64,000 nt of DNA. Source: a bacterium (GTDB lineage: Bacteria; Latescibacterota; Latescibacteria; Latescibacterales; Latescibacteraceae). A program made the position numbers and the translations under genes. The DNA is taken from assembly GCA_021372535.1 (NCBI GenBank), contig JAJFUH010000089.1, positions 1 through 64,000 on the forward strand, read 5' to 3'. Below are positions 1 to 64,000 of the stretch, one piece after another. Each line of letters begins with the position of its first letter. Within the stretch, counting starts at the first letter, position 1. The notes below the pieces were generated by a model that saw only the letters and a list, made by a program, of their open reading frames with translations, did no database searches and was not told the origin of the DNA.

Positions 1-927
1 CTGAGCGGTTCCGCCGGTGAGGAGGTTTGCCGAGGACGGCGAAATCACGATCGATCCGAGCACAGGGGGGGGATCGGTGACAGTGATCGTGGCACTCGCG
101 GAGATTGCATCGGAAGAAGCGACCACGGTACCGTTCCCGGCAGTCGTGGCAGTAAACAGTCCGGACGTACTGACAATACCGATTCCACCGGTAACCGACC
201 AGGTGATAGGCACCGCCATGACAGTGCCCTTGGTATCGTAACCGGTTGCGGTAAACTGGGCAGCTCCGCCTGTGAGAAGATTCGCCGAGGACGGCGAAAT
301 CACGATCGATCCGAGCACAGGGGGGGGATCGGTGACAGTGATCGTGGCACTCGCTGAGAAACCGCCTGTGGATGCAATTACGGTTCCGTTTCCGGCAGTT
401 GTTGCGGTGAATAACCCATCCTGATTGACAAAGCCGATTCCACCGGTGACTGACCAGGAGATATCGGCATCCATGATATCATTTTGGGTGTCATACGGGA
501 ACGCTGAAAACTCGATGGTTTCTCCGGTGAGGATACTGGCCGAGGTGGGGTCGATCGCAATCGAATTGAGCACCGGATCGCCATTTCTGGAAACGACGGT
601 TACTGTGGCCTCACCGGTAACGCCCTGAGTGGTGGCATATACGGTTCCCGTTCCCGGAGTAGTAGCTCTGAAAAGACCGTTATGCTTGATTGTACCGACA
701 TTTCCCGTTACCGACCATGTAAAGTAAGCCGGCACCATCATGCCATCGGCGTTGCGGGCGATGGCGAAGAAGATGGCATTTCTGCCTACGGGTACAACAG
801 CCTTATAGGAGAATACGGTAACGGAAGCAACCGTGAAGTCATGATATGCAGATACGGGAGCACTGAGAAGTAGTGAAAAACACATGAAGGCGATAATGTG
901 TTTGAATATTTTTTTTCGTAATGACAT
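1..927 (-). CDS. Secreted protein with tandem Ig-like (Big-type) repeats, 5' part; runs off the left edge
   Basis: An open frame of 309 codons starts at ATG 927 and reaches base 1 without a stop, so the gene continues outside the window. Residues 1-27 form a signal peptide (MSLRKK, hydrophobic stretch, then PVSAYHD). The rest is a string of beta-sandwich repeats of about 85 residues, each with the signatures ITWSVTGGIG, GLFTATTAGNGTV and SPSSANLLTGG, typical of bacterial Ig-like group 2 domains. Two repeat units are almost identical in DNA at a spacing of 255 bp. No strong Shine-Dalgarno precedes the start. Such proteins are usually cell-surface or secreted adhesins or scaffolds. The C-terminal part that would show its anchor or enzyme domain is not visible. 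A CRP-type palindrome lies about 250 bp upstream. Confidence 0.85.
   Translation of the reverse strand, partial: MSLRKKIFKHIIAFMCFSLLLSAPVSAYHDFTVASVTVFSYKAVVPVGRNAIFFAIARNADGMMVPAYFTWSVTGNVGTIKHNGLFRATTPGTGTVYATTQGVTGEATVTVVSRNGDPVLNSIAIDPTSASILTGETIEFSAFPYDTQNDIMDADISWSVTGGIGFVNQDGLFTATTAGNGTVIASTGGFSASATITVTDPPPVLGSIVISPSSANLLTGGAAQFTATGYDTKGTVMAVPITWSVTGGIGIVSTSGLFTATTAGNGTVVASSDAISASATITVTDPPPVLGSIVISPSSANLLTGGTAQ
6..353. repeat. 255-bp in-frame tandem repeat encoding Ig-like domains
   Basis: The segment around 11-104 recurs around 266-353 with only a few changes at an offset of exactly 255 bp (85 codons). A more diverged unit follows towards the gene start. The strong DNA identity between neighbouring domains indicates recent tandem duplication inside the surface-protein gene. 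Confidence 0.85.
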
Positions 928-1333
928 CGTAATTTTTATCAGTTTATAAGAGTTTTTTTTATAGTACCAGAAAAATACTCACAGATAATTGAAGAAAGAT
1001 AAAGAAAAACGAAAAAAAGCTAATTATTATTTATATTATAACAATAATATGGATTTTCATTGAACTATCAAATTTTATTCGATTTATGAGTGTATTTCAG
1101 AAAGGTAAAACTTTATAATCCCCCATGCGCTTCTCTTATACATTATATAAAATATAGTGACTCGGGAAATCGGTTGTGATAAAAGTCACAAAAACCTAAA
1201 ATATATGTTTATTATTTTTAAAGAGTTGAAATGAGAAAACTTTTTGATGTTTTGTGAGGAAGAAAAATCATTGATGTTTTATTATCGCGGGTGCATTTTT
1301 AAAAAAAGAGGCGATATAAAGTATGCATTTCTT
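928..1333. other. Intergenic AT-rich region
   Basis: About 400 bp between the Ig-repeat gene and the pcm stop. It is very AT-rich. I see no credible gene. It holds the CRP-like palindrome at 1174-1191 and presumably the promoter of the Ig-repeat gene. Confidence 0.6.
1174..1191. promoter_or_regulatory. CRP/FNR-type operator candidate
   Basis: TTGTGA, six bases, TCACAA is a perfect inverted repeat that matches the classical CRP half-sites TGTGA-N6-TCACA. It lies upstream of the minus-strand Ig-repeat gene (start 927). No CRP-family gene is in the window, so the regulator is inferred only from the site. Confidence 0.45.
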
Positions 1334-2047
1334 TCAGTTCTTACCCTTGATCATAGGTACGAATCTCACAGGCAGTACATCGATTGTTGTCAGACGGCCG
1401 GATTTTTTTACCCCTTTGATGAGATTCTGAACGCCGCCGGCCGATCCGACCGGAATAATCATTCTACCGCCTTCTTTGAGCTGCTCGACAAGAGCAGGGG
1501 GGATATCTTCCGGTGCGCAGGTCACTATGATGGCATCAAACGGGGCTTTTTCGGGCCAGCCCTTGAAACCGTCCCCGATCTTCACAGTGATGTCGGTATA
1601 ACCGAGCTCTTCAAGAAGTGTTCGTGCTCTTTCGCCCAGTTCAGGGATGAGTTCGATGGTGTATACTTCGTCGACTATTTCACCAAGTATCGCCGCCTGG
1701 TAACCCGAGCCTGTTCCGATTTCAAGAACACGGTCGCTCTTCCTGAGCTCGAGCACTTCAGTCATAAAAGCCACAATATAGGGTTGCGATATGGTCTGGC
1801 CTTCACCGATCGGGAGCGGGCAGTCGTTATATGACTGAGAACGGCAGGAAGGAGGAACGAACAGGTGCCGGGGAACTTTCATCATGGCTTTGAGTACCCG
1901 TGAATCCCGTATCCCCCGTGCCTTGATCTGGTTGTTGACCATGCGCTCGCGTTCGACGGCATATTCCTCGTTCTTTCCGGCGCATACCAGTAGCGGCAGG
2001 GCGGGGACAGCCGCCAGAAATATGAAACTGAGAATCCGTACCACCAT
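1334..2047 (-). CDS. pcm: Exported protein-L-isoaspartate O-methyltransferase
   Basis: SAM-dependent repair enzyme that methylates L-isoaspartyl residues in damaged proteins. The family signature is present: the PRHLFVPP segment, the GEGQTISQPYIVAFM substrate loop, and the SAM-binding motif VLEIGTGSGYQAAIL near residue 110. The length (237 aa) equals the usual ~210 aa enzyme plus a hydrophobic leader. Residues 1-27 (MVVRILSFIFLAAVPALPLL) look like a signal peptide or anchor, so this copy probably acts outside the cytoplasm. ATG 2047 is preceded by GGGAG at 8 nt, which favours it over TTG 2062. An in-frame longer start would add only five residues. Confidence 0.92.
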   Translation of the reverse strand: MVVRILSFIFLAAVPALPLLVCAGKNEEYAVERERMVNNQIKARGIRDSRVLKAMMKVPRHLFVPPSCRSQSYNDCPLPIGEGQTISQPYIVAFMTEVLELRKSDRVLEIGTGSGYQAAILGEIVDEVYTIELIPELGERARTLLEELGYTDITVKIGDGFKGWPEKAPFDAIIVTCAPEDIPPALVEQLKEGGRMIIPVGSAGGVQNLIKGVKKSGRLTTIDVLPVRFVPMIKGKN

Positions 2048-2201
2048 AAACCATACTCCCAAATCATGATTAGTGCCTTCAGGCTATACCTCCACATCAC
2101 AACATTCAGATTAATGAGCTTTTGGGTGCAAGTCAAGCATTAAATATTTTCTCGCGATATTCACGGAACGGTTCTTCCGATGCAGGCAGCATGCGGTGTT
2201 T

Positions 2202-3140
2202 TCAAAGAGCAAACTGTATGGTTACTCCCAGAGGATTTTCGCGGGGATTCATGAGCCATGTGGTAGTCATGGAAACAACATTGTACCAGAAATGAGCCGC
2301 GATGGCTTTATCGAGACGGTACCGGTCATGCTGGACACTATAACCGAAGGCGAAACCCGCTGCGGTTGCCTGGGTGACGAAGTACAGCGGCCGGTCGATA
2401 TCCTGGTTGAACAGGTGCAGACTCCCGAAAACCACCGATGAGACGATGAGCCCTGTTCGTTTCCCGTAACGGTAATCGAGCGATGGCAGAAGTATTCCCC
2501 TGAAGAGCATCTCTTCCGAAAGCGCCGCGCCCATGCTGAGGCCGACCGCCGATGTTTCATACCAGAATGTGCCCCTGCCGCGACTCATGCCGGCACCGTA
2601 CATGCGGACTCTTTTCATGTCCCGCCATGACTCCGTGTGGTGGGGATATGCCACGATACCATCGATGACACCGAGCGCCGCCATTGTCAGTACGAACGGT
2701 GAAAAGGCAACGCCGGGCCTGAACGGTGCTGTCACGAGCGATATCAGGGGTGTCGTGTCAGGCAGCGCACCGCGGTTTCCATGGTTCCCTTTCCGTAATA
2801 ATTCAGCCAGCTGCTCACGCGAATACTCACATTTATCGATAGTGTATAGTTGACCAGCTATGAGCAAAGGAACATTCAGCTCCGATACCGTCCTGTCATG
2901 AGCCGCAAAGCCCGCACCGAGCAGCGACAGCTCTGCGGTGAGAAACAGCACTCCTTTTGCGGTATCCCCATGATAAAAATGTGTTCCGCCGGGCAGGAAC
3001 TCCAGAACGAGTGGCACATGTTCCGCGCTGCGGGATGATGATGTATCGTCGCTCAGGCAGATATCGGAAAGTGTACAGTAAAGCACTATTCCTGACAACA
3101 CAACCACAGTGATTATTTTTGAATTCAGCGGATTTTTCAT
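2202..3140 (-). CDS. CPBP-family intramembrane metalloprotease with N-terminal extension
   Basis: The C-terminal half carries the CPBP/Abi (Rce1-like) catalytic motifs: the EEMLFRG glutamate pair and arginine near residue 200, then FGSLHLFNQ and HFWYN histidines in later membrane helices. This family cleaves or processes membrane-associated substrates. The N-terminal ~130 residues contain a signal peptide and LEFLPGGTHFYHGDTAKG, which resembles the DUF5683-type membrane domain often seen in FCB-group proteins (inference from the pattern). The length of 312 aa is longer than a minimal CPBP protein. It is transcribed toward pcm and ends 155 bp before the pcm start. Its substrate is unknown. Confidence 0.8.
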   Translation of the reverse strand: MKNPLNSKIITVVVLSGIVLYCTLSDICLSDDTSSSRSAEHVPLVLEFLPGGTHFYHGDTAKGVLFLTAELSLLGAGFAAHDRTVSELNVPLLIAGQLYTIDKCEYSREQLAELLRKGNHGNRGALPDTTPLISLVTAPFRPGVAFSPFVLTMAALGVIDGIVAYPHHTESWRDMKRVRMYGAGMSRGRGTFWYETSAVGLSMGAALSEEMLFRGILLPSLDYRYGKRTGLIVSSVVFGSLHLFNQDIDRPLYFVTQATAAGFAFGYSVQHDRYRLDKAIAAHFWYNVVSMTTTWLMNPRENPLGVTIQFAL

Positions 3141-3193
3141 GAGTTTCCGTTTCCGTGATAGCGGTAAAAAATATCAAACAGACTCTTTAAAAA

Positions 3194-3223
3194 TTGAAAA
3201 GTAAAAATATTTCACAATATAAT
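3194..3223 (+). promoter_or_regulatory. Candidate sigma-70 promoter for the GH20 gene
   Basis: TTGAAA at 3194-3199 and TATAAT at 3218-3223 are separated by 18 bp, close to the vegetative consensus. This would leave a 5' leader of about 160 nt before the ATG at 3392. Confidence 0.4.
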
Positions 3224-3305
3224 AACTTTCATTCTTGTCTGTTCCGTTTTTCTGATGTATAAATAGAACGCAGGTGATTGCGCTGTCTGCCCTTATAAAA
3301 CAGCG

Positions 3306-3343
3306 TCACAGAAGGGAAAGGAATCCTTCGGATTCGCTCCTGT
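3306..3343 (+). promoter_or_regulatory. Leader hairpin upstream of the GH20 gene
   Basis: CACAG and CTGTG enclose the inner stem GAATCC-TTC-GGATTC, giving a stem with an internal loop in the untranslated leader. It has no U-tract, so it is not a simple terminator. Its role is unknown. Confidence 0.3.
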
Positions 3344-3391
3344 GCGATTTTGTATGATTCTCATAACTATATATTTATCAGGAGGTAGACA

Positions 3392-5347
3392 ATGGGTAAA
3401 ACAGGCTGGAGTTTAATAGCGGGATTCATGTGCTGTCTGGTTCTGGCTGCCGGAGGGGATAAACTTATGGCTCAACAGTCAACGGGTGTGACCGCAGCTC
3501 TCGAAATTGTTCCGCAGCCGGTGAAGGTCGTTCCGGGCAAAGGCTTGTTTGCCCTGAAGCCATCGACCGTAATCGCCATCACGGACGATACCGTCGAATT
3601 GATGAGCCTGGGACGATATCTTTCAGACCAGATAAGGCTTCTCACCGAGTATACCCTCGAAGTGCGCCGGACATCGGGCGCCGCAGTAGCCCCGGGCACG
3701 ATAGTCCTGACGACACAGGGAGCCGACAGAACACTCGGCGATGAGGGATACTCCCTGAAGGTTTCTTGGGAATCCGTCATAATTTCGGCGCAGAAACCCG
3801 CCGGTGTTTTTTATGGCATTCAGACGTTCAGGCAGATGATCATGTCCGGCGACGACAGCTGGAGATTCTCGCGTTCCATTCCCGCTGTCGAAATTTCGGA
3901 CAAACCATCGTATACATGGCGCGGATTTCAGCTCGACTGTTCCCGTCATTTCATGAGCCTCGACTTTGTGAAGCGGTATATCGATCTTCTCGCATACCAC
4001 AAGATGAATGTCTTCCACTGGCACCTGACCGATGACCAGGGCTGGCGTATCGAAATAAAGCGCTATCCCGAGCTTACGAGGGCCGGGGCGTTTTATGGCG
4101 ACGGCGATAACCGTCACGGCGGATACTATACGCAGGATGAAGCCCGCGAGATCGTGGCATATGCGAAGAGCCGCTACATAACCGTTGTCCCGGAAATCGA
4201 GATGCCGGGGCATGCCACCGCGGCGATTGCGGCTTATCCGGAGCTTTCCTGCGCCGGGAAGCCCCTCAAGGTGGAGTCGACCTGGGGTATTCACCCGAAC
4301 CTGTTCTGCGCCGGAAAGGAATCGACATTCGAGTTCATCGAAAATGTGCTCACGGAGCTCTGCGACATATTCCCGTCCCCCTATATTCATATCGGCGGCG
4401 ACGAGGCGGTGAAAGACCAGTGGAAAGCCTGCCCGCTCTGCCAGAAACGCATGAAGGAGCTGGGACTCAAGAACGAGAATGAGCTTCAGGGCTATTTTAC
4501 CACCCGTATCGATACATTCGTGCAGACACTCAACCGTAACATCGTCGGCTGGGACGAAATCCTCGAGGGAGGCCCCTCGAAAACCGCCGTGGTTCAGTCG
4601 TGGCGCGGCATGGAAGGAGCGGTCGAGGGCGCGAAAAAGGGACATCGGGTGATCTCGTCCCCCGCGCCTTTCGTGTACCTTGATTTTCCGAATACCGAGG
4701 ACGGCACCAACGATACGGGCTGGCTCAAGGTCACCACTCTCGAAAAAGTGTATTCGTTCGAGCCGACCCCGGCCGAGCTGACTCCCGCGGAGGCTGCGCT
4801 CATTTTGGGCGGCGAATGCCCGCTGTGGACGGAGCGGGCGCCCCAGCCCGAAGTCGATCACATGGTGTTCCCGCGTCTGTGCGCCCTTGCGGAGGTGGTC
4901 TGGACGCCCCCGGAACGCAGGAACTGGGCCGATTTCTCGAGACGCATGGAGGTGCATTACCGGCGGCTCGACGCGCTCGGTGTGGATTATTTCACCCCGT
5001 ACACCCCGGTCGGTTCATGGGATCCGAAGGATATCGGGAATTCGTTCGCGACCCTTGACCGTGACATCACCGATGCGCTCAGGGAGCCCGGCCATTACCG
5101 TCTGGCGCTCCGTCACGATACCGGCGCGAACGGCGTGACGATCGAGTGGGCAGCCATCCTCGAAAACGGCCGTGAGATGGCGCGCGACACGCACGAGGGA
5201 GTGAGCGGAAAACGGCGGGCCGGTCACAATTACCGTTTCAGGGTGGATACAACCCGTCCCGGCGCCCGTTATACGCTCAGGGTGAGCCTCCGCGGGGACG
5301 GCGGAACCGACACGAAGGGAACACTGCTTTTGAGGCATTTTAAGTGA
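3392..5347 (+). CDS. Exported beta-N-acetylhexosaminidase, GH20
   Basis: Releases terminal N-acetylglucosamine or N-acetylgalactosamine from glycans or chitooligosaccharides by substrate-assisted catalysis. Residues 1-28 form a signal peptide. Residues ~30-150 are the GH20b domain. The catalytic barrel follows (RGFQLDCSRHFMS, HWHLTDDQGWRIEIK). The catalytic pair D337-E338 sits in HIGGDEA. Residues ~525-651 form a C-terminal domain ending LLRHFK. Length is 651 aa. A strong AGGAGG site precedes ATG 3392. The last 33 codons or so and the bases after the stop are duplicated at 6963-7061, and the natural terminator seems to have been displaced to 7057-7089 by an insertion. Confidence 0.95.
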   Translation: MGKTGWSLIAGFMCCLVLAAGGDKLMAQQSTGVTAALEIVPQPVKVVPGKGLFALKPSTVIAITDDTVELMSLGRYLSDQIRLLTEYTLEVRRTSGAAVAPGTIVLTTQGADRTLGDEGYSLKVSWESVIISAQKPAGVFYGIQTFRQMIMSGDDSWRFSRSIPAVEISDKPSYTWRGFQLDCSRHFMSLDFVKRYIDLLAYHKMNVFHWHLTDDQGWRIEIKRYPELTRAGAFYGDGDNRHGGYYTQDEAREIVAYAKSRYITVVPEIEMPGHATAAIAAYPELSCAGKPLKVESTWGIHPNLFCAGKESTFEFIENVLTELCDIFPSPYIHIGGDEAVKDQWKACPLCQKRMKELGLKNENELQGYFTTRIDTFVQTLNRNIVGWDEILEGGPSKTAVVQSWRGMEGAVEGAKKGHRVISSPAPFVYLDFPNTEDGTNDTGWLKVTTLEKVYSFEPTPAELTPAEAALILGGECPLWTERAPQPEVDHMVFPRLCALAEVVWTPPERRNWADFSRRMEVHYRRLDALGVDYFTPYTPVGSWDPKDIGNSFATLDRDITDALREPGHYRLALRHDTGANGVTIEWAAILENGREMARDTHEGVSGKRRAGHNYRFRVDTTRPGARYTLRVSLRGDGGTDTKGTLLLRHFK

Positions 5348-5365
5348 GCGGGAAAGGAACGGGGG
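5267..5365 (+). repeat. GH20 3'-end direct repeat, copy 1 (in the intact gene)
   Basis: This 99-bp segment, covering the last 26 codons of the GH20 gene, its stop and 16 bp after it, matches 6963-7061 at 91 of 99 positions. Five of the eight differences lie in codons and four of those are silent. Similarity stops abruptly at 5366. Confidence 0.9.
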
Positions 5366-5837
5366 GAAGGCATTGAAAAGTCATGAAAAATAATGTATTT
5401 GATGGATAGAGATATGGTGTGTTACCGTTATTTTATGTGGGCGATTTCACCGCATATAAAATGTGTTTGACTTGTTCATCAGATACTTATACTTTTCTAA
5501 AATACGATTTTTCCAATGATCATACCTTTCTTAAATCGAGGAGGTAAAGGTGTGATAAGTCCCGCAGATAATCTATAAGAAATAATGATTTATTTGGGAT
5601 TTTACTAATTGTATAAAATTCTTGCTAAATGAGTGATTATTAAAAAGATAACAAATTGATATTAATAATATTACACGTATTTTCCAGATTTTTCATTGGG
5701 GTCTTATAGAGGTCAAATAGTTTTATAGAGGTTCTTAGTATAGAAACTTTATAAATCCTGGTCAGTCCAGAAAAGAAAATGTAAGGTACTTTTCCCATGT
5801 TTAGGAATGTACAACTTAAGTGAAAGGTGGGAAAGGA
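5366..5837. other. Left part of the inserted segment, no gene seen
   Basis: AT-rich stretch between the end of the GH20 tail repeat and the DUF2752 gene. I see no protein-coding frame of note. There is a weak inverted repeat near 5432-5463 and two short copies of TTATAGAGGT around 5704-5735. It presumably carries the promoter of the small gene pair that follows. Confidence 0.5.
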
Positions 5838-6173
5838 ATGATCAAGTGGCCTGCAATCAAGAGGCTCTATCTATCACTCCAGCGAGTAATTTCTATTCGT
5901 AGGTTTGGATTCCCAGCTCTCGTTATCTACGGTATATCAGTTAATCCGATAAATGGAGATCGCGGAATTCCGTGCCTGTGGCGTTTAGTTTTCGGAATGG
6001 ACTGCCCATGTTGTGGACTGTCACGGGCTGATGCTCTTCTATTCAGGGGGCATTTCTTGGATGCAGTGAGAATGAACTGGCTCATTATCCCAGTAGTTCT
6101 AGTATTCTTTTACTATTTCACCGAAACTGTTGTAAACCAATACCACATGAGGAGGAAGTCATGGCTCAATTAG
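5838..6173 (+). CDS. DUF2752 small membrane protein
   Basis: The 111-aa protein has the DUF2752 signature: the cysteine-rich CPCCGLSRA segment near residue 60 followed by a membrane segment (NWLIIPVVLVFFYYF). An N-terminal hydrophobic segment is also present. The function of the family is not established. ATG 5838 is chosen because GGTGGGAAAGG lies just upstream; a GTG at 5820 is in frame but lacks a site. It overlaps the following TM2 gene by 13 bp, so the two are translated together. DUF2752 and TM2 genes commonly occur as neighbours. It lies within the segment inserted behind GH20. Confidence 0.75.
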   Translation: MIKWPAIKRLYLSLQRVISIRRFGFPALVIYGISVNPINGDRGIPCLWRLVFGMDCPCCGLSRADALLFRGHFLDAVRMNWLIIPVVLVFFYYFTETVVNQYHMRRKSWLN

Positions 6174-6466
6174 GTGCAGCAGAACTCGCGGCGTTGACAA
6201 AGGATCTTGATGACTCGAAGAAAATGATCTTTCAGTCGCAGTACTCCTCAGAGAAAAAGGACAGAGGCACTGCGATGATAGTGGCTCTGTTTAACTGGGA
6301 TCGCATCTGGTTTGGTGATACGGGCCTTGGAATTTTGAAGTTGCTCACTGTCGGGCTGTGTGGTATTTGGTGGCTGATCGACCTTTTCACGGCTGGATCG
6401 CGTTGTGACGATTACAACCGTGCAAAGGCAGAGGAAATAGTCGCATCTCTCAAACTGACAAAGTAG
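6161..6466 (+). CDS. TM2-domain membrane protein
   Basis: The core WDRIWFGDTGLGILKLLT followed by GLCGIWWLIDLF (residues ~47-75) is the TM2 domain: two membrane helices joined by a short turn, with a conserved acidic residue in the second helix. The 101-aa protein has a charged, probably cytoplasmic, N-terminal half. The function of bacterial TM2 proteins is unknown. GAGGAGG lies upstream of ATG 6161. It forms a translationally coupled pair with DUF2752. A GCCTAAC motif of the attC-core type sits 24 bp after its stop (6491-6497), without a matching partner nearby. Confidence 0.8.
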   Translation: MAQLGAAELAALTKDLDDSKKMIFQSQYSSEKKDRGTAMIVALFNWDRIWFGDTGLGILKLLTVGLCGIWWLIDLFTAGSRCDDYNRAKAEEIVASLKLTK

Positions 6467-6538
6467 TTAAGAAAGGCAGCACCGTAATTGGCCTAACAAA
6501 GTGAGTAAAGTGAGCGCAACGTTCGCTGGAGATAAGAA

Positions 6539-6955
6539 ATGGCGATTATGAATACTGACAGCATAATGACGCTATCTTCGAAACAACTTACTGGATTCTT
6601 TTTCGATTGGCCTTAGCATCTCAATGCCTGCACGCACATGGAGAATCTTTATTCCAGCTATTTGGAATTGCTGGTACTTGATGGAGATCGTTGTATGGTT
6701 CATCAATGCACTATCAGATGGGATTTTTTACGCGTATATCCCTCTCCTTGAAGTCCTATCCTAATACCATGGGCAGGGAATCGGCACGGAATTGGTTCGA
6801 CGCATGGTTGAGGGGCTCGGTGGTATGTATGCGATTGACATTGTGTGAGATGAGTACACTGCGCCCTTCATTCGGACAAAGAAACCAGCCAATGCGTGGG
6901 AATGGTCATGAGGAATTACGCCAACCATGGAGCAGCGAACAATCGCATGCAGTGG
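6539..6955 (+). pseudogene. Decayed GNAT N-acetyltransferase gene
   Basis: No single frame is open, but pieces in different frames join into a GNAT protein. From ATG 6539 (GGAGATA upstream) come MAIMNTDSIMTL and LTGFFFDWP, then a stop at 6614, then YLELLVLDGDRC. A shifted frame continues VVWFINALSDGIF and AYIPLLEVL, then a stop. Another frame gives the acetyl-CoA motif GQGIGTELVRRMVEGLG and MYAIDIV, then a stop and DEYTAPF. The end reads RNYANHGAANN. At least two frameshifts and three stops are visible. It is a remnant of an acetyltransferase that once lay between TM2 and the second GH20 tail. Confidence 0.75.
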
Positions 6956-6962
6956 ACTCGGG

Positions 6963-7061
6963 CGTTATACGCTCAGGGTGAGTCTCCGCGGGGACGGCGG
7001 AACCGACACGAAGGGAACCATGCTTTTAAGGCATTTCAAGTGAGTGGGTAGGGAACGGGGG
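6963..7061 (+). repeat. GH20 3'-end direct repeat, copy 2 (orphan tail)
   Basis: Encodes the same C-terminal 26 residues as the GH20 gene (one Leu-to-Met change), its stop and the bases after it, but with no gene body in front. Differences from copy 1 are mostly silent third positions, so both copies diverged while coding. It runs directly into a rho-independent terminator, suggesting that this is the original end of the locus. Confidence 0.9.
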
Positions 7062-7089
7062 TGTGCGGGAAAGACACCCCCCATTTTTT
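7057..7089 (+). terminator. Rho-independent terminator, probably the original GH20 terminator
   Basis: GGGGGTGT (7057-7064) pairs with ACACCCCC (7074-7081) and is followed by six T. The first five G are shared with copy 1 of the GH20 tail, where the rest of the hairpin is missing. Confidence 0.8.
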
Positions 7090-7095
7090 ATTTAC

Positions 7096-7124
7096 TTGAC
7101 AAAATCATATTTTAGCAATATATA
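7096..7124 (+). promoter_or_regulatory. Strong sigma-70 promoter candidate
   Basis: TTGACA at 7096-7101, a 17-bp spacer and TATATA at 7119-7124. It lies just after the terminator and about 200 bp upstream of the HNH gene, which it could drive. Confidence 0.5.
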
Positions 7125-7329
7125 TGCAGATATTTATACATGCTCATTTCTCATATTCTCAATTGTGGTGGGCATAGTAAACATAAATAAATATTCACGG
7201 TATTATGAATCTCTCTATAGAATAAAGCATTCAGGATAACGTGGCATTTCGTCATATTTCATTTTAGTAGTACAGGGGTATTATCATAACTATAAAACAA
7301 TAGTTGGTTCGCAAACATTGGAGTCCTAG

Positions 7330-7971
7330 TTGAGTACCTTCGAGTGCGCATACTGCGGCCAGTTTAAAGCTGCGACCGACGACCACGTCCCGCCAAAGAG
7401 TATATTTAAGGATCCCAAGCCATTGGAATTGCCAACCGTGAAGTCCTGCGCACAGTGCAACCAAGGCGCTTCAGACGATGACGAGTATTTTCGCGATACC
7501 GTCGTCAAGTACTATGCAGTAGCAGACAAACCTCAAGCGAAGGATCAACTTGCAGCAATGTATAGGGCGGCGACAAAATCTAAGAAGCGCAAATACGCCG
7601 AGAGAACGCTAAGCTCCTTTTTTAAAATCGAAGTCATATCATCTGCCGGTATCTACCTTGGTACAGTTCCAGCCTACAGGATTGATACAGTGAGGTTCAA
7701 TAGAGTAGTAATACGCTACATCAAAGGCCTTTACCGATATGACACTGGTACCCGGCTGCCTGATGATCGACACATTGAAGTAATCAGTGATCCTGATACT
7801 ATACACCAGAAGAGGCAACAGGTTGAGCAACTCTTGGCAGGCTCGGAGAGCAAGAATATTCAAGAAGGGGTCTTCTGGTATGCGTGGGGCCAGGCAGTAG
7901 ACAACCCCGCTGCTTCCTTTTGGCTGCTCGTATTCTATGATGCCTTTCCAATCATTGCGGTCATTAACTAA
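7330..7971 (+). CDS. HNH-endonuclease-like protein
   Basis: The N-terminal ~60 residues carry the pattern CAYCGQ, DDHVPPKSIF, CAQCNQGAS, DDDEYF: two CxxC knuckles around an H-x-P core, as in HNH nucleases that bind a structural zinc and cut DNA. The remaining ~150 residues have no recognised domain. TTG 7330 is taken as the start because GGAG lies 6 nt upstream and the protein begins directly with the zinc knuckle. Length 213 aa. It is AT-richer than the core genes. Its stop is followed 28 bp later by an attC-like inverted repeat. A role in defence or mobility is possible but is not shown. Confidence 0.65.
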   Translation: MSTFECAYCGQFKAATDDHVPPKSIFKDPKPLELPTVKSCAQCNQGASDDDEYFRDTVVKYYAVADKPQAKDQLAAMYRAATKSKKRKYAERTLSSFFKIEVISSAGIYLGTVPAYRIDTVRFNRVVIRYIKGLYRYDTGTRLPDDRHIEVISDPDTIHQKRQQVEQLLAGSESKNIQEGVFWYAWGQAVDNPAASFWLLVFYDAFPIIAVIN

Positions 7972-7999
7972 CTACTGTGATCACTTTTCACATATCACG

Positions 8000-8095
8000 G
8001 CCTAACAATCACTTTGAATGGCCGAACTCGCTAAATCCTTCAATCAGGCTGGTATATGATAAGTTCGTTCACCACTCAAGCGCACACCGTTAGTC
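8000..8095 (+). other. attC-like recombination site candidate
   Basis: GCCTAAC (8000-8006) fits the R'' consensus RYYYAAC exactly. GTTAGTC (8089-8095) fits the R' consensus GTTRRRY with one mismatch and pairs with R'' at 6 of 7 bases. Six bases inward, TTTGAATGG pairs with CCACTCAAG at 7 of 9 bases, as L''/L' boxes do. The total span of 96 bp lies within the range of integron attC sites. It stands between two unrelated plus-strand genes, as in cassette arrays. Confidence 0.5.
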
Positions 8096-8151
8096 GCTGA
8101 ATTGAATAAAGAGATGCTTAGCCCACAAATGATTTGAGAAATGAGAGAATA

Positions 8152-9381
8152 GTGAAAACCAAATATATCTTCATCGTGGCAATTCTAATATTCATGGCAA
8201 TTGCATTCGAATACTACGTTATCGTCTCACCTCTCGGATCAGATACTCGAATTGGCAATGCTATTCAAAGTGCCGCTGTCTTTGTCGCATTATTAGCTGC
8301 TACTATAGCCCTGTCGGCTGCGGATCCAAAGGCCCAAAAAGTTAAAGTTAAAATTGAACAGAACATTGATCCAAATAACATTGGCTTTTACTATAAAAGC
8401 GAGTTACCCAACGACCTACAAACCAAATATGAGGGCTTTCCATATCCAATTAAATCACATAAAGTTCATTTTAAGATTACGAACACCTCGGGATTTACTT
8501 TAAAGAAACCCACTTTGACGTTTAGGCTTCCTCTTGAGAAACAACACCCGCAAAAGGTTGGCGAAAAATATGTCTTATCTTTCAATTCAAATCTATTCAA
8601 TTCACAAACTGAACTTCGATTGCTTGAATTTGCCGACACCCTGCTCCTCTCCAATTCCAATCTGCCGTTTTGGAACAACGATGACAATATCACTATTTGG
8701 ATCAGAATGCTACTTAATGATGGGAAATTTGAACCATTTATGGTAGATGTATCAGTCAACTGTGAGAATGCTGAAGGAGTTACAAAACTAGTACGGATAG
8801 ATCCAAAACATTTCTACAGATTGGAGGATAGAATGGTCGATGCGGAATCAATTACACAACAGCCTGACGAGACTACAATCGAGCATGCTCGTGTCGGCTA
8901 TCAAGTAGCAGTGAGTCTTTGGACCTCCGAAAGCGAACAGACCTGGGCTCGCTTCAACGTAATGATTGTTGCAAACAGCATTATTCTTGCCATCATTGGA
9001 TTGGTTGTGACAAGCGAACATGCTATGCTCTCAATATCATTTGTCATGTCTATAGTTGGTATTATTATGTGTATAATGTGGTTATTTATCACGAAACGCG
9101 GTTTCGATTATCAAGACTACTACGTAAATTCTGCACGGGAATTGGAAGAACGGTTTCTCCGCCATGTAATAAAGACAGCCTCAAGGGGTAGCATCTTTGC
9201 AGACGGGCAGTCTGTCACATTCGAGTTAGATGGTAAAACGACAAAATTTCAGATGAGCAGGTGTTCGCGTATAGCACGTGCAAGGTTTATATCTATCGTC
9301 GTTATTTTCTTGTTTATCATTGTGTATGTGCTTGCATTGTTACAATCAATTTGGATTTATTTAACAGTATGTTATAAGTAA
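8152..9381 (+). CDS. Uncharacterised membrane protein with extracytoplasmic and cytoplasmic domains
   Basis: Not a family I can name. Two membrane helices near the N-terminus (residues ~4-21 and ~35-55) are followed by a beta-rich soluble stretch of about 180 residues. Then come a paired helical hairpin (NSIILAIIGLVV and FVMSIVGIIMCIMWLFI), an amphipathic helix (YYVNSARELEERFL) and a final C-terminal helix (~residues 380-400). GTG 8152 has GAGAG upstream and starts directly at the first helix; TTG 8134 is an in-frame alternative adding six residues. The gene is distinctly AT-rich, which suggests foreign origin. It sits between two inverted-repeat structures in the cassette-like block. Confidence 0.6.
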   Translation: MKTKYIFIVAILIFMAIAFEYYVIVSPLGSDTRIGNAIQSAAVFVALLAATIALSAADPKAQKVKVKIEQNIDPNNIGFYYKSELPNDLQTKYEGFPYPIKSHKVHFKITNTSGFTLKKPTLTFRLPLEKQHPQKVGEKYVLSFNSNLFNSQTELRLLEFADTLLLSNSNLPFWNNDDNITIWIRMLLNDGKFEPFMVDVSVNCENAEGVTKLVRIDPKHFYRLEDRMVDAESITQQPDETTIEHARVGYQVAVSLWTSESEQTWARFNVMIVANSIILAIIGLVVTSEHAMLSISFVMSIVGIIMCIMWLFITKRGFDYQDYYVNSARELEERFLRHVIKTASRGSIFADGQSVTFELDGKTTKFQMSRCSRIARARFISIVVIFLFIIVYVLALLQSIWIYLTVCYK

Positions 9382-9416
9382 TACCAATATTCATGTTATC
9401 AATCCATGGTTGGTGG

Positions 9417-9480
9417 CTAAAACCAAGTTACAACCGACGCGCTCCGCGTACGGCTGAACGTGGCCGTTTGGTTTCCTGCT
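9417..9480 (+). other. Imperfect inverted repeat after the membrane-protein gene
   Basis: GGCTAAAACCAA pairs imperfectly with TTGGTTTCCTGC, and GTTACAACCG with CGGCTGAAC, around a GC-rich centre (CGCGCTCCGCG). It occupies the same post-gene position as the attC-like site at 8000-8095, but the core boxes do not fit the attC consensus. It could be a degenerate site or just a structured spacer. Confidence 0.3.
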
Positions 9481-9523
9481 GTCATGGGAAAAATCATAAA
9501 CTGAGAAAGATGGAACGCGTACA

Positions 9524-10204
9524 ATGAATGTGCGTGATTTTTGTGAAAAAGAACGAGTAGCACTCCGGGACGAGTTGCACAACCTGAAAAGCTGCCAGAT
9601 TACCTTTCTTGCTTCGTCCATCACTGCAACCGGTGCGATACTTGGTCTCGCAACCACTCTAATTCAAACCACGTTTCTGGGAGTCGTTTTCTTGCTCCCT
9701 CTTATTGTGTTGCTTCCCTCATGGTGGGTATTCTTTGACAAGGCAACAACCATCACTCGCATTGTTGGGTATTATAGAATTCTGGAGAAAGTAATCCTCG
9801 GACATTATAAGGCAAACAACTTCATGGGCTGGGAAAATGCACTTTGCGAATTCAGGAGCAGACAGCAAGCTGGTACACTTGCCTTTCCTAAAAAGCAGTT
9901 GGAAAATCCTTGGCCTCATGGATTGTGTAATATGCTTCTGCTACGTACCTCTCACCCATACTGGATTATTTCCTACTTAACTTTCTTTACTATATCGAGT
10001 ATGTGTATAGTGACCAGTACTATAATTCTTAAAGGCGTCTGGCGTTTAGTAATATCTATACCAGTCATTCTTTTTTTGATGTCGGTATGGCGGAATTTGC
10101 GGACCGTGTGGAATCTAATCGAAGGGCAGAATTCATACGACTGTAACGAACACTTTTGGAAACAAATTCTTATACTGAAACCTATTGTGAATTCTATAGA
10201 GTAA
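9524..10204 (+). CDS. Uncharacterised four-helix membrane protein
   Basis: The 226-aa protein has two membrane hairpins: helices near residues 25-45 and 48-68, then near 145-168 and 172-190. A conserved-looking loop (WWVFFDKATTITRIVGYYRILEK) follows the first pair. I know this pattern only from unannotated accessory proteins and cannot assign a function. It follows the preceding membrane-protein gene by ~140 bp and shares its low GC. It is the last gene of the accessory block and is followed within 30 bp by a large palindromic repeat with a T-run. Confidence 0.6.
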   Translation: MNVRDFCEKERVALRDELHNLKSCQITFLASSITATGAILGLATTLIQTTFLGVVFLLPLIVLLPSWWVFFDKATTITRIVGYYRILEKVILGHYKANNFMGWENALCEFRSRQQAGTLAFPKKQLENPWPHGLCNMLLLRTSHPYWIISYLTFFTISSMCIVTSTIILKGVWRLVISIPVILFLMSVWRNLRTVWNLIEGQNSYDCNEHFWKQILILKPIVNSIE

Positions 10205-10232
10205 CTTTCAACGTTCTCCACTTTCAAAACCT

Positions 10233-10307
10233 GACCCTCCTCGGCTTCGCCGTGTCCTCCCTATTAGGGAGGATGCCCGGAGGGCAGGAGGGTCCCTTCG
10301 TTTTTTT
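10233..10307 (+). terminator. Palindromic repeat element with T-run, probable terminator
   Basis: GACCCTCCT (10233-10241) pairs with AGGAGGGTC (10286-10294). Inside, CCTCCCTA pairs with TAGGGAGG. A run of T follows at 10301-10307. Part of the element (10271-10287) is identical to 35925-35941 in a second palindromic element, so it is a dispersed family member that probably terminates the accessory block. Confidence 0.65.
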
Positions 10308-10349
10308 ACCACAATCCGGTATAAAGATTCCCCGTTTTTAATCATGGTA

Positions 10350-10377
10350 ATCCTGTAAATCCTGTAAATCCCGGTTC
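10350..10377 (+). repeat. Short 9-bp tandem repeat
   Basis: AATCCTGTA occurs twice in direct succession and is followed by a third, altered unit (AATCCCGGT). It is intergenic and unrelated to any gene signal I can see. Confidence 0.5.
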
Positions 10378-10494
10378 AAGTCTTTTTCTCGGTATTTTCT
10401 GGCATTTTTCCCCGTCCTCGATGTATATTACCGTTGTATTACGTCCGTGACATAAATGTGCCCGTAACCATTATGTTCCATGAGGACTGCTGCC

Positions 10495-10977
10495 ATGATT
10501 GAACTGAGCGAAAAACAGATCGGCGAATATCATCACCGGAACTATACCGCGGTCGACGGGCTGTGGTTTATGAAGGTCGAGGAAAAGTACGGGTTCGATG
10601 CCGCGCTCGATGTTGACAACGAGGTCTGGAAGGTGCTTCCCAAGATTCAGGCGCGGATGCTGAAATCTTTCGGGAATGTGGGCGACGGGATCGATGCGCT
10701 CCGTGAGTGTCTCGAAACGAAGCTCCGGCTCGAGGGTTTCGAATTTCATACCAAAACCGGTAAAAACGGCGGTTTTTCAGTTATCATAGACGGCTGTCCC
10801 TGGCACAATACGATGGTGAAAGTCGGCCGTGAGAAATACTCTTCCCTGGTGGGAAACCGTATTTGCAGAACCGAATACACCACATTCGCGTATGAGTTCG
10901 ACAGCCGGATACAATTCGAGATGGAGACTCAGATCTGCTGCCGGGCGCGTCAGTGTATCCTCAACTTTTTCATGTGA
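10495..10977 (+). CDS. DUF6125-like protein
   Basis: Soluble 160-aa protein beginning MIELSEKQIGEYHHRNYTAVDGLWF with the acidic/aromatic pattern DGLWFMKVEEKYG, and late cysteines (CRTEY, CCRARQC). This resembles the DUF6125 group, related to L-2-amino-thiazoline-4-carboxylate hydrolase-like proteins, whose function is unknown. The DUF assignment is by memory of the N-terminal pattern. ATG 10495 is preferred over 10480 because GAGG stands 9 nt upstream. It stands alone upstream of rtcB, with a repeated spacer between. Confidence 0.6.
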   Translation: MIELSEKQIGEYHHRNYTAVDGLWFMKVEEKYGFDAALDVDNEVWKVLPKIQARMLKSFGNVGDGIDALRECLETKLRLEGFEFHTKTGKNGGFSVIIDGCPWHNTMVKVGREKYSSLVGNRICRTEYTTFAYEFDSRIQFEMETQICCRARQCILNFFM

Positions 10978-11000
10978 TTCGGACAGTTTACAAAAAAATT

Positions 11001-11045
11001 AATCCGCGTAAATCCGCCCGATCCGCGTAAATCCGCGTTCTATTT
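11001..11045 (+). repeat. Dispersed AATCCGCG-type repeat
   Basis: Two tandem units of ATCCGCGTAAATCCGC end in GTTCTATTT. Related copies occur at 17115-17140 and, inverted, at 20826-20850. All are intergenic. Confidence 0.6.
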
Positions 11046-11084
11046 AATGTTATGAATTTCTCGTGAAAAAAAGGGTATGAGACT

Positions 11085-12542
11085 ATGGCCGCACCGGATA
11101 TAATCGAAAAAATCGCCGAAAACGTCTGGGAGATACCGGTCGGGTATAAAACCGGCATGCGCGTCCCGGCCCGTATTTACGCTTCCGGGAAGCTGCTCGG
11201 CGAAATGGATGACGGCGTCTTCGAGCAGGTTACCAATGTGGCGATGCTGCCGGGAATTGTCAGTCATGCGTTCTGCATGCCGGACGGTCACTGGGGATAC
11301 GGGTTTCCCATCGGCGGTGTCGCGGCTGTCGACCCCTGTGAGGGTGTCATATCCCCGGGCGGCATCGGGTTTGACATAAACTGCGGCATGCGGCTCCTGC
11401 GGACCGGGTTGACGTATGACGAGGTGAAACCGCATCTCCGGAAGCTCGTGGACAGGCTGTTCGAGCGTATTCCCGCCGGCGTGGGCAGCTCGGGATTTAT
11501 CAGGATATCGCGGGACGATTTCCGCGGCGTGGTCGAGACCGGTGCAGCATGGTGCGTCAAAAACGGGTACGGCACGGAGGATGACCTCGAACGCACCGAG
11601 GAGCATGGCTGCATCGATGGAGCCGATGCGTCGAAAGTGAGCACCAAGGCGGTCGAGCGCGGGTACAAACAGATCGGGACGCTCGGTTCCGGGAACCATT
11701 ACCTCGAAATCCAGGTGGCGAAACCCGAAAATATCTATGACCGTGAGCTCGCCGAAAAATTTGGAATAACCATGCCCGACCAGGTCATGGTCATGCTCCA
11801 CTGCGGCAGCCGCGGTTTCGGGCATCAGGTGGCGACCGATTACCTCCACACCTTCATAACGGTGATGGGGAAAAAGTACGGCATCGTCACCCCCGACCGT
11901 GAGCTTGCCTGCGCTCCCTTTCGTTCCGAGGAGGGGCAGGATTATTTCGCCGCCATGAAATGCGCCATCAACATGTCCTATGTCAACCGTCAGGTTATCC
12001 TGCACCGGGTGCGCGAGGTGTTTTCCGAAATCTTCCGCCGCGACCCGCTCGATATGGGAATGCACCAGATATATGACATCGCGCATAACACCGCCATGCT
12101 CGAACGGCATGTCATCGACGGCGCCGAACGTGAGGTTCTCGTCCACCGCAAGGGTGCGACACGCGCTTTCGCCCCGGGTAACAGCTCGCTCCCGAAGATT
12201 TACCAGGAAACGGGTCAGCCGGTCATTATCGGCGGCAGCATGGAAACCGGTTCCTATCTCCTCACCGGCATGAAGAGCGGGGATCAGACATTCTTTACCA
12301 CGGCGCACGGCAGCGGGAGGACGATGAGCCGCAATAAGGCGAAACGGCTCTATAACGGCAAACAGCTCCAGCGCGATCTGGACGACCGCGGAATCTATAT
12401 CCGCACCGCATCCTTCTCCGGTCTCGCCGAAGAGGTGGGCAGCGCATACAAGAACATCGACGATGTGGCTGCGGCGACCGAGCACGCGGGCATCAGCAGG
12501 CGTGTTGTCAGATTCACCCCCATCGGGAATATCAAGGGATGA
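11085..12542 (+). CDS. rtcB: RNA-splicing ligase RtcB
   Basis: GTP- and Mn-dependent ligase joining RNA 2',3'-cyclic phosphate (or 3'-phosphate) ends to 5'-OH ends, used in tRNA or rRNA repair. All family motifs are present: CMPDGHWGYGFPIGG, GGIGFDINCGMR with metal-binding C100, GSGNHYLE, HCGSRGFGHQ, DIAHN, HRKGATRAF, and AHGSGRTMSR, whose H408 corresponds to the guanylylated histidine of archaeal RtcB (H404). Length (485 aa) is the full archaeal-like size. AAGGG precedes ATG 11085. The archease gene 170 bp downstream encodes its multiple-turnover cofactor. Confidence 0.97.
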   Translation: MAAPDIIEKIAENVWEIPVGYKTGMRVPARIYASGKLLGEMDDGVFEQVTNVAMLPGIVSHAFCMPDGHWGYGFPIGGVAAVDPCEGVISPGGIGFDINCGMRLLRTGLTYDEVKPHLRKLVDRLFERIPAGVGSSGFIRISRDDFRGVVETGAAWCVKNGYGTEDDLERTEEHGCIDGADASKVSTKAVERGYKQIGTLGSGNHYLEIQVAKPENIYDRELAEKFGITMPDQVMVMLHCGSRGFGHQVATDYLHTFITVMGKKYGIVTPDRELACAPFRSEEGQDYFAAMKCAINMSYVNRQVILHRVREVFSEIFRRDPLDMGMHQIYDIAHNTAMLERHVIDGAEREVLVHRKGATRAFAPGNSSLPKIYQETGQPVIIGGSMETGSYLLTGMKSGDQTFFTTAHGSGRTMSRNKAKRLYNGKQLQRDLDDRGIYIRTASFSGLAEEVGSAYKNIDDVAAATEHAGISRRVVRFTPIGNIKG

Positions 12543-12586
12543 GGTGAAGGTGGGTGATAGCATTACTCCGGGGATTAAATAGTGGA

Positions 12587-12695
12587 TGACGTCATGCCGA
12601 CCTTGATTCGGCATCTATTCCAAATACTGGAATCATTATTTGATCGCCGATACAATAAAATCGATCCCCGATCAAGTCTGGGACTAAAATCGTCA
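12587..12695. repeat. Palindromic intergenic repeat between rtcB and archease
   Basis: The left end (TGACGTCATGCC, GACCTTGATTCGGCATC) is an imperfect inverted match of the right end (GATCCCCGATCAAGTCTGGG, then CGTCA). This is the layout of the GTCATGCCGGACTTGATCCGG-type elements scattered in many bacterial genomes. It is a MITE-like spacer, with no coding potential. Confidence 0.6.
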
Positions 12696-12715
12696 ATCGT
12701 CACTATTTACAGCCC

Positions 12716-13147
12716 ATGCCATACCGTTACCTTGACGATATAGCGACAGCCGATGCCGCGTTCGAGGCGTGGGGCGCTTCTCTGGAGGAGCTTTTTATCG
12801 CCGCCGCGGACGCCCTTCTGAACGTGATGGTGGAGAACCTCGAAACCATCGCAGGCCGTGAACGGCGGACCATCCGGTGTGAAGCCGAATCACTCGGAAT
12901 GCTCCTCATCCGCTTCCTCGAAGAGCTTGTATTCATTAAGGATGCCCAGCGGCTTTTCCTGAGGGTTGAGCGCCTCGGTATCGAACAGACCGGCGACATG
13001 TGGAACCTTGTCGCACAGGTGTATGGCGAGGAGATAAATCCGGAGAGGCACGAGCTCAACGCGGATGTCAAGGCGGTGACCTACCACCGGTTCAGCCTCG
13101 AACAGTGCGGTCAGGAATGGCGCGCGACCGTCGTGCTCGATATTTAG
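12716..13147 (+). CDS. Archease, RtcB activator
   Basis: The 143-aa protein matches archease from end to end: YRYLDDIATADAAFEAWG at the N-terminus with metal-binding aspartates, the helix SLEELFIAAADALLNVMV, and the C-terminal AVTYHRFSL and VVLDI strand with the final aspartate. Archease speeds guanylylation of RtcB and allows multiple turnover. The pairing with rtcB supports a functional RNA ligation/repair module. There is no clear Shine-Dalgarno before ATG 12716; the conserved N-terminus decides the start. A repeat element separates it from rtcB, so co-transcription is likely but not certain. Confidence 0.93.
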   Translation: MPYRYLDDIATADAAFEAWGASLEELFIAAADALLNVMVENLETIAGRERRTIRCEAESLGMLLIRFLEELVFIKDAQRLFLRVERLGIEQTGDMWNLVAQVYGEEINPERHELNADVKAVTYHRFSLEQCGQEWRATVVLDI

Positions 13148-13230
13148 AGGGTGATGAAACGTTGCAGCATCTGCTTCCCATAACAGAATGAATCCCCCGG
13201 ACAGTATATATATGCAATTCGAAACAGGGA

Positions 13231-13926
13231 CTACCTCGTTATCTTCATGAGCCAGTTGTGGAGGGGCGCCATGTGGCTGTACCGCTCGAAACACCAGTCT
13301 ATCAGCTCCTCCGAAAAAAGCTCCTCGGGGATTTTTGTCTCGATACCTGCATAAAGGCCGTTGTGGAGGAGGAGGGTGGCGTTTTTGTGGGTCGGATCGA
13401 ATCCGCGCGGAACACGTTTGTAGTGGCTCCCGCCGAGAGTGCAGCCGCCCGATGAGGTTATACTCCCGATTATCTGTGCAAGCTCTGCCCCGTGCTTTTT
13501 ATGCACGACATAGTCACGGTAACGGTCGAGCTGGGGCTTGGTGAAACAGTATATACCTGTGCCGAGCATGAGCGTACCCGGTTCGATATGGAAGTAGTAC
13601 CCCGAGGCTTCCATGCGGGGGCCCGCGCCTTCCCAGAACCAGATTCCGAGGTGTGTTTTGTAGGGTGTTTTGTCCTTGCTGAACCGTGTGTCGCGGTTGA
13701 TGCGGAACAGCGAGCGGTTGACCCGCGGATCGGCGTTGATCCTGGGCGATATGAAACGGAGACGGTCGCCCATGTCGGTGACAAACAGACGGGCCGGCTC
13801 CAGAACAAACATGTCAAAATCCTTTTTGTGGCGCTGAAACCATGAAGTGGAGTTGTTTTTTGACAACTGCTCGAAAAACGTGACACATTCTTTCGGAAAT
13901 CCCCCGAACACCGGCAGCGATGTCAT
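13231..13926 (-). CDS. DUF2461 (TIGR02453) protein
   Basis: The 231-aa protein has the DUF2461 pattern: FFEQLSKNNSTSWFQRHKKDF near the N-terminus, then RINRDTRFSKDKTPYKTHLGIWFWE and GYYFHIEPG in the centre. The function of the family is unknown; members are soluble and widespread in bacteria and fungi. ATG 13926 has GAGAGG at 6 nt, and the family begins close to this point, so the in-frame start at 13968 is rejected. It lies 22 bp downstream of the cupin gene on the same strand and probably shares its transcript. Confidence 0.88.
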   Translation of the reverse strand: MTSLPVFGGFPKECVTFFEQLSKNNSTSWFQRHKKDFDMFVLEPARLFVTDMGDRLRFISPRINADPRVNRSLFRINRDTRFSKDKTPYKTHLGIWFWEGAGPRMEASGYYFHIEPGTLMLGTGIYCFTKPQLDRYRDYVVHKKHGAELAQIIGSITSSGGCTLGGSHYKRVPRGFDPTHKNATLLLHNGLYAGIETKIPEELFSEELIDWCFERYSHMAPLHNWLMKITR

Positions 13927-13948
13927 ATGTTCCTCTCCCGGCGCAGGG

Positions 13949-14287
13949 TTACTTTGTAACGGGTACAAGGCAGATCATCTTCATGGTTTTTCCGCCTGCG
14001 CTCTCGAAATGGTGGTTTTCACCCCCGGGAACAAAAACCGAATCGCCGGGTTTGAGGGGAAATGAAACCCCGTCTCCCACGAGTTTTCCCTGGCCTTCGA
14101 GGATGAAGACCTCGTGCTCCCACTGGTGTGCATGGTGTGGAGTGTTTCCCTCCGGCCCGATCTCGAAGAGGCGCATGTAAAAGTTCGGAGCGCCTTCCGG
14201 CCCGGCGATGAGCCATCGTATGGTGGTGTTCTTCGCGCCCTCGCCGACCGGTTTCGCCTCTACATCGAGGTAATGTTTGACGTGCAT
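13949..14287 (-). CDS. Small single-domain cupin protein
   Basis: A 112-aa cupin. Motif 1 is HHAHQWEHEVFILEGQG (metal-binding histidines and glutamate) and motif 2 is PGDSVFVPGGENHHF. Together they form a complete two-motif barrel binding a divalent metal. Single cupins of this size act as small dioxygenases, isomerases or sugar-binding sensors; the substrate cannot be told. AAGGAG sits 7 nt before ATG 14287. It is the first gene of a short minus-strand unit with the DUF2461 gene. Confidence 0.88.
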   Translation of the reverse strand: MHVKHYLDVEAKPVGEGAKNTTIRWLIAGPEGAPNFYMRLFEIGPEGNTPHHAHQWEHEVFILEGQGKLVGDGVSFPLKPGDSVFVPGGENHHFESAGGKTMKMICLVPVTK

Positions 14288-14364
14288 TGTATGCTCCTTG
14301 TAATAAACTCTGTCGTATGTTCCGTTTTATGGTCAGTTACGGTAATTTCGTGTGTGCGTTAATA

Positions 14365-14616
14365 TCAGAAAATTATATAGAGCAGTGCCTGCAGGGCGAG
14401 CACCCCGATCGCAAAAAGTCTGAGATCGCTCAGAATGGTTTTCTTGCTTCCGTCAGCGGCTTCGGGAAGCTGGGCGGGCAGGCTGATCACCCATATCGCC
14501 AGCGCAATGATAATTCCGAAAACGAATCCACGGACAACACTCATGGGAATTAAAAGCACAGAGGTATACATGAAGTCCGCGAACGGCTTGAGCAGTGCTG
14601 CGATTATATGTTTCAT
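14365..14616 (-). CDS. Small membrane protein coupled to the SSS symporter
   Basis: An 83-aa protein with two hydrophobic helices (PMSVVRGFVFGIIIALAIWVI and LFAIGVLALQALLYIIF). Its ATG overlaps the stop of the upstream symporter gene (ATGA), and AAGGAGA precedes it, so it is translated with the symporter. I do not recognise the family. By position it may be a small accessory subunit or stabiliser of the transporter; this is inference from translational coupling only. The longer frame to 14742 lies inside the symporter and has no start signal. Confidence 0.7.
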   Translation of the reverse strand: MKHIIAALLKPFADFMYTSVLLIPMSVVRGFVFGIIIALAIWVISLPAQLPEAADGSKKTILSDLRLFAIGVLALQALLYIIF

Positions 14617-16133
14617 GGCCTGTCTTCTCCTTCCGCCGATTCGGCAGGTATAGAGAATATATTGAAGCTTCTCGCGGTATCCGGTTTTGTTAAAAGACTC
14701 ACGACCACTGTAATGGCGAGAGAAGCGACAAAAGCCCACCATGCTATGTAGAGAAACGGTTCCGGCGCGGTGAAAACCTCGCCCCGTACCCAGAAAAGGG
14801 TAACCGATGTCCCAACGCCGAGGATGAGCCCCGCCGATGCCCCGATACTGTTGGCCCGTTTCCAGAACAAACCGAGTGTTATTATCGCCAGAAGAGGCCC
14901 CTGAAAGAAACTGAATACGGTCTGAAAGTAACCGTAAATGGAGGGGAAACGGCCTGCTATCGGTGCAAGCAATACACCGATGACAATAAAAGTGGCAATG
15001 AAAATTTTCCCCACAATCATGTAGTGACGGTGCGAACGGTTACGTGCGAACAGGGACTGATAGATATCCTTCGTCCAGAGCGTGGCCGCGCTGTTGAGGT
15101 ATGAATCGATGCTCGACATGAGTGCAGCCAGAAAAGCCGCGAACACGAGGCCGGTCAGTCCTGGTGGAAGGATGTCGTGAACCATCGTCGGATAGATATC
15201 ATCACTCTTTTCGAGACCCGGGTAGAGGATTATTCCGGCAAGTCCGGGGCCTACGAGGATAAACGGTATGAACAGTTTCAGAAAAGCTCCCCAGAGGACA
15301 CTCTTTTTGGCTTCGTACTCGCTTCTGGCGCCGAGTGTGCGCTGAACGATCGCCTGGTTGCCGAGCCAGTAAGCGGGGGAAAGCACGAAGCTCAGCCCGA
15401 ACAGGATTCCGGCCCATCCGTACGGAGTCGGGCTGTCGATGGGAACCATCAGCTCGAAGTGGTGCGCATACCGTTCGCCCATCGAAGTCACCAGACCGAC
15501 CATTTCTCCCCATCCGCCGATTTTCACGTAGGCGATAATCAGGATTACAAAACTACCGGCGAACATGATTATGCATTGGATGACATCGGTGTATACGACT
15601 GCCGCGAGGCCGCCCATCAAAGTGTAAACACCGACAACACAGGCGATTACAAGAATTGAGACGTATATCGGCCAGCCCATGAGAATTAACATCGTTTTGG
15701 CCGCGGTATAGAGGAAAACACCAAGGAGAAACGACATGAAGAATCCGACAATAAGAGCGACAAACGTCCGGACAAACTGGTTGTACCGCCGCCCGAGAAA
15801 CTCAGGGATGGTAAATACCCCGGTGCGCCAGTAAAAAGGGATGAATACGAATGCGCCGACGATCATGGCCGGAATACAGCCGATCCATTCGAAGTTTGCC
15901 ATGGCAATCCCGTAAAGATACGCTGCACCGGCGACTCCCACAAAATCGAGCGCACTGATATCCGTAACAACCATCGACATCCCGATTGCCCACCAGGGGA
16001 GTTTCCTCCCGGCGAGAAAATAGTCGCGGTCGTCCTTGATGAAACGTCCCAGCCGTGTTCCCACCCAGACCATGCCGACGAGATACAGGATGACAATAAA
16101 AAGATCGATACCGGTCAGTTTTCCTATAGCCAT
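14613..16133 (-). CDS. Sodium:solute symporter (SSS family)
   Basis: A 506-aa polytopic protein with about 13-14 helices. SSS signatures are RDYFLAGRKLPWWAIGMSMVVTDISALDFVG in the first helices (shown in part: FLAGRKLPWWAIGMS), PEFLGRRYN, and the sodium-site region FAAFLAALMSSIDSYLNSAATL. It couples inward Na+ flux to uptake of a sugar, sialic acid, amino acid or similar solute; related SGLT-type members often take sugars. Neighbouring genes do not settle the substrate. It is translationally coupled to the small membrane protein that follows. Confidence 0.93.
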   Translation of the reverse strand: MAIGKLTGIDLFIVILYLVGMVWVGTRLGRFIKDDRDYFLAGRKLPWWAIGMSMVVTDISALDFVGVAGAAYLYGIAMANFEWIGCIPAMIVGAFVFIPFYWRTGVFTIPEFLGRRYNQFVRTFVALIVGFFMSFLLGVFLYTAAKTMLILMGWPIYVSILVIACVVGVYTLMGGLAAVVYTDVIQCIIMFAGSFVILIIAYVKIGGWGEMVGLVTSMGERYAHHFELMVPIDSPTPYGWAGILFGLSFVLSPAYWLGNQAIVQRTLGARSEYEAKKSVLWGAFLKLFIPFILVGPGLAGIILYPGLEKSDDIYPTMVHDILPPGLTGLVFAAFLAALMSSIDSYLNSAATLWTKDIYQSLFARNRSHRHYMIVGKIFIATFIVIGVLLAPIAGRFPSIYGYFQTVFSFFQGPLLAIITLGLFWKRANSIGASAGLILGVGTSVTLFWVRGEVFTAPEPFLYIAWWAFVASLAITVVVSLLTKPDTARSFNIFSIPAESAEGEDRP

Positions 16134-16183
16134 GTTTCAGTCCGTTGTAAGAAGGTGTGAATTGTATGATGTCCTCTGTGACG

Positions 16184-16753
16184 TTACCAGTCAGGGCCCT
16201 GAAGATCGATGTCTCCGGCCGGAAATTGTTCAATAGCGATCGGTATGGCCATGGCAATGCTTTTCGAATCAATCGGGACCGTCCGTCCCGAATCATCGCT
16301 CATGAACACTGCCGAATTCACTTTTTTCCAACCCATCCTGCCGTAAACCTTTGTTTCGAGCTCGGGACGGCAGAACAGGAGACCGGCCTCCAATCCCTGT
16401 CTGCATGATTCTTCCCTGGCGGTTTCCATGATGATGTTCGACAGCCCCATTTTACGCCAGGGTGGGCGTACGAACACTCCCTGGGGGCCGGCAACTCTGA
16501 CAGGAATCTTTGTCCCGCCGACCAAAACCTCACGTTCAACGATGGCGACATGCGCCGCCACAGTACCATCGGGGGAAAAAGCACAGACAATCCACGACGG
16601 TTCGGAATGCCATGCCCGCTGATGTGAGAAATGGTCGCTGTCTTTCGGATAACATTCCACAAGTCCGGCGCGGATCAGACTGTCGAGATCGGGAGAAACA
16701 GCGCTGTTCTGTATAATTTTTATCGTAATCCCGGTACTGTAGGTACGAGGCAT
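16184..16753 (-). CDS. GNAT-family N-acetyltransferase
   Basis: About 190 aa. The acetyl-CoA-binding segment VRVAGPQGVFVRPPWRKMGLSNIIMETA (core: FVRPPWRKMGLSNIIM) fits GNAT motif A, and WHSEPSWIVCAF and AGLLFCRPELETKVYGRMGW supply the preceding strand and motif B. The acceptor substrate is unknown. ATG 16753 has AAGGGA about 10 nt upstream and begins at MPRTYSTG; the in-frame start 16792 lacks a site. It follows the symporter gene's upstream side with a 50-bp gap on the same strand, so it may be the first gene of that transcript. Confidence 0.75.
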   Translation of the reverse strand: MPRTYSTGITIKIIQNSAVSPDLDSLIRAGLVECYPKDSDHFSHQRAWHSEPSWIVCAFSPDGTVAAHVAIVEREVLVGGTKIPVRVAGPQGVFVRPPWRKMGLSNIIMETAREESCRQGLEAGLLFCRPELETKVYGRMGWKKVNSAVFMSDDSGRTVPIDSKSIAMAIPIAIEQFPAGDIDLQGPDW

Positions 16754-16840
16754 GGCGCAGATATCCCTTGTATGGAAAAAATGGATGAGCAAAAAAGAAT
16801 ATTGATCCGGCTTTCAAAAACATCGTATAAAGAGTAAAAC

Positions 16841-16888
16841 AAAAGGCATACCGGAAGCAAGTGATTTCTGGAATTATATGCCTTTTTC
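16841..16888 (-). terminator. Rho-independent terminator, works on the minus strand
   Basis: AAAAGGCATA pairs with TATGCCTTTTT across a partly paired middle (CCGGAA with TTTCTGG). On the minus strand the stem is followed by TTTTGTTTTA. It separates the DUF1284-like gene from the GNAT gene. Confidence 0.6.
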
Positions 16889-17024
16889 CGACTGATAAAG
16901 AAGTTACATGATACCCGGTTGTACTCCCTACCTTATCACCGGTTCTTCACCTGCGAATGGAAGAAGAAATCGAAAACCGCTATAAATAAAATGTTTCTTA
17001 ACCCGGATTATTCATGAAAATATA

Positions 17025-17140
17025 TTACCACAAAGACACAAGGGCACAAAGAGGCATAATACTATTTTTAGTTACAATTAATGTCGACGTTATTACCAAT
17101 GATATATAAAATCCAAATCCGCGAAAATCCGTGTTCTATT
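17025..17140 (+). repeat. Two dispersed repeat fragments
   Basis: 17025-17054 reads as a CACAAAGA-type string related to 46782-46820 and, inverted, 39466-39505. 17115-17140 (AAATCCGCGAAAATCCG, GTTCTATT) is a copy of the AATCCGCG family seen at 11001. Apart from these and the terminator, the 420 bp between 16754 and 17174 hold nothing I can call a gene. Confidence 0.5.
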
Positions 17141-17174
17141 AAAATTTGTGAATAGATCGGGTTAAATGGTTTCA

Positions 17175-17642
17175 TTACTCATAAAGATACTTTCTGATGC
17201 CATCATTCAGTTTCCGTTCGCGCTCCCTTGTGAGGCCCTCGGGAATTTCACGGTAAATATCGGTAATGTTTCCCGCTTTATCACGGATACGTGCGCATAA
17301 CTCCTGTGCCGACATGATGTCGCCCGCACCGATTTCCAGACGCTCACACCAGCGACGGTCGATGAGAAGGTTCCATGCGTTTTTCGATGGGGGCGCCTGA
17401 GGGCGGTTGGAGGTATCGATCGTATCGTTGCACTTGCCATCGATGTTATGAAGGCATGGTGTACAGATATCGTCGGCTCCGGGCTCAATCCGCAGGATAA
17501 TCCGGCGGTTATCCAGAATCCGGGCACTGACAAGATGGAGCGCATGACCGTAGGGATGGGGCTTTTCGGAAATGGTTCCTTCGCCGTACCGTGTTATGAT
17601 ATCGATAAAATGGTGGGGCTTGATGTTCAGTATATTTTCCAT
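17175..17642 (-). CDS. DUF1284-like cysteine-rich protein
   Basis: The 155-aa protein starts with IKPHHFIDIITRYGEG and holds DDICTPCLHNIDGKCND near residue 57-73. This HH plus DDICxPC plus C pattern is that of DUF1284, a small family proposed to bind metal through its cysteines. A C-terminal half rich in charged residues follows (WCERLEIGAGDIM). No role is established. The start lacks a clear ribosome site, but the conserved N-terminus fits. It lies in a minus-strand row with a GNAT and an FKBP gene, spaced 70-90 bp apart. Confidence 0.65.
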   Translation of the reverse strand: MENILNIKPHHFIDIITRYGEGTISEKPHPYGHALHLVSARILDNRRIILRIEPGADDICTPCLHNIDGKCNDTIDTSNRPQAPPSKNAWNLLIDRRWCERLEIGAGDIMSAQELCARIRDKAGNITDIYREIPEGLTRERERKLNDGIRKYLYE

Positions 17643-17729
17643 AATTTGATCGTAGATTTTTTACTTTTTCATGATCTTGATTTTTGAATAAAAACATTTT
17701 TACGGATGTTGTTCCGGGCTTGAATTGCT

Positions 17730-18281
17730 CTATATCTGTTCGTATTCTCTCCGGAGAATCGAATATAATTTTGCATCCTCGAAATTCCCCCATTTTTTTA
17801 CATGTTCCCTGATACATCCCTCGAATGTCATGCCGAGCTTCTCCATGACCCGTCCCGACGCGGGATTCCGTGAAAAATGCCCGGCAAATATACGGTTAAG
17901 CCCCAAATCGATGAAGCCGTACCGAATAATTGCCCGGCCTGCTTCGGTGCAGTATCCATTTCCCCACCAGGGCATGCCGATCCAGTAACCCAGTTCAGCT
18001 TTTTCATGTTCCTGGCTGATGGTCAGGCTGATCGATCCTATGAACTTTTGCCCGGCGCGAAGCTCGATTGCAAAGCCGGCAAACTCGCCTTTATCGAATA
18101 TATCCGGATGTGTGCTGATCCATGACTCCGCCATGCCTTTTTCGTAAGGATGGGGAATACAGAGACAGTTTACAGCGATTTCATATTCCCCCGCCAGTTG
18201 TCTGACAATCGGAGCATCATCCATTGTAAATGGTCTCAGGATCAGACGTTCCGTAGAAAGTACGGGCTGTCTCGTTTTCAC
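17730..18281 (-). CDS. RimJ/RimL-type GNAT acetyltransferase
   Basis: A 183-aa protein with the RimJ/L pattern: LSTERLILRPFTMDDAP at the start, AELGYWIGMPWWGNGYCTEA (acetyl-CoA loop), GLNRIFAGHFSRNPASGRVMEKLGM and FEGCIREHVKKWG. These enzymes acetylate protein N-termini or small amines. GTG 18281 is taken as the start because GGAGAG stands 6 nt upstream; the frame extends to ATG 18341 without a site. Only about 80 bp separate it from the FKBP gene upstream, so they may be co-transcribed. Confidence 0.85.
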   Translation of the reverse strand: MKTRQPVLSTERLILRPFTMDDAPIVRQLAGEYEIAVNCLCIPHPYEKGMAESWISTHPDIFDKGEFAGFAIELRAGQKFIGSISLTISQEHEKAELGYWIGMPWWGNGYCTEAGRAIIRYGFIDLGLNRIFAGHFSRNPASGRVMEKLGMTFEGCIREHVKKWGNFEDAKLYSILRREYEQI

Positions 18282-18363
18282 CGGTATCTCTCCATGTTCA
18301 TTACAATCCTTTATATTCAGGACAGGCAGCACAACAGGCATTCATCATCCGGGAAGCGGAGTA

Positions 18364-18792
18364 TTATGCTATTTCGATGAGCTGTATGTCGAACGTCAGA
18401 TTTTCACCCGCGAGCGGATGGTTTGCATCCAGTGTCACGTCCGTGTCGGTAATATCGGTCACCACGACAACGATTGCTGTCCCGTCTTCCTGACTGAGCT
18501 GGAACTGCTGGCCTATTTCGGGCTGAATATTTTCCGGGAACTGGTCCATTCCCACGATGGCGACCATTTCCTCACGGCGCGGACCGTACGCATCTTCCAT
18601 GGGAACGGTAAAGGTTTTCGATTCTCCGGGATTCATGCCGACAACAGCATCTTCGAAACCGGTGATCACCTGACTGAGTCCGATCGTGAATTCCAGCGGC
18701 TCCTGCTCGATGGAACTGTCGAATTCGGTGCCGTCATCGAGTGTGCCCGTATAATGGATTTTAACCGTATCGCCTGTTTTGGCCTTTGCCAT
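18364..18792 (-). CDS. FKBP-type peptidyl-prolyl isomerase, SlyD-like
   Basis: The 142-aa protein begins KAKTGDTVKIHYTGTLDDGTEFDSS with the FKBP flap split by an insert-in-flap domain (about residues 65-120, DAYGPRREEMVAIV onward), the SlyD arrangement. GFEDAVVGMNPGESKTF supplies the active-site strands. It catalyses prolyl isomerisation and acts as a chaperone in the cytoplasm. Unlike E. coli SlyD it lacks the histidine-rich metal-binding tail. AAGAAGGG precedes ATG 18792. Confidence 0.93.
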   Translation of the reverse strand: MAKAKTGDTVKIHYTGTLDDGTEFDSSIEQEPLEFTIGLSQVITGFEDAVVGMNPGESKTFTVPMEDAYGPRREEMVAIVGMDQFPENIQPEIGQQFQLSQEDGTAIVVVVTDITDTDVTLDANHPLAGENLTFDIQLIEIA

Positions 18793-18945
18793 ACTACCCT
18801 TCTTTCTGTTTTTTTAGAGTAACATGATCTCTGGCATTCAATTACCGGTATGAACGTTTATTTCTATATAATTGAAGGGATGGCCGGATTCCGGTTTTAT
18901 GCATTCATCGCTTTTTTCCAAACCACGGATCATTCTTCAGTGCGT

Positions 18946-19410
18946 TCAATCAATAATAATAAAGGAATCCCAGAAGGATTTAAAATCGTTTTCAGACTGT
19001 TTATAGAGTTTTTCTTTTGATTCCAGTTCGTCCTTTGATATTTCTCCTGTTTTGTATTTCATTGCGGCACACTCGAATTCCAGTTTTTTTATCATATAAT
19101 CCTGTTTTTTCAGTGTTCCCTCGACAGCGCCAATCCAGTTCACGAATTCAAACCCGATGCTGCCCTGAACTTTTGATTCTTCAGGTGAAATGGAAGCGCC
19201 TTTTTTCTCCAGGAGCGTATGAATATTATCCATAAACTCCCTGATCTGACGGACACGGAACATTGAATTTTCGTATGAAAATCTTTTATTGAATGTATAG
19301 TCTGCAGGTTCATTGGGATGTCTCTCACTCAGATTTAATTCTTCTCCCCCGTATGATGAGTTGAGCATTACAAGAGCCATTGATAAGAACAACACCGTTT
19401 TGTATTTCAT
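18946..19410 (-). CDS. Exported helical protein of unknown function
   Basis: Residues 1-21 form a signal peptide (MKYKTVLFLSMALVMLNSSYG). The mature ~130 residues are helical and charged, with likely coiled-coil stretches (REFMDNIHTLLEKKG and KDELESKEKLYKQSENDF). No conserved cysteine, metal site or known domain is visible. GGGGAG stands about 8 nt before ATG 19410. It lies between the FKBP gene and the mutarotase-like paralogues and is not obviously linked to either. Confidence 0.65.
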   Translation of the reverse strand: MKYKTVLFLSMALVMLNSSYGGEELNLSERHPNEPADYTFNKRFSYENSMFRVRQIREFMDNIHTLLEKKGASISPEESKVQGSIGFEFVNWIGAVEGTLKKQDYMIKKLEFECAAMKYKTGEISKDELESKEKLYKQSENDFKSFWDSFIIID

Positions 19411-19497
19411 TGCGGTTCTCCCCGTGTGCTCCGGTAATTCAGCGACAATTCCTTGTGAAGTTCGGATGTCATTGAACGGTAAATCGTTTTGTTAAAA

Positions 19498-20604
19498 TCA
19501 TTTCAATTTAATAGTGATATCCCGCGCTCTTGTCGATTCACGTTCCTGAATGACAATTGAATCGGCAATGTAGCTGACAGCCCCCGAGCCCTTGTAATCG
19601 GAAGGGATTTCCGTGATAAACGCCACATAGCTTTTAGTGATGGTCTGACCGGCGTCGCAGTATTCGTAAATCGGCCGTCCGAAGATTTTCTCTTTAGCGA
19701 GCATATCCCCGAAGGGCTTATGGAGGCCGGTTGTCCCGAACTCGAGGCCCCGCGCAGCCGGTTTGCCCTCCGGCGAATTACGCCAGATATTAAGCCAGGG
19801 ATACTCGGACAGCTTCCAGATATATCCGATCATGAGCCGTTTTCCCGGGTTGCACGCGGTTACCCAGCCGTAATCAAGGCTGTCGGCGAACACGAACGAG
19901 GTAACAGCGGGATTATGATCATCCGCCAGACGCCGTAAATCGACCAGTTTCCCCTTATAGGCGATTGCAGGCCAGTAGATGACCGGTTCCTCGGGATTTG
20001 GCCAGGGGCTTTCCTGCATGTATCCCCTGGATGCGTTACAGTCCACGAGTACCGATTCGTCGAGGAACGGAGGCGCGATACTCGGGTGCTGGACGATGTT
20101 GTAAACTCTTCCCAGTTTATTGACGTTGGTGATTTCCTCTTTTACCATGAGCACCGGCGCATTTTCGTAAAGGCTCAAAGTCCGTTTCAGGGTCATACCC
20201 CCCATCGGGAGCTCGCAGAGCATCACCGCAGTAATGGTATTGTCTGTTTTGCGGGGCTGCGAGAGCACTTTCCATTCCACCTGCGCGGCTTCGCCATGGA
20301 ACGGCATGCCGTTCTTGAATTCCTGATCGGATGGCTGGCCCCACCGGTCAAAGCAGATGAAATGACCCATGGTACGCGGTTTCAGGTCGCCTTTTTCGGG
20401 GTAGTTCCAGTTGAGTGGATTGAGACCCTGCTGTATGAGGTGGAAGTCAACAATCGACCCGCCGGCAATATCGACTCCCACAAAAGCGGCTTTTCCCTTG
20501 AGGGCGACCTGCTTTCTTCCCTCGATTCCGGTTTCGGACCAGCAAACCTGGACAGCAGTGATAAGCATGAAAACAATGAGCATAAGGGAACTGGGATTTT
20601 TCAT
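19498..20604 (-). CDS. Exported galactose-mutarotase-fold protein, paralogue 1
   Basis: Signal peptide at residues 1-23 (MKNPSSLMLIVFMLITAVQVCWS). The mature part has the look of an aldose-epimerase / DUF4432-type beta-sandwich: GHFICFDRWGQPSDQE, NGMPFHGEAAQVEW, MGGMTLKRTLSLYENAP, NIVQHPSIAPPFLDES and GLEFGTTGLHKPFGD. It probably binds or epimerises a sugar in the periplasm; the assignment is by fold-like motifs, not by a proven active site. GGAGGAGG precedes ATG 20604. It is very similar to the next gene upstream, showing a tandem duplication. Confidence 0.65.
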   Translation of the reverse strand: MKNPSSLMLIVFMLITAVQVCWSETGIEGRKQVALKGKAAFVGVDIAGGSIVDFHLIQQGLNPLNWNYPEKGDLKPRTMGHFICFDRWGQPSDQEFKNGMPFHGEAAQVEWKVLSQPRKTDNTITAVMLCELPMGGMTLKRTLSLYENAPVLMVKEEITNVNKLGRVYNIVQHPSIAPPFLDESVLVDCNASRGYMQESPWPNPEEPVIYWPAIAYKGKLVDLRRLADDHNPAVTSFVFADSLDYGWVTACNPGKRLMIGYIWKLSEYPWLNIWRNSPEGKPAARGLEFGTTGLHKPFGDMLAKEKIFGRPIYEYCDAGQTITKSYVAFITEIPSDYKGSGAVSYIADSIVIQERESTRARDITIKLK

Positions 20605-20825
20605 GAGAAAATCCTCCTCCGGTGGTGTTTGCAGTTATTATGTACAGGATTATTATGTGAAAATAATGAAGAAAAGAAAAGCACTAATTCATCGGGCTTC
20701 CTGTTTTGTTTGAAAAAAAAGGATGATACATAAAGCCGGAAGGGAGTAATCATGATTATGGGGCTGAAATGAAAGCGATGAGCATATAATACAGGTAATT
20801 CATGATATAATTCAAAAAATTAAAA

Positions 20826-20850
20826 AATAGAACGCCGATTTTTGCGGATT
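20826..20850 (-). repeat. AATCCGCG-family repeat, inverted copy
   Basis: On the minus strand it reads AATCCGCAAAAATCGGCGTT, then CTATT, matching the family at 11001-11045 and 17115-17140. It sits between the two mutarotase-like paralogues. Confidence 0.5.
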
Positions 20851-20887
20851 ACATTGATGTGTTGCAGGGGCAATTCATGAATTGCCC

Positions 20888-21997
20888 CTACCTCAGATTA
20901 ATGATGATATCCCTCGTTTCCGTCGATTCGCGCTCACGGATGACAATCGAATCAGCGGAATAACTGACAGCCTCCGCGCCTTTGTAACCGGCGGGAATTT
21001 CCGTGATAAAAGCCACGTAGCTCTTTGTGATGGTCTGGCCTGCATCACAGTACTCGAAGAGCGGGCGGTCGAGGATTTTTCCCTTGGCCATCATGTCGCC
21101 GACCTGCCTGTGCAGACCGGTTGTGCCGAATTCAAGCCCCCGGGCATCCGGTTTACCGCCGGCGCTGTTCCGCCATATATCGAGCCATGGATAATCCGAC
21201 AGTTTCCAGATATATCCGAGCATGAGCCGTTTCTCCGGATTGCATGCGGTAACCCAGCCGTAATCGAGGCTGTCGGCAAACACAAACGAAGCAACATCGG
21301 GATTATGATCACCGCCCAGGCGGCGAAAATCGACCAGACTGCCTTTATACGCGGTTGCCGGCCAGTAGATGACCGGTTCCTCGATATGTGGCCAGGGGCT
21401 ATCCTGAATAAAGCCTTTCCATGCATTGCAGTCGACAATCACCGATTCATCGAGGAACGGCGGCGCTATGCTCGGGTGCTGGACGATGTTATAGACTTTT
21501 CCCAGTTTATTTGTGTTGGTTATTTCTTCCTTCACCATGAGTACAGGGGCATTTTCACAAAGGCTCATGGTCCGTTTCAGGGTCATGCCGCCAATCGGGA
21601 GCTCACAGAGCATTACCGCATTGACTGCGTTGCCGGTTTTTTGCGGCCGGGAAAGGATTTTCCATTCAACCTGCGTTGCCTCTCCATGGAACGGCATGCC
21701 ATTTTTCAACTCCTGATCCGATGGCGGGCCCCAACGGTCGAAACAGATGAAATGGCCCATCATGCGCGGTTTCGTATCCCCTTTTTCCGGATAATTCCAA
21801 TGAAGCGGATTGAGCCCCTGTTTATTTAGGTGAAAATCAACGATCGATCCTCCCGCGATATCGACACTGACCGACGCGATGTTTCCATCGAGCACGATCT
21901 GCTTTCTGCCATCGAGTCCCGTTTCCGGCCAGCAGGGCAGAGCTGCCATGATCATTACCACAGCGATGCATATTGTCAAAAGACCGGATTTTTTCAT
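20888..21997 (-). CDS. Exported galactose-mutarotase-fold protein, paralogue 2
   Basis: Full-length paralogue of the 19498-20604 product, with most of the sequence identical (GHFICFDRWGPPSDQE, NGMPFHGEATQVEW, GLEFGTTGLHRQVGD). Signal peptide at residues 1-25 (MKKSGLLTICIAVVMIMAAL). 369 aa. ATG 21997 is chosen because GGAGG lies about 9 nt upstream; the in-frame codon at 22039 has none. The two copies most likely act on related sugars in the periplasm. The high similarity over the whole length indicates duplication within this lineage, and the spacer between them carries a dispersed repeat. Confidence 0.65.
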   Translation of the reverse strand: MKKSGLLTICIAVVMIMAALPCWPETGLDGRKQIVLDGNIASVSVDIAGGSIVDFHLNKQGLNPLHWNYPEKGDTKPRMMGHFICFDRWGPPSDQELKNGMPFHGEATQVEWKILSRPQKTGNAVNAVMLCELPIGGMTLKRTMSLCENAPVLMVKEEITNTNKLGKVYNIVQHPSIAPPFLDESVIVDCNAWKGFIQDSPWPHIEEPVIYWPATAYKGSLVDFRRLGGDHNPDVASFVFADSLDYGWVTACNPEKRLMLGYIWKLSDYPWLDIWRNSAGGKPDARGLEFGTTGLHRQVGDMMAKGKILDRPLFEYCDAGQTITKSYVAFITEIPAGYKGAEAVSYSADSIVIRERESTETRDIIINLR

Positions 21998-22144
21998 TAC
22001 GGCAACCTCCGCGAACAAAAAAATGATTATAACGGACAACCGCTGTTATTACATGAAAATGACGGGTCATATGAAGCCCCCCGCTTTATCGGCAGGGAGC
22101 TTCACTCATCCGTCTTATCGATGACTACATGAAATATCCGGCCT

Positions 22145-23017
22145 TTATTTTTGCTTGTCGTGACGGTTCCCCATGTAGAGCCATGCCATGGGTGACTCAG
22201 TCTGATTGATGACGCTGTGTGGTATCAGGGTCGGAGCGAGGAACGCCTCCCCGACATCCTGGCGGAGCATGGTCTTTCCGAGCATGAGGATATTTTCCTC
22301 TCCCTTGACCTTGGTCCATATTTCCTCACACCCTTCGATATGGTAGTGAGCCACTCCGCTCTTGAAGTTGTCGACCGTCACCACAAAAATGCTCATCGGT
22401 TCGGCGAGCCCGTCAGCGCTGCTGAAGAGATCATGTGTGACATAGTTGCCCCAGAAACCCGGTGCGGGATCATAATAACTCTTTACCGACATAACTTTTT
22501 TCGGGGTAAAGCCCTTCGGGATTCCCTCGACGATGATAATCACCTCCATGGGGTCGCCTGTTGTATTGACAAACGAGTACTCAACGTTCACGGGAATGAA
22601 CACCGCGCTTCCCTCGGCGATCGGCACGGTTTTTTCGGCGGATGTTACCGCCCCGGTTCCCTTCATGACATAAAACACGACCTGCTCGTTGTTATGTTTC
22701 GTCGGCTGGGTTTTTTCATTACCGTAGAGAAATCCGTGGTTGTATGCCCTGATATACTTCAGCACCGCACCCTTTATCTGTGGTTTTTCCGGATCGCCCC
22801 TGGTAAAAAACGCCTGTTCGGTAAATCCGCCGTGCCCGATGGCGACCGGCGAATTCTTCCAAGTATTGACATAGGGGTACACGCTCGGAACCCGGTCGGG
22901 ATGTTCGTTGACATAGGGCGCCCCCTCCTCATAGGATGGCACGAGGCGCTCCTGGGCGAATAGTGTTGTAACCAGAACCAGTAATCCGGCACATGCGACT
23001 AGGGCGATTTTCTTCAT
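22145..23017 (-). CDS. Exported double-cupin protein
   Basis: Signal peptide at residues 1-21 (MKKIALVACAGLLVLVTTLFAQ). Two cupin barrels follow. The first is around residues 90-175 (VVFYVMKGTGAVTS and VPIAEGSAVFIPVNVEYSFVN). The second is around residues 210-285 (AHYHIEGCEEIWTKVKG and APTLIPHSVINQ), which keeps the metal-binding histidine and glutamate pattern better than the first. Bicupins of this kind include dioxygenases and sugar-processing enzymes. GGAGGTGA precedes ATG 23017. The gene stands in a run of exported minus-strand proteins of unknown linkage. Confidence 0.8.
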   Translation of the reverse strand: MKKIALVACAGLLVLVTTLFAQERLVPSYEEGAPYVNEHPDRVPSVYPYVNTWKNSPVAIGHGGFTEQAFFTRGDPEKPQIKGAVLKYIRAYNHGFLYGNEKTQPTKHNNEQVVFYVMKGTGAVTSAEKTVPIAEGSAVFIPVNVEYSFVNTTGDPMEVIIIVEGIPKGFTPKKVMSVKSYYDPAPGFWGNYVTHDLFSSADGLAEPMSIFVVTVDNFKSGVAHYHIEGCEEIWTKVKGEENILMLGKTMLRQDVGEAFLAPTLIPHSVINQTESPMAWLYMGNRHDKQK

Positions 23018-23177
23018 GGTTCTCACCTCCATTGGACTGCATATTCTGTAAATCAACAACTGTTGATCCTGTGGATATTGAATAAATTTTTATTTGAACA
23101 GATGCCGAAACACGTTCGGCAGGACGCTGTCCGATGTCACAGTATAATCACCGGCAAACTTACTGTTACCCCGTAAA

Positions 23178-24635
23178 CTACCATATCATACGTTCGTTCT
23201 TATCGGTGCCGTGCATATTGACACCCAGGCTGAACCGCCTGATCTCGGAGGGGGATTTCACCGGAACGATTTCCCCGTTCCTGATCCGGTATATATCGAT
23301 TTTACTCACATCGCACTCGCCGAGCCCGCGTTCCTTCGCTGCGCGAGTGTAGAGAACCTCGCGGGGATCGTGCCCCATAATATATGTACCCACGGCGTCA
23401 ACCTCATAAGGCGATACTCCGGCAACGATAATATTGCAGAGATAGTCGGCGCCTATGCCGCCCGAACCATGCTGATAACCATCCATACCGATGATTCCCT
23501 CGATGATGTTGAGCGCCGGATTCAGTACGGCCGCATTATCGAGACCGCGCTGGAGCCACTGTTCGAGGCGCATGAGGTTGTCGATGTCCGGATACCGGTA
23601 ATTATTCCCCGGGAGGAACGCATCGATCGCTTTCATATCATTCCTGATCTTTCTGAAGGCATCCCATCCGCCCTTCTCCAGATACTGTGCATAGAGGTTG
23701 TCGTAATCGAGGTTTTTGTAACCCGCAGCCAGATGCTTTCTGAATGAGGCTTCGACGCGCTGCTGGTAGTCCTGATGAAAATCCCGCTTGAAATCGACAC
23801 CCCAGTTCACGGAATTGATCGGCACCTTCGCCCAGGGATCGCAAAAATGACCATACCCATCCGGAACAGCTCCCTGCAGGTTTTTAACCGTCAACGTGGT
23901 GATACCGATATCGTGTACCTTCAGCGTTGCGATGTTTATGAGGGTGTTATCAGGATCGCCGATGGGACGCCAGTGCGGGATTTTCTTCCAGACCATCGAA
24001 TCTCCTGCTGTCGCCCAGTTGAGCTCATTTTTCCCGTAGTGAGCGAACCTGCTGTAGGACGCTTCAATCAGGCTCACATTCCTTTCATCGAATGCTGCAT
24101 ACACACCGGTCTCACGGTGCATTTTCGCGCCGCCCGCAATCCGTTCTCCGGCTATGACATTCGTATTTCCCAGCGTGCGCAGCCCCTCTGCGAAACCCGC
24201 GACAAAATCCGGGGAGGTCATGACACCGCAGGTACGATTGTAGTATATGGGATCGACATAGGTGAGGTTGGGTTTCAGCAGAGTCGAGCCGCCTTTTGCT
24301 GTTCCCCTGACAAAGAGATCGGATACGGCGCTTTTTCCGGCCTCCGCAAGCTGCGGGACAGCCTCGGTGAAAAAACCGTCCCCGTCTTTCACTGCATCGA
24401 CATGGGTTTCGATGAGAAAGACCGCGCGGGGATTGTTTCTGATTTCGGGCCTGACTGCTGGCGGAATGTTTTTCTCTTTCCCTTTTTCCAGGATATAGAG
24501 GCCCTCCTCGATACCGATGCCGCCGGAGGAACTCAGCGCGTCAGCCCGCCCCGAATCAGCAAGATCGTATAAATTGACACCGGGAAGCGCAACACTGCCG
24601 AGCGCCACGGCGCCTATAAATTTTCTTCTGTTCAC
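23178..24635 (-). CDS. Tat-exported DUF362 protein
   Basis: The N-terminus MNRRKFIGAVALGSVALPG is a twin-arginine signal, implying export of a folded, perhaps metal-bearing, protein. The body matches DUF362: LLKPNLTYVDP near residue 120, NIATLKVHDIGITTLTVKNLQG in the middle, and NIIEGIIGMDGYQHGSGG with NIIVAGVSPYEVDAVG toward the C-terminus. The family function is not known; many members are near ferredoxin domains, which are absent here. GTG 24635 has GGAGG at 8 nt, better than the upstream GTG 24650. 485 aa. Confidence 0.85.
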   Translation of the reverse strand: MNRRKFIGAVALGSVALPGVNLYDLADSGRADALSSSGGIGIEEGLYILEKGKEKNIPPAVRPEIRNNPRAVFLIETHVDAVKDGDGFFTEAVPQLAEAGKSAVSDLFVRGTAKGGSTLLKPNLTYVDPIYYNRTCGVMTSPDFVAGFAEGLRTLGNTNVIAGERIAGGAKMHRETGVYAAFDERNVSLIEASYSRFAHYGKNELNWATAGDSMVWKKIPHWRPIGDPDNTLINIATLKVHDIGITTLTVKNLQGAVPDGYGHFCDPWAKVPINSVNWGVDFKRDFHQDYQQRVEASFRKHLAAGYKNLDYDNLYAQYLEKGGWDAFRKIRNDMKAIDAFLPGNNYRYPDIDNLMRLEQWLQRGLDNAAVLNPALNIIEGIIGMDGYQHGSGGIGADYLCNIIVAGVSPYEVDAVGTYIMGHDPREVLYTRAAKERGLGECDVSKIDIYRIRNGEIVPVKSPSEIRRFSLGVNMHGTDKNERMIW

Positions 24636-24796
24636 TTCCTGAACCTCCACACAAAACCATCTGAAATGACCTCATCATCGTACAACAGGTTTTTCGATGA
24701 TTCCAACAGGTATTATCGATTATTTTCACATCTCACATTATACTTTCCACTATCGATATAATAAAAGATTTTTCGAATAAATTCATAGAAATATAA

Positions 24797-24835
24797 AAGG
24801 CCCGTATAAAGGGAGGAGGAAACGGGCCTTTTTTC
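24797..24835 (-). terminator. Rho-independent terminator after the sorting-domain protein gene
   Basis: AGGCCCGT and ACGGGCCT enclose an 18-nt loop. T-runs flank both ends, so it can act in both directions. It lies just downstream of the minus-strand gene ending at 24856. Confidence 0.85.
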
Positions 24836-24855
24836 AACGTGTAATACCAAATTGC

Positions 24856-26670
24856 TTACTTAAGCAGCGTCATCTTCATGGTTCTGGAGAATTCACCGGA
24901 TTTGACGGTGTAGAAGTATACACCGGCGGAGAATCCTGACGCATTCCATGTTATAGAATGACTGCCGGCGCTCATGAACTCACTGGCAATCGTGTCTATC
25001 TTCTGTCCGGCCACGTTAAACACATCAACCGACACATTCCCGGCTTCCGGAATCGTGAAGCTGATCGTCGTGCTCGGATTGAACGGATTGGGAGAGTTCT
25101 GCTTTACAGTAAAAGCAGCCGGAGCATTTTCATCAACTGCAGTTGGGGCATTGGTTATGATGCCCTTGAAGGAATCTTCCGCCAGGTACCAGGTTCCGTT
25201 GATACGTGGAATTTTCCCATCCACTTCTTTTCCTTCGATATTGTTGTCGCAGTAGAATCCGTCATATGCTGACCCCGTTGTCAGAAACACTGCGATTCCT
25301 GAATCCTCTGCAGTTTTCGCGGGTGCGCCGGCAAACGCAAAATAGCCGAGCCCGGTTCCGTCGGGCGCCATCAGACCGAACGTTACAGCGCCAAGGTTAC
25401 TGACCCCGAAGCTGACAAAACCGTTATTGTCGGCGGAAATCTTATGCATGAACGGCGGGGAGCTATAGTCGTTGCAGACCCACGGTCTTTCGGAATCAGC
25501 CATGAAGTTCATGTCGCCGACATAATCGCCGTTACCGTTCATCCACCGCATATAGTCAACTTCATAATCATGCCCTGCATGAGGATCGATGACCTCTTTC
25601 CAGCAGCCGCAGTGTGTGGAGAGGTACATAAGGTTGTTTTTGTAGTCAAGAAACATGGGGCCCTGAGACGCCTGGCCGCCCTTCTCACCGCTTTCAATGC
25701 TGACCCACCATTCGGAGAGATCAATTCTGAACTGCTCCGTACCTTCCGCCATATCGACAAAAACAAGCTCTGACATGGTTGCACTACCCGAAATGTCGGT
25801 GTTCGTTGCAGCCATAAGACCCTCTCCGCCATATTCCATATCCCGGTTCACCAGCCACCAGCCATTGCTGCCTACGGTGCTGAAGACACACTCGCCGTTA
25901 TTTGCCCACTTGGTGTCCAGAATGGATTCGCCGTTCGGTACATACGCAAATTTCTTGATGTGTCCTATCAGATTGTTGTCGCTCATAAAAATGAAGAATT
26001 CATTGTCTTTGTAGATTGAAGGGACATCTTTGCAGGTATCGTAATACGACCATATCTGAGTCGTCTCAAGGAGTGTCTGATCCTCGGGATCGCCGCCGAT
26101 TTCCCATCTCTGACGGGTTACCAATGACAGTTCATCACCATTGCCGCCTCCCGATGCGCCATGGATAACCGGTTTGACCAATTGTTGTCCCGTGACCGGG
26201 TTATGGGTGACGATTCGATCATTTTTCCAGGAGGAGGTCGTGAGATAACGGCTTACGATCTGTTGTGGATTGACCGAATCATACCCCCACAAGTAATAGG
26301 TATACTCCCCGGCGGGAACTGTACCACCGTCCTGATTTTTCCCGGTCCATGTTATTGTATTTTTACCGATATCCATATCTTTGAGCGGAGATACATACAA
26401 ACAGGTATCAACCTTGTTGACCCTGTGCCATCCGAGAAACCCGTTGCGGATCATATTGATATTAGAGGCCTGATCCTTTGTAAAAACGAGGAACATGGCA
26501 CTTCCGCGCGGCCCGGAGACGGTAATGGGAATATCAATTGATTTGCCGTCAAAATTATAGTTTATGACTTCCGGGGCTGATATGGTCATAACGGTCGGTG
26601 AAAAATTTGATGCAAACACTTGAGCCGTTGCAAAAGCCAGAATACAGATAAAAACAGCACGTTTCTGCAT
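24856..26670 (-). CDS. Secreted protein with FlgD-like Ig and type IX-type C-terminal sorting domain
   Basis: Signal peptide at residues 1-20 (MQKRAVFICILAFATAQVFA). Residues ~85-115 (NTITWTGKNQDGGTVPAGEYTY, core WTGKNQDGGTVPAGEYTYYL) form a FlgD-type Ig module. The middle ~350 residues have no named domain but hold aromatic, glycine-rich stretches suggesting a beta-propeller-like fold. The last ~75 residues (NSPNPFNPSTTISFTIPEAG, NVAGQKI, SAGVYFYTVKSGE, MKMTLLK) form the C-terminal sorting domain of type IX-secreted proteins in FCB bacteria. It is therefore probably on the cell surface or secreted. ATG 26670 has GGGGGAAG close upstream; ATG 26682 is in frame. Confidence 0.85.
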   Translation of the reverse strand: MQKRAVFICILAFATAQVFASNFSPTVMTISAPEVINYNFDGKSIDIPITVSGPRGSAMFLVFTKDQASNINMIRNGFLGWHRVNKVDTCLYVSPLKDMDIGKNTITWTGKNQDGGTVPAGEYTYYLWGYDSVNPQQIVSRYLTTSSWKNDRIVTHNPVTGQQLVKPVIHGASGGGNGDELSLVTRQRWEIGGDPEDQTLLETTQIWSYYDTCKDVPSIYKDNEFFIFMSDNNLIGHIKKFAYVPNGESILDTKWANNGECVFSTVGSNGWWLVNRDMEYGGEGLMAATNTDISGSATMSELVFVDMAEGTEQFRIDLSEWWVSIESGEKGGQASQGPMFLDYKNNLMYLSTHCGCWKEVIDPHAGHDYEVDYMRWMNGNGDYVGDMNFMADSERPWVCNDYSSPPFMHKISADNNGFVSFGVSNLGAVTFGLMAPDGTGLGYFAFAGAPAKTAEDSGIAVFLTTGSAYDGFYCDNNIEGKEVDGKIPRINGTWYLAEDSFKGIITNAPTAVDENAPAAFTVKQNSPNPFNPSTTISFTIPEAGNVSVDVFNVAGQKIDTIASEFMSAGSHSITWNASGFSAGVYFYTVKSGEFSRTMKMTLLK

Positions 26671-26713
26671 AACTTCCCCCATTCGAACAGCCTGAAAAAA
26701 ACATGTTCTTTTT

Positions 26714-26747
26714 ACACCCCCGAATGCATTACACCCCCGAATGCATT
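26714..26747 (+). repeat. Perfect 17-bp tandem duplication
   Basis: ACACCCCCGAATGCATT occurs twice head-to-tail. It lies between the sorting-domain gene and the Lrp remnant, as from a recent slippage or excision event. Confidence 0.8.
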
Positions 26748-26749
26748 AA

Positions 26750-27055
26750 TCAGTGTTTTCCGGTAAAACCTCCTTTTTCCGCATGTTTTTTATTTGTCGG
26801 TTTTTCATTACATCCCATCAAGTGGCGCTTGGCAGGAAATGGGATATATAAACCGATATTCCTGAGCACAACGAAAGTCTCAGTATCAAATACCTCGTCG
26901 ATTTTCATTCTATCGTTTTCGAATATTTGAACAGGTCTGTCTCCGGCAGTCGTCAGGGAGGCACCGGGATGTCGTGAAATTTCACGGTTTGAAACGAGGC
27001 CGTTTTGATCGGGTAATGCGGCAATTATAATATTTAAATCATTTAAATGCTTCAT
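26750..27055 (-). pseudogene. Internally deleted Lrp/AsnC regulator remnant
   Basis: The frame has an N-terminal segment (DLNIIIAALPDQNG, SNREISR) that aligns with the winged-helix start of Lrp proteins such as the intact one at 47612-48094 (DLQIMKLLSANG, SNSEIGR). It then jumps straight to DTETFVVLRNIG, the equivalent of the C-terminal TETFVVLKNFG of the same protein. About 75 residues, including the end of the DNA-binding helix and most of the RAM domain, are missing. The remaining tail is unrelated. ATG 27055 with GAGG upstream still exists, so a short product could be made, but it is unlikely to work as a regulator. Confidence 0.6.
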
Positions 27056-27061
27056 ATGCAC

Positions 27062-27488
27062 CTCATTTGATAAAAATATATGTCATATGATATAATGTCA
27101 AGAAATAAATCAACTATATGCGATATATATATATTAATACATTGAACGGAGTATATCGGTTAACAGGTATATAGTGTTTCAAAATACCTGAGTATGAATG
27201 CAACCATACGCTTATTTCAAATATCTTGCTGTATTTAATTATGATATATTCCATGAGATAAAGATCGACATGAAATGATAGTGTGAGCCATATCATATAT
27301 TGTGGAATGTTTAACGAATGTTTATATGAATAATGTGCATCACCCGGGATTAAAAATTGCCATTGGAATCTCGGAAAGAGCAGAGTATTTTTAATTTTGT
27401 AAAGACGAATTCCGGCGGTTTCGCCGCAGCGGGTAATGGATTATATTCCATATCCTGTCAATTTACCTTTGATGAAACGGAGAAAAGT
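27062..27488. other. AT-rich intergenic region
   Basis: About 430 bp before the sugar-binding lipoprotein gene. The first 300 bp are extremely AT-rich, with many ATAT steps, and presumably contain divergent promoters. No gene or clear operator is seen. The frame from 27357 that leads into the lipoprotein lacks a start signal before 27489. Confidence 0.5.
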
Positions 27489-28472
27489 GTGAGAAAACTA
27501 TTTTCCCTGTCGTATACAGTTCTTCTGTCATGGATGTTATTATATGGCTGCAGCGGCTCCGGTGATGGAAATAAACAGGTCGCCATAGCGGTTATACCCA
27601 TGGGAACGACCCATGAATTCTGGAAATCGATTCATGCCGGTGCGGTCACGGCATCGCAGGAACTGGGAGTGAACATCATATGGAAAGGTCCGCTCAAGGA
27701 AGACGACCGTGACGAACAGATTCAGATCGTCGAGACGTTCATCGCGGCGCATATAAGCGCTATCGTCCTCTCTCCGCTCGATGACCGTGCTCTCGTGCTG
27801 CCGGTCAGGGAAGCGAAGAAACTGGGTATTCCCACAGTTGTTTTTAATTCGGCTCTTCAGGGGGATGATCATATCGCGTTTGTTTCCACGGAGAACTATC
27901 AGGGCGGTGTAATCGGCGCCAACCGTATCGGCGCCCTTCTGGGAGGCAAAGGCAATGTCATACTTGTCCGTGTTCACGAAGGCAGCGAAGGGTCCACGAA
28001 ACGCGAGGAAGGATTTCTCGCCACCATCAGATCGTCATTTCCGGGGATTACCATGCTGTCCGACAATCAATACGCCGGTGTGACAACAGAAACCGCCTAT
28101 CGGACGTGCGAAAATCTCCTCAACCGTTTTAACGATGTCGATGCGATGTTCACTCCCAATGAATCCACAACGTTCGGCTGTCTGCGGGCGCTTCAGGACA
28201 GAGGGCTCGCAGGCAGGATCATTCTGGTTGGTTTTGATTCCTCGGAGAAACTCATCGAGGCGCTCGAAAAAAGGGAAATACAGGGACTGGTGCTTCAGAA
28301 TCCTTTTAACATGGGATACCTGAGTGTAAAAACCGCTGTTGCGAGCCTTAAAGGGGAACAGTACGAAAAACGGATCGATACCGGTGTCACTCTTGCGACA
28401 CCCGAAAATATGAACGATCCCGAAATAAACAGGCTTTTACGGCCCGACCTTTCGATCCTTAACGGAAAATGA
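27489..28472 (+). CDS. Orphan periplasmic sugar-binding lipoprotein (RbsB-like)
   Basis: Solute-binding protein of the ribose/xylose type I fold. GTG 27489 (GGAG 6 nt upstream) gives a lipoprotein signal ending in LLYGC at about residue 21. Motifs are VAIAVIPMGTTHEFWKSIHAG, DDRALVLPVREAKKLGIPTV and PNESTTFGCLRALQDRGLAG. It closely resembles the binding protein at 43210-44214 over its full length, but no ABC or permease gene follows; the next gene is a FIST protein. It may share the distant transporter or act as a sensor that delivers ligand to the signalling genes downstream (inference). 328 aa. Confidence 0.93.
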   Translation: MRKLFSLSYTVLLSWMLLYGCSGSGDGNKQVAIAVIPMGTTHEFWKSIHAGAVTASQELGVNIIWKGPLKEDDRDEQIQIVETFIAAHISAIVLSPLDDRALVLPVREAKKLGIPTVVFNSALQGDDHIAFVSTENYQGGVIGANRIGALLGGKGNVILVRVHEGSEGSTKREEGFLATIRSSFPGITMLSDNQYAGVTTETAYRTCENLLNRFNDVDAMFTPNESTTFGCLRALQDRGLAGRIILVGFDSSEKLIEALEKREIQGLVLQNPFNMGYLSVKTAVASLKGEQYEKRIDTGVTLATPENMNDPEINRLLRPDLSILNGK

Positions 28473-28532
28473 CAGGGGACTGTCATTCATGGAGGGTGTA
28501 CTGCCATCAAGATAAACCCTCACCCTCGATTC

Positions 28533-28586
28533 CTCCCGTAAACAGGAGAGGGAAGAAAGGCATTATATCAGGCATTCGAGTATGTT
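28533..28586 (-). repeat. Dispersed repeat family B, copy 1
   Basis: On the minus strand this matches 58083-58136 at 51 of 54 bases. It lies about 60 bp after the stop of the binding-protein gene. It includes the GAATGCCTGATATAATG core and the short hairpin CTCTCC/GGGAG. The rest of 28473-28752 holds no gene that I can see. Confidence 0.85.
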
Positions 28587-28752
28587 CCTGATATTTACTT
28601 CAAAGGTTTCTATGAATCTGTGGATCGTTGAACGTTGTGATAAATCCGGGTAATGATTTTTTTTGAAATTATGATTGCATATTTGTATATATTATCTTAT
28701 CTATATCAAAATAATTAGCTCTTTTTTTTATTTTTTTACATCCGAGGTTAAA

Positions 28753-29976
28753 ATGAAAGTCGGAATCGGATACAGTTCAATTCAGAATTTTTTCGAATCC
28801 GGGAAAAAAGCGACCGAACAGGCACTGGAAAACGGATCGATCGATCGGCCGGATTTTCTGCTTGCGTTCTGCTGCGGATGTATGGATCATCATGATTTTT
28901 GCAACGGTATCCGTTCCGTAACCGGCCGTGATGTTCCGGTTATTGGCGGTTCATCTCTCGGCATTATCACCAATGATAAATTATCTTATGATGGTTTTCC
29001 GTCAGGCGTTCTGGCGATTCAGGCGGACGAACTCAGTTACACGATTGCTGCGGCGGGAAATCTGGACAGGGATGAAAAAAAAGCAGGAAAGGTGCTTGCC
29101 GGGCAGATATTGCCCGAACCTGATGATAAACTCCTCCTGATCTTCTACGATTCGGTAAAAAAACCCCCGTCTGATTCCACGCCGCCTATTCTCAATTCTT
29201 CAGCCCCGCTGATAGAGGGAATCGAGGAAAAGCTCAAATCGAGAGTTCCTGTCCTCGGAGCCGGACTGATCGGCGATTATGTATTCAATCCGACATATCA
29301 GTTCTGTGGTACCTATGTGAGCAACCAGAATGTGGTCGGTTTGATGCTGAGGGGGGCATTTGAAATATATTTCAGAATCATGCACGGCTGTACTCCTCTC
29401 GATGGTGTTTATCATACCATAACCAGGATTGAAAGGGATATTATTTACGAAGTGGACGGGAATTCTGCCGTTCAGATGATCGATGAGATATATGGGGATC
29501 GTGAATGGCGCAAACAGCATCCGCTTCAGCTTCTGTCGATCGGTGTGAATTATGGTGAAAAATACGGGATACCGCGTGAATCGAATTATGTTACGCGTCT
29601 GATTACCGGCGCTATGCCGGATGGCACGGGAATTGGTATTTTTGAATCCGATCTCGAGAACGGAACGGAATTTCAGTTTATGCTCAGGGATACGGGGGAA
29701 ATGATAGAATCCGCCCGGAGAAACTCTGCGGAATTGATGACAGATATTGCTCGAAAAGGCCATAAACCGGTGCTCGGCATATATATCGACTGTGCGGGGC
29801 GGACGGCCAGCAATTCAAATACGGCCACCGAAGAAGCCGCGGAAATTCAGAAAGTTTTTAATGAGACTCAGACACCGTTGTTTGGTTTTTTCTCAGGAGT
29901 CGAAATAGCCCCCTTCATCGGGAAAAGCAGGGGGCTTGACTGGACAGGCGTATTGATCGTTCTTGCACAAGGGTAA
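28753..29976 (+). CDS. FIST-domain sensory protein
   Basis: The 407-aa cytoplasmic protein has FIST_N (residues ~25-205: DFLLAFCCGCMD, VIGGSSLGIITND) and FIST_C (~215-385: GLMLRGAFEIYF, HPLQLLSIGVNYGEK, GFFSGVEIAPF). FIST domains are sensory input modules thought to bind amino acids or other small ligands, usually coupled to kinases or cyclases. ATG 28753 follows GAGG and begins MKVGIGYSS, the normal start of the family; the frame upstream to 28675 is rejected. The histidine kinase gene starts 5 bp after the stop, so the two proteins very likely form one signalling pair. Confidence 0.93.
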   Translation: MKVGIGYSSIQNFFESGKKATEQALENGSIDRPDFLLAFCCGCMDHHDFCNGIRSVTGRDVPVIGGSSLGIITNDKLSYDGFPSGVLAIQADELSYTIAAAGNLDRDEKKAGKVLAGQILPEPDDKLLLIFYDSVKKPPSDSTPPILNSSAPLIEGIEEKLKSRVPVLGAGLIGDYVFNPTYQFCGTYVSNQNVVGLMLRGAFEIYFRIMHGCTPLDGVYHTITRIERDIIYEVDGNSAVQMIDEIYGDREWRKQHPLQLLSIGVNYGEKYGIPRESNYVTRLITGAMPDGTGIGIFESDLENGTEFQFMLRDTGEMIESARRNSAELMTDIARKGHKPVLGIYIDCAGRTASNSNTATEEAAEIQKVFNETQTPLFGFFSGVEIAPFIGKSRGLDWTGVLIVLAQG

Positions 29977-29981
29977 GGTGT

Positions 29982-31847
29982 ATGTCTGGAAAAAAAGGTT
30001 CGCGCCGCTGCATGAATGAAGAACCAGAACAACAGCTCCGTGATATCCGTGAGGAAGCTGAATACTACCGTCAGCTTTCGGAAGAAGCAGGAAAACGAAG
30101 CGTCCGTGAGATAAATAAATTATCGGTTCTCTTCACCGAACATAAAGAAATAGGAAACAAGCTGAAATATAAACTTGCTCTCGACCTGATGATCAGCACG
30201 ATTTCGACACGGTTTCTTCAGCTTTCCCCGGGGGAAATCGATGAGGGCATAATATGGGCGCTTGGTCTGGCAGGCGAGTTTTACAGAGCCGATTTCTGTT
30301 GTGTATATGAGTTTTCACAAAAAGAGAAAAAGGCTGTAAATACGTATCGATGGTATGCCGATCATTTTATTCCCGATACCCTCAGTTGTATCAGTATTCC
30401 AGCAGAAGATCTCTCCGCATGGATGGAAAAGTTTTACCTGCATGAACCGTTTCATTTCAATGATACAGCCACTATCGGGAATGAGGTTTTAAGAGAATTT
30501 TTCGAATCCAAAAAAATCCGCGCATTGTTCAGTGTTCCGATGTATTACAAAGATACGCTCATGGGTTTTATATGTTTTGTTCTGTTGAAACACGAGAGGA
30601 CCTGGTCCGAAGATGATGTGATAATGAGCCGCACCCTCTCGGATATCTTTATGAATACGCTTCAACGCAAACGGATTGAAGAGGAACGGGAACACCTTGA
30701 AAATCAGCTTCAGATACGGCAGAGAATGGATTCCCTGGTTACGCTTGCCGGTGGAATAGCGCATGATTTTAATAATCTGCTTGCCGCGATCATGGGAAAT
30801 ATCGATCTGCTCCTCATGGATTCGGGGCAGTTGACAAACACACAGAAACGGTATCTGACAGGGGCATATCAGTCATCTCAGCGGGCGGCGAAGCTCATCG
30901 GGGGAATCCAGACATTATCGAAGGGCTCTGTTTTATACAAAATGAGTGTGGATATATATTCCATTGCCGAGGAAGTATTCGGCATACTGGGAAGAACTAC
31001 CGATAAGCTCATCGATAAAAGGATACATATCAAGCCGGGTCAATTCTATGTGTATGTTAACGCCGATCAGCTGCACCAGGTTCTGCTGAATCTTGGAACG
31101 AATTCAATTCACGCGATAGAAGAAAAAGGAGTAAAACCGGGGGATTACATCTATATGAGCGCTCAGGGCTATACAGCTGCGGACTGTGATAAAAAAGGGC
31201 TCGCTCCGGGTGAATACATCCATATCATGTTTGAAGATAATGGAACAGGGATGACGCAAAAAGTAAAAGAGAAAGCGTTCGACCCACTGTTTACAACCAG
31301 AATGGGCGCTCAAAAGGGTCAGGGATTAGGGCTGACCATGGTGTATAACATAGTGACCAGAAATCACAGCGGACACGTTGATATCGAAACCGCACCCGGG
31401 AAGGGAACAATATTCCATATATATCTGCCCCGGGCCAGCGAGTCAGACCGTAATAATTTTCCCGATGAAGCTGAAATTCATGGAGGCTGCGAGACAATAC
31501 TCGTCATCGAGGATGAGGATTCGGTAAGGGAATATGTTGCCGAAGCGCTCAAAAAATTCGGGTATAATGTGATAACAGCGATCGACGGTGTTGATGGATT
31601 ATACAAATTCATGAGAAAAATGGATATAATCGATCTTGTTTTATTGGATATGATATTGCCGAGGATGTCAGGAAAAATGGTTATGGAAAGCATTATCGAC
31701 CGTAAACCGGACACAAAGTTAATCATAACCTCAGGCCACAGCGAGGAGGAATTACAGAATTGTTCTCCGGCTCACGGGTTTTTGCCGAAACCGTATAAAA
31801 TTTCATTACTCGCAAAAACTGTCAGAACTATTCTGGATTCGAAATAA
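29982..31847 (+). CDS. Hybrid sensor histidine kinase (GAF-HisKA-HATPase-receiver)
   Basis: The 621-aa protein has a coiled N-terminus and a GAF-like sensor domain (~residues 60-225, ending FICFVLLKHERTWSEDDV). The phosphoacceptor H261 lies in AGGIAHDFNNLLAAIMG. The N-box is LNLGTNSIHAIEE, the G-boxes include FEDNGTGM and GQGLGLTMVYN. The C-terminal receiver (from ETILVIEDEDSVREY) has phospho-acceptor D556 in LVLLDMILPRMSG and the conserved K in FLPKPYK. There is no membrane segment, so it is a cytoplasmic kinase. It is probably driven by the FIST protein 5 bp upstream. No DNA-binding response regulator follows. Confidence 0.94.
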   Translation: MSGKKGSRRCMNEEPEQQLRDIREEAEYYRQLSEEAGKRSVREINKLSVLFTEHKEIGNKLKYKLALDLMISTISTRFLQLSPGEIDEGIIWALGLAGEFYRADFCCVYEFSQKEKKAVNTYRWYADHFIPDTLSCISIPAEDLSAWMEKFYLHEPFHFNDTATIGNEVLREFFESKKIRALFSVPMYYKDTLMGFICFVLLKHERTWSEDDVIMSRTLSDIFMNTLQRKRIEEEREHLENQLQIRQRMDSLVTLAGGIAHDFNNLLAAIMGNIDLLLMDSGQLTNTQKRYLTGAYQSSQRAAKLIGGIQTLSKGSVLYKMSVDIYSIAEEVFGILGRTTDKLIDKRIHIKPGQFYVYVNADQLHQVLLNLGTNSIHAIEEKGVKPGDYIYMSAQGYTAADCDKKGLAPGEYIHIMFEDNGTGMTQKVKEKAFDPLFTTRMGAQKGQGLGLTMVYNIVTRNHSGHVDIETAPGKGTIFHIYLPRASESDRNNFPDEAEIHGGCETILVIEDEDSVREYVAEALKKFGYNVITAIDGVDGLYKFMRKMDIIDLVLLDMILPRMSGKMVMESIIDRKPDTKLIITSGHSEEELQNCSPAHGFLPKPYKISLLAKTVRTILDSK

Positions 31848-32195
31848 TATTTCTCTCTGTTTTATATCGTGTTTTCTTCCTTTACAGTTCGATTCTCTCT
31901 CTGTTTATTATACGGTGGTATTTTATACTGAACTGTCCGGATTAAATACTGAACATTTCTTGTTTGCAACAGAATATGATAGTTCCCTCCTTTATTCAAG
32001 GGGACTCACCTCACTCATAACACCTTGATAATGAAAGTTTTAGCAGATACTTCACTTCTCTTGGAAAGGGAGGGAATCAAGGAGTGAGATCGGGTGGAGA
32101 AAAGAGAAAAGCTATCCTGAACAATCCACATGCCGATAATGGTTTAATTTACAATGGTCAAATTATAAGCAGATTTTTTATCACGGGAGAACACC
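31848..32195. other. Intergenic spacer with imperfect inverted repeat
   Basis: About 350 bp. TCCCTCCTTTATTCAAGGGG with CTCACCTCACTC near 31984-32020 is partly complementary to AGGGAGGGAATCAAGG and GAGTGAG near 32068-32090. This suggests a MITE-like element with degenerated ends. No gene is seen. Confidence 0.4.
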
Positions 32196-33083
32196 ATGAA
32201 AGAAACACTCGGATTCATAGGTCTTGGAATCATGGGCAAACCCATGGCCAGAAACCTGATCAATGCCGGCTACGGGCTCGTTGTACTCGATGTGAATGCG
32301 GAACCGCTGAAAGAACTTGCCGGAATGGGCGCCCGTATTGCCGAGTCGCCCGCCGCGGTGGCGAAAGAGGTTTCGAGGATTATCACCATGCTCCCCGATG
32401 GCCCCGATGTGGAACAGGTCGTCCTCGGCAAAAAAGGGATCATTGAGCAGGCGTCATCACGGACAGCTCTCATCGACATGAGCAGCATTTCACCGACAGT
32501 GTCTAAAAAAATTGCCGCCGAACTCGCAAAAAAAGGCGCCAGGGCTCTCGATGCGCCGGTCAGCGGCGGCGAACCCGGTGCCATAAAGGGAGAGCTTGCC
32601 ATCATGGTCGGCGGCCCGGAGGACCTCTTCAATGAGATGAAGCCTGTTTTCGATGTGCTTGGTAAAAGTGCGGTTCTCGTCGGGGATACGGGCGCCGGTC
32701 AGACGACCAAGCTCGTGAACCAGATTCTGGTGGGTATCCATATCGAAGCCATGGGCGAGGCATTTCTACTTGCATCAAAAGCCGGAGTCGATCCCATGAA
32801 GGTATTCAACGCCATCAAAGGTGGTCTTGCGGGTTCGAATGTACTCAACGCAAAGGTTCCCCTGCTTCTCGACCGTAACTTCAAGCCCGGTTTTAAAATA
32901 CGTCTTCACCAGAAAGATCTCAAGAACGCCCTCGAAGCCGCTGTCACCCTGGGAATCGATCTTCCGGCCACGAAAATCGTACAGGATATGATCGGCGCAC
33001 TCGTTCAACGGGGGAAAGGCAACGATGACCACGGCGGAATAGTTCAGGAACTGGAACACCGTAATAAAGCGGAAATACGCTGA
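32196..33083 (+). CDS. Beta-hydroxyacid dehydrogenase, tartronate-semialdehyde-reductase-like
   Basis: NAD(P)-dependent reductase of the 3-hydroxyisobutyrate dehydrogenase / 2-hydroxy-3-oxopropionate reductase family. The nucleotide-binding motif is GFIGLGIMGKPMARNL at the N-terminus, the substrate-binding motif is DAPVSGGEPGA (residues ~122-132), and the catalytic lysine region is GAGQTTKLVNQIL (K~172). HQKDLKNALEAA is the C-terminal signature. 295 aa. It would reduce tartronate semialdehyde to glycerate in glyoxylate or glucarate use; the exact substrate cannot be fixed from sequence. The Rid gene 94 bp downstream may follow in the same transcript. Confidence 0.9.
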   Translation: MKETLGFIGLGIMGKPMARNLINAGYGLVVLDVNAEPLKELAGMGARIAESPAAVAKEVSRIITMLPDGPDVEQVVLGKKGIIEQASSRTALIDMSSISPTVSKKIAAELAKKGARALDAPVSGGEPGAIKGELAIMVGGPEDLFNEMKPVFDVLGKSAVLVGDTGAGQTTKLVNQILVGIHIEAMGEAFLLASKAGVDPMKVFNAIKGGLAGSNVLNAKVPLLLDRNFKPGFKIRLHQKDLKNALEAAVTLGIDLPATKIVQDMIGALVQRGKGNDDHGGIVQELEHRNKAEIR

Positions 33084-33176
33084 AAGCGGACTGTCCGTAC
33101 ATTACGGGCATACTTTGCCTTATTGTACGAACCTGTCGATTTTATTGTGTAAAACTATAATTCAGGAGTGGAGACC

Positions 33177-33767
33177 ATGATAATAACGAGGAAAGCCCTG
33201 TTCCGGTATTCGGCGCTTGTGATGGTCGTGTTCGTTCCGGCTTTAACCGTGTACGGCCAGGGGCGCACTGAAAAAAAGACAACACAGACGCGGGAGACTG
33301 TCATGGATGTTGAAAAACGCCTTGCTGAACTGGGAATACAGCTGAAAACACCCGCTCCGCCCGTAGCGAATTTTGTTAACACCGTCCGTACGGGTAACCT
33401 CGTTTTTCTTGCCGGGCATGGGCCTCAAAGACCGGATGGTACATGGATAACGGGAAAAGTCGGGCGGGATATGGACCTTGCGACGGCCAACGATGCGGCG
33501 CGGTTGACCGCAATCAACCTGCTGAGCTCGCTCAAGGCTGAAATCGGTGACCTCAACAAGGTAAAACGGATTGTCAAGGTTCTGGGAATGGTCAATTCCG
33601 ATGAATCGTTCACCGATCAGCCAAAGGTTATCAATGGATGCTCTGACCTGCTTGTTGCCGTATTCGGAGACCGTGGCAAACACGCTCGTGCCGCGGTAGG
33701 GATGGCCTCGCTTCCTTTCGGAATTCCGGTCGAAATAGAAATGATCGTGGAAGTCGAGGATAAATAA
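33177..33767 (+). CDS. Exported Rid/YjgF-family protein
   Basis: The YjgF/YER057c/UK114 fold is visible from residue ~50 onward: FVNTVRTGNLVFLAGHGPQ, AARLTAINLLSSLKAEIGDLNKV and ARAAVGMASLPFGIPVEIEMIVEV. Cytoplasmic RidA deaminates reactive enamines, using an arginine near the end (RAAVGM here, in the position of RSxVxV). Unusually this copy has an N-terminal hydrophobic segment (RKALFRYSALVMVVFVPALTVYG), a signal peptide, so it acts in the periplasm. ATG 33177 has GGAGTGGAG upstream. 196 aa, against about 130 for the bare domain. Confidence 0.88.
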   Translation: MIITRKALFRYSALVMVVFVPALTVYGQGRTEKKTTQTRETVMDVEKRLAELGIQLKTPAPPVANFVNTVRTGNLVFLAGHGPQRPDGTWITGKVGRDMDLATANDAARLTAINLLSSLKAEIGDLNKVKRIVKVLGMVNSDESFTDQPKVINGCSDLLVAVFGDRGKHARAAVGMASLPFGIPVEIEMIVEVEDK

Positions 33768-33794
33768 CGGTCGAACAACCGCCGCGCGGAGGTT

Positions 33795-34754
33795 CTACAT
33801 GATGTACGATTTCGGCACCTCGACACCCGCTGTGTACGAGATGCTGAGGAGATCGACCATCTGGTATATATTGATCCGTACATCGGGACAGGTCCCGATG
33901 AGAAGATATGCCTCACGCTCATCGAAACCGTAATCCCCCTTCATCCATTCGAGAAGATTGACAACCGCTCCTCTGACAGCGTTTTCGAGCGGTTTCCCGC
34001 ATGAGAGCCCGATTATGGAATCGGGCTTTTCGACGCGGACATGGGGAATTTTTTTCTGTTTGATGACCGTACAGGACAGGGTGATTTCAGCCCTGACTTC
34101 GTTCGCCGTCCCCGACAGTTCGCCATCCCCCTGACTGCCGTGCACATCTCCGGCAAAGAGAAGTCCGCCCGGGTTGTACGAATTCAGATAAACTATCGAG
34201 CCCTCGCAGAAATCTCGGCTGTCGAGATTACCACCCCATGGTCCCTGGACATTGACGGATGCCGGGACCTCACGCTCCGGCGCAAGGCACATGGTGCCGA
34301 TGAAGGGGGCAAGTTTCCACCTGACACGGCTGTTGAGTATGCAATCACCATCGGCGAGGGTACCGGATTTCCCTGGCAGGTGACGGAGAATACGGGTCAA
34401 ATAGTTTGTGCAGGAGCGATATGTGAGGGAATCGCCAAAGAGGCCATCCCCCGGCTGGAGAATGGTATATCCCTGTGAATCCGGTACGATTTTTTCCACG
34501 GAGACGGCCACAAGATCACCTTTTTCGGCACCTTCTATATATACGGGACCTGCGACCGGGTTGAGAAGGGGAGGTGTGAAAGCATGTGTCGGCCTGTTCT
34601 GCTGATACGGAAGGACGGCTTCGTCGCGGAGATAACCGGCGGCCGCGTCCTCGGTTTCGAGCACAAATCGTTCGCCGGGTTCGACCCTTATGGCCGGTTC
34701 GATGCGGTGGTCGATGTCGCAGATGTTAGCCTGTTTACGGGTTATACGCTTCAT
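33795..34754 (-). CDS. Acetamidase/formamidase family protein
   Basis: The 319-aa protein matches FmdA/AmdA. Landmarks are PGERFVLETEDA near residue 27, NPVAGPVYIEGAEKGDLVAV, HVRGxxx replaced by SYNPGGLLFAGDVHGSQGDGE near residue 205 (the metal-binding aspartate/histidine segment), and AYLLIGTCPDVRINIYQMV near the end. It hydrolyses short-chain amides or formamide, releasing ammonia. It is convergent with the Rid gene, 27 bp apart. The substrate is unverified; related enzymes also hydrolyse other small amides. Confidence 0.9.
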   Translation of the reverse strand: MKRITRKQANICDIDHRIEPAIRVEPGERFVLETEDAAAGYLRDEAVLPYQQNRPTHAFTPPLLNPVAGPVYIEGAEKGDLVAVSVEKIVPDSQGYTILQPGDGLFGDSLTYRSCTNYLTRILRHLPGKSGTLADGDCILNSRVRWKLAPFIGTMCLAPEREVPASVNVQGPWGGNLDSRDFCEGSIVYLNSYNPGGLLFAGDVHGSQGDGELSGTANEVRAEITLSCTVIKQKKIPHVRVEKPDSIIGLSCGKPLENAVRGAVVNLLEWMKGDYGFDEREAYLLIGTCPDVRINIYQMVDLLSISYTAGVEVPKSYIM

Positions 34755-34918
34755 CGGGACTCCTGTCAGTATGTGTAAATGCCGGTGAATGATAATTCCG
34801 GATTCACCAGAATATATTGTTTGTGGGGATGTAAAAAAGCCGGATACAAAATACCATAATGGAAAGGCGAGAGCAAGCGTTTATGGATGGTATCATTTCC
34901 GGATATACAGGCAGGAGT

Positions 34919-35665
34919 TTAAACGAATAACTGCGATTCCATCTGAAGCATCGGATTGGATTTGAGATAGAGATCGGCGGTTTTTCCGAGCGCGGTTCCA
35001 TTATCCGTCGCAGCCGTGTTCATGAGTGCATACTGGAGAATCCCCTGGCTCATGACTGAATTCATGGTCTGTGGAACTGCCAGTGTCTGCTGGTTTGAAC
35101 TCAGAGTTGTCTGCAATAATTCCGCTCCAAGGGGGATAGACCGTCGTTCTTTCAGATATGTGGCTGCATCTCGCTGGAGGGTTAAATTGGTGTTTGTCGC
35201 GGAAGTATTGATATTGGTATATTCCTGAATCGCCTGATTCATGAGCGTTGAGGCGGTAGTAGCCTTTGCAGTCACAGTCGTCGCGGTATTCCGGACAATT
35301 TCATTATCCGCGGCTTGAACCGCTGCCGTTCTCAGGGTCGTATTGGTTTTCGCTGTGACTTTCTGCGTGTTCCGGCCAAGGAGCGCGTTGTTTTCACGAT
35401 AAGCCGAAATACCCTTTTGCATCGAGGTCAGGGTGCCCTGGGTCTGAGAAGTGTTTATGCGGGAAGTTGAATCATTGCGACGCGACTGATATCTGTCACG
35501 TGTATTATTCGCTTCAGCCTGGGCAGTATTCGACACCTGCTGTGTATCGACCTTGAGAAATCCCTGACGCTCGGGCTGGGTTTTCCTGTAACGGTTTGTA
35601 CCGTATACAAGGTCATCATTCGACGTATTGTTTTGCGTATAATTTGTCGGTTCGAACAGTGCCAT
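34919..35665 (-). CDS. Thr/Asn/Gln-rich helical protein of unknown function
   Basis: The 248-aa protein begins MALFEPTNYTQNNTSNDD and is dominated by Thr, Asn, Ala, Gln and Ser with almost no aromatic or cysteine residues. It has repeated helical-looking segments (NSVMSQGILQYALMNTAATDN and a related QAIQEYTNINTSATNTN; short forms ILQYALMNTAAT and AIQEYTNINTSAT), which suggests an internal duplication. Composition recalls secreted filament or hook-like proteins, but I see no flagellin motif. There is no signal peptide. The start at 35665 is chosen because the frame before it is AT-rich and non-protein-like. I cannot assign a function. Confidence 0.6.
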   Translation of the reverse strand: MALFEPTNYTQNNTSNDDLVYGTNRYRKTQPERQGFLKVDTQQVSNTAQAEANNTRDRYQSRRNDSTSRINTSQTQGTLTSMQKGISAYRENNALLGRNTQKVTAKTNTTLRTAAVQAADNEIVRNTATTVTAKATTASTLMNQAIQEYTNINTSATNTNLTLQRDAATYLKERRSIPLGAELLQTTLSSNQQTLAVPQTMNSVMSQGILQYALMNTAATDNGTALGKTADLYLKSNPMLQMESQLFV

Positions 35666-35848
35666 CGGAATCACACTCTTACTGGTAAGGTTGTTATATA
35701 TTAAACTGCTATAATTATATAAAAGGTTCCAACTTTTGTCAAGAAAGATAAAAAGGTGATGATCCGCTATAAACAATTAGAAATCTTTGAAAATTCATTA
35801 ACCATTCAGTTTGATAACGGTATATGAAATCATTCGTCCGCTTGTGTT

Positions 35849-35945
35849 TACTCCCCTCGGCTGCGCCATATCCCCCCATCGGGGAGCGAAAAACTCCCCG
35901 CACGCAGTATTCCTCCCGACATGGGGATGCCCGGAGGGCAGGGGG
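35849..35945. repeat. Palindromic repeat family C, copy 2
   Basis: Contains CTCCCCTCGGCT near the left end, the stem CGGGGAG/CTCCCCG in the centre, and GGATGCCCGGAGGGCAG (35925-35941), which is identical to 10271-10287. It lies downstream of the CE4-GH3 gene and may end its transcript. Confidence 0.7.
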
Positions 35946-36053
35946 CTTTCAGATGTGGAGATACAATAATAACAGCAAGTAAAATTTGTTTTCATGACCC
36001 TGTTATATTTCCGATAAACCGAGGCAAGTGAATAAATCAAAGATTTCACGTCA

Positions 36054-39000
36054 TTATTTCACCGTAAGATCACCTTTAAGCCTTATATCCATAGATGAAC
36101 TTCCAACCATAATTCTGAAAACTCCGGGCTCAACGATAAAATTCATATCTCTGTCAAAGAGCGATAATTCTTCCGGGAAGAGTTTGAATTTAACAGTTTT
36201 TGTCTCTCCCGGTTCGAGGACGATTTTTTCATAACCTTTGAGTTCTTTAACGGGTTTGGATGTGCTGCTTATTACATCATTGATATATAACTGCACAACT
36301 TCCGCCCCCGTGAGATCACCGGTATTTTTTACATCTGCAGAAATTTCAACTTCACCTCTGACACCGATTTCATTCGGGGTGACCTGAAGGTTGCTGTATT
36401 CAAATTTAGTATAGCTTAAGCCATATCCAAATTCATATAAAGGCGTTCCCGGCATATCCACGTATTTCGAGCGGCCCCTTGTTGCCGAATGATTGTAATA
36501 AAATGGATATTGGCCTACATGGCGAGGTACCGTAATCGGAAGTTTCCCGCTTGGATTGTAGTCACCGAAGAGAACATCTGCAATAGCATTACCACCCTGC
36601 TCTCCGCACATCCATGCTTCAACGATTGCCGGGATATTCTCAGCGGCCCATCTGATTGATAACGGCCTTCCATTGATTAAAACCAGAATCGTTCTGGTAC
36701 CTGTGGCATATACCGCTTTGAGAATATCCTCCTGAATGCCTGTCAAATCAAGGCTGGCAACATCTTTCCCCTCTCCGTTTGTTCTATCCCCGGCTTCGCC
36801 AAGAACAACTATTGCCACGTCCGAATGTTTAGCTGCATTTTTAGCTTTTTCTATCTCATTAAGCTTATTTCCAATAACATCGCATCCTTTAACATAGGTA
36901 ATCTTTGCTTTCGGAACCTTATTTGTTATACCCTTTAAAACGGTAACCACTTCCTGGGGAACATTATGCGGGAAATAATCACCGAGCTGGTCGACTGGTG
37001 CTTCTGCATTGGGGCCGATCAGCGCAATTGACTTGATATCTTTTTTCAGAGGTAAAAGATTTTTTTCATTCTTGAGTAATACTATACTCTCTCTGGAAGC
37101 TTGTAGAGCAAGTTCCGTGCTCTCTTTGGAATGGACTGTTTTTACAGCTTTTTCGGGATCAACATAGGGATTCTCGAATAGTCCTAATTGAAATTTCAGT
37201 CTTAACAGCCTGGCTACTGCCCGGTCAACCTCCTTTATAGATATTTTCCCCTCATTGACATTTTCTATCAGTCCCCCCATGTATGCATCTTCGATGGATA
37301 TACCCACATCGACACCGGCTTTGATTGCCAGAATCCCTGCTTCCTTTTGTGTCGCGGCATGCCTTTCAGTTACAATAGTACCTAAACCGCCTCCCTCACT
37401 TACGACAATACCATTAAACCCTAACTCTTCCCTCAGAATCTTCGTCAGTATTTTTTCAGAGCTGTGTACGGCTATACCGTCTATTGCAGGATAGGTTGCC
37501 ATAACACCCAGAGCACCATTTTTTTTAATTCCGGCAATCCAGGGCGGTAAAAATACTTCTCTGAATTTTCTCTCTGATATCTCCATCGCACCCCGCTCGA
37601 GTCCGCCTGCCGGCTGACTTTGACCGGGATAGTGGCAAAGGAATGAAACCAGCTTATCAGGTGTGGATATATCATAACCCTGAAGCGCCTGTACTATACT
37701 CGCAGCTATTTGTGAGCACATGTAAGGATCTTCGCTGTATCCTTCCTGATTTCTACCCATTCTCGGATCCCTGTTCGGTTCAACCACTAAAGTACATAAT
37801 CCATGAACACCAATCGCTCTCCCTTCTTTTGCGGCAACGGTATAAATATTCTTCACCAGATCTTTATTCCATGTAGCGCCAATGGCTAATCCCTCAGGAA
37901 ATATTGTTCCCCCCGGGCACATCAAGCCATGTGTTCCCTCTTCAATCTCAAACAGAGGAATCCCTAATCTGGTTTTGTTAATGGCTATATTCTGAAGTTC
38001 ATTTAATACTTCCGCCTGTCTTCTCGTTCCCTCATAAATAAGCCTGTCTGAAAGTGTAAAAAAACCTCCTCCAGGCCCAAAAACATCATTATGAGTCCCT
38101 TCCGTCCATTTTCTGCAACCTTCCAATTGTTTATCTCTATTTGCCTTGCTGGGATCATCCCATAAATAACCTGCTTTACTGCCTAGTCCTGAGCCAAGCT
38201 CCGATGAATAGCAGGTTGGTATATTCATCTGCCCGACCTTTTCTTTCAGAGTCATCCGTGCAAGCAGATCTTTAACTCTGTAATCGATCGGAAGCAGAGG
38301 ATTTTTGTAATCGGGTGTTTCAGTAAAAGGTTTTTCTCCTCTTGTTTTTTTTATATATGATGCAATGTTGTGAACAGTGTCGAGCCAGATACCATTGGCG
38401 GGATCTGATGCATAGTTACAGATAGCTTCGATAGTTGGAAGCAGAGATGTTTGATTTCCTCCTTCATTCATCTCGTGGCCGGCAAAAACCAACCATTGTC
38501 CTGTGCTTTTTGCCGAATCAATTAATTTTTTAACCTGGTCAAAAGATTTGCCATCCAGTTCCATGCCCGTGAGTTGGGCCATATCACAGAAGGCAGGATC
38601 ATTGGGACCTTCATCAAGCCAGCCGCGACCGCTTTCAAACATTAATGAAATCAAGGGAATATAACTTTTAGTATTTGTTCCTCTTCCGACAAATTTTTGT
38701 CCGCAGGGATATGCAAAAGAAACAGCTCGAATACCTAATGTTTCTTTCAGAATTGTATTTGCGGAATCGAGCTCCATATTCATTTCATCGAGCGTATATT
38801 CTTCCAGTGCCTTCTCCCTGGCAAAAGGAAAATTGCCGGAACAGGGATGTACAAGAGAATGATTGCCAATTTCATGACCGTTACCGGCTGCTTTTTTCCA
38901 TTCATCCAATCGCTGTTTCACACTGCCGGGAGATACATAAAAAGTAGCTTTAACTCCATACTTATCAAGCAATGGAATTCCTTTATCAACCTGAGATAAG

Positions 39001-39182
39001 CGGCCATCGTCAAAAGTAAGACTTAATCCCATTTTCTTTCCTTCAGGCCATTGAAAATTAGAATTCTTCTGAACGGCATTCGTACCATACGATTGCGCAT
39101 AGCTGTTACTGATAATACAACAAAATATCAATGCCAGGCTGACTGATAAAATCATGCCATTGATAATATTCCTCGATTTCAT
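36054..39182 (-). CDS. Exported fusion: CE4 polysaccharide deacetylase + GH3 glycosidase
   Basis: A single 1042-aa frame. Residues 1-29 form a signal peptide. Residues ~45-280 are a NodB-type deacetylase with motif 1 LTFDDGR, the metal-binding HSLVHP and the start YPCG. Residues ~300-920 form a GH3 enzyme: TLKEKVGQMN, PNRDPRMGRNQEGYSEDP, CHYPGQSQPAGGLERGAM, the nucleophile region GFNGIVVSEGGG, then the second domain with PLSIRW and GYGLSYTKFEYSN. Residues ~940-1042 are the fibronectin-III-like end. The usual GH3 nucleophile Asp is Glu (E596). Domains suggest deacetylation coupled to beta-glycoside hydrolysis. ATG 39182 follows GAGGG; the longer frame to 39230 is not needed. Confidence 0.9.
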   Translation of the reverse strand: MKSRNIINGMILSVSLALIFCCIISNSYAQSYGTNAVQKNSNFQWPEGKKMGLSLTFDDGRLSQVDKGIPLLDKYGVKATFYVSPGSVKQRLDEWKKAAGNGHEIGNHSLVHPCSGNFPFAREKALEEYTLDEMNMELDSANTILKETLGIRAVSFAYPCGQKFVGRGTNTKSYIPLISLMFESGRGWLDEGPNDPAFCDMAQLTGMELDGKSFDQVKKLIDSAKSTGQWLVFAGHEMNEGGNQTSLLPTIEAICNYASDPANGIWLDTVHNIASYIKKTRGEKPFTETPDYKNPLLPIDYRVKDLLARMTLKEKVGQMNIPTCYSSELGSGLGSKAGYLWDDPSKANRDKQLEGCRKWTEGTHNDVFGPGGGFFTLSDRLIYEGTRRQAEVLNELQNIAINKTRLGIPLFEIEEGTHGLMCPGGTIFPEGLAIGATWNKDLVKNIYTVAAKEGRAIGVHGLCTLVVEPNRDPRMGRNQEGYSEDPYMCSQIAASIVQALQGYDISTPDKLVSFLCHYPGQSQPAGGLERGAMEISERKFREVFLPPWIAGIKKNGALGVMATYPAIDGIAVHSSEKILTKILREELGFNGIVVSEGGGLGTIVTERHAATQKEAGILAIKAGVDVGISIEDAYMGGLIENVNEGKISIKEVDRAVARLLRLKFQLGLFENPYVDPEKAVKTVHSKESTELALQASRESIVLLKNEKNLLPLKKDIKSIALIGPNAEAPVDQLGDYFPHNVPQEVVTVLKGITNKVPKAKITYVKGCDVIGNKLNEIEKAKNAAKHSDVAIVVLGEAGDRTNGEGKDVASLDLTGIQEDILKAVYATGTRTILVLINGRPLSIRWAAENIPAIVEAWMCGEQGGNAIADVLFGDYNPSGKLPITVPRHVGQYPFYYNHSATRGRSKYVDMPGTPLYEFGYGLSYTKFEYSNLQVTPNEIGVRGEVEISADVKNTGDLTGAEVVQLYINDVISSTSKPVKELKGYEKIVLEPGETKTVKFKLFPEELSLFDRDMNFIVEPGVFRIMVGSSSMDIRLKGDLTVK

Positions 39183-39594
39183 TTTTACCCTCATGATTTT
39201 ATTATTTGAAATCTTTGAAATAATATGCAAGTAATAGTGTGCTTACATTTCGTTGTAATAGAGCTAACATATAATATAAACAGTTTTTTAGCTTTTAATA
39301 AATGATAAATCAACGATGATCGTCAAGCATAAGAAAGCCCACAAATGCATGCGCCGTATTCGAAGTGCTGTGTCACTTTGTCAGTACAGGGTGGGTTTTG
39401 TAATATCAACGAAACACCGCTATCAGGACGATATTCCCCATACATACTGAAACAAAACAACCGGATTCTTTTTCTCCGTGTTCTCCATGTTTCCGTGGTG
39501 AAGTTATTTTTCACTTGAATGGTTATCACGTGGGATAACCGGAAAAAGGAATTGCCCGGCATTTCCTCTATAAAGTTTTTTAATAAACCACAAA
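39183..39594. other. Intergenic region with dispersed repeat
   Basis: Between the GH3 fusion and a sensor kinase. 39466-39505 carries the minus-strand copy of the TTCACCACGG family (also 46782-46820). AAGCCCAC near 39337 and GTGGGTTT near 39392 could pair across a long loop. I see no gene. Confidence 0.45.
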
Positions 39595-40671
39595 TTAATT
39601 ATCGTAAGGAATGGTTATTATGACGGTTGTCCCTTTGCCGGGCCTGCTTTTGATACCGATTGTGCCACGGTGCTCGGAGATGATACGCCGGACCTTGCTG
39701 AGGCCTATTCCGATGCTCTTCACCTTTGTGGTGAAGAAGGGATCGAACACATACCGGATATCTTTCTGTCTGATACCCGTTCCCGTGTCGGCCAGTTCAA
39801 TGACATCGGTGTCGTCCGCATTCCGCACATGAATACTTATTGTTCCCGTGTTGTTTTTGAACGAGTCGAGGGAGTTGTTGAGAATTTCGATTAGCGCCCC
39901 GGAAAAATAAAACGGTTCCACATGGAGCGTTTCCGTCTCGACCGTGATATTCCATGTTATCGATTTGCCGAGTTCGGTCGCCTTTTGATCAAGTTCGGAT
40001 CGTACGCGGTCGATAAGATCACTCGCCGGGACAGTCGTTTTTTCGATGCTCGCTATTGCGGTATATTCTTCAACGGTGCGGACGATGTCTTCGAGGTGTC
40101 TGACCCCATCCAGAATGTATTCGAGAGAAGCTTTATGGGGATCATCGGGTTTTGTCTCCCTGAGGATACGCTGGGCGAATCCCCCGATCGAAACGAGCGG
40201 ATTGCGTATCTGATGGGCCACCGACATAGCGAAGTATTTGAGGCTTTCGACACGTTCGCGCTGGAGACGGTTGCGCTCTTCGAGAATGCTCTTTTCGCGC
40301 ATATGAAGACTGTGGATTTCCGTATCGTTGTTGAAGAGCATGACGATGCCGACCGGTTTATCACGTTCGCGCAGAAACGAGCAGGTTATGGTAAGATAGA
40401 GCTGATCTCCGTTCGGCTTGATATAAGGTATGCTCTGTCGGTTCCTGATTTTCTGGTGCTCGATGACATCGACAATGAGCTGGTTGAAAGCCGTATTCCC
40501 TTCCATTTCAAAAAAGAACTTTGCCCACCCTTTTGCCTTCAGTAATTCACCGCTGAATCCGAGTATATCTTCGGCGGCGGGATTGGTCGTTATTATCTCG
40601 CCCTCGGCGTTGATGACGATCAGCCCGATGGATATGCATTCCATGATGTTCTGGATGAATACGTCTTTCAT
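39595..40671 (-). CDS. PAS-domain sensor histidine kinase
   Basis: The 358-aa cytoplasmic kinase has an N-terminal PAS domain (residues ~5-115: IGLIVINAEGEIITTNPAAEDILGF, core NAEGEIITTNPAAEDILGF), a short coiled coil, the HisKA box SVAHQIRNPLVSIGG with H153, and HATPase motifs EILNNSLDSF (N-box), LADTGTGI (G1) and GIGLSKVRRI (G2). It has no transmembrane segment or receiver domain. It lies 19 bp downstream of rfbA on the same strand, so it is probably in the rfbBA transcript. Its partner regulator is not in the window. Confidence 0.92.
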   Translation of the reverse strand: MKDVFIQNIMECISIGLIVINAEGEIITTNPAAEDILGFSGELLKAKGWAKFFFEMEGNTAFNQLIVDVIEHQKIRNRQSIPYIKPNGDQLYLTITCSFLRERDKPVGIVMLFNNDTEIHSLHMREKSILEERNRLQRERVESLKYFAMSVAHQIRNPLVSIGGFAQRILRETKPDDPHKASLEYILDGVRHLEDIVRTVEEYTAIASIEKTTVPASDLIDRVRSELDQKATELGKSITWNITVETETLHVEPFYFSGALIEILNNSLDSFKNNTGTISIHVRNADDTDVIELADTGTGIRQKDIRYVFDPFFTTKVKSIGIGLSKVRRIISEHRGTIGIKSRPGKGTTVIITIPYDN

Positions 40672-40690
40672 TTCGGTTCCGGAAACAGGT

Positions 40691-41584
40691 TTACTGGTTA
40701 TTGAGAAACCGGATTTCCTCGTCTCTCAGAAGACTCAGGAGGTATGTGCCATATTGGTTGTTATCCATCGACTGTGCAAACCGCATGAGGGCATCCCGCC
40801 CGATGTAATTCATACGGTAGGCAATTTCTTCAGGGCAGGATATGATTATGCCCTGGCGTTCTTCCACTGCCTGAATAAAATTGGCAGCCTGGAGGAGCGA
40901 CTCGTGGGTTCCCGCATCGAGCCAGGCAATCCCGCGGCCGAGTACTTCCACCCGGAGCTGACCGCGCCCGAGGTATGCGCGGTTCACATCGGTGATTTCG
41001 AGCTCGCCGCGCGCCGATGGTTTCAGGCTGGCGGCGATATCGAGCACGGTGTTGTCGTAAAAGTAGAGCCCCGTTACGGCGTAGTGGGAACGCGGTTCCT
41101 GTGGTTTTTCCTCGATGCTCAGCGCTTTTCCGCTGGCATCTATTGTCACGACCCCGTACCGCTCGGGATTCCGCACCGAATATGCGAAGATAAGGGCGCC
41201 ATTATCGAGACACGCTGCGGCACGGAGCCTGGCCGGCAGACCCTGACCGTAAAATATATTGTCGCCGAGGATCAGGCATACCGTATCGCCCCCGATAAAA
41301 TCACGGCCTATGATGAACGCATCGGCAAGTCCGACCGGCCGTGGCTGTTCGGCGTAACAGAACTGCAGCCCCCACTGGCTGCCGTCCCCGAGGAGATTCC
41401 TGAATGCGGGAAGCGCTTCGGGTGTGCTGATGACAAGAATTTCGCGGATACCGGCGAGCATCAGCATCGAAAGCGGATAGTATATCATGGGTTTATCGTA
41501 AACCGGTAATACCTGTTTACTGACAGCGATGGTCAGCGGATACAGCCGTGTACCGAGTCCGCCTGCCAGTATGATACCTTTCAT
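40691..41584 (-). CDS. rfbA: Glucose-1-phosphate thymidylyltransferase
   Basis: First step of dTDP-rhamnose synthesis: dTTP + glucose-1-phosphate to dTDP-glucose. The N-terminal nucleotide-binding motif [16 protein letters not shown] and the signature [16 protein letters not shown] are intact, as are [10 protein letters not shown] and EEKPQEPRS. 297 aa, the normal length. ATG 41584 has GAGGAGAG upstream and overlaps the rfbB stop (ATGA), giving translational coupling. The product feeds the dehydratase encoded just upstream. Confidence 0.96.
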
Positions 41585-42663
41585 GGTGTTTCTCTCCTCG
41601 TATAGTTGATTTCCATCCATTGCCGGTAGCTTGCCTGATTGCGGATTGCCTCTACCCATTCGGGATGTTCCATATACCATGTCACGGTTTTGACAAATCC
41701 CTCATCCATGGAGTGACGGGGCGCCCATCCGAGCTTACGGCGGATTTTCGAGGAATCCATCGCATAACGGCGGTCGTGCCCGGGCCGGTCTTTGACAAAC
41801 GAAATAAGTCTGCGGTGAGGTACATGAGGGGAATCGGGCCTGAGCCTGTCGAGAATATCGCAGAGTTTTTCGACTGCTGTCAGGTTGGTCGGCTGGTTAT
41901 TGCCTCCGATATGGTACGTTTCACCCGGAAACCCTTTTCCAAGCACCGTCATGATCGCTTCGCAGTGATCCTCGACATACAGCCAGTCGCGTATCTGGCC
42001 GCCGTCGCCGTAAACGGGTATCTGTCTGCCTTCGAGAGCATTGAGAATCGCCAGTGGAATGAGTTTTTCGGGAAACTGGTGCGGTCCGTAGTTATTCGAG
42101 CAGTTAGTGATGGAATACGGCAGACCGTACGTATGTCCGTACGCCCGTACGAGATGATCGCTCGCCGCTTTCGTGGCGGCATACGGCGAGTTCGGGGCAT
42201 AGGGCGAGCTCTCGGTCCACGGGTTCTCACCGGGTTTAAGCGTCCCGAACACTTCGTCGGTCGAAATATGATGAAACCGCGCTGTTTCAGGCGGGATGGC
42301 CTTCTCTTCCATCCAGAACCGTCGCACCGAATCGAGAAGGACAGAGGTGCCGACCACATTGGTTCTGATGAACAGCTCCGGGCTTTTAATCGAACGGTCC
42401 ACGTGCGATTCGGCGGCAAAATGAACCACGGTGTCAATCATGTGGTGACGGATGACATCCCCCACCAGATCGGGGTCGCATATCGAGCCGAATACGAATT
42501 CGTACCGTCCCAGATCGGGCAGGTCTTTAAGATTTTCGAGGCTTCCCGCATATGTCAGGGCATCGAGATTGATTATTCGTATTCCGGGATCTGTCCGGAG
42601 GGCATGGCGAATGAAATTCGAGCCTATGAAACCCGCGCCGCCGGTCACGAGGACATTATGCAT
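41581..42663 (-). CDS. rfbB: dTDP-glucose 4,6-dehydratase
   Basis: Second step of dTDP-rhamnose synthesis: dTDP-glucose to dTDP-4-keto-6-deoxyglucose. NAD-binding motif [11 protein letters not shown] at residues ~7-17, [12 protein letters not shown], and the catalytic STDEVFG and [12 protein letters not shown] (YxxxK) motifs are intact. About 360 aa. ATG 42663 begins MHNVLVTGG; a GTG at 42675 adds four residues. It forms an operon with rfbA and the PAS kinase. The epimerase and reductase (rfbC, rfbD) needed to finish rhamnose are not in the window. Confidence 0.96.
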
Positions 42664-42707
42664 GGTCTGTCTCACGGTCAGGGACTTTTTTTAAAACTTC
42701 TTACTAT

Positions 42708-42870
42708 GAGGGCTGTGAAAAAGTGTCTTTTCCAGGCGCCCGATGATGAAATATGTCATAGATAGCTGTTAAGGGCATGTTAACATGTTCCCGAATCATT
42801 AATCAGGGATCGGCACTTTATGCCGACCCTTGACAGTTTATATCCACAGTGTTTATCACAACGTATCTAG
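42708..42870 (+). repeat. Hairpin repeat family A, copy 1
   Basis: Begins GAGGGCTGTGAAAAAGTG and ends TTATCACAAC. It carries the family right arm TGCCGACCCTTGACAG with a diverged left arm (CTGTTAAGGGCATG). Lies upstream of rfbB. It shares its boundaries and most of its length with copies at 48403, 48546 and 56256. Confidence 0.8.
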
Positions 42871-43209
42871 AATAGGAAAGAGACTCGGAGAAGTCAATAT
42901 ATGAATGGGTGAATCACATAAAAAGTGTCGGGGGAATGGCCGTTTCTTTTCCGGTCATTGGTTATAATCCTGTAAAACCGTAAAGCTGCTGTGGATTATA
43001 TCATTTTTTTCCGGATTATTAACGGGATTCAATGCCGTTTTTTTCAAAGCTGGAGTGAATATTTTTTTTATCTTAATCACTGTGTATGTACTTGCAATGG
43101 AGGCGAAAGTTGGGTATTATTGTACATCAAAATTATTGGGTCGGTGAGATAATGTATCGTTATCGATAACGTCATGACGCATGGTAAAAATATTCGCGGA
43201 GAGTACGGT
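42871..43209. other. Intergenic region upstream of the sugar ABC operon
   Basis: No gene. It contains the promoter region of the transporter, whose operator-like palindrome is listed separately. T-rich runs near 43005 and 43065 are not backed by stable stems. Confidence 0.45.
43158..43171. promoter_or_regulatory. Perfect 14-bp palindrome, LacI-type operator candidate
   Basis: CGTTATCGATAACG is fully self-complementary, with the central CG step found in LacI/GalR operators. It lies 38 bp before the ATG of the binding protein of the sugar ABC transporter. No LacI-family gene is in the window, so the binding factor is unknown. Confidence 0.5.
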
Positions 43210-44214
43210 ATGAAACGCCTGTTCCTTATGCTGTTGCTGGCAATGCTTTGTTCGATGAGTGGATTCGGATGCGGAAAGTCCGAGAAGAAGACAGAAACCG
43301 ATGTAAAGAGCGGAAAACTGACAATCGCGGTCATACCGAAGGGTACCACGCATGAATTCTGGAAATCGATTCATGCCGGGGCGATTAAAGCCGCCGGAGA
43401 AACCGGTGCCGAAATAATATGGAAGGGACCGCTCAAGGAGGATGACCGCGAGGAGCAGCTTCAGATCGTGGAGACATTCATTTCGAGCAAGGCAAGCGCC
43501 ATTGTGCTCGCTCCCCTCGATAACCGCTCACTCGTCATGCCCGTCCGCGAGGCGAAGATGGTGGGTATTCCCACCATTGTCATCGATTCGGACCTCGAGG
43601 GTGATGCGCAGGTTTCGTTTATCGCGACGGACAACTACAAGGGCGGAGTGCTTGCCGCCGAACGTATCGGTGAGTTGATGGGCGGAAAGGGAAAGCTCAT
43701 CATGCTCAGGTATCAGGAAGGAAGCGCCTCGACAACGAACCGTGAGGCCGGTTTCTACGACACGGTCAAGGCAAAATTTCCGAACATCGAGTTTCTGTCC
43801 GACAATCAATATGCGGGAGCGACCACGGAATCGGCTTACCGGGCAAGCGAAAATCTGCTCAACCGGTTCGGCACCACGGTCGAGGCGATTTTCACCCCGA
43901 ACGAATCGAGCACATTCGGCTGTCTCAGAGCGCTTCAGGACAGGGGGCTGACCGACAAAATCATTTTCGTGGGTTTCGATTCGTCCGAAAAGCTCGTTCA
44001 GGCCCTTGAAAAAGGCGAGATCAAGGGGCTCGTGCTTCAGAACCCGTTCAACATGGGGTATCTCGGAGTCAAGACCGCAGTTGCTTATCTCAAGGGAGAA
44101 AAGGTCGAGCAGCGCATCGACACCGGCGTTACGATTGCCACGCCGGATAACATGAATGACCCGGAAATAAGGCAGCTGCTGACGCCCGATCTTTCTCAGT
44201 ACCTTAACCAGTGA
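43210..44214 (+). CDS. Sugar ABC transporter substrate-binding lipoprotein
   Basis: The type I periplasmic binding fold: TIAVIPKGTTHEFWKSIHAG, DNRSLVMPVREAKMVGIPTI, PNESSTFGCLRALQDRGL and GLVLQNPFNMGY. ATG 43210, after GGAGAG, gives a lipoprotein signal with the lipobox ending FGCG near residue 21. 334 aa. It starts an operon with a double ABC ATPase and an RbsC-like permease, so it captures a sugar (ribose, xylose, galactose or similar). It is a close paralogue of the orphan 27489-28472 product. A perfect palindrome lies just upstream. Confidence 0.95.
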   Translation: MKRLFLMLLLAMLCSMSGFGCGKSEKKTETDVKSGKLTIAVIPKGTTHEFWKSIHAGAIKAAGETGAEIIWKGPLKEDDREEQLQIVETFISSKASAIVLAPLDNRSLVMPVREAKMVGIPTIVIDSDLEGDAQVSFIATDNYKGGVLAAERIGELMGGKGKLIMLRYQEGSASTTNREAGFYDTVKAKFPNIEFLSDNQYAGATTESAYRASENLLNRFGTTVEAIFTPNESSTFGCLRALQDRGLTDKIIFVGFDSSEKLVQALEKGEIKGLVLQNPFNMGYLGVKTAVAYLKGEKVEQRIDTGVTIATPDNMNDPEIRQLLTPDLSQYLNQ

Positions 44215-44228
44215 CCGTCGGAAATGAT

Positions 44229-45746
44229 ATGAGCGATTCTCCTGAAATCATTCTTTCGATGCACGAAATTCATAAGTCCTTCGGCGGGGTCAGAGCGCTA
44301 TGCGGAGTCGATCTCGATGTGGAGAAGGGGGAGGTTCACGCCCTGATCGGCGAAAACGGCGCGGGTAAGTCAACCCTTATGAAGATACTTTCCGGAGCGT
44401 TACGGGCCGATCGCGGCGAAATGCTCCTGAACGGCAAGCCCTACCATCCCCGCGATCCCCTCCAGGCACGTCATCTCGGTATCTCCATGGTTTATCAGGA
44501 ACTCAATCTCGCGCTTCATCTCACGGTCGAGGAGAATCTCCTGCTCGGGATAGAATCCTCCCGATTCGGATTCATTCTCCGAGGGAAATACAAGGATCGT
44601 ATCCATGAAGTGCTCGGCAGGCTCAGTCATCCTGATATCACCCCCCAGACCCGCATCATGGACCTTTCCCCGGCAGCCCGACAGCTTGTCGAGATCGCCC
44701 GGGGGCTTGTAACCGATACGATGGTGTTTGTGCTCGATGAACCGACATCCTCGCTTTCGCGGACCGACACGGAGCACCTTTTCGAAGTCATCAAATCATT
44801 GAAGGAAAGCGGAGTCAGCATAATTTATATCAGCCATTTCCTTGAGGAGATCAAGTATGTCGCAGACCGGTTCACTGTCCTGCGCGACGGAGAGACTGTC
44901 GGCGGCGGCGACGTACGGTCCACATCGACGGAGAAGATCATCGAGCTCATGGTCGGACGTCCCCTGACCGACATGTTCCCCCGAATACCCCATGAGATGG
45001 GCGAGGAGCTGTTCACGGTATCTGGTCTGGCGGGTAAACCGCTTCCCGGGCAGGTATCATTTTCGGTGCGGCGCGGCGAGATTCTCGGTATTGCCGGGCT
45101 TGTCGGGGCCGGGAGAACGGAAACGCTGCGGATTCTCTACGGGCTCGACGAGCTGACCTCGGGTCAGATCACGATCGCCGGTTATTCCGGCATCACCGGT
45201 TCCGTTACTCCGTCCCGCATGATGAGTCACGGGATAGCGTATCTTTCGGAGGACAGGAAAAACGAGGGGCTGGCCCTTCAGTGTTCGATCGGAAAGAATA
45301 TTACCCTGTCATCGCTTCCGCGCCTTTCGGTGTGGGGAATTGTGAGCGACCGCACGATAAACAGCGTTTCGGAGAAATGGGTCGACAGGCTGTCGATAAA
45401 AGTCGGCTCTGTCGCCGACAAAGTCGAAAGTCTTTCCGGCGGCAACCAGCAGAAAGCCGCGCTTGCCCGCCTGCTCGAAGAAAACGCCGATATCTATCTG
45501 CTCGATGAACCAACCCGCGGCGTCGATGTGGGATCGAAAGTGGAAATCTTCCGGATAATCGGCGAGCTCGCCGCCCAGGGGAAAGCCGTGATCATCGTGA
45601 GCTCATATCTCCCGGAGCTCCTCGGTATCTGCGATTCCATCGCAGTCATGCACCGGGGCAGGCTCGGGCAGAAAAAGCCGGTTTCGGAATGGGATGAGTT
45701 TTCTGTCATGAACGAAGCAACATCAGGGATTGAAGGGGCAGCATGA
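44229..45746 (+). CDS. Sugar ABC transporter ATP-binding protein (RbsA/MglA type)
   Basis: The 505-aa protein has two fused ABC domains. The first has Walker A GENGAGKSTLMK and signature DLSPAARQLVEIARGL with Walker B TMVFVLDEPTSS. The second has SLSGGNQQKAALARLL and Walker B IYLLDEPTRGVD, with the degenerate Walker A GLVGAGRTE typical of the second half of RbsA. This layout is that of carbohydrate importers. ATG 44229 is preferred over a GTG at 44211, which lacks a ribosome site and overlaps the previous stop. The downstream permease overlaps its stop by 4 bp. Confidence 0.96.
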   Translation: MSDSPEIILSMHEIHKSFGGVRALCGVDLDVEKGEVHALIGENGAGKSTLMKILSGALRADRGEMLLNGKPYHPRDPLQARHLGISMVYQELNLALHLTVEENLLLGIESSRFGFILRGKYKDRIHEVLGRLSHPDITPQTRIMDLSPAARQLVEIARGLVTDTMVFVLDEPTSSLSRTDTEHLFEVIKSLKESGVSIIYISHFLEEIKYVADRFTVLRDGETVGGGDVRSTSTEKIIELMVGRPLTDMFPRIPHEMGEELFTVSGLAGKPLPGQVSFSVRRGEILGIAGLVGAGRTETLRILYGLDELTSGQITIAGYSGITGSVTPSRMMSHGIAYLSEDRKNEGLALQCSIGKNITLSSLPRLSVWGIVSDRTINSVSEKWVDRLSIKVGSVADKVESLSGGNQQKAALARLLEENADIYLLDEPTRGVDVGSKVEIFRIIGELAAQGKAVIIVSSYLPELLGICDSIAVMHRGRLGQKKPVSEWDEFSVMNEATSGIEGAA

Positions 45747-46729
45747 ACAGTACGGAATTACAATCAAATACCAACAGTAAAAAGCTGAAAAAGCTCCTTT
45801 CGCTTATCGGGCCGTTTCTCGGTCTCGGTCTCATTATCACCCTTTTCAGCGTGCTTGAACCCGATAAATTCCCCACATTTCTCAATTTCCTCACGGTCGC
45901 CAACCAGACGGTTATCGTGGCTCTCTCGGCGATGGGGATGACCTATATCATTATCTCGGGCGGTATCGATCTTGCCGTAGGGTCGGTAATTGCGCTGACA
46001 ACCGTTGTTACGGCGCTCATGGTGTTTCATGGCTTCGATCCGTTTATCGCGGCGCTGGTCGGCGTATTGGCCGCTACGGTCTGCGGAGCGATCTCCGGTA
46101 TTCTTATCGGCGGTCTCGGCATCATTCCCTTTATTGCGACCCTCGGAATGATGGGAATAGCTCGCGGAGTCGCCAAATGGATGGCCGGTCAGCAGAAAGT
46201 CGATGCTCCCATGACATGGCTCTGGGAACTCATGGCACGAACGCCGTCCCTCGAATGGATGCTGTTTTCTCCCGGTATTTGGCTCATGATCATTGCCGCC
46301 GTCGTTATCGCTGTGATGCTGAGGTATTCCCTGTTCGGCCGTTATACGCTCGCTATCGGTTCCAACGAGTCCACGGCACGGCTCTGCGGAATTCATGTGG
46401 AGCGGATGAAGCTCTATATCTATACCTTCGGCGGTTTCATGACCGGGCTTGCGGGGGTCATGCAGTTCTCGCGGCTGACAGTAGGAGACCCCACCGTTGC
46501 TGCAGGCCGTGAGCTCGATGTCATCGCCGCAGTCGTGATAGGCGGAGGGTCTCTGAGCGGCGGAGAGGGTTCGATTCTCGGAACCATGATCGGCGCTTTC
46601 ATCATGGCGTTTCTCAGGAACGGGTGCAATATGACCGGAATACCGAACTATGTTCAGGAGATCATCATCGGCATCATTATCATCGGTGCAGTCGCGATCG
46701 ACAAGCTGCGTCATAAAAAAACCGACTGA
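45743..46729 (+). CDS. Sugar ABC transporter permease (RbsC type)
   Basis: The 328-aa polytopic protein has about 9-10 helices. The branched-chain/ribose permease signature is ISGGIDLAVGSVIALTTV near residue 75 and GGGSLSGGEGSILGTMIGAFIM near residue 270. It forms the membrane channel for the sugar delivered by the binding protein upstream. ATG 45743 overlaps the ATPase stop (ATGA), so it is translationally coupled. The operon ends here: the region downstream has no further transport or catabolic gene. Confidence 0.96.
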   Translation: MNSTELQSNTNSKKLKKLLSLIGPFLGLGLIITLFSVLEPDKFPTFLNFLTVANQTVIVALSAMGMTYIIISGGIDLAVGSVIALTTVVTALMVFHGFDPFIAALVGVLAATVCGAISGILIGGLGIIPFIATLGMMGIARGVAKWMAGQQKVDAPMTWLWELMARTPSLEWMLFSPGIWLMIIAAVVIAVMLRYSLFGRYTLAIGSNESTARLCGIHVERMKLYIYTFGGFMTGLAGVMQFSRLTVGDPTVAAGRELDVIAAVVIGGGSLSGGEGSILGTMIGAFIMAFLRNGCNMTGIPNYVQEIIIGIIIIGAVAIDKLRHKKTD

Positions 46730-47611
46730 TACGGGAGTTACAGTTTTCCGGTCATTCCCTTAATCGGCATGTATGATAAATAAATTTCACCACGGCGGCA
46801 TGGAGAACACATAGAAAGAAAAGCCCGTGAAAGGGCATGTTTTGTTGAATGCTGTGAATAATTCCTCTTGATTCTTCCTCTGATACTTTCAGAACCCGGT
46901 CGTTTTTTTCTCGATATTCAGTCGCACTGCCCGTAATGCGGTACAATTACGAGGAGATTATTGTCCCCGGCGTTTATTTTCAATTCCTCCGCAGAACCGC
47001 TAACCGCGAATCCGAAGATATGCATATTTATATCCGGATTGTGCTGATTCTTACATGAAATCGAGGCCGGAATGCGCCAGTTAAACCTGTAAAAATAATC
47101 TTTTGCCCTGATCCACCGGTAATGTCATAATTCGTACATCCGGGTTGTTAATCATTCGATTATCGCCTTAATAATACAAAGCATATTTTGTAATTCGAGA
47201 TGAGAATGTTTTTTTTTGTTGACAAGTTACAATATAGTGAGTACTTTTCCCTCAAATGAAAAAGCCACACTGATGTGCAGTGTCAAACAGACAGCAGACG
47301 ATTACTTTTGCCGATGATCGGTGTTGCGTAGTGAAAATAGCGGTTTACGATTCATGATTCCATTATATACGAACTGTTTGGCATACTGTTTTCCATGAAG
47401 AGATGCCCTAAGAATGTGCTGTTAATCTTTATGCCGGCGTATTTTTTATAGATTAAAAAGCCGGGGAATGCTCCAGAACTGAGAAGATGACCCTCCTGAA
47501 ATAGCTTCCCCCCCTACTCAGGAAAAAACAAAGGCCCGAATTCCACGTTCGGGCCTTTAATGTTACAGGTGTATACTTTTATGAAAAATACTTTTTCACC
47601 ACCCTTGAATA
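46730..47611. other. Long gene-free region
   Basis: About 880 bp after the sugar permease. 46782-46820 is a TTCACCACGG-family repeat. A TTGACA box at 47219-47224 with TACTTT 17 bp later could be a weak promoter, and ACACTG/CAGTGT near 47268-47285 could form a small hairpin, but I cannot call an RNA gene. No protein frame looks real. Confidence 0.45.
47530..47563 (-). terminator. Rho-independent terminator after the Lrp gene
   Basis: AAAGGCCCGAA pairs with TTCGGGCCTTT around a six-base loop. On the minus strand it is followed by TGTTTTTTC, so it fits the end of the Lrp gene (stop side 47612). Confidence 0.85.
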
Positions 47612-48094
47612 CTATTTCTTTTTTCCTGATTTGCCGTCGTGCAAGAGTTCGCAGTAATCTTCGGCATTGATGAGAAAGCCGAAATTCTTCAATACGACAA
47701 ACGTTTCCGTATGGCTCACTCCGTGGATGCTGTGCAGCTGGTTTTCAACGATTTCGCTGAGCATCTGACGGGAATTGACTGCGAAGACTGCTATGATATC
47801 ATAACGGCCGGTTACGGTAAAGGAAAACAGGACATTGGGGAGCGATGTAATTTTATCAAGGCATATCTCCGGCAGTATATTGAGAATCACACCGACGACA
47901 ACGATGAAAATTTCCGGAAATTCGTTCGGATCGACATGAGATGAAATCTTTAAAATCCCGTTATCGATAAGCCGTTTGATACGTTGTCTGACTGTTGCCT
48001 CGGAAATGCCGAGATTGCGTCCGATTTCAGAGTTTGACATGCGCCCGTTTGCGCTTAAGAGTTTCATGATCTGGAGATCGACAGTATCAATCAT
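47612..48094 (-). CDS. Lrp/AsnC-family transcriptional regulator
   Basis: The 160-aa protein has an N-terminal winged helix (DLQIMKLLSANGRMSNSEIGR, core MSNSEIGRNLGISEATVRQR) and a C-terminal RAM ligand-binding domain (GVILNILPEICLDKITSLPN, VTGRYDIIAVFAVNS, THTETFVVLKN). Such proteins form octamers that sense amino acids or other metabolites and often autoregulate. It stands alone between the sugar transporter and the tRNA-Leu region. The remnant at 26750-27055 is a deleted relative. Confidence 0.92.
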   Translation of the reverse strand: MIDTVDLQIMKLLSANGRMSNSEIGRNLGISEATVRQRIKRLIDNGILKISSHVDPNEFPEIFIVVVGVILNILPEICLDKITSLPNVLFSFTVTGRYDIIAVFAVNSRQMLSEIVENQLHSIHGVSHTETFVVLKNFGFLINAEDYCELLHDGKSGKKK

Positions 48095-48402
48095 TATGTA
48101 AATCCCTCCTGCATTATGAGTAATTCTATAATTTATATCATTTTTCTGTACAAGGGGAAATTATTTAATGGGATTTACGAAGAGTTGTCCGGCAAAGTGT
48201 ATTTCATGTCGAAATGAGCCCTCTTATTGCATCCGGGTGTGTTACAGCACGGCGAACCTGACAGCTTTCCGCATTTTCTTTTGAATTTCTGCATCGGCGA
48301 TATTACCGGAAAAATAGTGTAATGAGTGCATGGTTATGAATTTTCAACCTAAGCATATATTGACTTATTAATTTATTTTTCCTATATTATTAAACTATTT
48401 AA

Positions 48403-48540
48403 GAGGGCTGTGAAAAAGTATATTTTTCACGAGTCCCATGACGAAATGTGTTGTTTTTTTGCTGTCACGGGCATGTAAATTGGAACATAGTACCGACCCT
48501 TGACAGCTTATATCTACGTAAATGGTGTTTATCACAACAC
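48403..48540 (+). repeat. Hairpin repeat family A, copy 2
   Basis: Begins GAGGGCTGTGAAAAAGTA and ends TTATCACAACA. GCTGTCACGGG pairs with CCCTTGACAGC (one mismatch) and encloses ATGTAAAT and TACCG segments. It forms a direct tandem with copy 3. Confidence 0.85.
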
Positions 48541-48545
48541 TTTTA

Positions 48546-48681
48546 AGAGGTCGGTGCAAAATTGTCTTTTCACGCTCCCGATAATGAAATAGTGTGTGTG
48601 AATGCTGTCCCCGAATCACTGATCGGTCTCCGGATTATTAATTGGGGATTCACGGATTTACGCTGACTCTTGGCAGTTTGA
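48546..48681 (+). repeat. Hairpin repeat family A, copy 3 (diverged)
   Basis: Begins GAGGTCGGTGCAAAATTG and ends CTCTTGGCAGTTTGAATTC. It keeps the order of boxes seen in copies 1, 2 and 4 with more substitutions, and shares CCCCGAATCA-type sequence with copy 1. It ends about 60 bp before the tRNA-Leu gene. The rest of 48095-48743 holds no gene I can see. Confidence 0.65.
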
Positions 48682-48743
48682 ATTCTGTTGACGATTTTTT
48701 ACCATGGTTTAAATGGCAGCGAAAATAGAGACTTCTAAAGATA

Positions 48744-48829
48744 GCGAGAGTGGCGGAACTGGCAGACGCGCTAGACTTAGGATCTGGTGGGCATCGCTCA
48801 TGGGGGTTCAAGTCCCCCCTCTCGCACCA
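48744..48829 (+). tRNA. tRNA-Leu, anticodon UAG
   Basis: An 86-nt class II tRNA. Acceptor GCGAGAG pairs with CTCTCGC (48819-48825), followed by ACCA, so CCA is encoded. The anticodon stem CTAGA/TCTGG encloses the loop CTTAGGA with anticodon TAG at 48778-48780 (reads CUA and other CUN codons). A long variable arm and the T-loop GGTTCAAGTCC are present. A T-run follows directly. Confidence 0.97.
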
Positions 48830-48901
48830 TTTTTTTATATTTTTTTCTGATATCAGGTGTCTTATAATTATTATCATAACTTTTACTATAAAGAGAACAG
48901 T

Positions 48902-50221
48902 ATGCCAAAATTTGAGATCAGGGAACGAATCGGTTGTACGAAAAAAATGCATGTTGAAGTTGAACGCGAACGTGTCGATCAGGAAATATCAATCACCTTG
49001 AAGAATCTGAAAAAAGAGATTCAGATTCCCGGATTTCGCAAGGGTAAAGCGCCCGAATCTTTGATTGCGAAACGGTTTTCCGCCACAATCCGTGAAGAAG
49101 CCGTAAAAGAGCTGGTGCCCAAGGTGTTGAAGGAAATGTTTGATTCCGAGAGTATCAATCCGGTCGGCGACCCCGCCATTTCCGACTTTGTGTTCGAAGA
49201 GACCGGCCCTTTGACCTTTACTGTGGCTGTCGAGGAGATACCGGAGATAGATGTTACTACTTTCGATAAAGTCACAGTCACCAAAGAAATCGCCGAGGTG
49301 ACCGATGAGGATATTGATGGCACTATCGACCGTATCCGCCACATGAGGGCTGTCCGGAACGAAGTAAACCGTGAAGCCCATGAAGGTGACATCCTGGCGG
49401 TTAACCTCCTGAAACTTGACCCGACCGGTGTACCACTCATTGGTGAAAAGAAAGAACAGAGGGTGTTGAATCTCGAAAAGGAAAACATATCCGCGTATGA
49501 TTGGCTGTCGCAATTACTGGGGATAAAAAAAGGTGAAGAGCGTAAAGTGCGGATCACCTATGAAAATTCCTCTGAAAGTGGTGAACAGACCACTATAACG
49601 GACGTGTACAATGTGGAAGTTCTTCAGGTTATTGAGAATATCATACCCGAGTTGAATGACGAGTTTGCCAAATCGCTCGGGGAATACGCCGATCTGATGG
49701 ATTTCCGTACCAGGACCCGTGAACATCTGGAAAATCAGGCGGAATTAAATGCCGAACGGAAGCTCCGCGCCGATCTGGTGGATGAATTCATCAAACAGAA
49801 TCCCTTCGAGGTTCCCGGCAGCATGGTAACACGGGTTCTGTCCGCTGATTACAAAAATATCAGGAAAGACATGCCTGATCGTGAAATTGACGAAAAGGAG
49901 TATTTCAACAAGATGAGACCGGATGCCGTCAGGGCGGTACAGTCATACCTCGTTACCGATAAAATCAAGAAGGAAGCCGGTATCGATGTTACCAGAGAAG
50001 AGCTTGCCGAAGAGCTCGAACTGCTTGCCGTGGAAAACAATATGGATCCGAAGGACTTCAGGCGCCGGCTTATCAAGGACGGCCGTCTGGACGAAGTTAA
50101 AAACGATATTGCACAGCGTAAAGCCTACGAATGGATGGTTAAAACCGCCAAGGTGACGGTTGTGAAAACGAAGAAAAATACCGAGAAATCAAATATCATT
50201 ATTCCCAACCGGAGAACGTGA
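48902..50221 (+). CDS. tig: Trigger factor
   Basis: Ribosome-associated chaperone that meets nascent chains. The N-terminal ribosome-binding domain has the signature [12 protein letters not shown] near residue 46, a PPIase-like domain occupies ~residues 155-245, and the helical C-terminal arms ([27 protein letters not shown]) follow. 439 aa, the usual length. ATG 48902 begins [11 protein letters not shown]; the upstream in-frame codon near 48857 overlaps non-coding sequence. The stop overlaps the clpP start (TGATG), so it heads the tig-clpP-clpX operon. Confidence 0.96.
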
Positions 50222-50817
50222 TGAATTATATACCATATGTTATTGAACAAAGCGGCCAGATCGAGCGAAGCTATGATATTTTCTCACGGCTTCTCAAGGA
50301 CAGAATCATTTTTATCGGTACCGAGATCAATGATCAGATTGCCAATGTTGTAGCGGCGGAGCTCCTGTTTCTTGAGGCCGATGATCCGGACAAAGACATA
50401 TTCATGTATATCAATTCACCCGGAGGCAGCATCCACAGCGGATTGGCGATATATGACACGATGCAGTATGTGAGGCCGAATGTCTGCACGACATGTCTCG
50501 GGCTTGCCGCAAGCATGGCTGCGGTGCTTCTGGCGGCCGGTACCAAAGGGAAACGCACGAGCCTGCCCAATTCACGGATTATGATCCACCAGCCGTTCGG
50601 CGGCGGTCAGGGACATGCGTCCGATATTGAGATCATGGCCAGGGAGATTGTACGGAGTCGTGATGTGATTGTGGATATCCTCGCCGAAAAAACCGAACGG
50701 CCTCGTGAGCAGATTCTGCATGACATAGACAGGGATTATTATATGTCCCCGCCCGAAGCCAGGGACTATGGAATCATCGATGCGGTTTTTGTCAAGAGGG
50801 AAGAACGGAAAAAATGA
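50221..50817 (+). CDS. clpP: ATP-dependent Clp protease proteolytic subunit
   Basis: Serine peptidase that forms the 14-mer degradation chamber for ClpX. The catalytic triad is at canonical positions: S98 in [11 protein letters not shown]123 in [10 protein letters not shown] and D172 in DIDRDYYM. The oxyanion-loop motif NSPGGS is intact. 198 aa. ATG 50221 overlaps the tig stop by one base and is coupled to it. The clpX start overlaps its stop. Confidence 0.97.
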
Positions 50818-52070
50818 TGCGTAAAAATCCTGGGAAACACGAATTGAGCTGTTCGTTCTGCGGCCGTTTTGCCTCACAGGTCGATAAAATGATTACCGGA
50901 CCGAGTGTGCAGATTTGCTCGGATTGTGTCAGAGCATGCCATGAGATTGTCAGGGAGAGCAGCGCCGGTACTGTGCCGGTAATCGATTTTGATATTCCCT
51001 CCCCGGAGGAGCTCAAGCTGGGTCTCGATCAGTATGTTATCGGGCAGGAACGCGCCAAGCGGATGTTGAGCGTTGCGGTGTATAATCATTACAAACGTAT
51101 AAAACATAAGAACGAGGAAAGCTCCGATGTCGAGCTTGAAAAGGACAATATTCTCCTCCTCGGGCCGACCGGTACCGGTAAAACCCTCCTCGCCCGGACA
51201 CTGGCGAAGCTGCTCAAAGTGCCCTTCACCATTGCGGATGCGACCATTCTCACCGAGGCGGGATATGTCGGCGAGGATGTCGAAAACATTCTGGTCAGGC
51301 TTCTTCAGGCGGCAGATTATGATGTAAAGCTTGCCCAGATCGGCATCATCTATATTGATGAAATCGATAAAATCGCACGGAAAACGGCAAATCCTTCCAT
51401 AACCCGTGATGTCTCGGGCGAGGGTGTTCAGCAGGCCCTTCTGAAAATTCTCGAGGGAACCGTATCGAACGTCCCCCCGAAGGGCGGGCGCAAGCATCCG
51501 GAACAGGCGATGGTACAGATAGATACCACCAACATTCTGTTTATCTGCGGCGGCGCGTTTGAAAAGCTCGAACACATCGTAAGGAGACGGGTTTTCCAGA
51601 AATCCATGGGTTTCGGCGCTGATGTGCATTCGTCTCACGATTCTGCGGTGAGCGAGGTTCTTGCCCAGGTTGAGCCGGACGATCTCAACAAATACGGGCT
51701 CATCCCGGAATTGATAGGACGGCTCCCGCTGGTCTGCTCCCTCGATGAGCTTGACAGTAAGGCGCTCCTGTCTATTCTGACCGATCCCAAGAATGCGCTT
51801 ATCAAACAGTATATTCGTCTGTTTGAAATGGACGGTATAGAGCTTATATTTGATGACAAGGCGCTTGAGGAAGTTGTTGAAATCAGCATACAGAAAAACA
51901 CCGGCGCGCGTGGCCTGAGAAGTGTTCTCGGCAAAGCGATGATGAATGTGATGTATAAAGTCCCCTCGAGTAAAGGTGTAAAACGGGTTATTATTACGCG
52001 GGAAACCATTGCAGGCAGCACCATGCCGGTTTTTGAAGCAGAGGATGGAGCAATCCTCAAGATCGCATGA
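50814..52070 (+). CDS. clpX: ATP-dependent Clp protease ATP-binding subunit ClpX
   Basis: AAA+ unfoldase feeding ClpP. The N-terminal zinc domain has four cysteines (CSFCGRF and CSDC), the AAA+ module has Walker [16 protein letters not shown] (residues ~117-125) and Walker [12 protein letters not shown], the sensor arginine is in [10 protein letters not shown], and the C-terminal D2 domain has GARGLRSVL. 418 aa. ATG 50814 overlaps the clpP stop, with a second ATG at 50817 as an alternative. The lon gene follows after 30 bp. Confidence 0.97.
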
Positions 52071-52100
52071 GACAGGCAGTGAAAGGAGCTCTATCAATAC

Positions 52101-54485
52101 ATGGTTAAGGATGTTGAAGAAAAAGTTATAACGGATATCGTGGTAGCTCAGGATAAGGTTCCTGAGGAAATCGAAAATCTTCCCGATGATGTTCCTCTGA
52201 TTCCGCTCAGGGATATGGTCATGTTCCCCTATATGGTCATTCCCATTCTCGTGGTCAGGGATGCCTCTGTTGCCGCTCTTCAGGCTGCACTGGTGAAGGA
52301 CAGGTATGTTTTTCTCGTTCTTCAGAAAAATCCCGATAACGATGAACCCGAAGAAGATGACATGTACAAGATCGGAGTTGTCGGTAGAGCTCTACAGATA
52401 CTCAAGCTTCCCAATGGAACGGCAAAAGTCCTCATTGAAGGGCTGGCGCGAGCCAGACTGGGCAGTGTGAGCAAATTCGAGGATTATTACAGAGTCAAAG
52501 TCAGCTATGAAAATAAGTTAGTGACTGAAACTCCCCGTTTCCAGGCGCTGATCAGGACCGTGCTCAACAGTTTTGCAACCTATGTCAAGCTTTCAAAGAC
52601 TATTCCGGACGAGGTTCTGATGAATCTGCCCTCGGTGGACGATCCCCAGCGTCTTGCCGATACTCTGGCAGCTCATTTGATCATCAAACCTGACAGTAAA
52701 CAGGAAATCCTCGAGTCCGAGACACTCGATGAACAGCTCACCATGCTTGCCGGTATTTTTGCCGATGAAATCGAGATCATGGAGATCGAGCAGACGATTG
52801 ACAAGGAAGTGAAGGAACGGCTCCACAAATCCCAGAAGGATTATTACCTCCATGAACAGATGAGGGTGATCAGAGAAGAACTCGGCGAGGATGAAGAGGA
52901 TGCAGAGATTCTCGAGCTCGAAACGAAAATCAGAAAATCCGGCATGTCCGCCGAGGCGACGAAAAAGGCCCTGGAGGAAGTGAATAAGCTCAGAAGAATG
53001 CACCTCATGTCGCCCGAGTCGACAGTTGTCAGGAACTATCTGGACTGGCTGATCTCGCTTCCCTGGAAAAAGCGTACGAAGGACAATCTCGATGTCACGA
53101 AGGCCAAGACCATTCTCGATGAGGATCATTACGGTCTCGAAAAACCGAAGGAGCGGATTCTGGAATATCTTGCCGTTCTCAAGCTGGCTAAGAAAATCCG
53201 CGGGCCTATACTCTGCTTCACCGGCCCTCCCGGCACGGGTAAAACATCGCTGGGCCGCAGTGTAGCACGGGCGCTCGGCAGAAAATTCGTGAGGATGTCG
53301 CTCGGCGGGATGAGAGATGAGGCTGAGATACGGGGGCACAGAAAAACCTATATCGGATCGCTCCCCGGCCGTATTATCCAGAATATCAAAAAAGCCGGAA
53401 CCATGAATCCGGTATTCCTCCTCGACGAGGTCGACAAGATCGGCATGGATTTCCGCGGCGATCCCTCCTCCGCACTGCTCGAAGTGCTTGATCCTGAGCA
53501 GAACAACACCTTCATGGATCATTATCTCGAGCTGGATTTCGATCTCTCGGAGGTGCTGTTCATAACCACCGCCAATTACGAGGATGCGATTCCCCTTCCG
53601 CTCTTTGACCGTATGGAAATCATCAACCTTTCCGGGTATCTTGAATTCGAAAAGGTCGGTATCGCCGAACGGCATCTTATACCGAAACAGATGGAAGCAT
53701 CCGGTCTTTCCTCGAAACATATCGTTTTCGAGCGCGGCGGGCTCCTTAAGATCATCAGAAACTATACAGCCGAGGCGGGTGTGCGGAATCTCGAGCGTTC
53801 ACTCGCTGCCATATGCAGAAAAGTTGCCCGCGAGGTGGTTGCCAGAAAAAACCGGGCGGCGAAGAAAAAGGTTATCACGGAACGGAATGTCCAGAAGTAT
53901 CTCGGCATTCCCAAAATACATGAAAAACGCATAGAAAAAACAAACCAGGTGGGAATGGCCATCGGGCTTGCTTGGACGCCGGTCGGCGGGGAGATTCTGT
54001 ATATCGAAACGTCGCTCATGCATGGGAAAGGGGACCTGATTCTGACCGGTCACCTCGGAGATGTCATGAAAGAGAGCGCCCGTGCGGCCCTTACCTATAC
54101 CAAGGCGAATATGGAAGAACTCAAGATTTCGACGGATGCATTCGAGAACAAGGATGTTCATGTTCATGTGCCCGAAGGGGCTATAAAAAAGGACGGGCCT
54201 TCCGCCGGCGTCGCGATCATAAGCTCGCTCGTTTCGGCGGCGAGCAACAGACCGGTTTCCCGGAGTGTTGCCATGACAGGAGAGATAACGCTCAGGGGGA
54301 ATGTGCTTGCGATTGGGGGACTCAAGGAAAAACTGCTGGCAGCCAAACGGAGCGGAATCAAAAAGGTCATTATTCCTCATAAAAACGAGGCAGACCTCCG
54401 TGAGATGCCCGATGAGATAAAAGAGAATCTTACGTTTATTCTTGCAAAAAATATCAACGATGTTCTCTCGCATGCTCTTGTTTGA
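52101..54485 (+). CDS. lon: ATP-dependent protease Lon
   Basis: The 794-aa AAA+ protease degrades damaged and regulatory proteins. It has an N-terminal substrate-binding domain (PLIPLRDMVMFPYMVIPI), Walker A CFTGPPGTGKTSLGR (residues ~370-380), Walker B NPVFLLDEVDKIG, and the C-terminal serine protease domain with the catalytic dyad S701 in KKDGPSAGVAI and K744 about 43 residues later in GGLKEKLLAAKR. GGAG stands about 11 nt before ATG 52101. Its stop overlaps the engB start. Confidence 0.97.
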   Translation: MVKDVEEKVITDIVVAQDKVPEEIENLPDDVPLIPLRDMVMFPYMVIPILVVRDASVAALQAALVKDRYVFLVLQKNPDNDEPEEDDMYKIGVVGRALQILKLPNGTAKVLIEGLARARLGSVSKFEDYYRVKVSYENKLVTETPRFQALIRTVLNSFATYVKLSKTIPDEVLMNLPSVDDPQRLADTLAAHLIIKPDSKQEILESETLDEQLTMLAGIFADEIEIMEIEQTIDKEVKERLHKSQKDYYLHEQMRVIREELGEDEEDAEILELETKIRKSGMSAEATKKALEEVNKLRRMHLMSPESTVVRNYLDWLISLPWKKRTKDNLDVTKAKTILDEDHYGLEKPKERILEYLAVLKLAKKIRGPILCFTGPPGTGKTSLGRSVARALGRKFVRMSLGGMRDEAEIRGHRKTYIGSLPGRIIQNIKKAGTMNPVFLLDEVDKIGMDFRGDPSSALLEVLDPEQNNTFMDHYLELDFDLSEVLFITTANYEDAIPLPLFDRMEIINLSGYLEFEKVGIAERHLIPKQMEASGLSSKHIVFERGGLLKIIRNYTAEAGVRNLERSLAAICRKVAREVVARKNRAAKKKVITERNVQKYLGIPKIHEKRIEKTNQVGMAIGLAWTPVGGEILYIETSLMHGKGDLILTGHLGDVMKESARAALTYTKANMEELKISTDAFENKDVHVHVPEGAIKKDGPSAGVAIISSLVSAASNRPVSRSVAMTGEITLRGNVLAIGGLKEKLLAAKRSGIKKVIIPHKNEADLREMPDEIKENLTFILAKNINDVLSHALV

Positions 54486-55069
54486 TGAATTATGAAATTC
54501 AGTTTTCCCATCCGGTTTTTACGCTCAGGGATCTGCCCGCATCGGGATTGCCGGAACTGTGCATATCCGGAAGGTCGAATGCAGGGAAATCTTCGCTGAT
54601 AAACCGGCTCGCGAATAAAAAAAACCTTGCAAAAGTATCGCAGAAACCGGGGAAAACCCGATCGCTCAATTTTTACAGCGTCCGCGCCGGTTTTTATCTT
54701 GTCGATCTTCCGGGTTACGGATATGCTAAAGTCCCGAAAAGCGAACAAAACCTGTTCAGTGAGCTGGTCGGCCCCTATCTCGATAACCGAAGAGAGCTCA
54801 GGGGAATCATTCAGCTTATAGATTCTCGACACGGGCCTGTGTCGGGTGATCTGGCAATGCTTGAATGGATCAGGGCCCGGGATGTACATGCCTTATTTGT
54901 TTTTGCCAAAATAGATAAGTTGAATTCACGGGAGCTGGTAATGTTGAAAAAAACCTCTGAAAAGGAGTTTGGTGTGGAGAACTGCGCTTTTTTCTCCGCC
55001 CGTACGGGAACGGGAGCCGATACAATAATGATGTGGATCGAGCGGACGCTCGGTATTGATGAAAAATGA
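54485..55069 (+). CDS. engB: Ribosome biogenesis GTPase EngB (YihA/YsxC)
   Basis: Essential GTPase in large-subunit assembly. G1 is GRSNAGKSSLI near residue 30, G2 GKTRSLNFY, G3 DLPGYG, G4 FAKIDKL (in place of the common TKxDK) and G5 FFSARTG. 194 aa. ATG 54485 overlaps the lon stop by one base; an upstream TTG is not needed. It is the last gene of the tig-clpP-clpX-lon-engB group. This order, with engB after lon, is seen in several bacteria. Confidence 0.95.
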   Translation: MNYEIQFSHPVFTLRDLPASGLPELCISGRSNAGKSSLINRLANKKNLAKVSQKPGKTRSLNFYSVRAGFYLVDLPGYGYAKVPKSEQNLFSELVGPYLDNRRELRGIIQLIDSRHGPVSGDLAMLEWIRARDVHALFVFAKIDKLNSRELVMLKKTSEKEFGVENCAFFSARTGTGADTIMMWIERTLGIDEK

Positions 55070-55127
55070 CTAAAATCGTTGTTTTATTTACAGTAATGAT
55101 CAACTGTTGTAATGGAAAGGAATTTGT

Positions 55128-56255
55128 ATGAAGACACGTCTGTACACTCCCGGCCCCGTGATGGTGCCTGAAAAAGTCCTCCTCAAGATGGCGGAGCCCG
55201 TTTTTCACCACAGAACACCCCAGTACGAGGCCCTTTTTGCCGAGATCAATGCCAAACTGAAAAAACTCTTCATGACCGAGGGCAATGTGTATACCCTGGC
55301 ATCGTCGGGAACGGGAGCGATGGAGACTGCCGTTGTAAATATCCTCGCGAAAGGCGATAAAGCCGTTGCAGTTCGGGGCGGAAAATTCGGTGAACGCTGG
55401 TTCGAAATCTGCCAGGCGTACGGCATCGAAACGATCCCCGTCGATGTCGAGTGGGGATATGCTGTCAAGCCCGAACAGATAAAAAAAGTTCTCGACAGCA
55501 ATCCCGGCGTAAAAGCGGTATTCACCACTCAATCCGAAACCTCGACCGGTGTTGTGACCGACATGAAGGCGATCGGCGAAGTCATGAAGGGATATGATGC
55601 GGCGCTCGTTACCGACGCAGTATCCGGGCTCGGCGCCCATGAACTGCGCCAGGACGAGTGGGGAATCGATATGGTGGTCGCCGGATCTCAGAAAACCATC
55701 ATGCTTCCGCCGGGGCTCGGATTCATCTCGGTTGCCGGTGATTCATGGAGCCGTGTCGAGCGCTCGAATCTCCCGAAATATTACTGGGATCTGAAAAAAT
55801 ATAAGAAATCGCTCGAAAAGAACCAGAATCCGTTCACACCGCCGGTGACGCTCTTGGTGGGGCTGAACGAATCGCTCAACATGATTCTCGCCGAGGGTCT
55901 CGAAAACATGTGGGCCCGTCACACCAAAGTAGCGAATGCCATGCGGGCGGGTGTCAGGGCTCTCGGTCTCGAACTTTTCCCCAAGGATTTCTCGAATGTA
56001 CTGACCACCATTCTGATACCTGCCGGTATCGACGGAAGCGCGCTTGTTAAAGCCATGAAGAAGAATGGTATTTTTCCCGCCGGCGGTCAGGAAGCGCTCA
56101 AGGGCAAGATTATCCGTGTCGGACATATCGGATATCTCGATGAGTTCGATGTGCTTTCCGCGCTTTCCGGTTTTGAGCTTTCGCTCAAGGCGGTCGGCTA
56201 TTCGTTTACGACCGGTGAATCACTGAAGGCGGCCCAGCAGGTATTGAGTGAATAG
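55128..56255 (+). CDS. Class V pyridoxal-phosphate aminotransferase
   Basis: The 375-aa PLP enzyme of the alanine-glyoxylate / serine-pyruvate transaminase type: YTPGPVMVPEKVLLKMAEP at the start, SSGTGAMETAVVN in the cofactor cleft, DAVSGLGAHEL with the PLP aspartate, and AGSQKTIMLPPGLGF with PLP lysine K189. It lies 180 bp before serA in the same orientation. In lineages without classical SerC, class V enzymes beside serA serve in serine synthesis, so phosphoserine or serine amino-group transfer is the likely role (context inference). A strong GGAAAGGAA precedes ATG 55128. Confidence 0.92.
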   Translation: MKTRLYTPGPVMVPEKVLLKMAEPVFHHRTPQYEALFAEINAKLKKLFMTEGNVYTLASSGTGAMETAVVNILAKGDKAVAVRGGKFGERWFEICQAYGIETIPVDVEWGYAVKPEQIKKVLDSNPGVKAVFTTQSETSTGVVTDMKAIGEVMKGYDAALVTDAVSGLGAHELRQDEWGIDMVVAGSQKTIMLPPGLGFISVAGDSWSRVERSNLPKYYWDLKKYKKSLEKNQNPFTPPVTLLVGLNESLNMILAEGLENMWARHTKVANAMRAGVRALGLELFPKDFSNVLTTILIPAGIDGSALVKAMKKNGIFPAGGQEALKGKIIRVGHIGYLDEFDVLSALSGFELSLKAVGYSFTTGESLKAAQQVLSE

Positions 56256-56372
56256 GAGGACGGTGAAAAAGTATTTTTTTCACGCGCCCGGAAATGAAAG
56301 ATATTGTCTTTTCACTGTCAAGGGTATGTAAATCGGTACTGTGTGCCGACCCTTGACAGTATATCAACATAT
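56256..56372 (+). repeat. Hairpin repeat family A, copy 4
   Basis: Starts directly after the aminotransferase stop with GAGGACGGTGAAAAAGTA. CTGTCAAGGGT (56315-56325) pairs perfectly with ACCCTTGACAG (56349-56359), 11 bp, around a 23-nt middle with CGGTA/TGCCG. It is the cleanest copy of the family. Confidence 0.9.
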
Positions 56373-56388
56373 GGGGCTCTATTCACCA

Positions 56389-56403
56389 TTCTTTCAGAAA
56401 GAA
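56389..56403. promoter_or_regulatory. Short palindrome upstream of serA
   Basis: TTCTTTC-A-GAAAGAA is a perfect seven-base inverted repeat 31 bp before the serA ATG, in a position suitable for an operator. The regulator is unknown, and chance occurrence cannot be excluded. Confidence 0.25.
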
Positions 56404-56434
56404 CAGACAAATTGACACAGGGAGAATCCTGAAC

Positions 56435-58018
56435 ATGTTCAAGGTGCTTATAAGCGACAATGTATCTCAGGAGTGTGTGCAGATACTCAAGTCAGCCGAG
56501 GGTATCGAGGTCGATTTCAATACAAAGCTTACTCCTGAAGAATTCAATAAAGTTATCGGTAATTATGATGCCCTCGTTGTACGAAGCGCAACTAAAGTCC
56601 GCGAGGATGCAATCGCAGCTGCAAAGAAACTCAAGGTTATCGGCCGCGCGGGCGCCGGTGTGGATAATATCGATGTCAAAAAAGCCACCGACGCCGGTAT
56701 CATTGTCATGAACACGCCCGGCGGGAACACCGTATCGACAGCCGAGCACACATTCAGCATGATTATGGCGCTGTCACGGTCTATTCCCCAGGCTGACCGC
56801 TCGGTCAAGGAAGGCAAGTGGGACCGTAAAAAATACATGGGCGTTGAGCTCAGGGGGAAAACCCTCGGAATCATCGGTCTCGGCAACATCGGCCGTGTTC
56901 TCGGCAAGCGGGCCTGCTGTTTCGAGATGAAGGTGATCGGGTATGATCCGTTCATCACGAAAGAAATCGCCCAGAGCTTCGGTATCGAGCTTGTAAACCT
57001 CGATGCCATCTGGGCTCGGGCGGATTACATCACGGTTCATACTCCGCTCAACGACAGCACCCGTCACGTCATCAATGCCGAGACGCTTGCCAAATGCAAG
57101 GATGGTGTGAGGATAATCAACTGCGCCCGCGGCGGTGTTGTCGATGAGGAAGCGCTTCTCAAGGCGATCGAGTCGGGAAAAGTCGCCGGCGCCGCCCTCG
57201 ATGTCTATGAAAAAGAGCCGCCCGAGCAGAGCCCGCTCGTGATGAATGAAAAAGTGGTCGCCACGCCCCATCTCGGTGCATCGACCACCGAGGCGCAGGA
57301 TATCGTCGCGGTGATGATAGCCGAACAGGTACGCAATTTTCTGCTGAACGGAGAAGTCATCAACGCGGTCAACATGCCCTCGATCTCGCCTGAAGTCTAT
57401 GAACAGATCAAGCCGTTCATCAATCTCGGCCAGAAGATGGGGGCTATCCTCGGAAAGCACGGTGTAGGCCAGCTCAAAAACATCACTATCACCTATTACG
57501 GCGATGTGCATAAATACAATACCTGGTCGGTGACCTCCTCGATTCTGGAGGGATTGTTTACTACAAGTTATTCCGAGGTTGTCAACATAATCAATGCGAT
57601 CAGCACCGCCGAAAAACTCGGAATCAAGATCAACGAAGTCAAGTCCTCGGAAGAGAAGGACTACAAGAACAGCATCGAAGTCGCTCTTTCGACGGATACC
57701 ATCGAGCTGAGTATTCTCGGGACGATTCTGGGAAAAAACAACCCTCGGATCGTCAATTTTCAGGGGTACGATCTCGATTTTGTCCCGGAAGGTCATCTCC
57801 TGTTCTGTGGTAACGAGGACCGTCCCGGAATCATCGGCAATATCGGCACTGTTCTCGGTAAAAAGGGTATCAATATTGCCCATATGACCTGGGCGCGCAA
57901 GAGCCCGTCCGGTGAAGCTATTGTCGTAGTGAGCACCGATGAGGAAATCGACAAGAAGGCTCTCGATGAGGTCAAGAAGATCAGCGGGATATCGTGGGCG
58001 ATGTGTGTCGATGTATGA
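56435..58018 (+). CDS. serA: D-3-phosphoglycerate dehydrogenase
   Basis: First step of serine synthesis: 3-phosphoglycerate to 3-phosphohydroxypyruvate with NAD. The 527-aa type has an N-terminal substrate domain (VLISDNVSQECVQILK), the NAD motif GIIGLGNIGRVLG near residue 145, the catalytic arginine, glutamate and histidine around INCARGGVVDEEAL and ATPHLGASTTEAQ, an intervening domain, and a C-terminal ACT domain (DRPGIIGNIGTVLGKKGINI, core RPGIIGNIGTVLGKKG) for serine feedback. GGGAG precedes ATG 56435. The aminotransferase upstream likely gives the next step. Confidence 0.97.
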   Translation: MFKVLISDNVSQECVQILKSAEGIEVDFNTKLTPEEFNKVIGNYDALVVRSATKVREDAIAAAKKLKVIGRAGAGVDNIDVKKATDAGIIVMNTPGGNTVSTAEHTFSMIMALSRSIPQADRSVKEGKWDRKKYMGVELRGKTLGIIGLGNIGRVLGKRACCFEMKVIGYDPFITKEIAQSFGIELVNLDAIWARADYITVHTPLNDSTRHVINAETLAKCKDGVRIINCARGGVVDEEALLKAIESGKVAGAALDVYEKEPPEQSPLVMNEKVVATPHLGASTTEAQDIVAVMIAEQVRNFLLNGEVINAVNMPSISPEVYEQIKPFINLGQKMGAILGKHGVGQLKNITITYYGDVHKYNTWSVTSSILEGLFTTSYSEVVNIINAISTAEKLGIKINEVKSSEEKDYKNSIEVALSTDTIELSILGTILGKNNPRIVNFQGYDLDFVPEGHLLFCGNEDRPGIIGNIGTVLGKKGINIAHMTWARKSPSGEAIVVVSTDEEIDKKALDEVKKISGISWAMCVDV

Positions 58019-58044
58019 CAGCCGCTTTTCCCGGCGCATTGAAA

Positions 58045-58080
58045 AACCCTTCCGGTATTCGATACCGGGAGGGTTTTTTT
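58045..58080 (+). terminator. Rho-independent terminator of serA
   Basis: AACCCTTCCGGTATT and GATACCGGGAGGGTT form a long stem, followed by seven T. It closes the serA transcript. Confidence 0.9.
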
Positions 58081-58082
58081 GT

Positions 58083-58136
58083 AACATGCTCGAATGCCTG
58101 ATATAATGTTTTTCTTCCCTCTCCTGTTTACGGGAG
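58083..58136 (+). repeat. Dispersed repeat family B, copy 2
   Basis: Matches the reverse complement of 28533-28586 at 51 of 54 bases. It lies just past the serA terminator. Confidence 0.85.
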
Positions 58137-58195
58137 AGGGAACGGGGGTGATGGTAATAATTCTATGAAAGACAATAAATTATCCTCATCCTCGT

Positions 58196-58221
58196 CCATT
58201 CTCCCATGAATGGGAGAATGG
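58196..58221. repeat. Perfect 12-bp hairpin in an array of small stem-loops
   Basis: CCATTCTCCCAT, two bases, ATGGGAGAATGG. Neighbouring stems are CCTCTCC/GGGAGAGG at 58119-58139 and CTCTC/GAGAG near 58265-58282. The rest of 58019-58475 carries no gene. Confidence 0.7.
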
Positions 58222-58475
58222 TGAAAAAAATATAGAATTTTTCATGCTATTTCTGTTTTCCATTCTCTCGCGCATAAGAGAGGATGTCACGGTTCAGTGT
58301 GAAAAGAAATTTTGGGAATTATAAATAAGCTACTGAGCCCCTCTGAAACAGAACACTCTTCACTTAGATTTGCCCACGCCCAATCTATTCCTGTTGAAAT
58401 GAATAACTAATGTCCAATAAACGTCATACTTATAAATATAGAAATCTTAATAATCATCATTTTATTACTATACAG

Positions 58476-59036
58476 TCAAGTGTTCTCTTGTACTCCGAAT
58501 AACTGCTCGCGTCGTGATGGCTGAGAATGCACAAGCCAGACAAGGCCAACTCCAGTAACTATACCGTACGCGATAGGATAAGCCCCAGAGTTAATCCAGA
58601 CCAATTCGGCCAGCATCCATCCTGTCACGCTGAACAAGACCCACAGGCTTGCGCGATGCATGTGCCGACGGAATATCCACCATTGTGGCACACCCAGAAA
58701 CAACCCGAATGCAGCGACACACGACCAATATCCCGTCCAGTGCAAGCTCCAATGGTGCACGAAGATGGCCTGGATTGTCTGTCCGAAAGGATAACCTATT
58801 GCAAAGCAGACAGCGCTTGCCACAATGAACAGCACGGGGCGCACACCAACAACTCGAACGACAGGCCATTGCAAGCCGGCTATAACTCCACCCCAGACCA
58901 ATCCCTTACCCATACGAGCCCATATTCCTGGCTCGCCCCCTAATAATGCGGCTATTTCTGAGCCCCAACGATAACCCAGCTCCATCGCAATTGTGGAGAG
59001 CAGAACGCCGATAAGCCAAGGTTTAATCTTTGTCAT
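58476..59036 (-). CDS. Uncharacterised membrane protein with internal repeat
   Basis: The 186-aa protein has about six hydrophobic helices. Two halves share a GxxxGxxQWxxxR pattern: GGVIAGLQWPVVR near residue 50-60 and LFLGVPQWWIFRRHM near residue 115-125, with tryptophan-rich segments between. Repeats of this kind occur in unannotated membrane proteins. There is no clear ribosome site. It is isolated and its codons look unlike those of neighbours, so acquisition is possible but not proven. Function unknown. Confidence 0.6.
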   Translation of the reverse strand: MTKIKPWLIGVLLSTIAMELGYRWGSEIAALLGGEPGIWARMGKGLVWGGVIAGLQWPVVRVVGVRPVLFIVASAVCFAIGYPFGQTIQAIFVHHWSLHWTGYWSCVAAFGLFLGVPQWWIFRRHMHRASLWVLFSVTGWMLAELVWINSGAYPIAYGIVTGVGLVWLVHSQPSRREQLFGVQENT

Positions 59037-59113
59037 AGCATTTGATCGACCTTTGCGATATGTATATTCATAATTTGAATACCCCGTTTTGTTAACGGGG
59101 ATTCGCCGTTTTC

Positions 59114-61141
59114 TTAATAAACCGAAGAGAACGTTACCTTTGCCGGATGAGCCAGCTCGATGAGCTCGGGTATATCGACGAGTTCCAGCAATCCGAAGCA
59201 GAACATCGATGGCGCGCGGAAAACGAACATATCGGGCGCCCGCTCGTAGATGACATTTTTATATACGAGGTCTTTAAGACTCAAATCAAGCCCCCGGATT
59301 TCCAGATTTTCCGCCTGATGGTCATTCAGCGCGGCGAGAACAAGCGCGGCAAGCCCCGCAACACGGCCGCTCGTGATCACTCTGACCTCACGGCCAGGGT
59401 ATCGTTTTCCGATATGATCGATAACCGCTCCTAACTGGGAAACCTGAATTCCGAGCGCGCGGCGCCCCACGCACGATATCACCTGCGCGAACCACCCGGG
59501 GTCCTGGCTCATTTGGCTGCATTCGCCGGTGAACAGCAGATCGGCGACGATTGCACGTTCTCCCCGGGCAAGCACCTCACGTACGATGGTGCTGGCATCG
59601 TTTATGCCGCCATCCGACGCAATCACCGTAATCGGTTTTTTGTCACTCTTCCCGGTGCTGTAGTCGACCAGGGGGAGTGTCCATGTATTATTGATCCGCA
59701 CGATGTATGCTTTTCCGGCAATACCGTCGATGACATCGGAGAACGCCGTGACGGGCGCAGGATCGCTGTCAACCCTGTAATCGGATTCCGGCCGGACGAC
59801 ATCGCGGAGAAGTCTGCGTGTGTTCCCGCGCCACACATCGAGAGCTTTTTCATCTCCGACAGGCCGAACCTGCCGGGGAAGAGAACTCATAAGATTCACC
59901 GTGAGCGTATAGAATGTTCCGTTGTCGGGTGGATATTCGATGGCAAGCTCCTCCTGCGTCCGTATCTCGTTTTCCACGGGGATTTCACTGTCGTTCCATT
60001 CCTTTTGCGGAAGGAAATGGCGGTTGATAAAACGATAGAATGCCTCACGGTTGTCCTGGAGATAGTTATGTGTTCCGGGGGCCTCGTTGATATGGAGAGC
60101 GAAACGGTCGGGGAGGCCGAACATCTGATAAAGCGGGACTATGGGATCGTAGACCGATGGTTTCACCCGCTCGGCAAGAAAACAGCAGTCGTCTGTCGCA
60201 TTGTAGATAAGCAGTGCCGGTCTGGGAGCGAGCATTGCGGTAAGGTGTGTATAATCGGCGATAACGGCCATGTCGGTGGGTACCTGTTCGAGGTCTCCGA
60301 TATCCCGCGGATAGTGGAGCCGTTCGACGATTCCGCTGTATCCCGCAACCGGTACGGACAGCTTGACACGGGTGTCGAGGGCGCTGATCATGATTGTCTG
60401 CCAGCCGCCTCCCGACAATCCGGTAACCGCAATCCTCCCGGGATCTGCCATCTTGTGCGAAAGGAGCACATCGAGCCCTCTTTTAAGGTGGAGATAGAAC
60501 ACCGAAACCCCCGGTACTCCGCAGAGGTCGAGGTATGCAATATTGCTGTGCCAGTATCCAATGTCGTGGAGCTGCCCCATACCGATCCATTCGATATTGA
60601 GAGCGAGCATACCGCGTTTTGCACAATTGATGCATCGCGCCTGCTTGTAATCTATGGTCATGCCGGGCTCCATGACATGACCGTTTACGTTGAGCACCGC
60701 AGGCACTTTCCGCTTGAGGCCAACCGGCTCGTATAACAGCGCTCCGATCCATAAGCCGGGTATGGCTTCGTAACGGAGCTTACGGATGGTGTAATCCCCG
60801 CAGGCAATCGTTTCGCCCCAAACAATATTGACCGGTCCGGATATCCATTCCGAGGGAACTCCGCGAAGTATGACTTCGTTGAGCAGCCGTTTTCTCAGCA
60901 GCTCCGCATCGTTTTTCCATGTGGTCGTATCGGAGGGCATGACAAATGCCGGTATTTTAGCAAGGAGATAACCTGTCAGGTCTTTCTCTGCCTGACCGGG
61001 GGGAAGAATCTGAAGGTTCTGTACGGGTTTGGTTTTACACCCGGAAATCAATAACATGAAAATGCAGAGTATGGACAGGAGTGTATTCACAGTTCGTTTC
61101 ATACGAAAGATTCTGCTTGCTGTGCCGGCTTCAGAATTCAT
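59114..61141 (-). CDS. Lipoprotein alpha/beta-hydrolase, acetylxylan-esterase-like
   Basis: The 675-aa protein has a lipobox LLISGC near residue 34 after a hydrophobic segment that follows a 15-residue basic leader. The hydrolase core (~residues 120-385) has the nucleophile elbow GLSGGGW, the acid YNATDDCCFL and the histidine APGTHNY, as in acetyl-xylan esterase / dienelactone-hydrolase-like enzymes that deacetylate plant polysaccharides. Residues ~400-675 form a second, looser hydrolase-like or binding domain with no motif I know. GGAGGG sits 5 nt before ATG 61141, so the longer form is used. Confidence 0.8.
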   Translation of the reverse strand: MNSEAGTASRIFRMKRTVNTLLSILCIFMLLISGCKTKPVQNLQILPPGQAEKDLTGYLLAKIPAFVMPSDTTTWKNDAELLRKRLLNEVILRGVPSEWISGPVNIVWGETIACGDYTIRKLRYEAIPGLWIGALLYEPVGLKRKVPAVLNVNGHVMEPGMTIDYKQARCINCAKRGMLALNIEWIGMGQLHDIGYWHSNIAYLDLCGVPGVSVFYLHLKRGLDVLLSHKMADPGRIAVTGLSGGGWQTIMISALDTRVKLSVPVAGYSGIVERLHYPRDIGDLEQVPTDMAVIADYTHLTAMLAPRPALLIYNATDDCCFLAERVKPSVYDPIVPLYQMFGLPDRFALHINEAPGTHNYLQDNREAFYRFINRHFLPQKEWNDSEIPVENEIRTQEELAIEYPPDNGTFYTLTVNLMSSLPRQVRPVGDEKALDVWRGNTRRLLRDVVRPESDYRVDSDPAPVTAFSDVIDGIAGKAYIVRINNTWTLPLVDYSTGKSDKKPITVIASDGGINDASTIVREVLARGERAIVADLLFTGECSQMSQDPGWFAQVISCVGRRALGIQVSQLGAVIDHIGKRYPGREVRVITSGRVAGLAALVLAALNDHQAENLEIRGLDLSLKDLVYKNVIYERAPDMFVFRAPSMFCFGLLELVDIPELIELAHPAKVTFSSVY

Positions 61142-61630
61142 AATACCCTCCGGTCAAAAATAGGATGAACGGGAAAAAGCACCTGAAACACGAACAAAGA
61201 TCATATCAAAAAACTGAACGTGTATCTCTATTAATCTTGTAAAATTTTAAAAAATCATTCTGGTTTATACAACAACCCCCTAACCCTCAATCCCTTTCCC
61301 CCTGAAGGGGGCTTTGAGAAAAAACGTAACTTTTTTTATAATTCGCTCACAAGGTATTATTAGAGGAGCCCTATACGTGTATCGACCGGTATATTCATGG
61401 CGGAAGAGCGCATAAGATGATAGTATAGAGAAAAATGCCCGAAGGCACAAAGGCAATATATACTGTTCCCGGTCGTGTGAAAAATTCTTTTTACCACGCG
61501 CGTGATTCATTTTTCTTTTTCCGCTGCTTTGATGGTATTCCCTGTTGTGATACCGTACCGAAGCTTTGTATATTGAAGATATGCACAGTGTTTATCATCC
61601 GTTTTTTTACGGAATGAAAGCGAAAGAGAA
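61142..61630. other. Divergent promoter region with repeat fragment
   Basis: 489 bp between the esterase lipoprotein and the Smr gene. 61267-61312 holds CCCCCTGAAGGGGG and neighbouring CCCTAACCCTCAATCCC, a small hairpin of the kind seen near 58200. 61470-61500 (GTGTGAAAAATTC, ACCACGCGCG) resembles the start of family A but lacks its arms. No gene is seen. Confidence 0.4.
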
Positions 61631-61918
61631 ATGGACAGCGAGCTGTTTGATTATCCTGTCGACGGGACGCTCGATCTTCACATGTTCAGACCCGGGGATG
61701 TCAGGTCGGCGTTGACCGAGTATATCACGGAATGTCGTATCCGGGGCATTCTCCATGTGAGGATCATCCACGGCAGGGGACAGGGTGTTTTGCGGCAGAT
61801 AGTGCACTCATACCTGAAAACATGCGGTTTTGTAAAAGAATTCCGGACATCCCCCGATTCGTCGGGCTGGGGCGCAACCCTGGCCGTTCTCGAACCGCTC
61901 GAAAAGAAACAGGAATAA
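61631..61918 (+). CDS. Small Smr-domain protein
   Basis: The 95-aa protein is almost entirely an Smr (MutS2 C-terminal-like) domain: TLDLHMFRPGDVRSAL with the LDLHG-like motif, IRGILHVRIIHGRGQGVLR with the HGRG motif, and CGFVKEFRTSPDSSGWGATLAVL. Stand-alone Smr proteins act as nucleases on DNA or stalled mRNA. The exact role here is not known. A GAAAGAGAA segment lies upstream of ATG 61631. Its stop is about 55 bp before the esterase gene that follows. Confidence 0.85.
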   Translation: MDSELFDYPVDGTLDLHMFRPGDVRSALTEYITECRIRGILHVRIIHGRGQGVLRQIVHSYLKTCGFVKEFRTSPDSSGWGATLAVLEPLEKKQE

Positions 61919-61972
61919 GGACAGAACATCGTGCGGTATTCTTTCAATGAAATACAGAAACGAAGGAACGCT

Positions 61973-63535
61973 ATGAAAAAGTCAGTCATACTCTGTAACC
62001 TCATTTTCGTGTGTCTCATATGGTATCCGCTGAAGGCACAGGGCGATGTGCGGCTTCCCGCTGTATTCGGCGAGAACATGGTACTCCAGCGCGATATGGA
62101 ACTTCCCATGTGGGGGTGGGCCGACCCGGGAGAAAAAGTGACCGTATCCGTCGACAACCGTGAAGTGACGACAGAAGCCGACGGCAGCGGGAAATGGACG
62201 GTAAGACTGGAACCGCTCAAAGCCGGTGGTCCTTACGCCCTGACCATCAAAGGGAAAAACACCATCGAGTTCGAGAATATTCTTGCCGGGGATGTCTGGC
62301 TCTGTTCGGGACAGTCGAACATGGAGATGAGAGTCCGGCATGTTATCAATTCCGACAGAGAGGTGGCGAATGCGCAGTATCCGACTATCCGGCTTTTCCA
62401 GATTGTCAACGATCTGTCGCCGGAGCCCCGTGATGACTGTAAAGCCTCGTGGGAAGTATGCCGACCGAGTACCATCGGTGATTTCACCGCAGCGGGATAC
62501 TTTTTCGGGCGGGAAATCATGAGGGAAGTCAATGTCCCCATCGGTCTTATTAACGCCTCCTGGGGAGGAACGACCATCGAGGCATGGATGAGTCCCAATG
62601 CCCGTGAAGCCTGTCCGGAATTCCGCGAGTTGCTTGATTACTGGGCGCCAGTTCTGAGCAGAAAGCCGCCTGAGGTGCTCCGGTTTTACCGCGGCATGGC
62701 CGAATGGGAGGAGGATGTTCATTACGGCGAGTATGTGGGCAATCCCCTGCTGAAGATATACGGTACAGTACCCGAGAGCCCGGTCAAACTCGCCATTGTT
62801 CCCCAGATGCCCATATGGGTCTACAATGCTATGATAGCTCCGCTTGTTCCCTACGGCATCAAAGGTGTTCTGTGGTACCAGGGCGAATCGAATGCGGGAA
62901 GGGCATACCAGTACCGCAGCCTGTTACCGGCACTGATAACCGACTGGCGCGCTTTATGGAAACAGGGAGATTTCCCGTTTCTCTATGTCCAGCTTTGCAA
63001 TTATGGCGCGGTGGGCACGAAACCTTCCGAAAGTCAATGGGCTGAACTCAGAGAAGCCCAGCTTATAACCCTCACCGTACCCAAAACCGCAATGGCGGTA
63101 ACCATCGATATCGGGGAGGCAGCCAATATTCATCCGCGAAACAAGCAGGAGGTCGGCAGGCGTCTTGCGCTCGCGGCGCTCAAGACAGTGTATGGCAGGG
63201 AAATCGTCGCTTCGGGACCGATGTATGAATCCATGACGGTGCGCGACGGGAAAGTCTTTGTCACGTTCACGAATACGGGAAGCGGTCTTGTTCCGGCTGT
63301 CGGCGAATCGCTCAGGGGTTTTACCTTGGCCGGAAAGGACAAAACTTTTTTCCGGGCGCATGCGATGATCATGGGGGATGAGGTTGCGGTATGGAGCGAT
63401 GATGTTCCGAATCCGGTCGCTCTGCGGTACGGCTGGGCGGACAATCCCGGCTGCAATCTCTTTAACAGGGAAGGACTTCCCGCTTCACCGTTCCGGACCG
63501 ATGACTGGCCGGGTATTACCATGGGAAAGAAGTAA
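61973..63535 (+). CDS. Exported sialate O-acetylesterase (SASA family)
   Basis: Removes O-acetyl groups from sialic acids or other sugars. Signal peptide at residues 1-21 (MKKSVILCNLIFVCLIWYPL). The SGNH/SASA motifs are DVWLCSGQSNMEMRVRH (catalytic serine in GQSNM), WYQGESNAGRA (block III-like), and the later ANIHPRNKQEVGRRLA with the catalytic histidine. Length 520 aa is typical. AAGGAA precedes ATG 61973; the frame to 61931 has no site. It fits the glycan-trimming theme set by GH20 and GH3. The following NSS transporter is not obviously linked. Confidence 0.92.
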   Translation: MKKSVILCNLIFVCLIWYPLKAQGDVRLPAVFGENMVLQRDMELPMWGWADPGEKVTVSVDNREVTTEADGSGKWTVRLEPLKAGGPYALTIKGKNTIEFENILAGDVWLCSGQSNMEMRVRHVINSDREVANAQYPTIRLFQIVNDLSPEPRDDCKASWEVCRPSTIGDFTAAGYFFGREIMREVNVPIGLINASWGGTTIEAWMSPNAREACPEFRELLDYWAPVLSRKPPEVLRFYRGMAEWEEDVHYGEYVGNPLLKIYGTVPESPVKLAIVPQMPIWVYNAMIAPLVPYGIKGVLWYQGESNAGRAYQYRSLLPALITDWRALWKQGDFPFLYVQLCNYGAVGTKPSESQWAELREAQLITLTVPKTAMAVTIDIGEAANIHPRNKQEVGRRLALAALKTVYGREIVASGPMYESMTVRDGKVFVTFTNTGSGLVPAVGESLRGFTLAGKDKTFFRAHAMIMGDEVAVWSDDVPNPVALRYGWADNPGCNLFNREGLPASPFRTDDWPGITMGKK

Positions 63536-63683
63536 AAAAATGGCAATTTACGACACTGTATTTTTTTAAAACAGACTTGAATGCATAAGAAAATACCCGT
63601 ATCTTGGAATCTCGTATTAAGAATGCCGAATACACAGGGTTGTATTCGATATCCTGTACATTTTAAAAAGCGAAGGGGTGTAT

Positions 63684-64000
63684 GTGAATAATCCGGAAAA
63701 CCGTGAAAGATGGGGATCACGGATCGGGGTCATCCTCGCCGTTGCAGGCTCCGCTGTTGGACTGGGTAATTTTTTACGGTTTCCCGTTCAGGCTGCCCAG
63801 AACGGCGGTGGAGCGTTTCTGATTCCCTATTTCATCTCTCTTGCGCTTCTTGGTATTCCCCTCATGCTGACCGAGTGGACACTCGGGCGATATGGGGGGC
63901 TTCATGGTTACGGCACCGCGCCGTCCATCTTCGCCATAGCCACCCGCAACCATTATCTCAAATACTTTGGCGTTATCGGTATTGTTGGCCCTACGGTAAT
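63684..64000 (+). CDS. Neurotransmitter:sodium symporter (NSS family), 5' part; runs off the right edge
   Basis: From GTG 63684 (AAGGGG 5 nt upstream) an open frame reaches the end of the window: [20 protein letters not shown], then [13 protein letters not shown] and [12 protein letters not shown], the TM1 and TM2 region of LeuT/MhsT-type transporters with the unwound GLGNxxRFP sodium and substrate site. [16 protein letters not shown] follows. These carriers import amino acids with Na+. About 105 residues are visible, of the usual ~450-500. It lies about 150 bp after the sialate O-acetylesterase gene. Confidence 0.92.

Follow-up and report, generated by a model that had tools for sequence, protein, structure and literature searches.

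Based on the structure of one recombination site, on its gene context and on traces of the same system elsewhere in the genome, we consider it very likely that the A+T-rich block at about 5366-10230 of the window (the whole stretch of DNA analysed, which is the first 64 kb of the 65.7-kb contig C89) is what remains of an integron cassette array that now lacks its integrase. Within this block, 8000-8095 very probably is a genuine attC, the recombination site of integrons. The assembly (G000) comprises 5.35 Mb in 236 contigs and is 95.9% complete, and the pieces of the block have a GC content of 0.39-0.47, against 0.52-0.56 in the immediate flanks. The features of the block and of its left edge are the following:

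5267..5365, + strand: 3' end of a hexosaminidase gene plus 18 bp, first copy, within the intact gene at 3392-5347
5820..6173, + strand: DUF2752 gene (Pfam E 1e-12)
6161..6466, + strand: TM2-domain gene (E 3.9e-8)
6491..6497, + strand: isolated R''-like GCCTAAC, 24 bp past the TM2 gene, a probable remnant
about 6540..6925, + strand: GNAT acetyltransferase pseudogene (PF00583, E 0.002 on one piece)
6938..6970, + strand: possible half attC, AACAATCGCATGCAGTGGAC (6938-6957) and then GTTATAC (6964-6970)
6963..7061, + strand: second copy of the hexosaminidase 3' end, 92% to 5267-5365
7330..7971, + strand: HNH_5-like gene (213 aa) of the cassette to which the 8000-8095 site belongs
8000..8095, + cassette orientation: intact attC (R'' at 8000-8006, R' at 8089-8095)
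8134..9381, + strand: 8xMP membrane protein gene, 415 aa (PF24838, E 9e-14), next in the row
9416..9472, + strand: degenerate attC behind the 8xMP gene (GCTAAAAC ... L boxes ... GTTTGGT)
9524..10204, + strand: gene of a 226-aa membrane protein of unassigned family, GC 0.42, which ends the A+T-rich block

An earlier, sequence-only reading had described these genes as small unknowns or a GNAT, which is right, except that the GNAT gene is a pseudogene, with its pieces spread over at least two frames and carrying stops. The 226-aa membrane protein at 9524-10204 has no Pfam match, and the HNH_5 match of the 213-aa protein (E 0.0014) lies under the cut-off of the Pfam search. Further along the window, positions 19508-20544 and 20898-21934 form a tandem duplication of about 1 kb, whose two copies are 79% identical.

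The same reading had placed at 8000-8095 an exact R'' core, a near-exact R' core and paired L boxes over a span of 96 bp, between an HNH gene and a membrane-protein gene (here 7330-7971 and 8134-9381), and every one of these elements is seen there. The R'' core (GCCTAAC, 8000-8006) lies 28 bp beyond the HNH stop codon, on the same strand as the gene, the R' core (GTTAGTC, 8089-8095) has one mismatch to GTTRRRY, and the two cores are 6/7 complementary (compared with RYYYAAC and GTTRRRY). On the bottom strand, the L stem consists of five outer and seven inner pairs around one unpaired A, and the extrahelical base is exactly 8 nt from R'', a spacing shared by the class 1 and Vibrio attC sites used as references and by those of a gammaproteobacterial contig (L046) described below. 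Of attC sites in general, it is only the bottom strand, in its folded form, that the integrase recombines (PMC11023631). When folded as single-stranded DNA, the bottom strand reaches -8.9 kcal/mol with the R and L boxes paired, whereas the top strand reaches -4.8 kcal/mol with these boxes unpaired. Compared with shuffled sequences the fold energy of the site is not unusual (z -0.37); the total energy being ordinary, the evidence for the site is its geometry.

The site was also scored in two further ways. A descriptor scan (scoring the cores, the pairing of the R boxes and an L stem interrupted by a single bulged base) was run on both strands of about 1.19 Mb of the 5.35-Mb genome, and 8000-8095 obtained its top score (15.5), the runner-up (14.5) being of low complexity. 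Scores of at least 15.5 were reached in 2 of 40 dinucleotide shuffles of the 64-kb window, so that, judged by sequence alone, the chance of such a match is about 0.05 per window, and on that footing the site would be a likely, although not certain, attC. Additionally, two covariance models were used, one trained only on the arms of class 1 and Vibrio attC sites (R2, built here) and a narrower one derived from the full-length sites of the same groups (R1). R2 matches 8000-8095 with 16.6 bits (E 0.0068 in the 5.2-kb block at 5300-10500), with all R and L pairs standard and without mismatches, and this is the one covariance match within the block; genome-wide it ranks fourth (E 7), with ranks one and two held by two attC sites of contig C79. 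Both the covariance match and the bottom-strand fold, which the sequence-only reading had named as checks, came out in favour of the site. In the window, R1 did not find 8000-8095, and an unfiltered R2 search did not list it, in the latter case probably because the loop of the site is longer than the length bands allow. The plain attC sites of L046 likewise escape both models, which points to a low sensitivity for long-looped sites and makes the silence of R1 in the window uninformative.

What decides for an attC beyond these scores is the context, namely the cassette relative of the HNH gene and the neighbouring remnants. In a search of about 85,000 genomes, a single relative of the HNH protein was found (44% identity, residues 5-213). 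It lies on L046, a 3.6-kb contig from a gammaproteobacterial assembly, and there the match starts 38 bp past an attC site (1300-1416) and is followed by one more ORF and then by another attC site (2960-3075), the two sites being near-identical and about 116 bp long. The position of this relative between attC sites shows that the family of this HNH gene travels in the form of integron cassettes. In plasmid searches, the HNH protein gave only matches of 25-28%, and the 8xMP protein and the GNAT pieces gave nothing. The PADLOC matches of the HNH protein were set aside, being weak and limited to the HNH motif.

Regarding the neighbouring remnants, the region behind the 8xMP gene (9416-9472) has L boxes which resemble those of class 1 attC sites, with both cores damaged; it is recovered by profile only, and nowhere else in the 64 kb does a class-1-type attC profile match as well as here (9429-9471, E 0.031, nhmmer), the fold of 9390-9500 having a z of -1.88. 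On the other side of the HNH gene, the second GCCTAAC that had been pointed out 24 bp past TM2 is present (6491-6497), but the right half of an attC was not found within 160 bp of it. A long attC spanning 6491-6970, with a 400-nt loop that folds no better than shuffled sequences, was dropped because the GNAT pseudogene sits inside it. The GNAT pseudogene ends in a sequence resembling an attC left arm (6938-6957), and this stretch agrees in 17/20 bases with the left arm of an attC in the family genome G008 (L144), the comparison having been made post hoc. The half-site pattern is absent elsewhere in this genome and, when taken with TAAC, it is absent from viral contigs too.

Elsewhere in the genome, the search for further sites returned the two attC sites of C79 (49.6 and 18 bits with R2), which flank folD. 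The sequence-only reading would have fallen had there been neither a covariance-model match nor another such site in the genome, and both are present. The distant intI for which it had proposed to search turned up in part: a 66-residue fragment exists on C84, but an intact intI was not found, none scoring above the cut-off in the window or in the 5.35-Mb genome. The better intI matches of the genome either leave the IntI-specific insert unmatched or are this 66-residue fragment (C84:15280-15477), which belongs to the IntI-specific region, carries one stop, is 61% to the intact IntI of another genome of the same phylum (G057) and adjoins a YdeI/OmdA-type gene. Given the fragmented assembly, C79 and C84 could conceivably be binning errors. 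The folD gene on C79 (18511-19484; L049 10512-11485) is a housekeeping-type enzyme gene in cassette position, adjoined by a methyltransferase gene. On another contig (C6 of G000, 57958-58016; L131 1501-1559), a weak attC-like site (17.6 bits) lies between HepT-like and NTF2-like ORFs (both named by eye), and it is possibly another remnant.

The comparison with related genomes gives a similar picture. In the family of the window, attC matches occur in 4/4 genomes and intI fragments in three of these four, with an intact intI in none of the four examined, which gives the impression of a family that has kept its attC sites after losing the integrase. Both G008 and G006 have C-terminal intI fragments, and in G006 a contig with an attC also bears an intI that has lost its interior (residues about 4-52 joined to 270-329). 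This deleted intI (L163, G006:C684, 2562-2852), in which N- and C-terminal parts are joined, keeps an open frame of 118 aa, and the attC (5005-5059 of L163) is about 2.2 kb away. The single attC sites of G008 (8 sites on 8 contigs) were considered as a sign of dispersal, a reading we rejected because most of them are near contig ends. Intact intI is present in other families of the phylum. Among 64 genomes of the phylum, a strong intI match was found in 8 and an R2 match with E up to 0.01 in 9, with no overlap between the two sets, which may result from the low sensitivity of R2 and from fragmented assemblies. A template scan for attC on the IntI-bearing contigs of the phylum gave nothing useful.

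Two other readings of the block deserve consideration. According to one of them, which we regard as hardly probable, the attC-like site would be a chance inverted repeat or a worn terminator, and the row of genes an unrelated genomic island; the equally high scores in 2 of 40 shuffled windows and the ordinary fold energy are compatible with it, and genes for HNH and membrane proteins turn up commonly in islands of any sort. This reading has to face the facts that the only relative found of the HNH gene is an integron cassette, that the window's best class-1-type attC match comes behind the next gene (8xMP), that other attC sites and an intI fragment exist in the same genome, and that 8000-8095 comes first in 1.19 Mb. 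In the other reading the cluster is still live, with its cassettes moved in trans by an intact IntI encoded elsewhere (in the missing 4% of the genome or on another replicon). Here the structural integrity of 8000-8095 and the state of the assembly (95.9% complete, 236 contigs) leave some room, but intact IntI is absent both from the 5.35 Mb and from the three other family genomes, and the neighbouring attC sites and the GNAT gene have decayed, which makes this reading quite improbable.

The left edge of the block raises a separate problem. A 99-bp stretch, consisting of the final 81 bp of the hexosaminidase gene with 18 bp beyond it, is duplicated, with the similarity of the second copy beginning at CGTTATAC, a GTT core (GTTATAC), and with a terminator-like hairpin behind this copy (about 7062-7092). 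This is the pattern of an element which lands in the 3' end of a gene and restores the gene. Of the coding differences between the copies, 4/5 are at third codon positions, which suggests (the numbers being small) that both copies were once part of working genes, in different lineages. A close relative of the hexosaminidase was found in none of the other family genomes, and an empty site is for this reason not comparable. The left part of the block (5268-6963) could then have arrived without IntI, as an integrative element which targeted and restored the hexosaminidase 3' end, displacing the old end to 6963-7061, with the cassette remnants as passengers. The duplicated end that flanks the segment, with its mostly third-position differences, speaks for this, and so does contig C84, where the intI fragment likewise lies between a tRNA-Arg gene and a partial copy of its 3' end. 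Nevertheless, the 1.7 kb contain no recombinase gene, the genome is rich in short direct repeats (loosely counted, 119 pairs in 1.19 Mb), and such an element would account for the left edge and not for the attC sites; we consider it unlikely. On C84, the intI fragment and the YdeI/OmdA gene occupy 15089-16643 (L018) together with the tRNA-Arg gene (16567-16643, minus strand) and its partial copy (15096-15143, 48 bp, 92%), the arrangement that an element inserted at the tRNA would leave.

A more speculative possibility, rather improbable in our view, is that an integron integrase itself used GTTATAC in the 3' end of the hexosaminidase gene and inserted there a cassette carrying a replacement 3' end, leaving the host gene intact. 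If this were so, the cassette would do no harm where it landed, much as phages do none at tRNA genes, and the C84 intI fragment beside a duplicated tRNA-Arg end would be a second such case. Insertion of cassettes into genomes at attG sites has reportedly been described by Loot et al. in 2024, a study cited in PMC12901181 and PMC11023631. This route would account for cassettes lying away from attI, and the left-edge duplication does start at GTTATAC; the block differs from it in having a duplicated gene end, which, to our knowledge, is not part of the described attG reaction.

Returning to the decayed cassette array, which is the reading we prefer, each cassette would have consisted of a gene with its attC behind it. 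IntI would have bound an attC such as 8000-8095 by its folded bottom strand, cleaved R' at G^TT (for 8000-8095, with an expected crossover at 8089^8090) and recombined the attC with a second site, whereby the HNH cassette would have moved as a circle and the cassettes would have been placed in the row. The integrase would later have decayed to fragments in this lineage, so that the cassettes would now be fixed, while the attC sites and the GNAT gene would be eroding, with one complete attC left in the block, a site which might still be able to recombine. This order of decay is the one we infer from the remnants.

As to the name of the locus, the sequence-only reading, which had proposed a CALIN-like cluster or its relic, is supported, and no integrase lies nearby. 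IntegronFinder 2 by default requires at least two attC sites for a CALIN, a single one being possible at the user's choice (PMC9024848), and CALINs have been proposed to be degraded integrons (a proposal restated in the same paper). The block shares with them its attC sites, its genes in one direction and the lack of an intI nearby, but it has one intact attC and one degenerate one, and reaches the default of two only if 9416-9472 is counted. A single attC without integrase is termed a SALIN (PMC12690207), and the block is one if only intact sites are counted, integrase being absent, although its further, degenerate sites suggest a former array. The block thus stands at the border between CALIN and SALIN. 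Because the two-site rule brings it nearer to a single-attC element accompanied by degenerate sites, relic is the better of the two words, and the safest course is to call the block a "relic of a cassette array". From a complete integron it differs in having no intact intI. With the sedentary chromosomal integrons of the Vibrio type it shares the attC structure, cassette genes of unknown function and the presence of HNH and GNAT genes in the cargo (L041), but it lacks intI, its attC sites are few and dissimilar, one of its cassettes is a pseudogene, and attI was not found.

In all probability the locus preserves in fossil form, in a lineage that has received little study, a bacterial gene-capture system that is already known, and its kind is not new. 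Since the two attC models built here from class 1 and Vibrio sites miss even the array of L046, integrons of other lineages may be undercounted. The present block adds a lineage in which attC sites outlive the integrase, and it opens integron decay to comparison, in particular regarding what is lost first, how long attC sites last and how useful fixed cassettes are.
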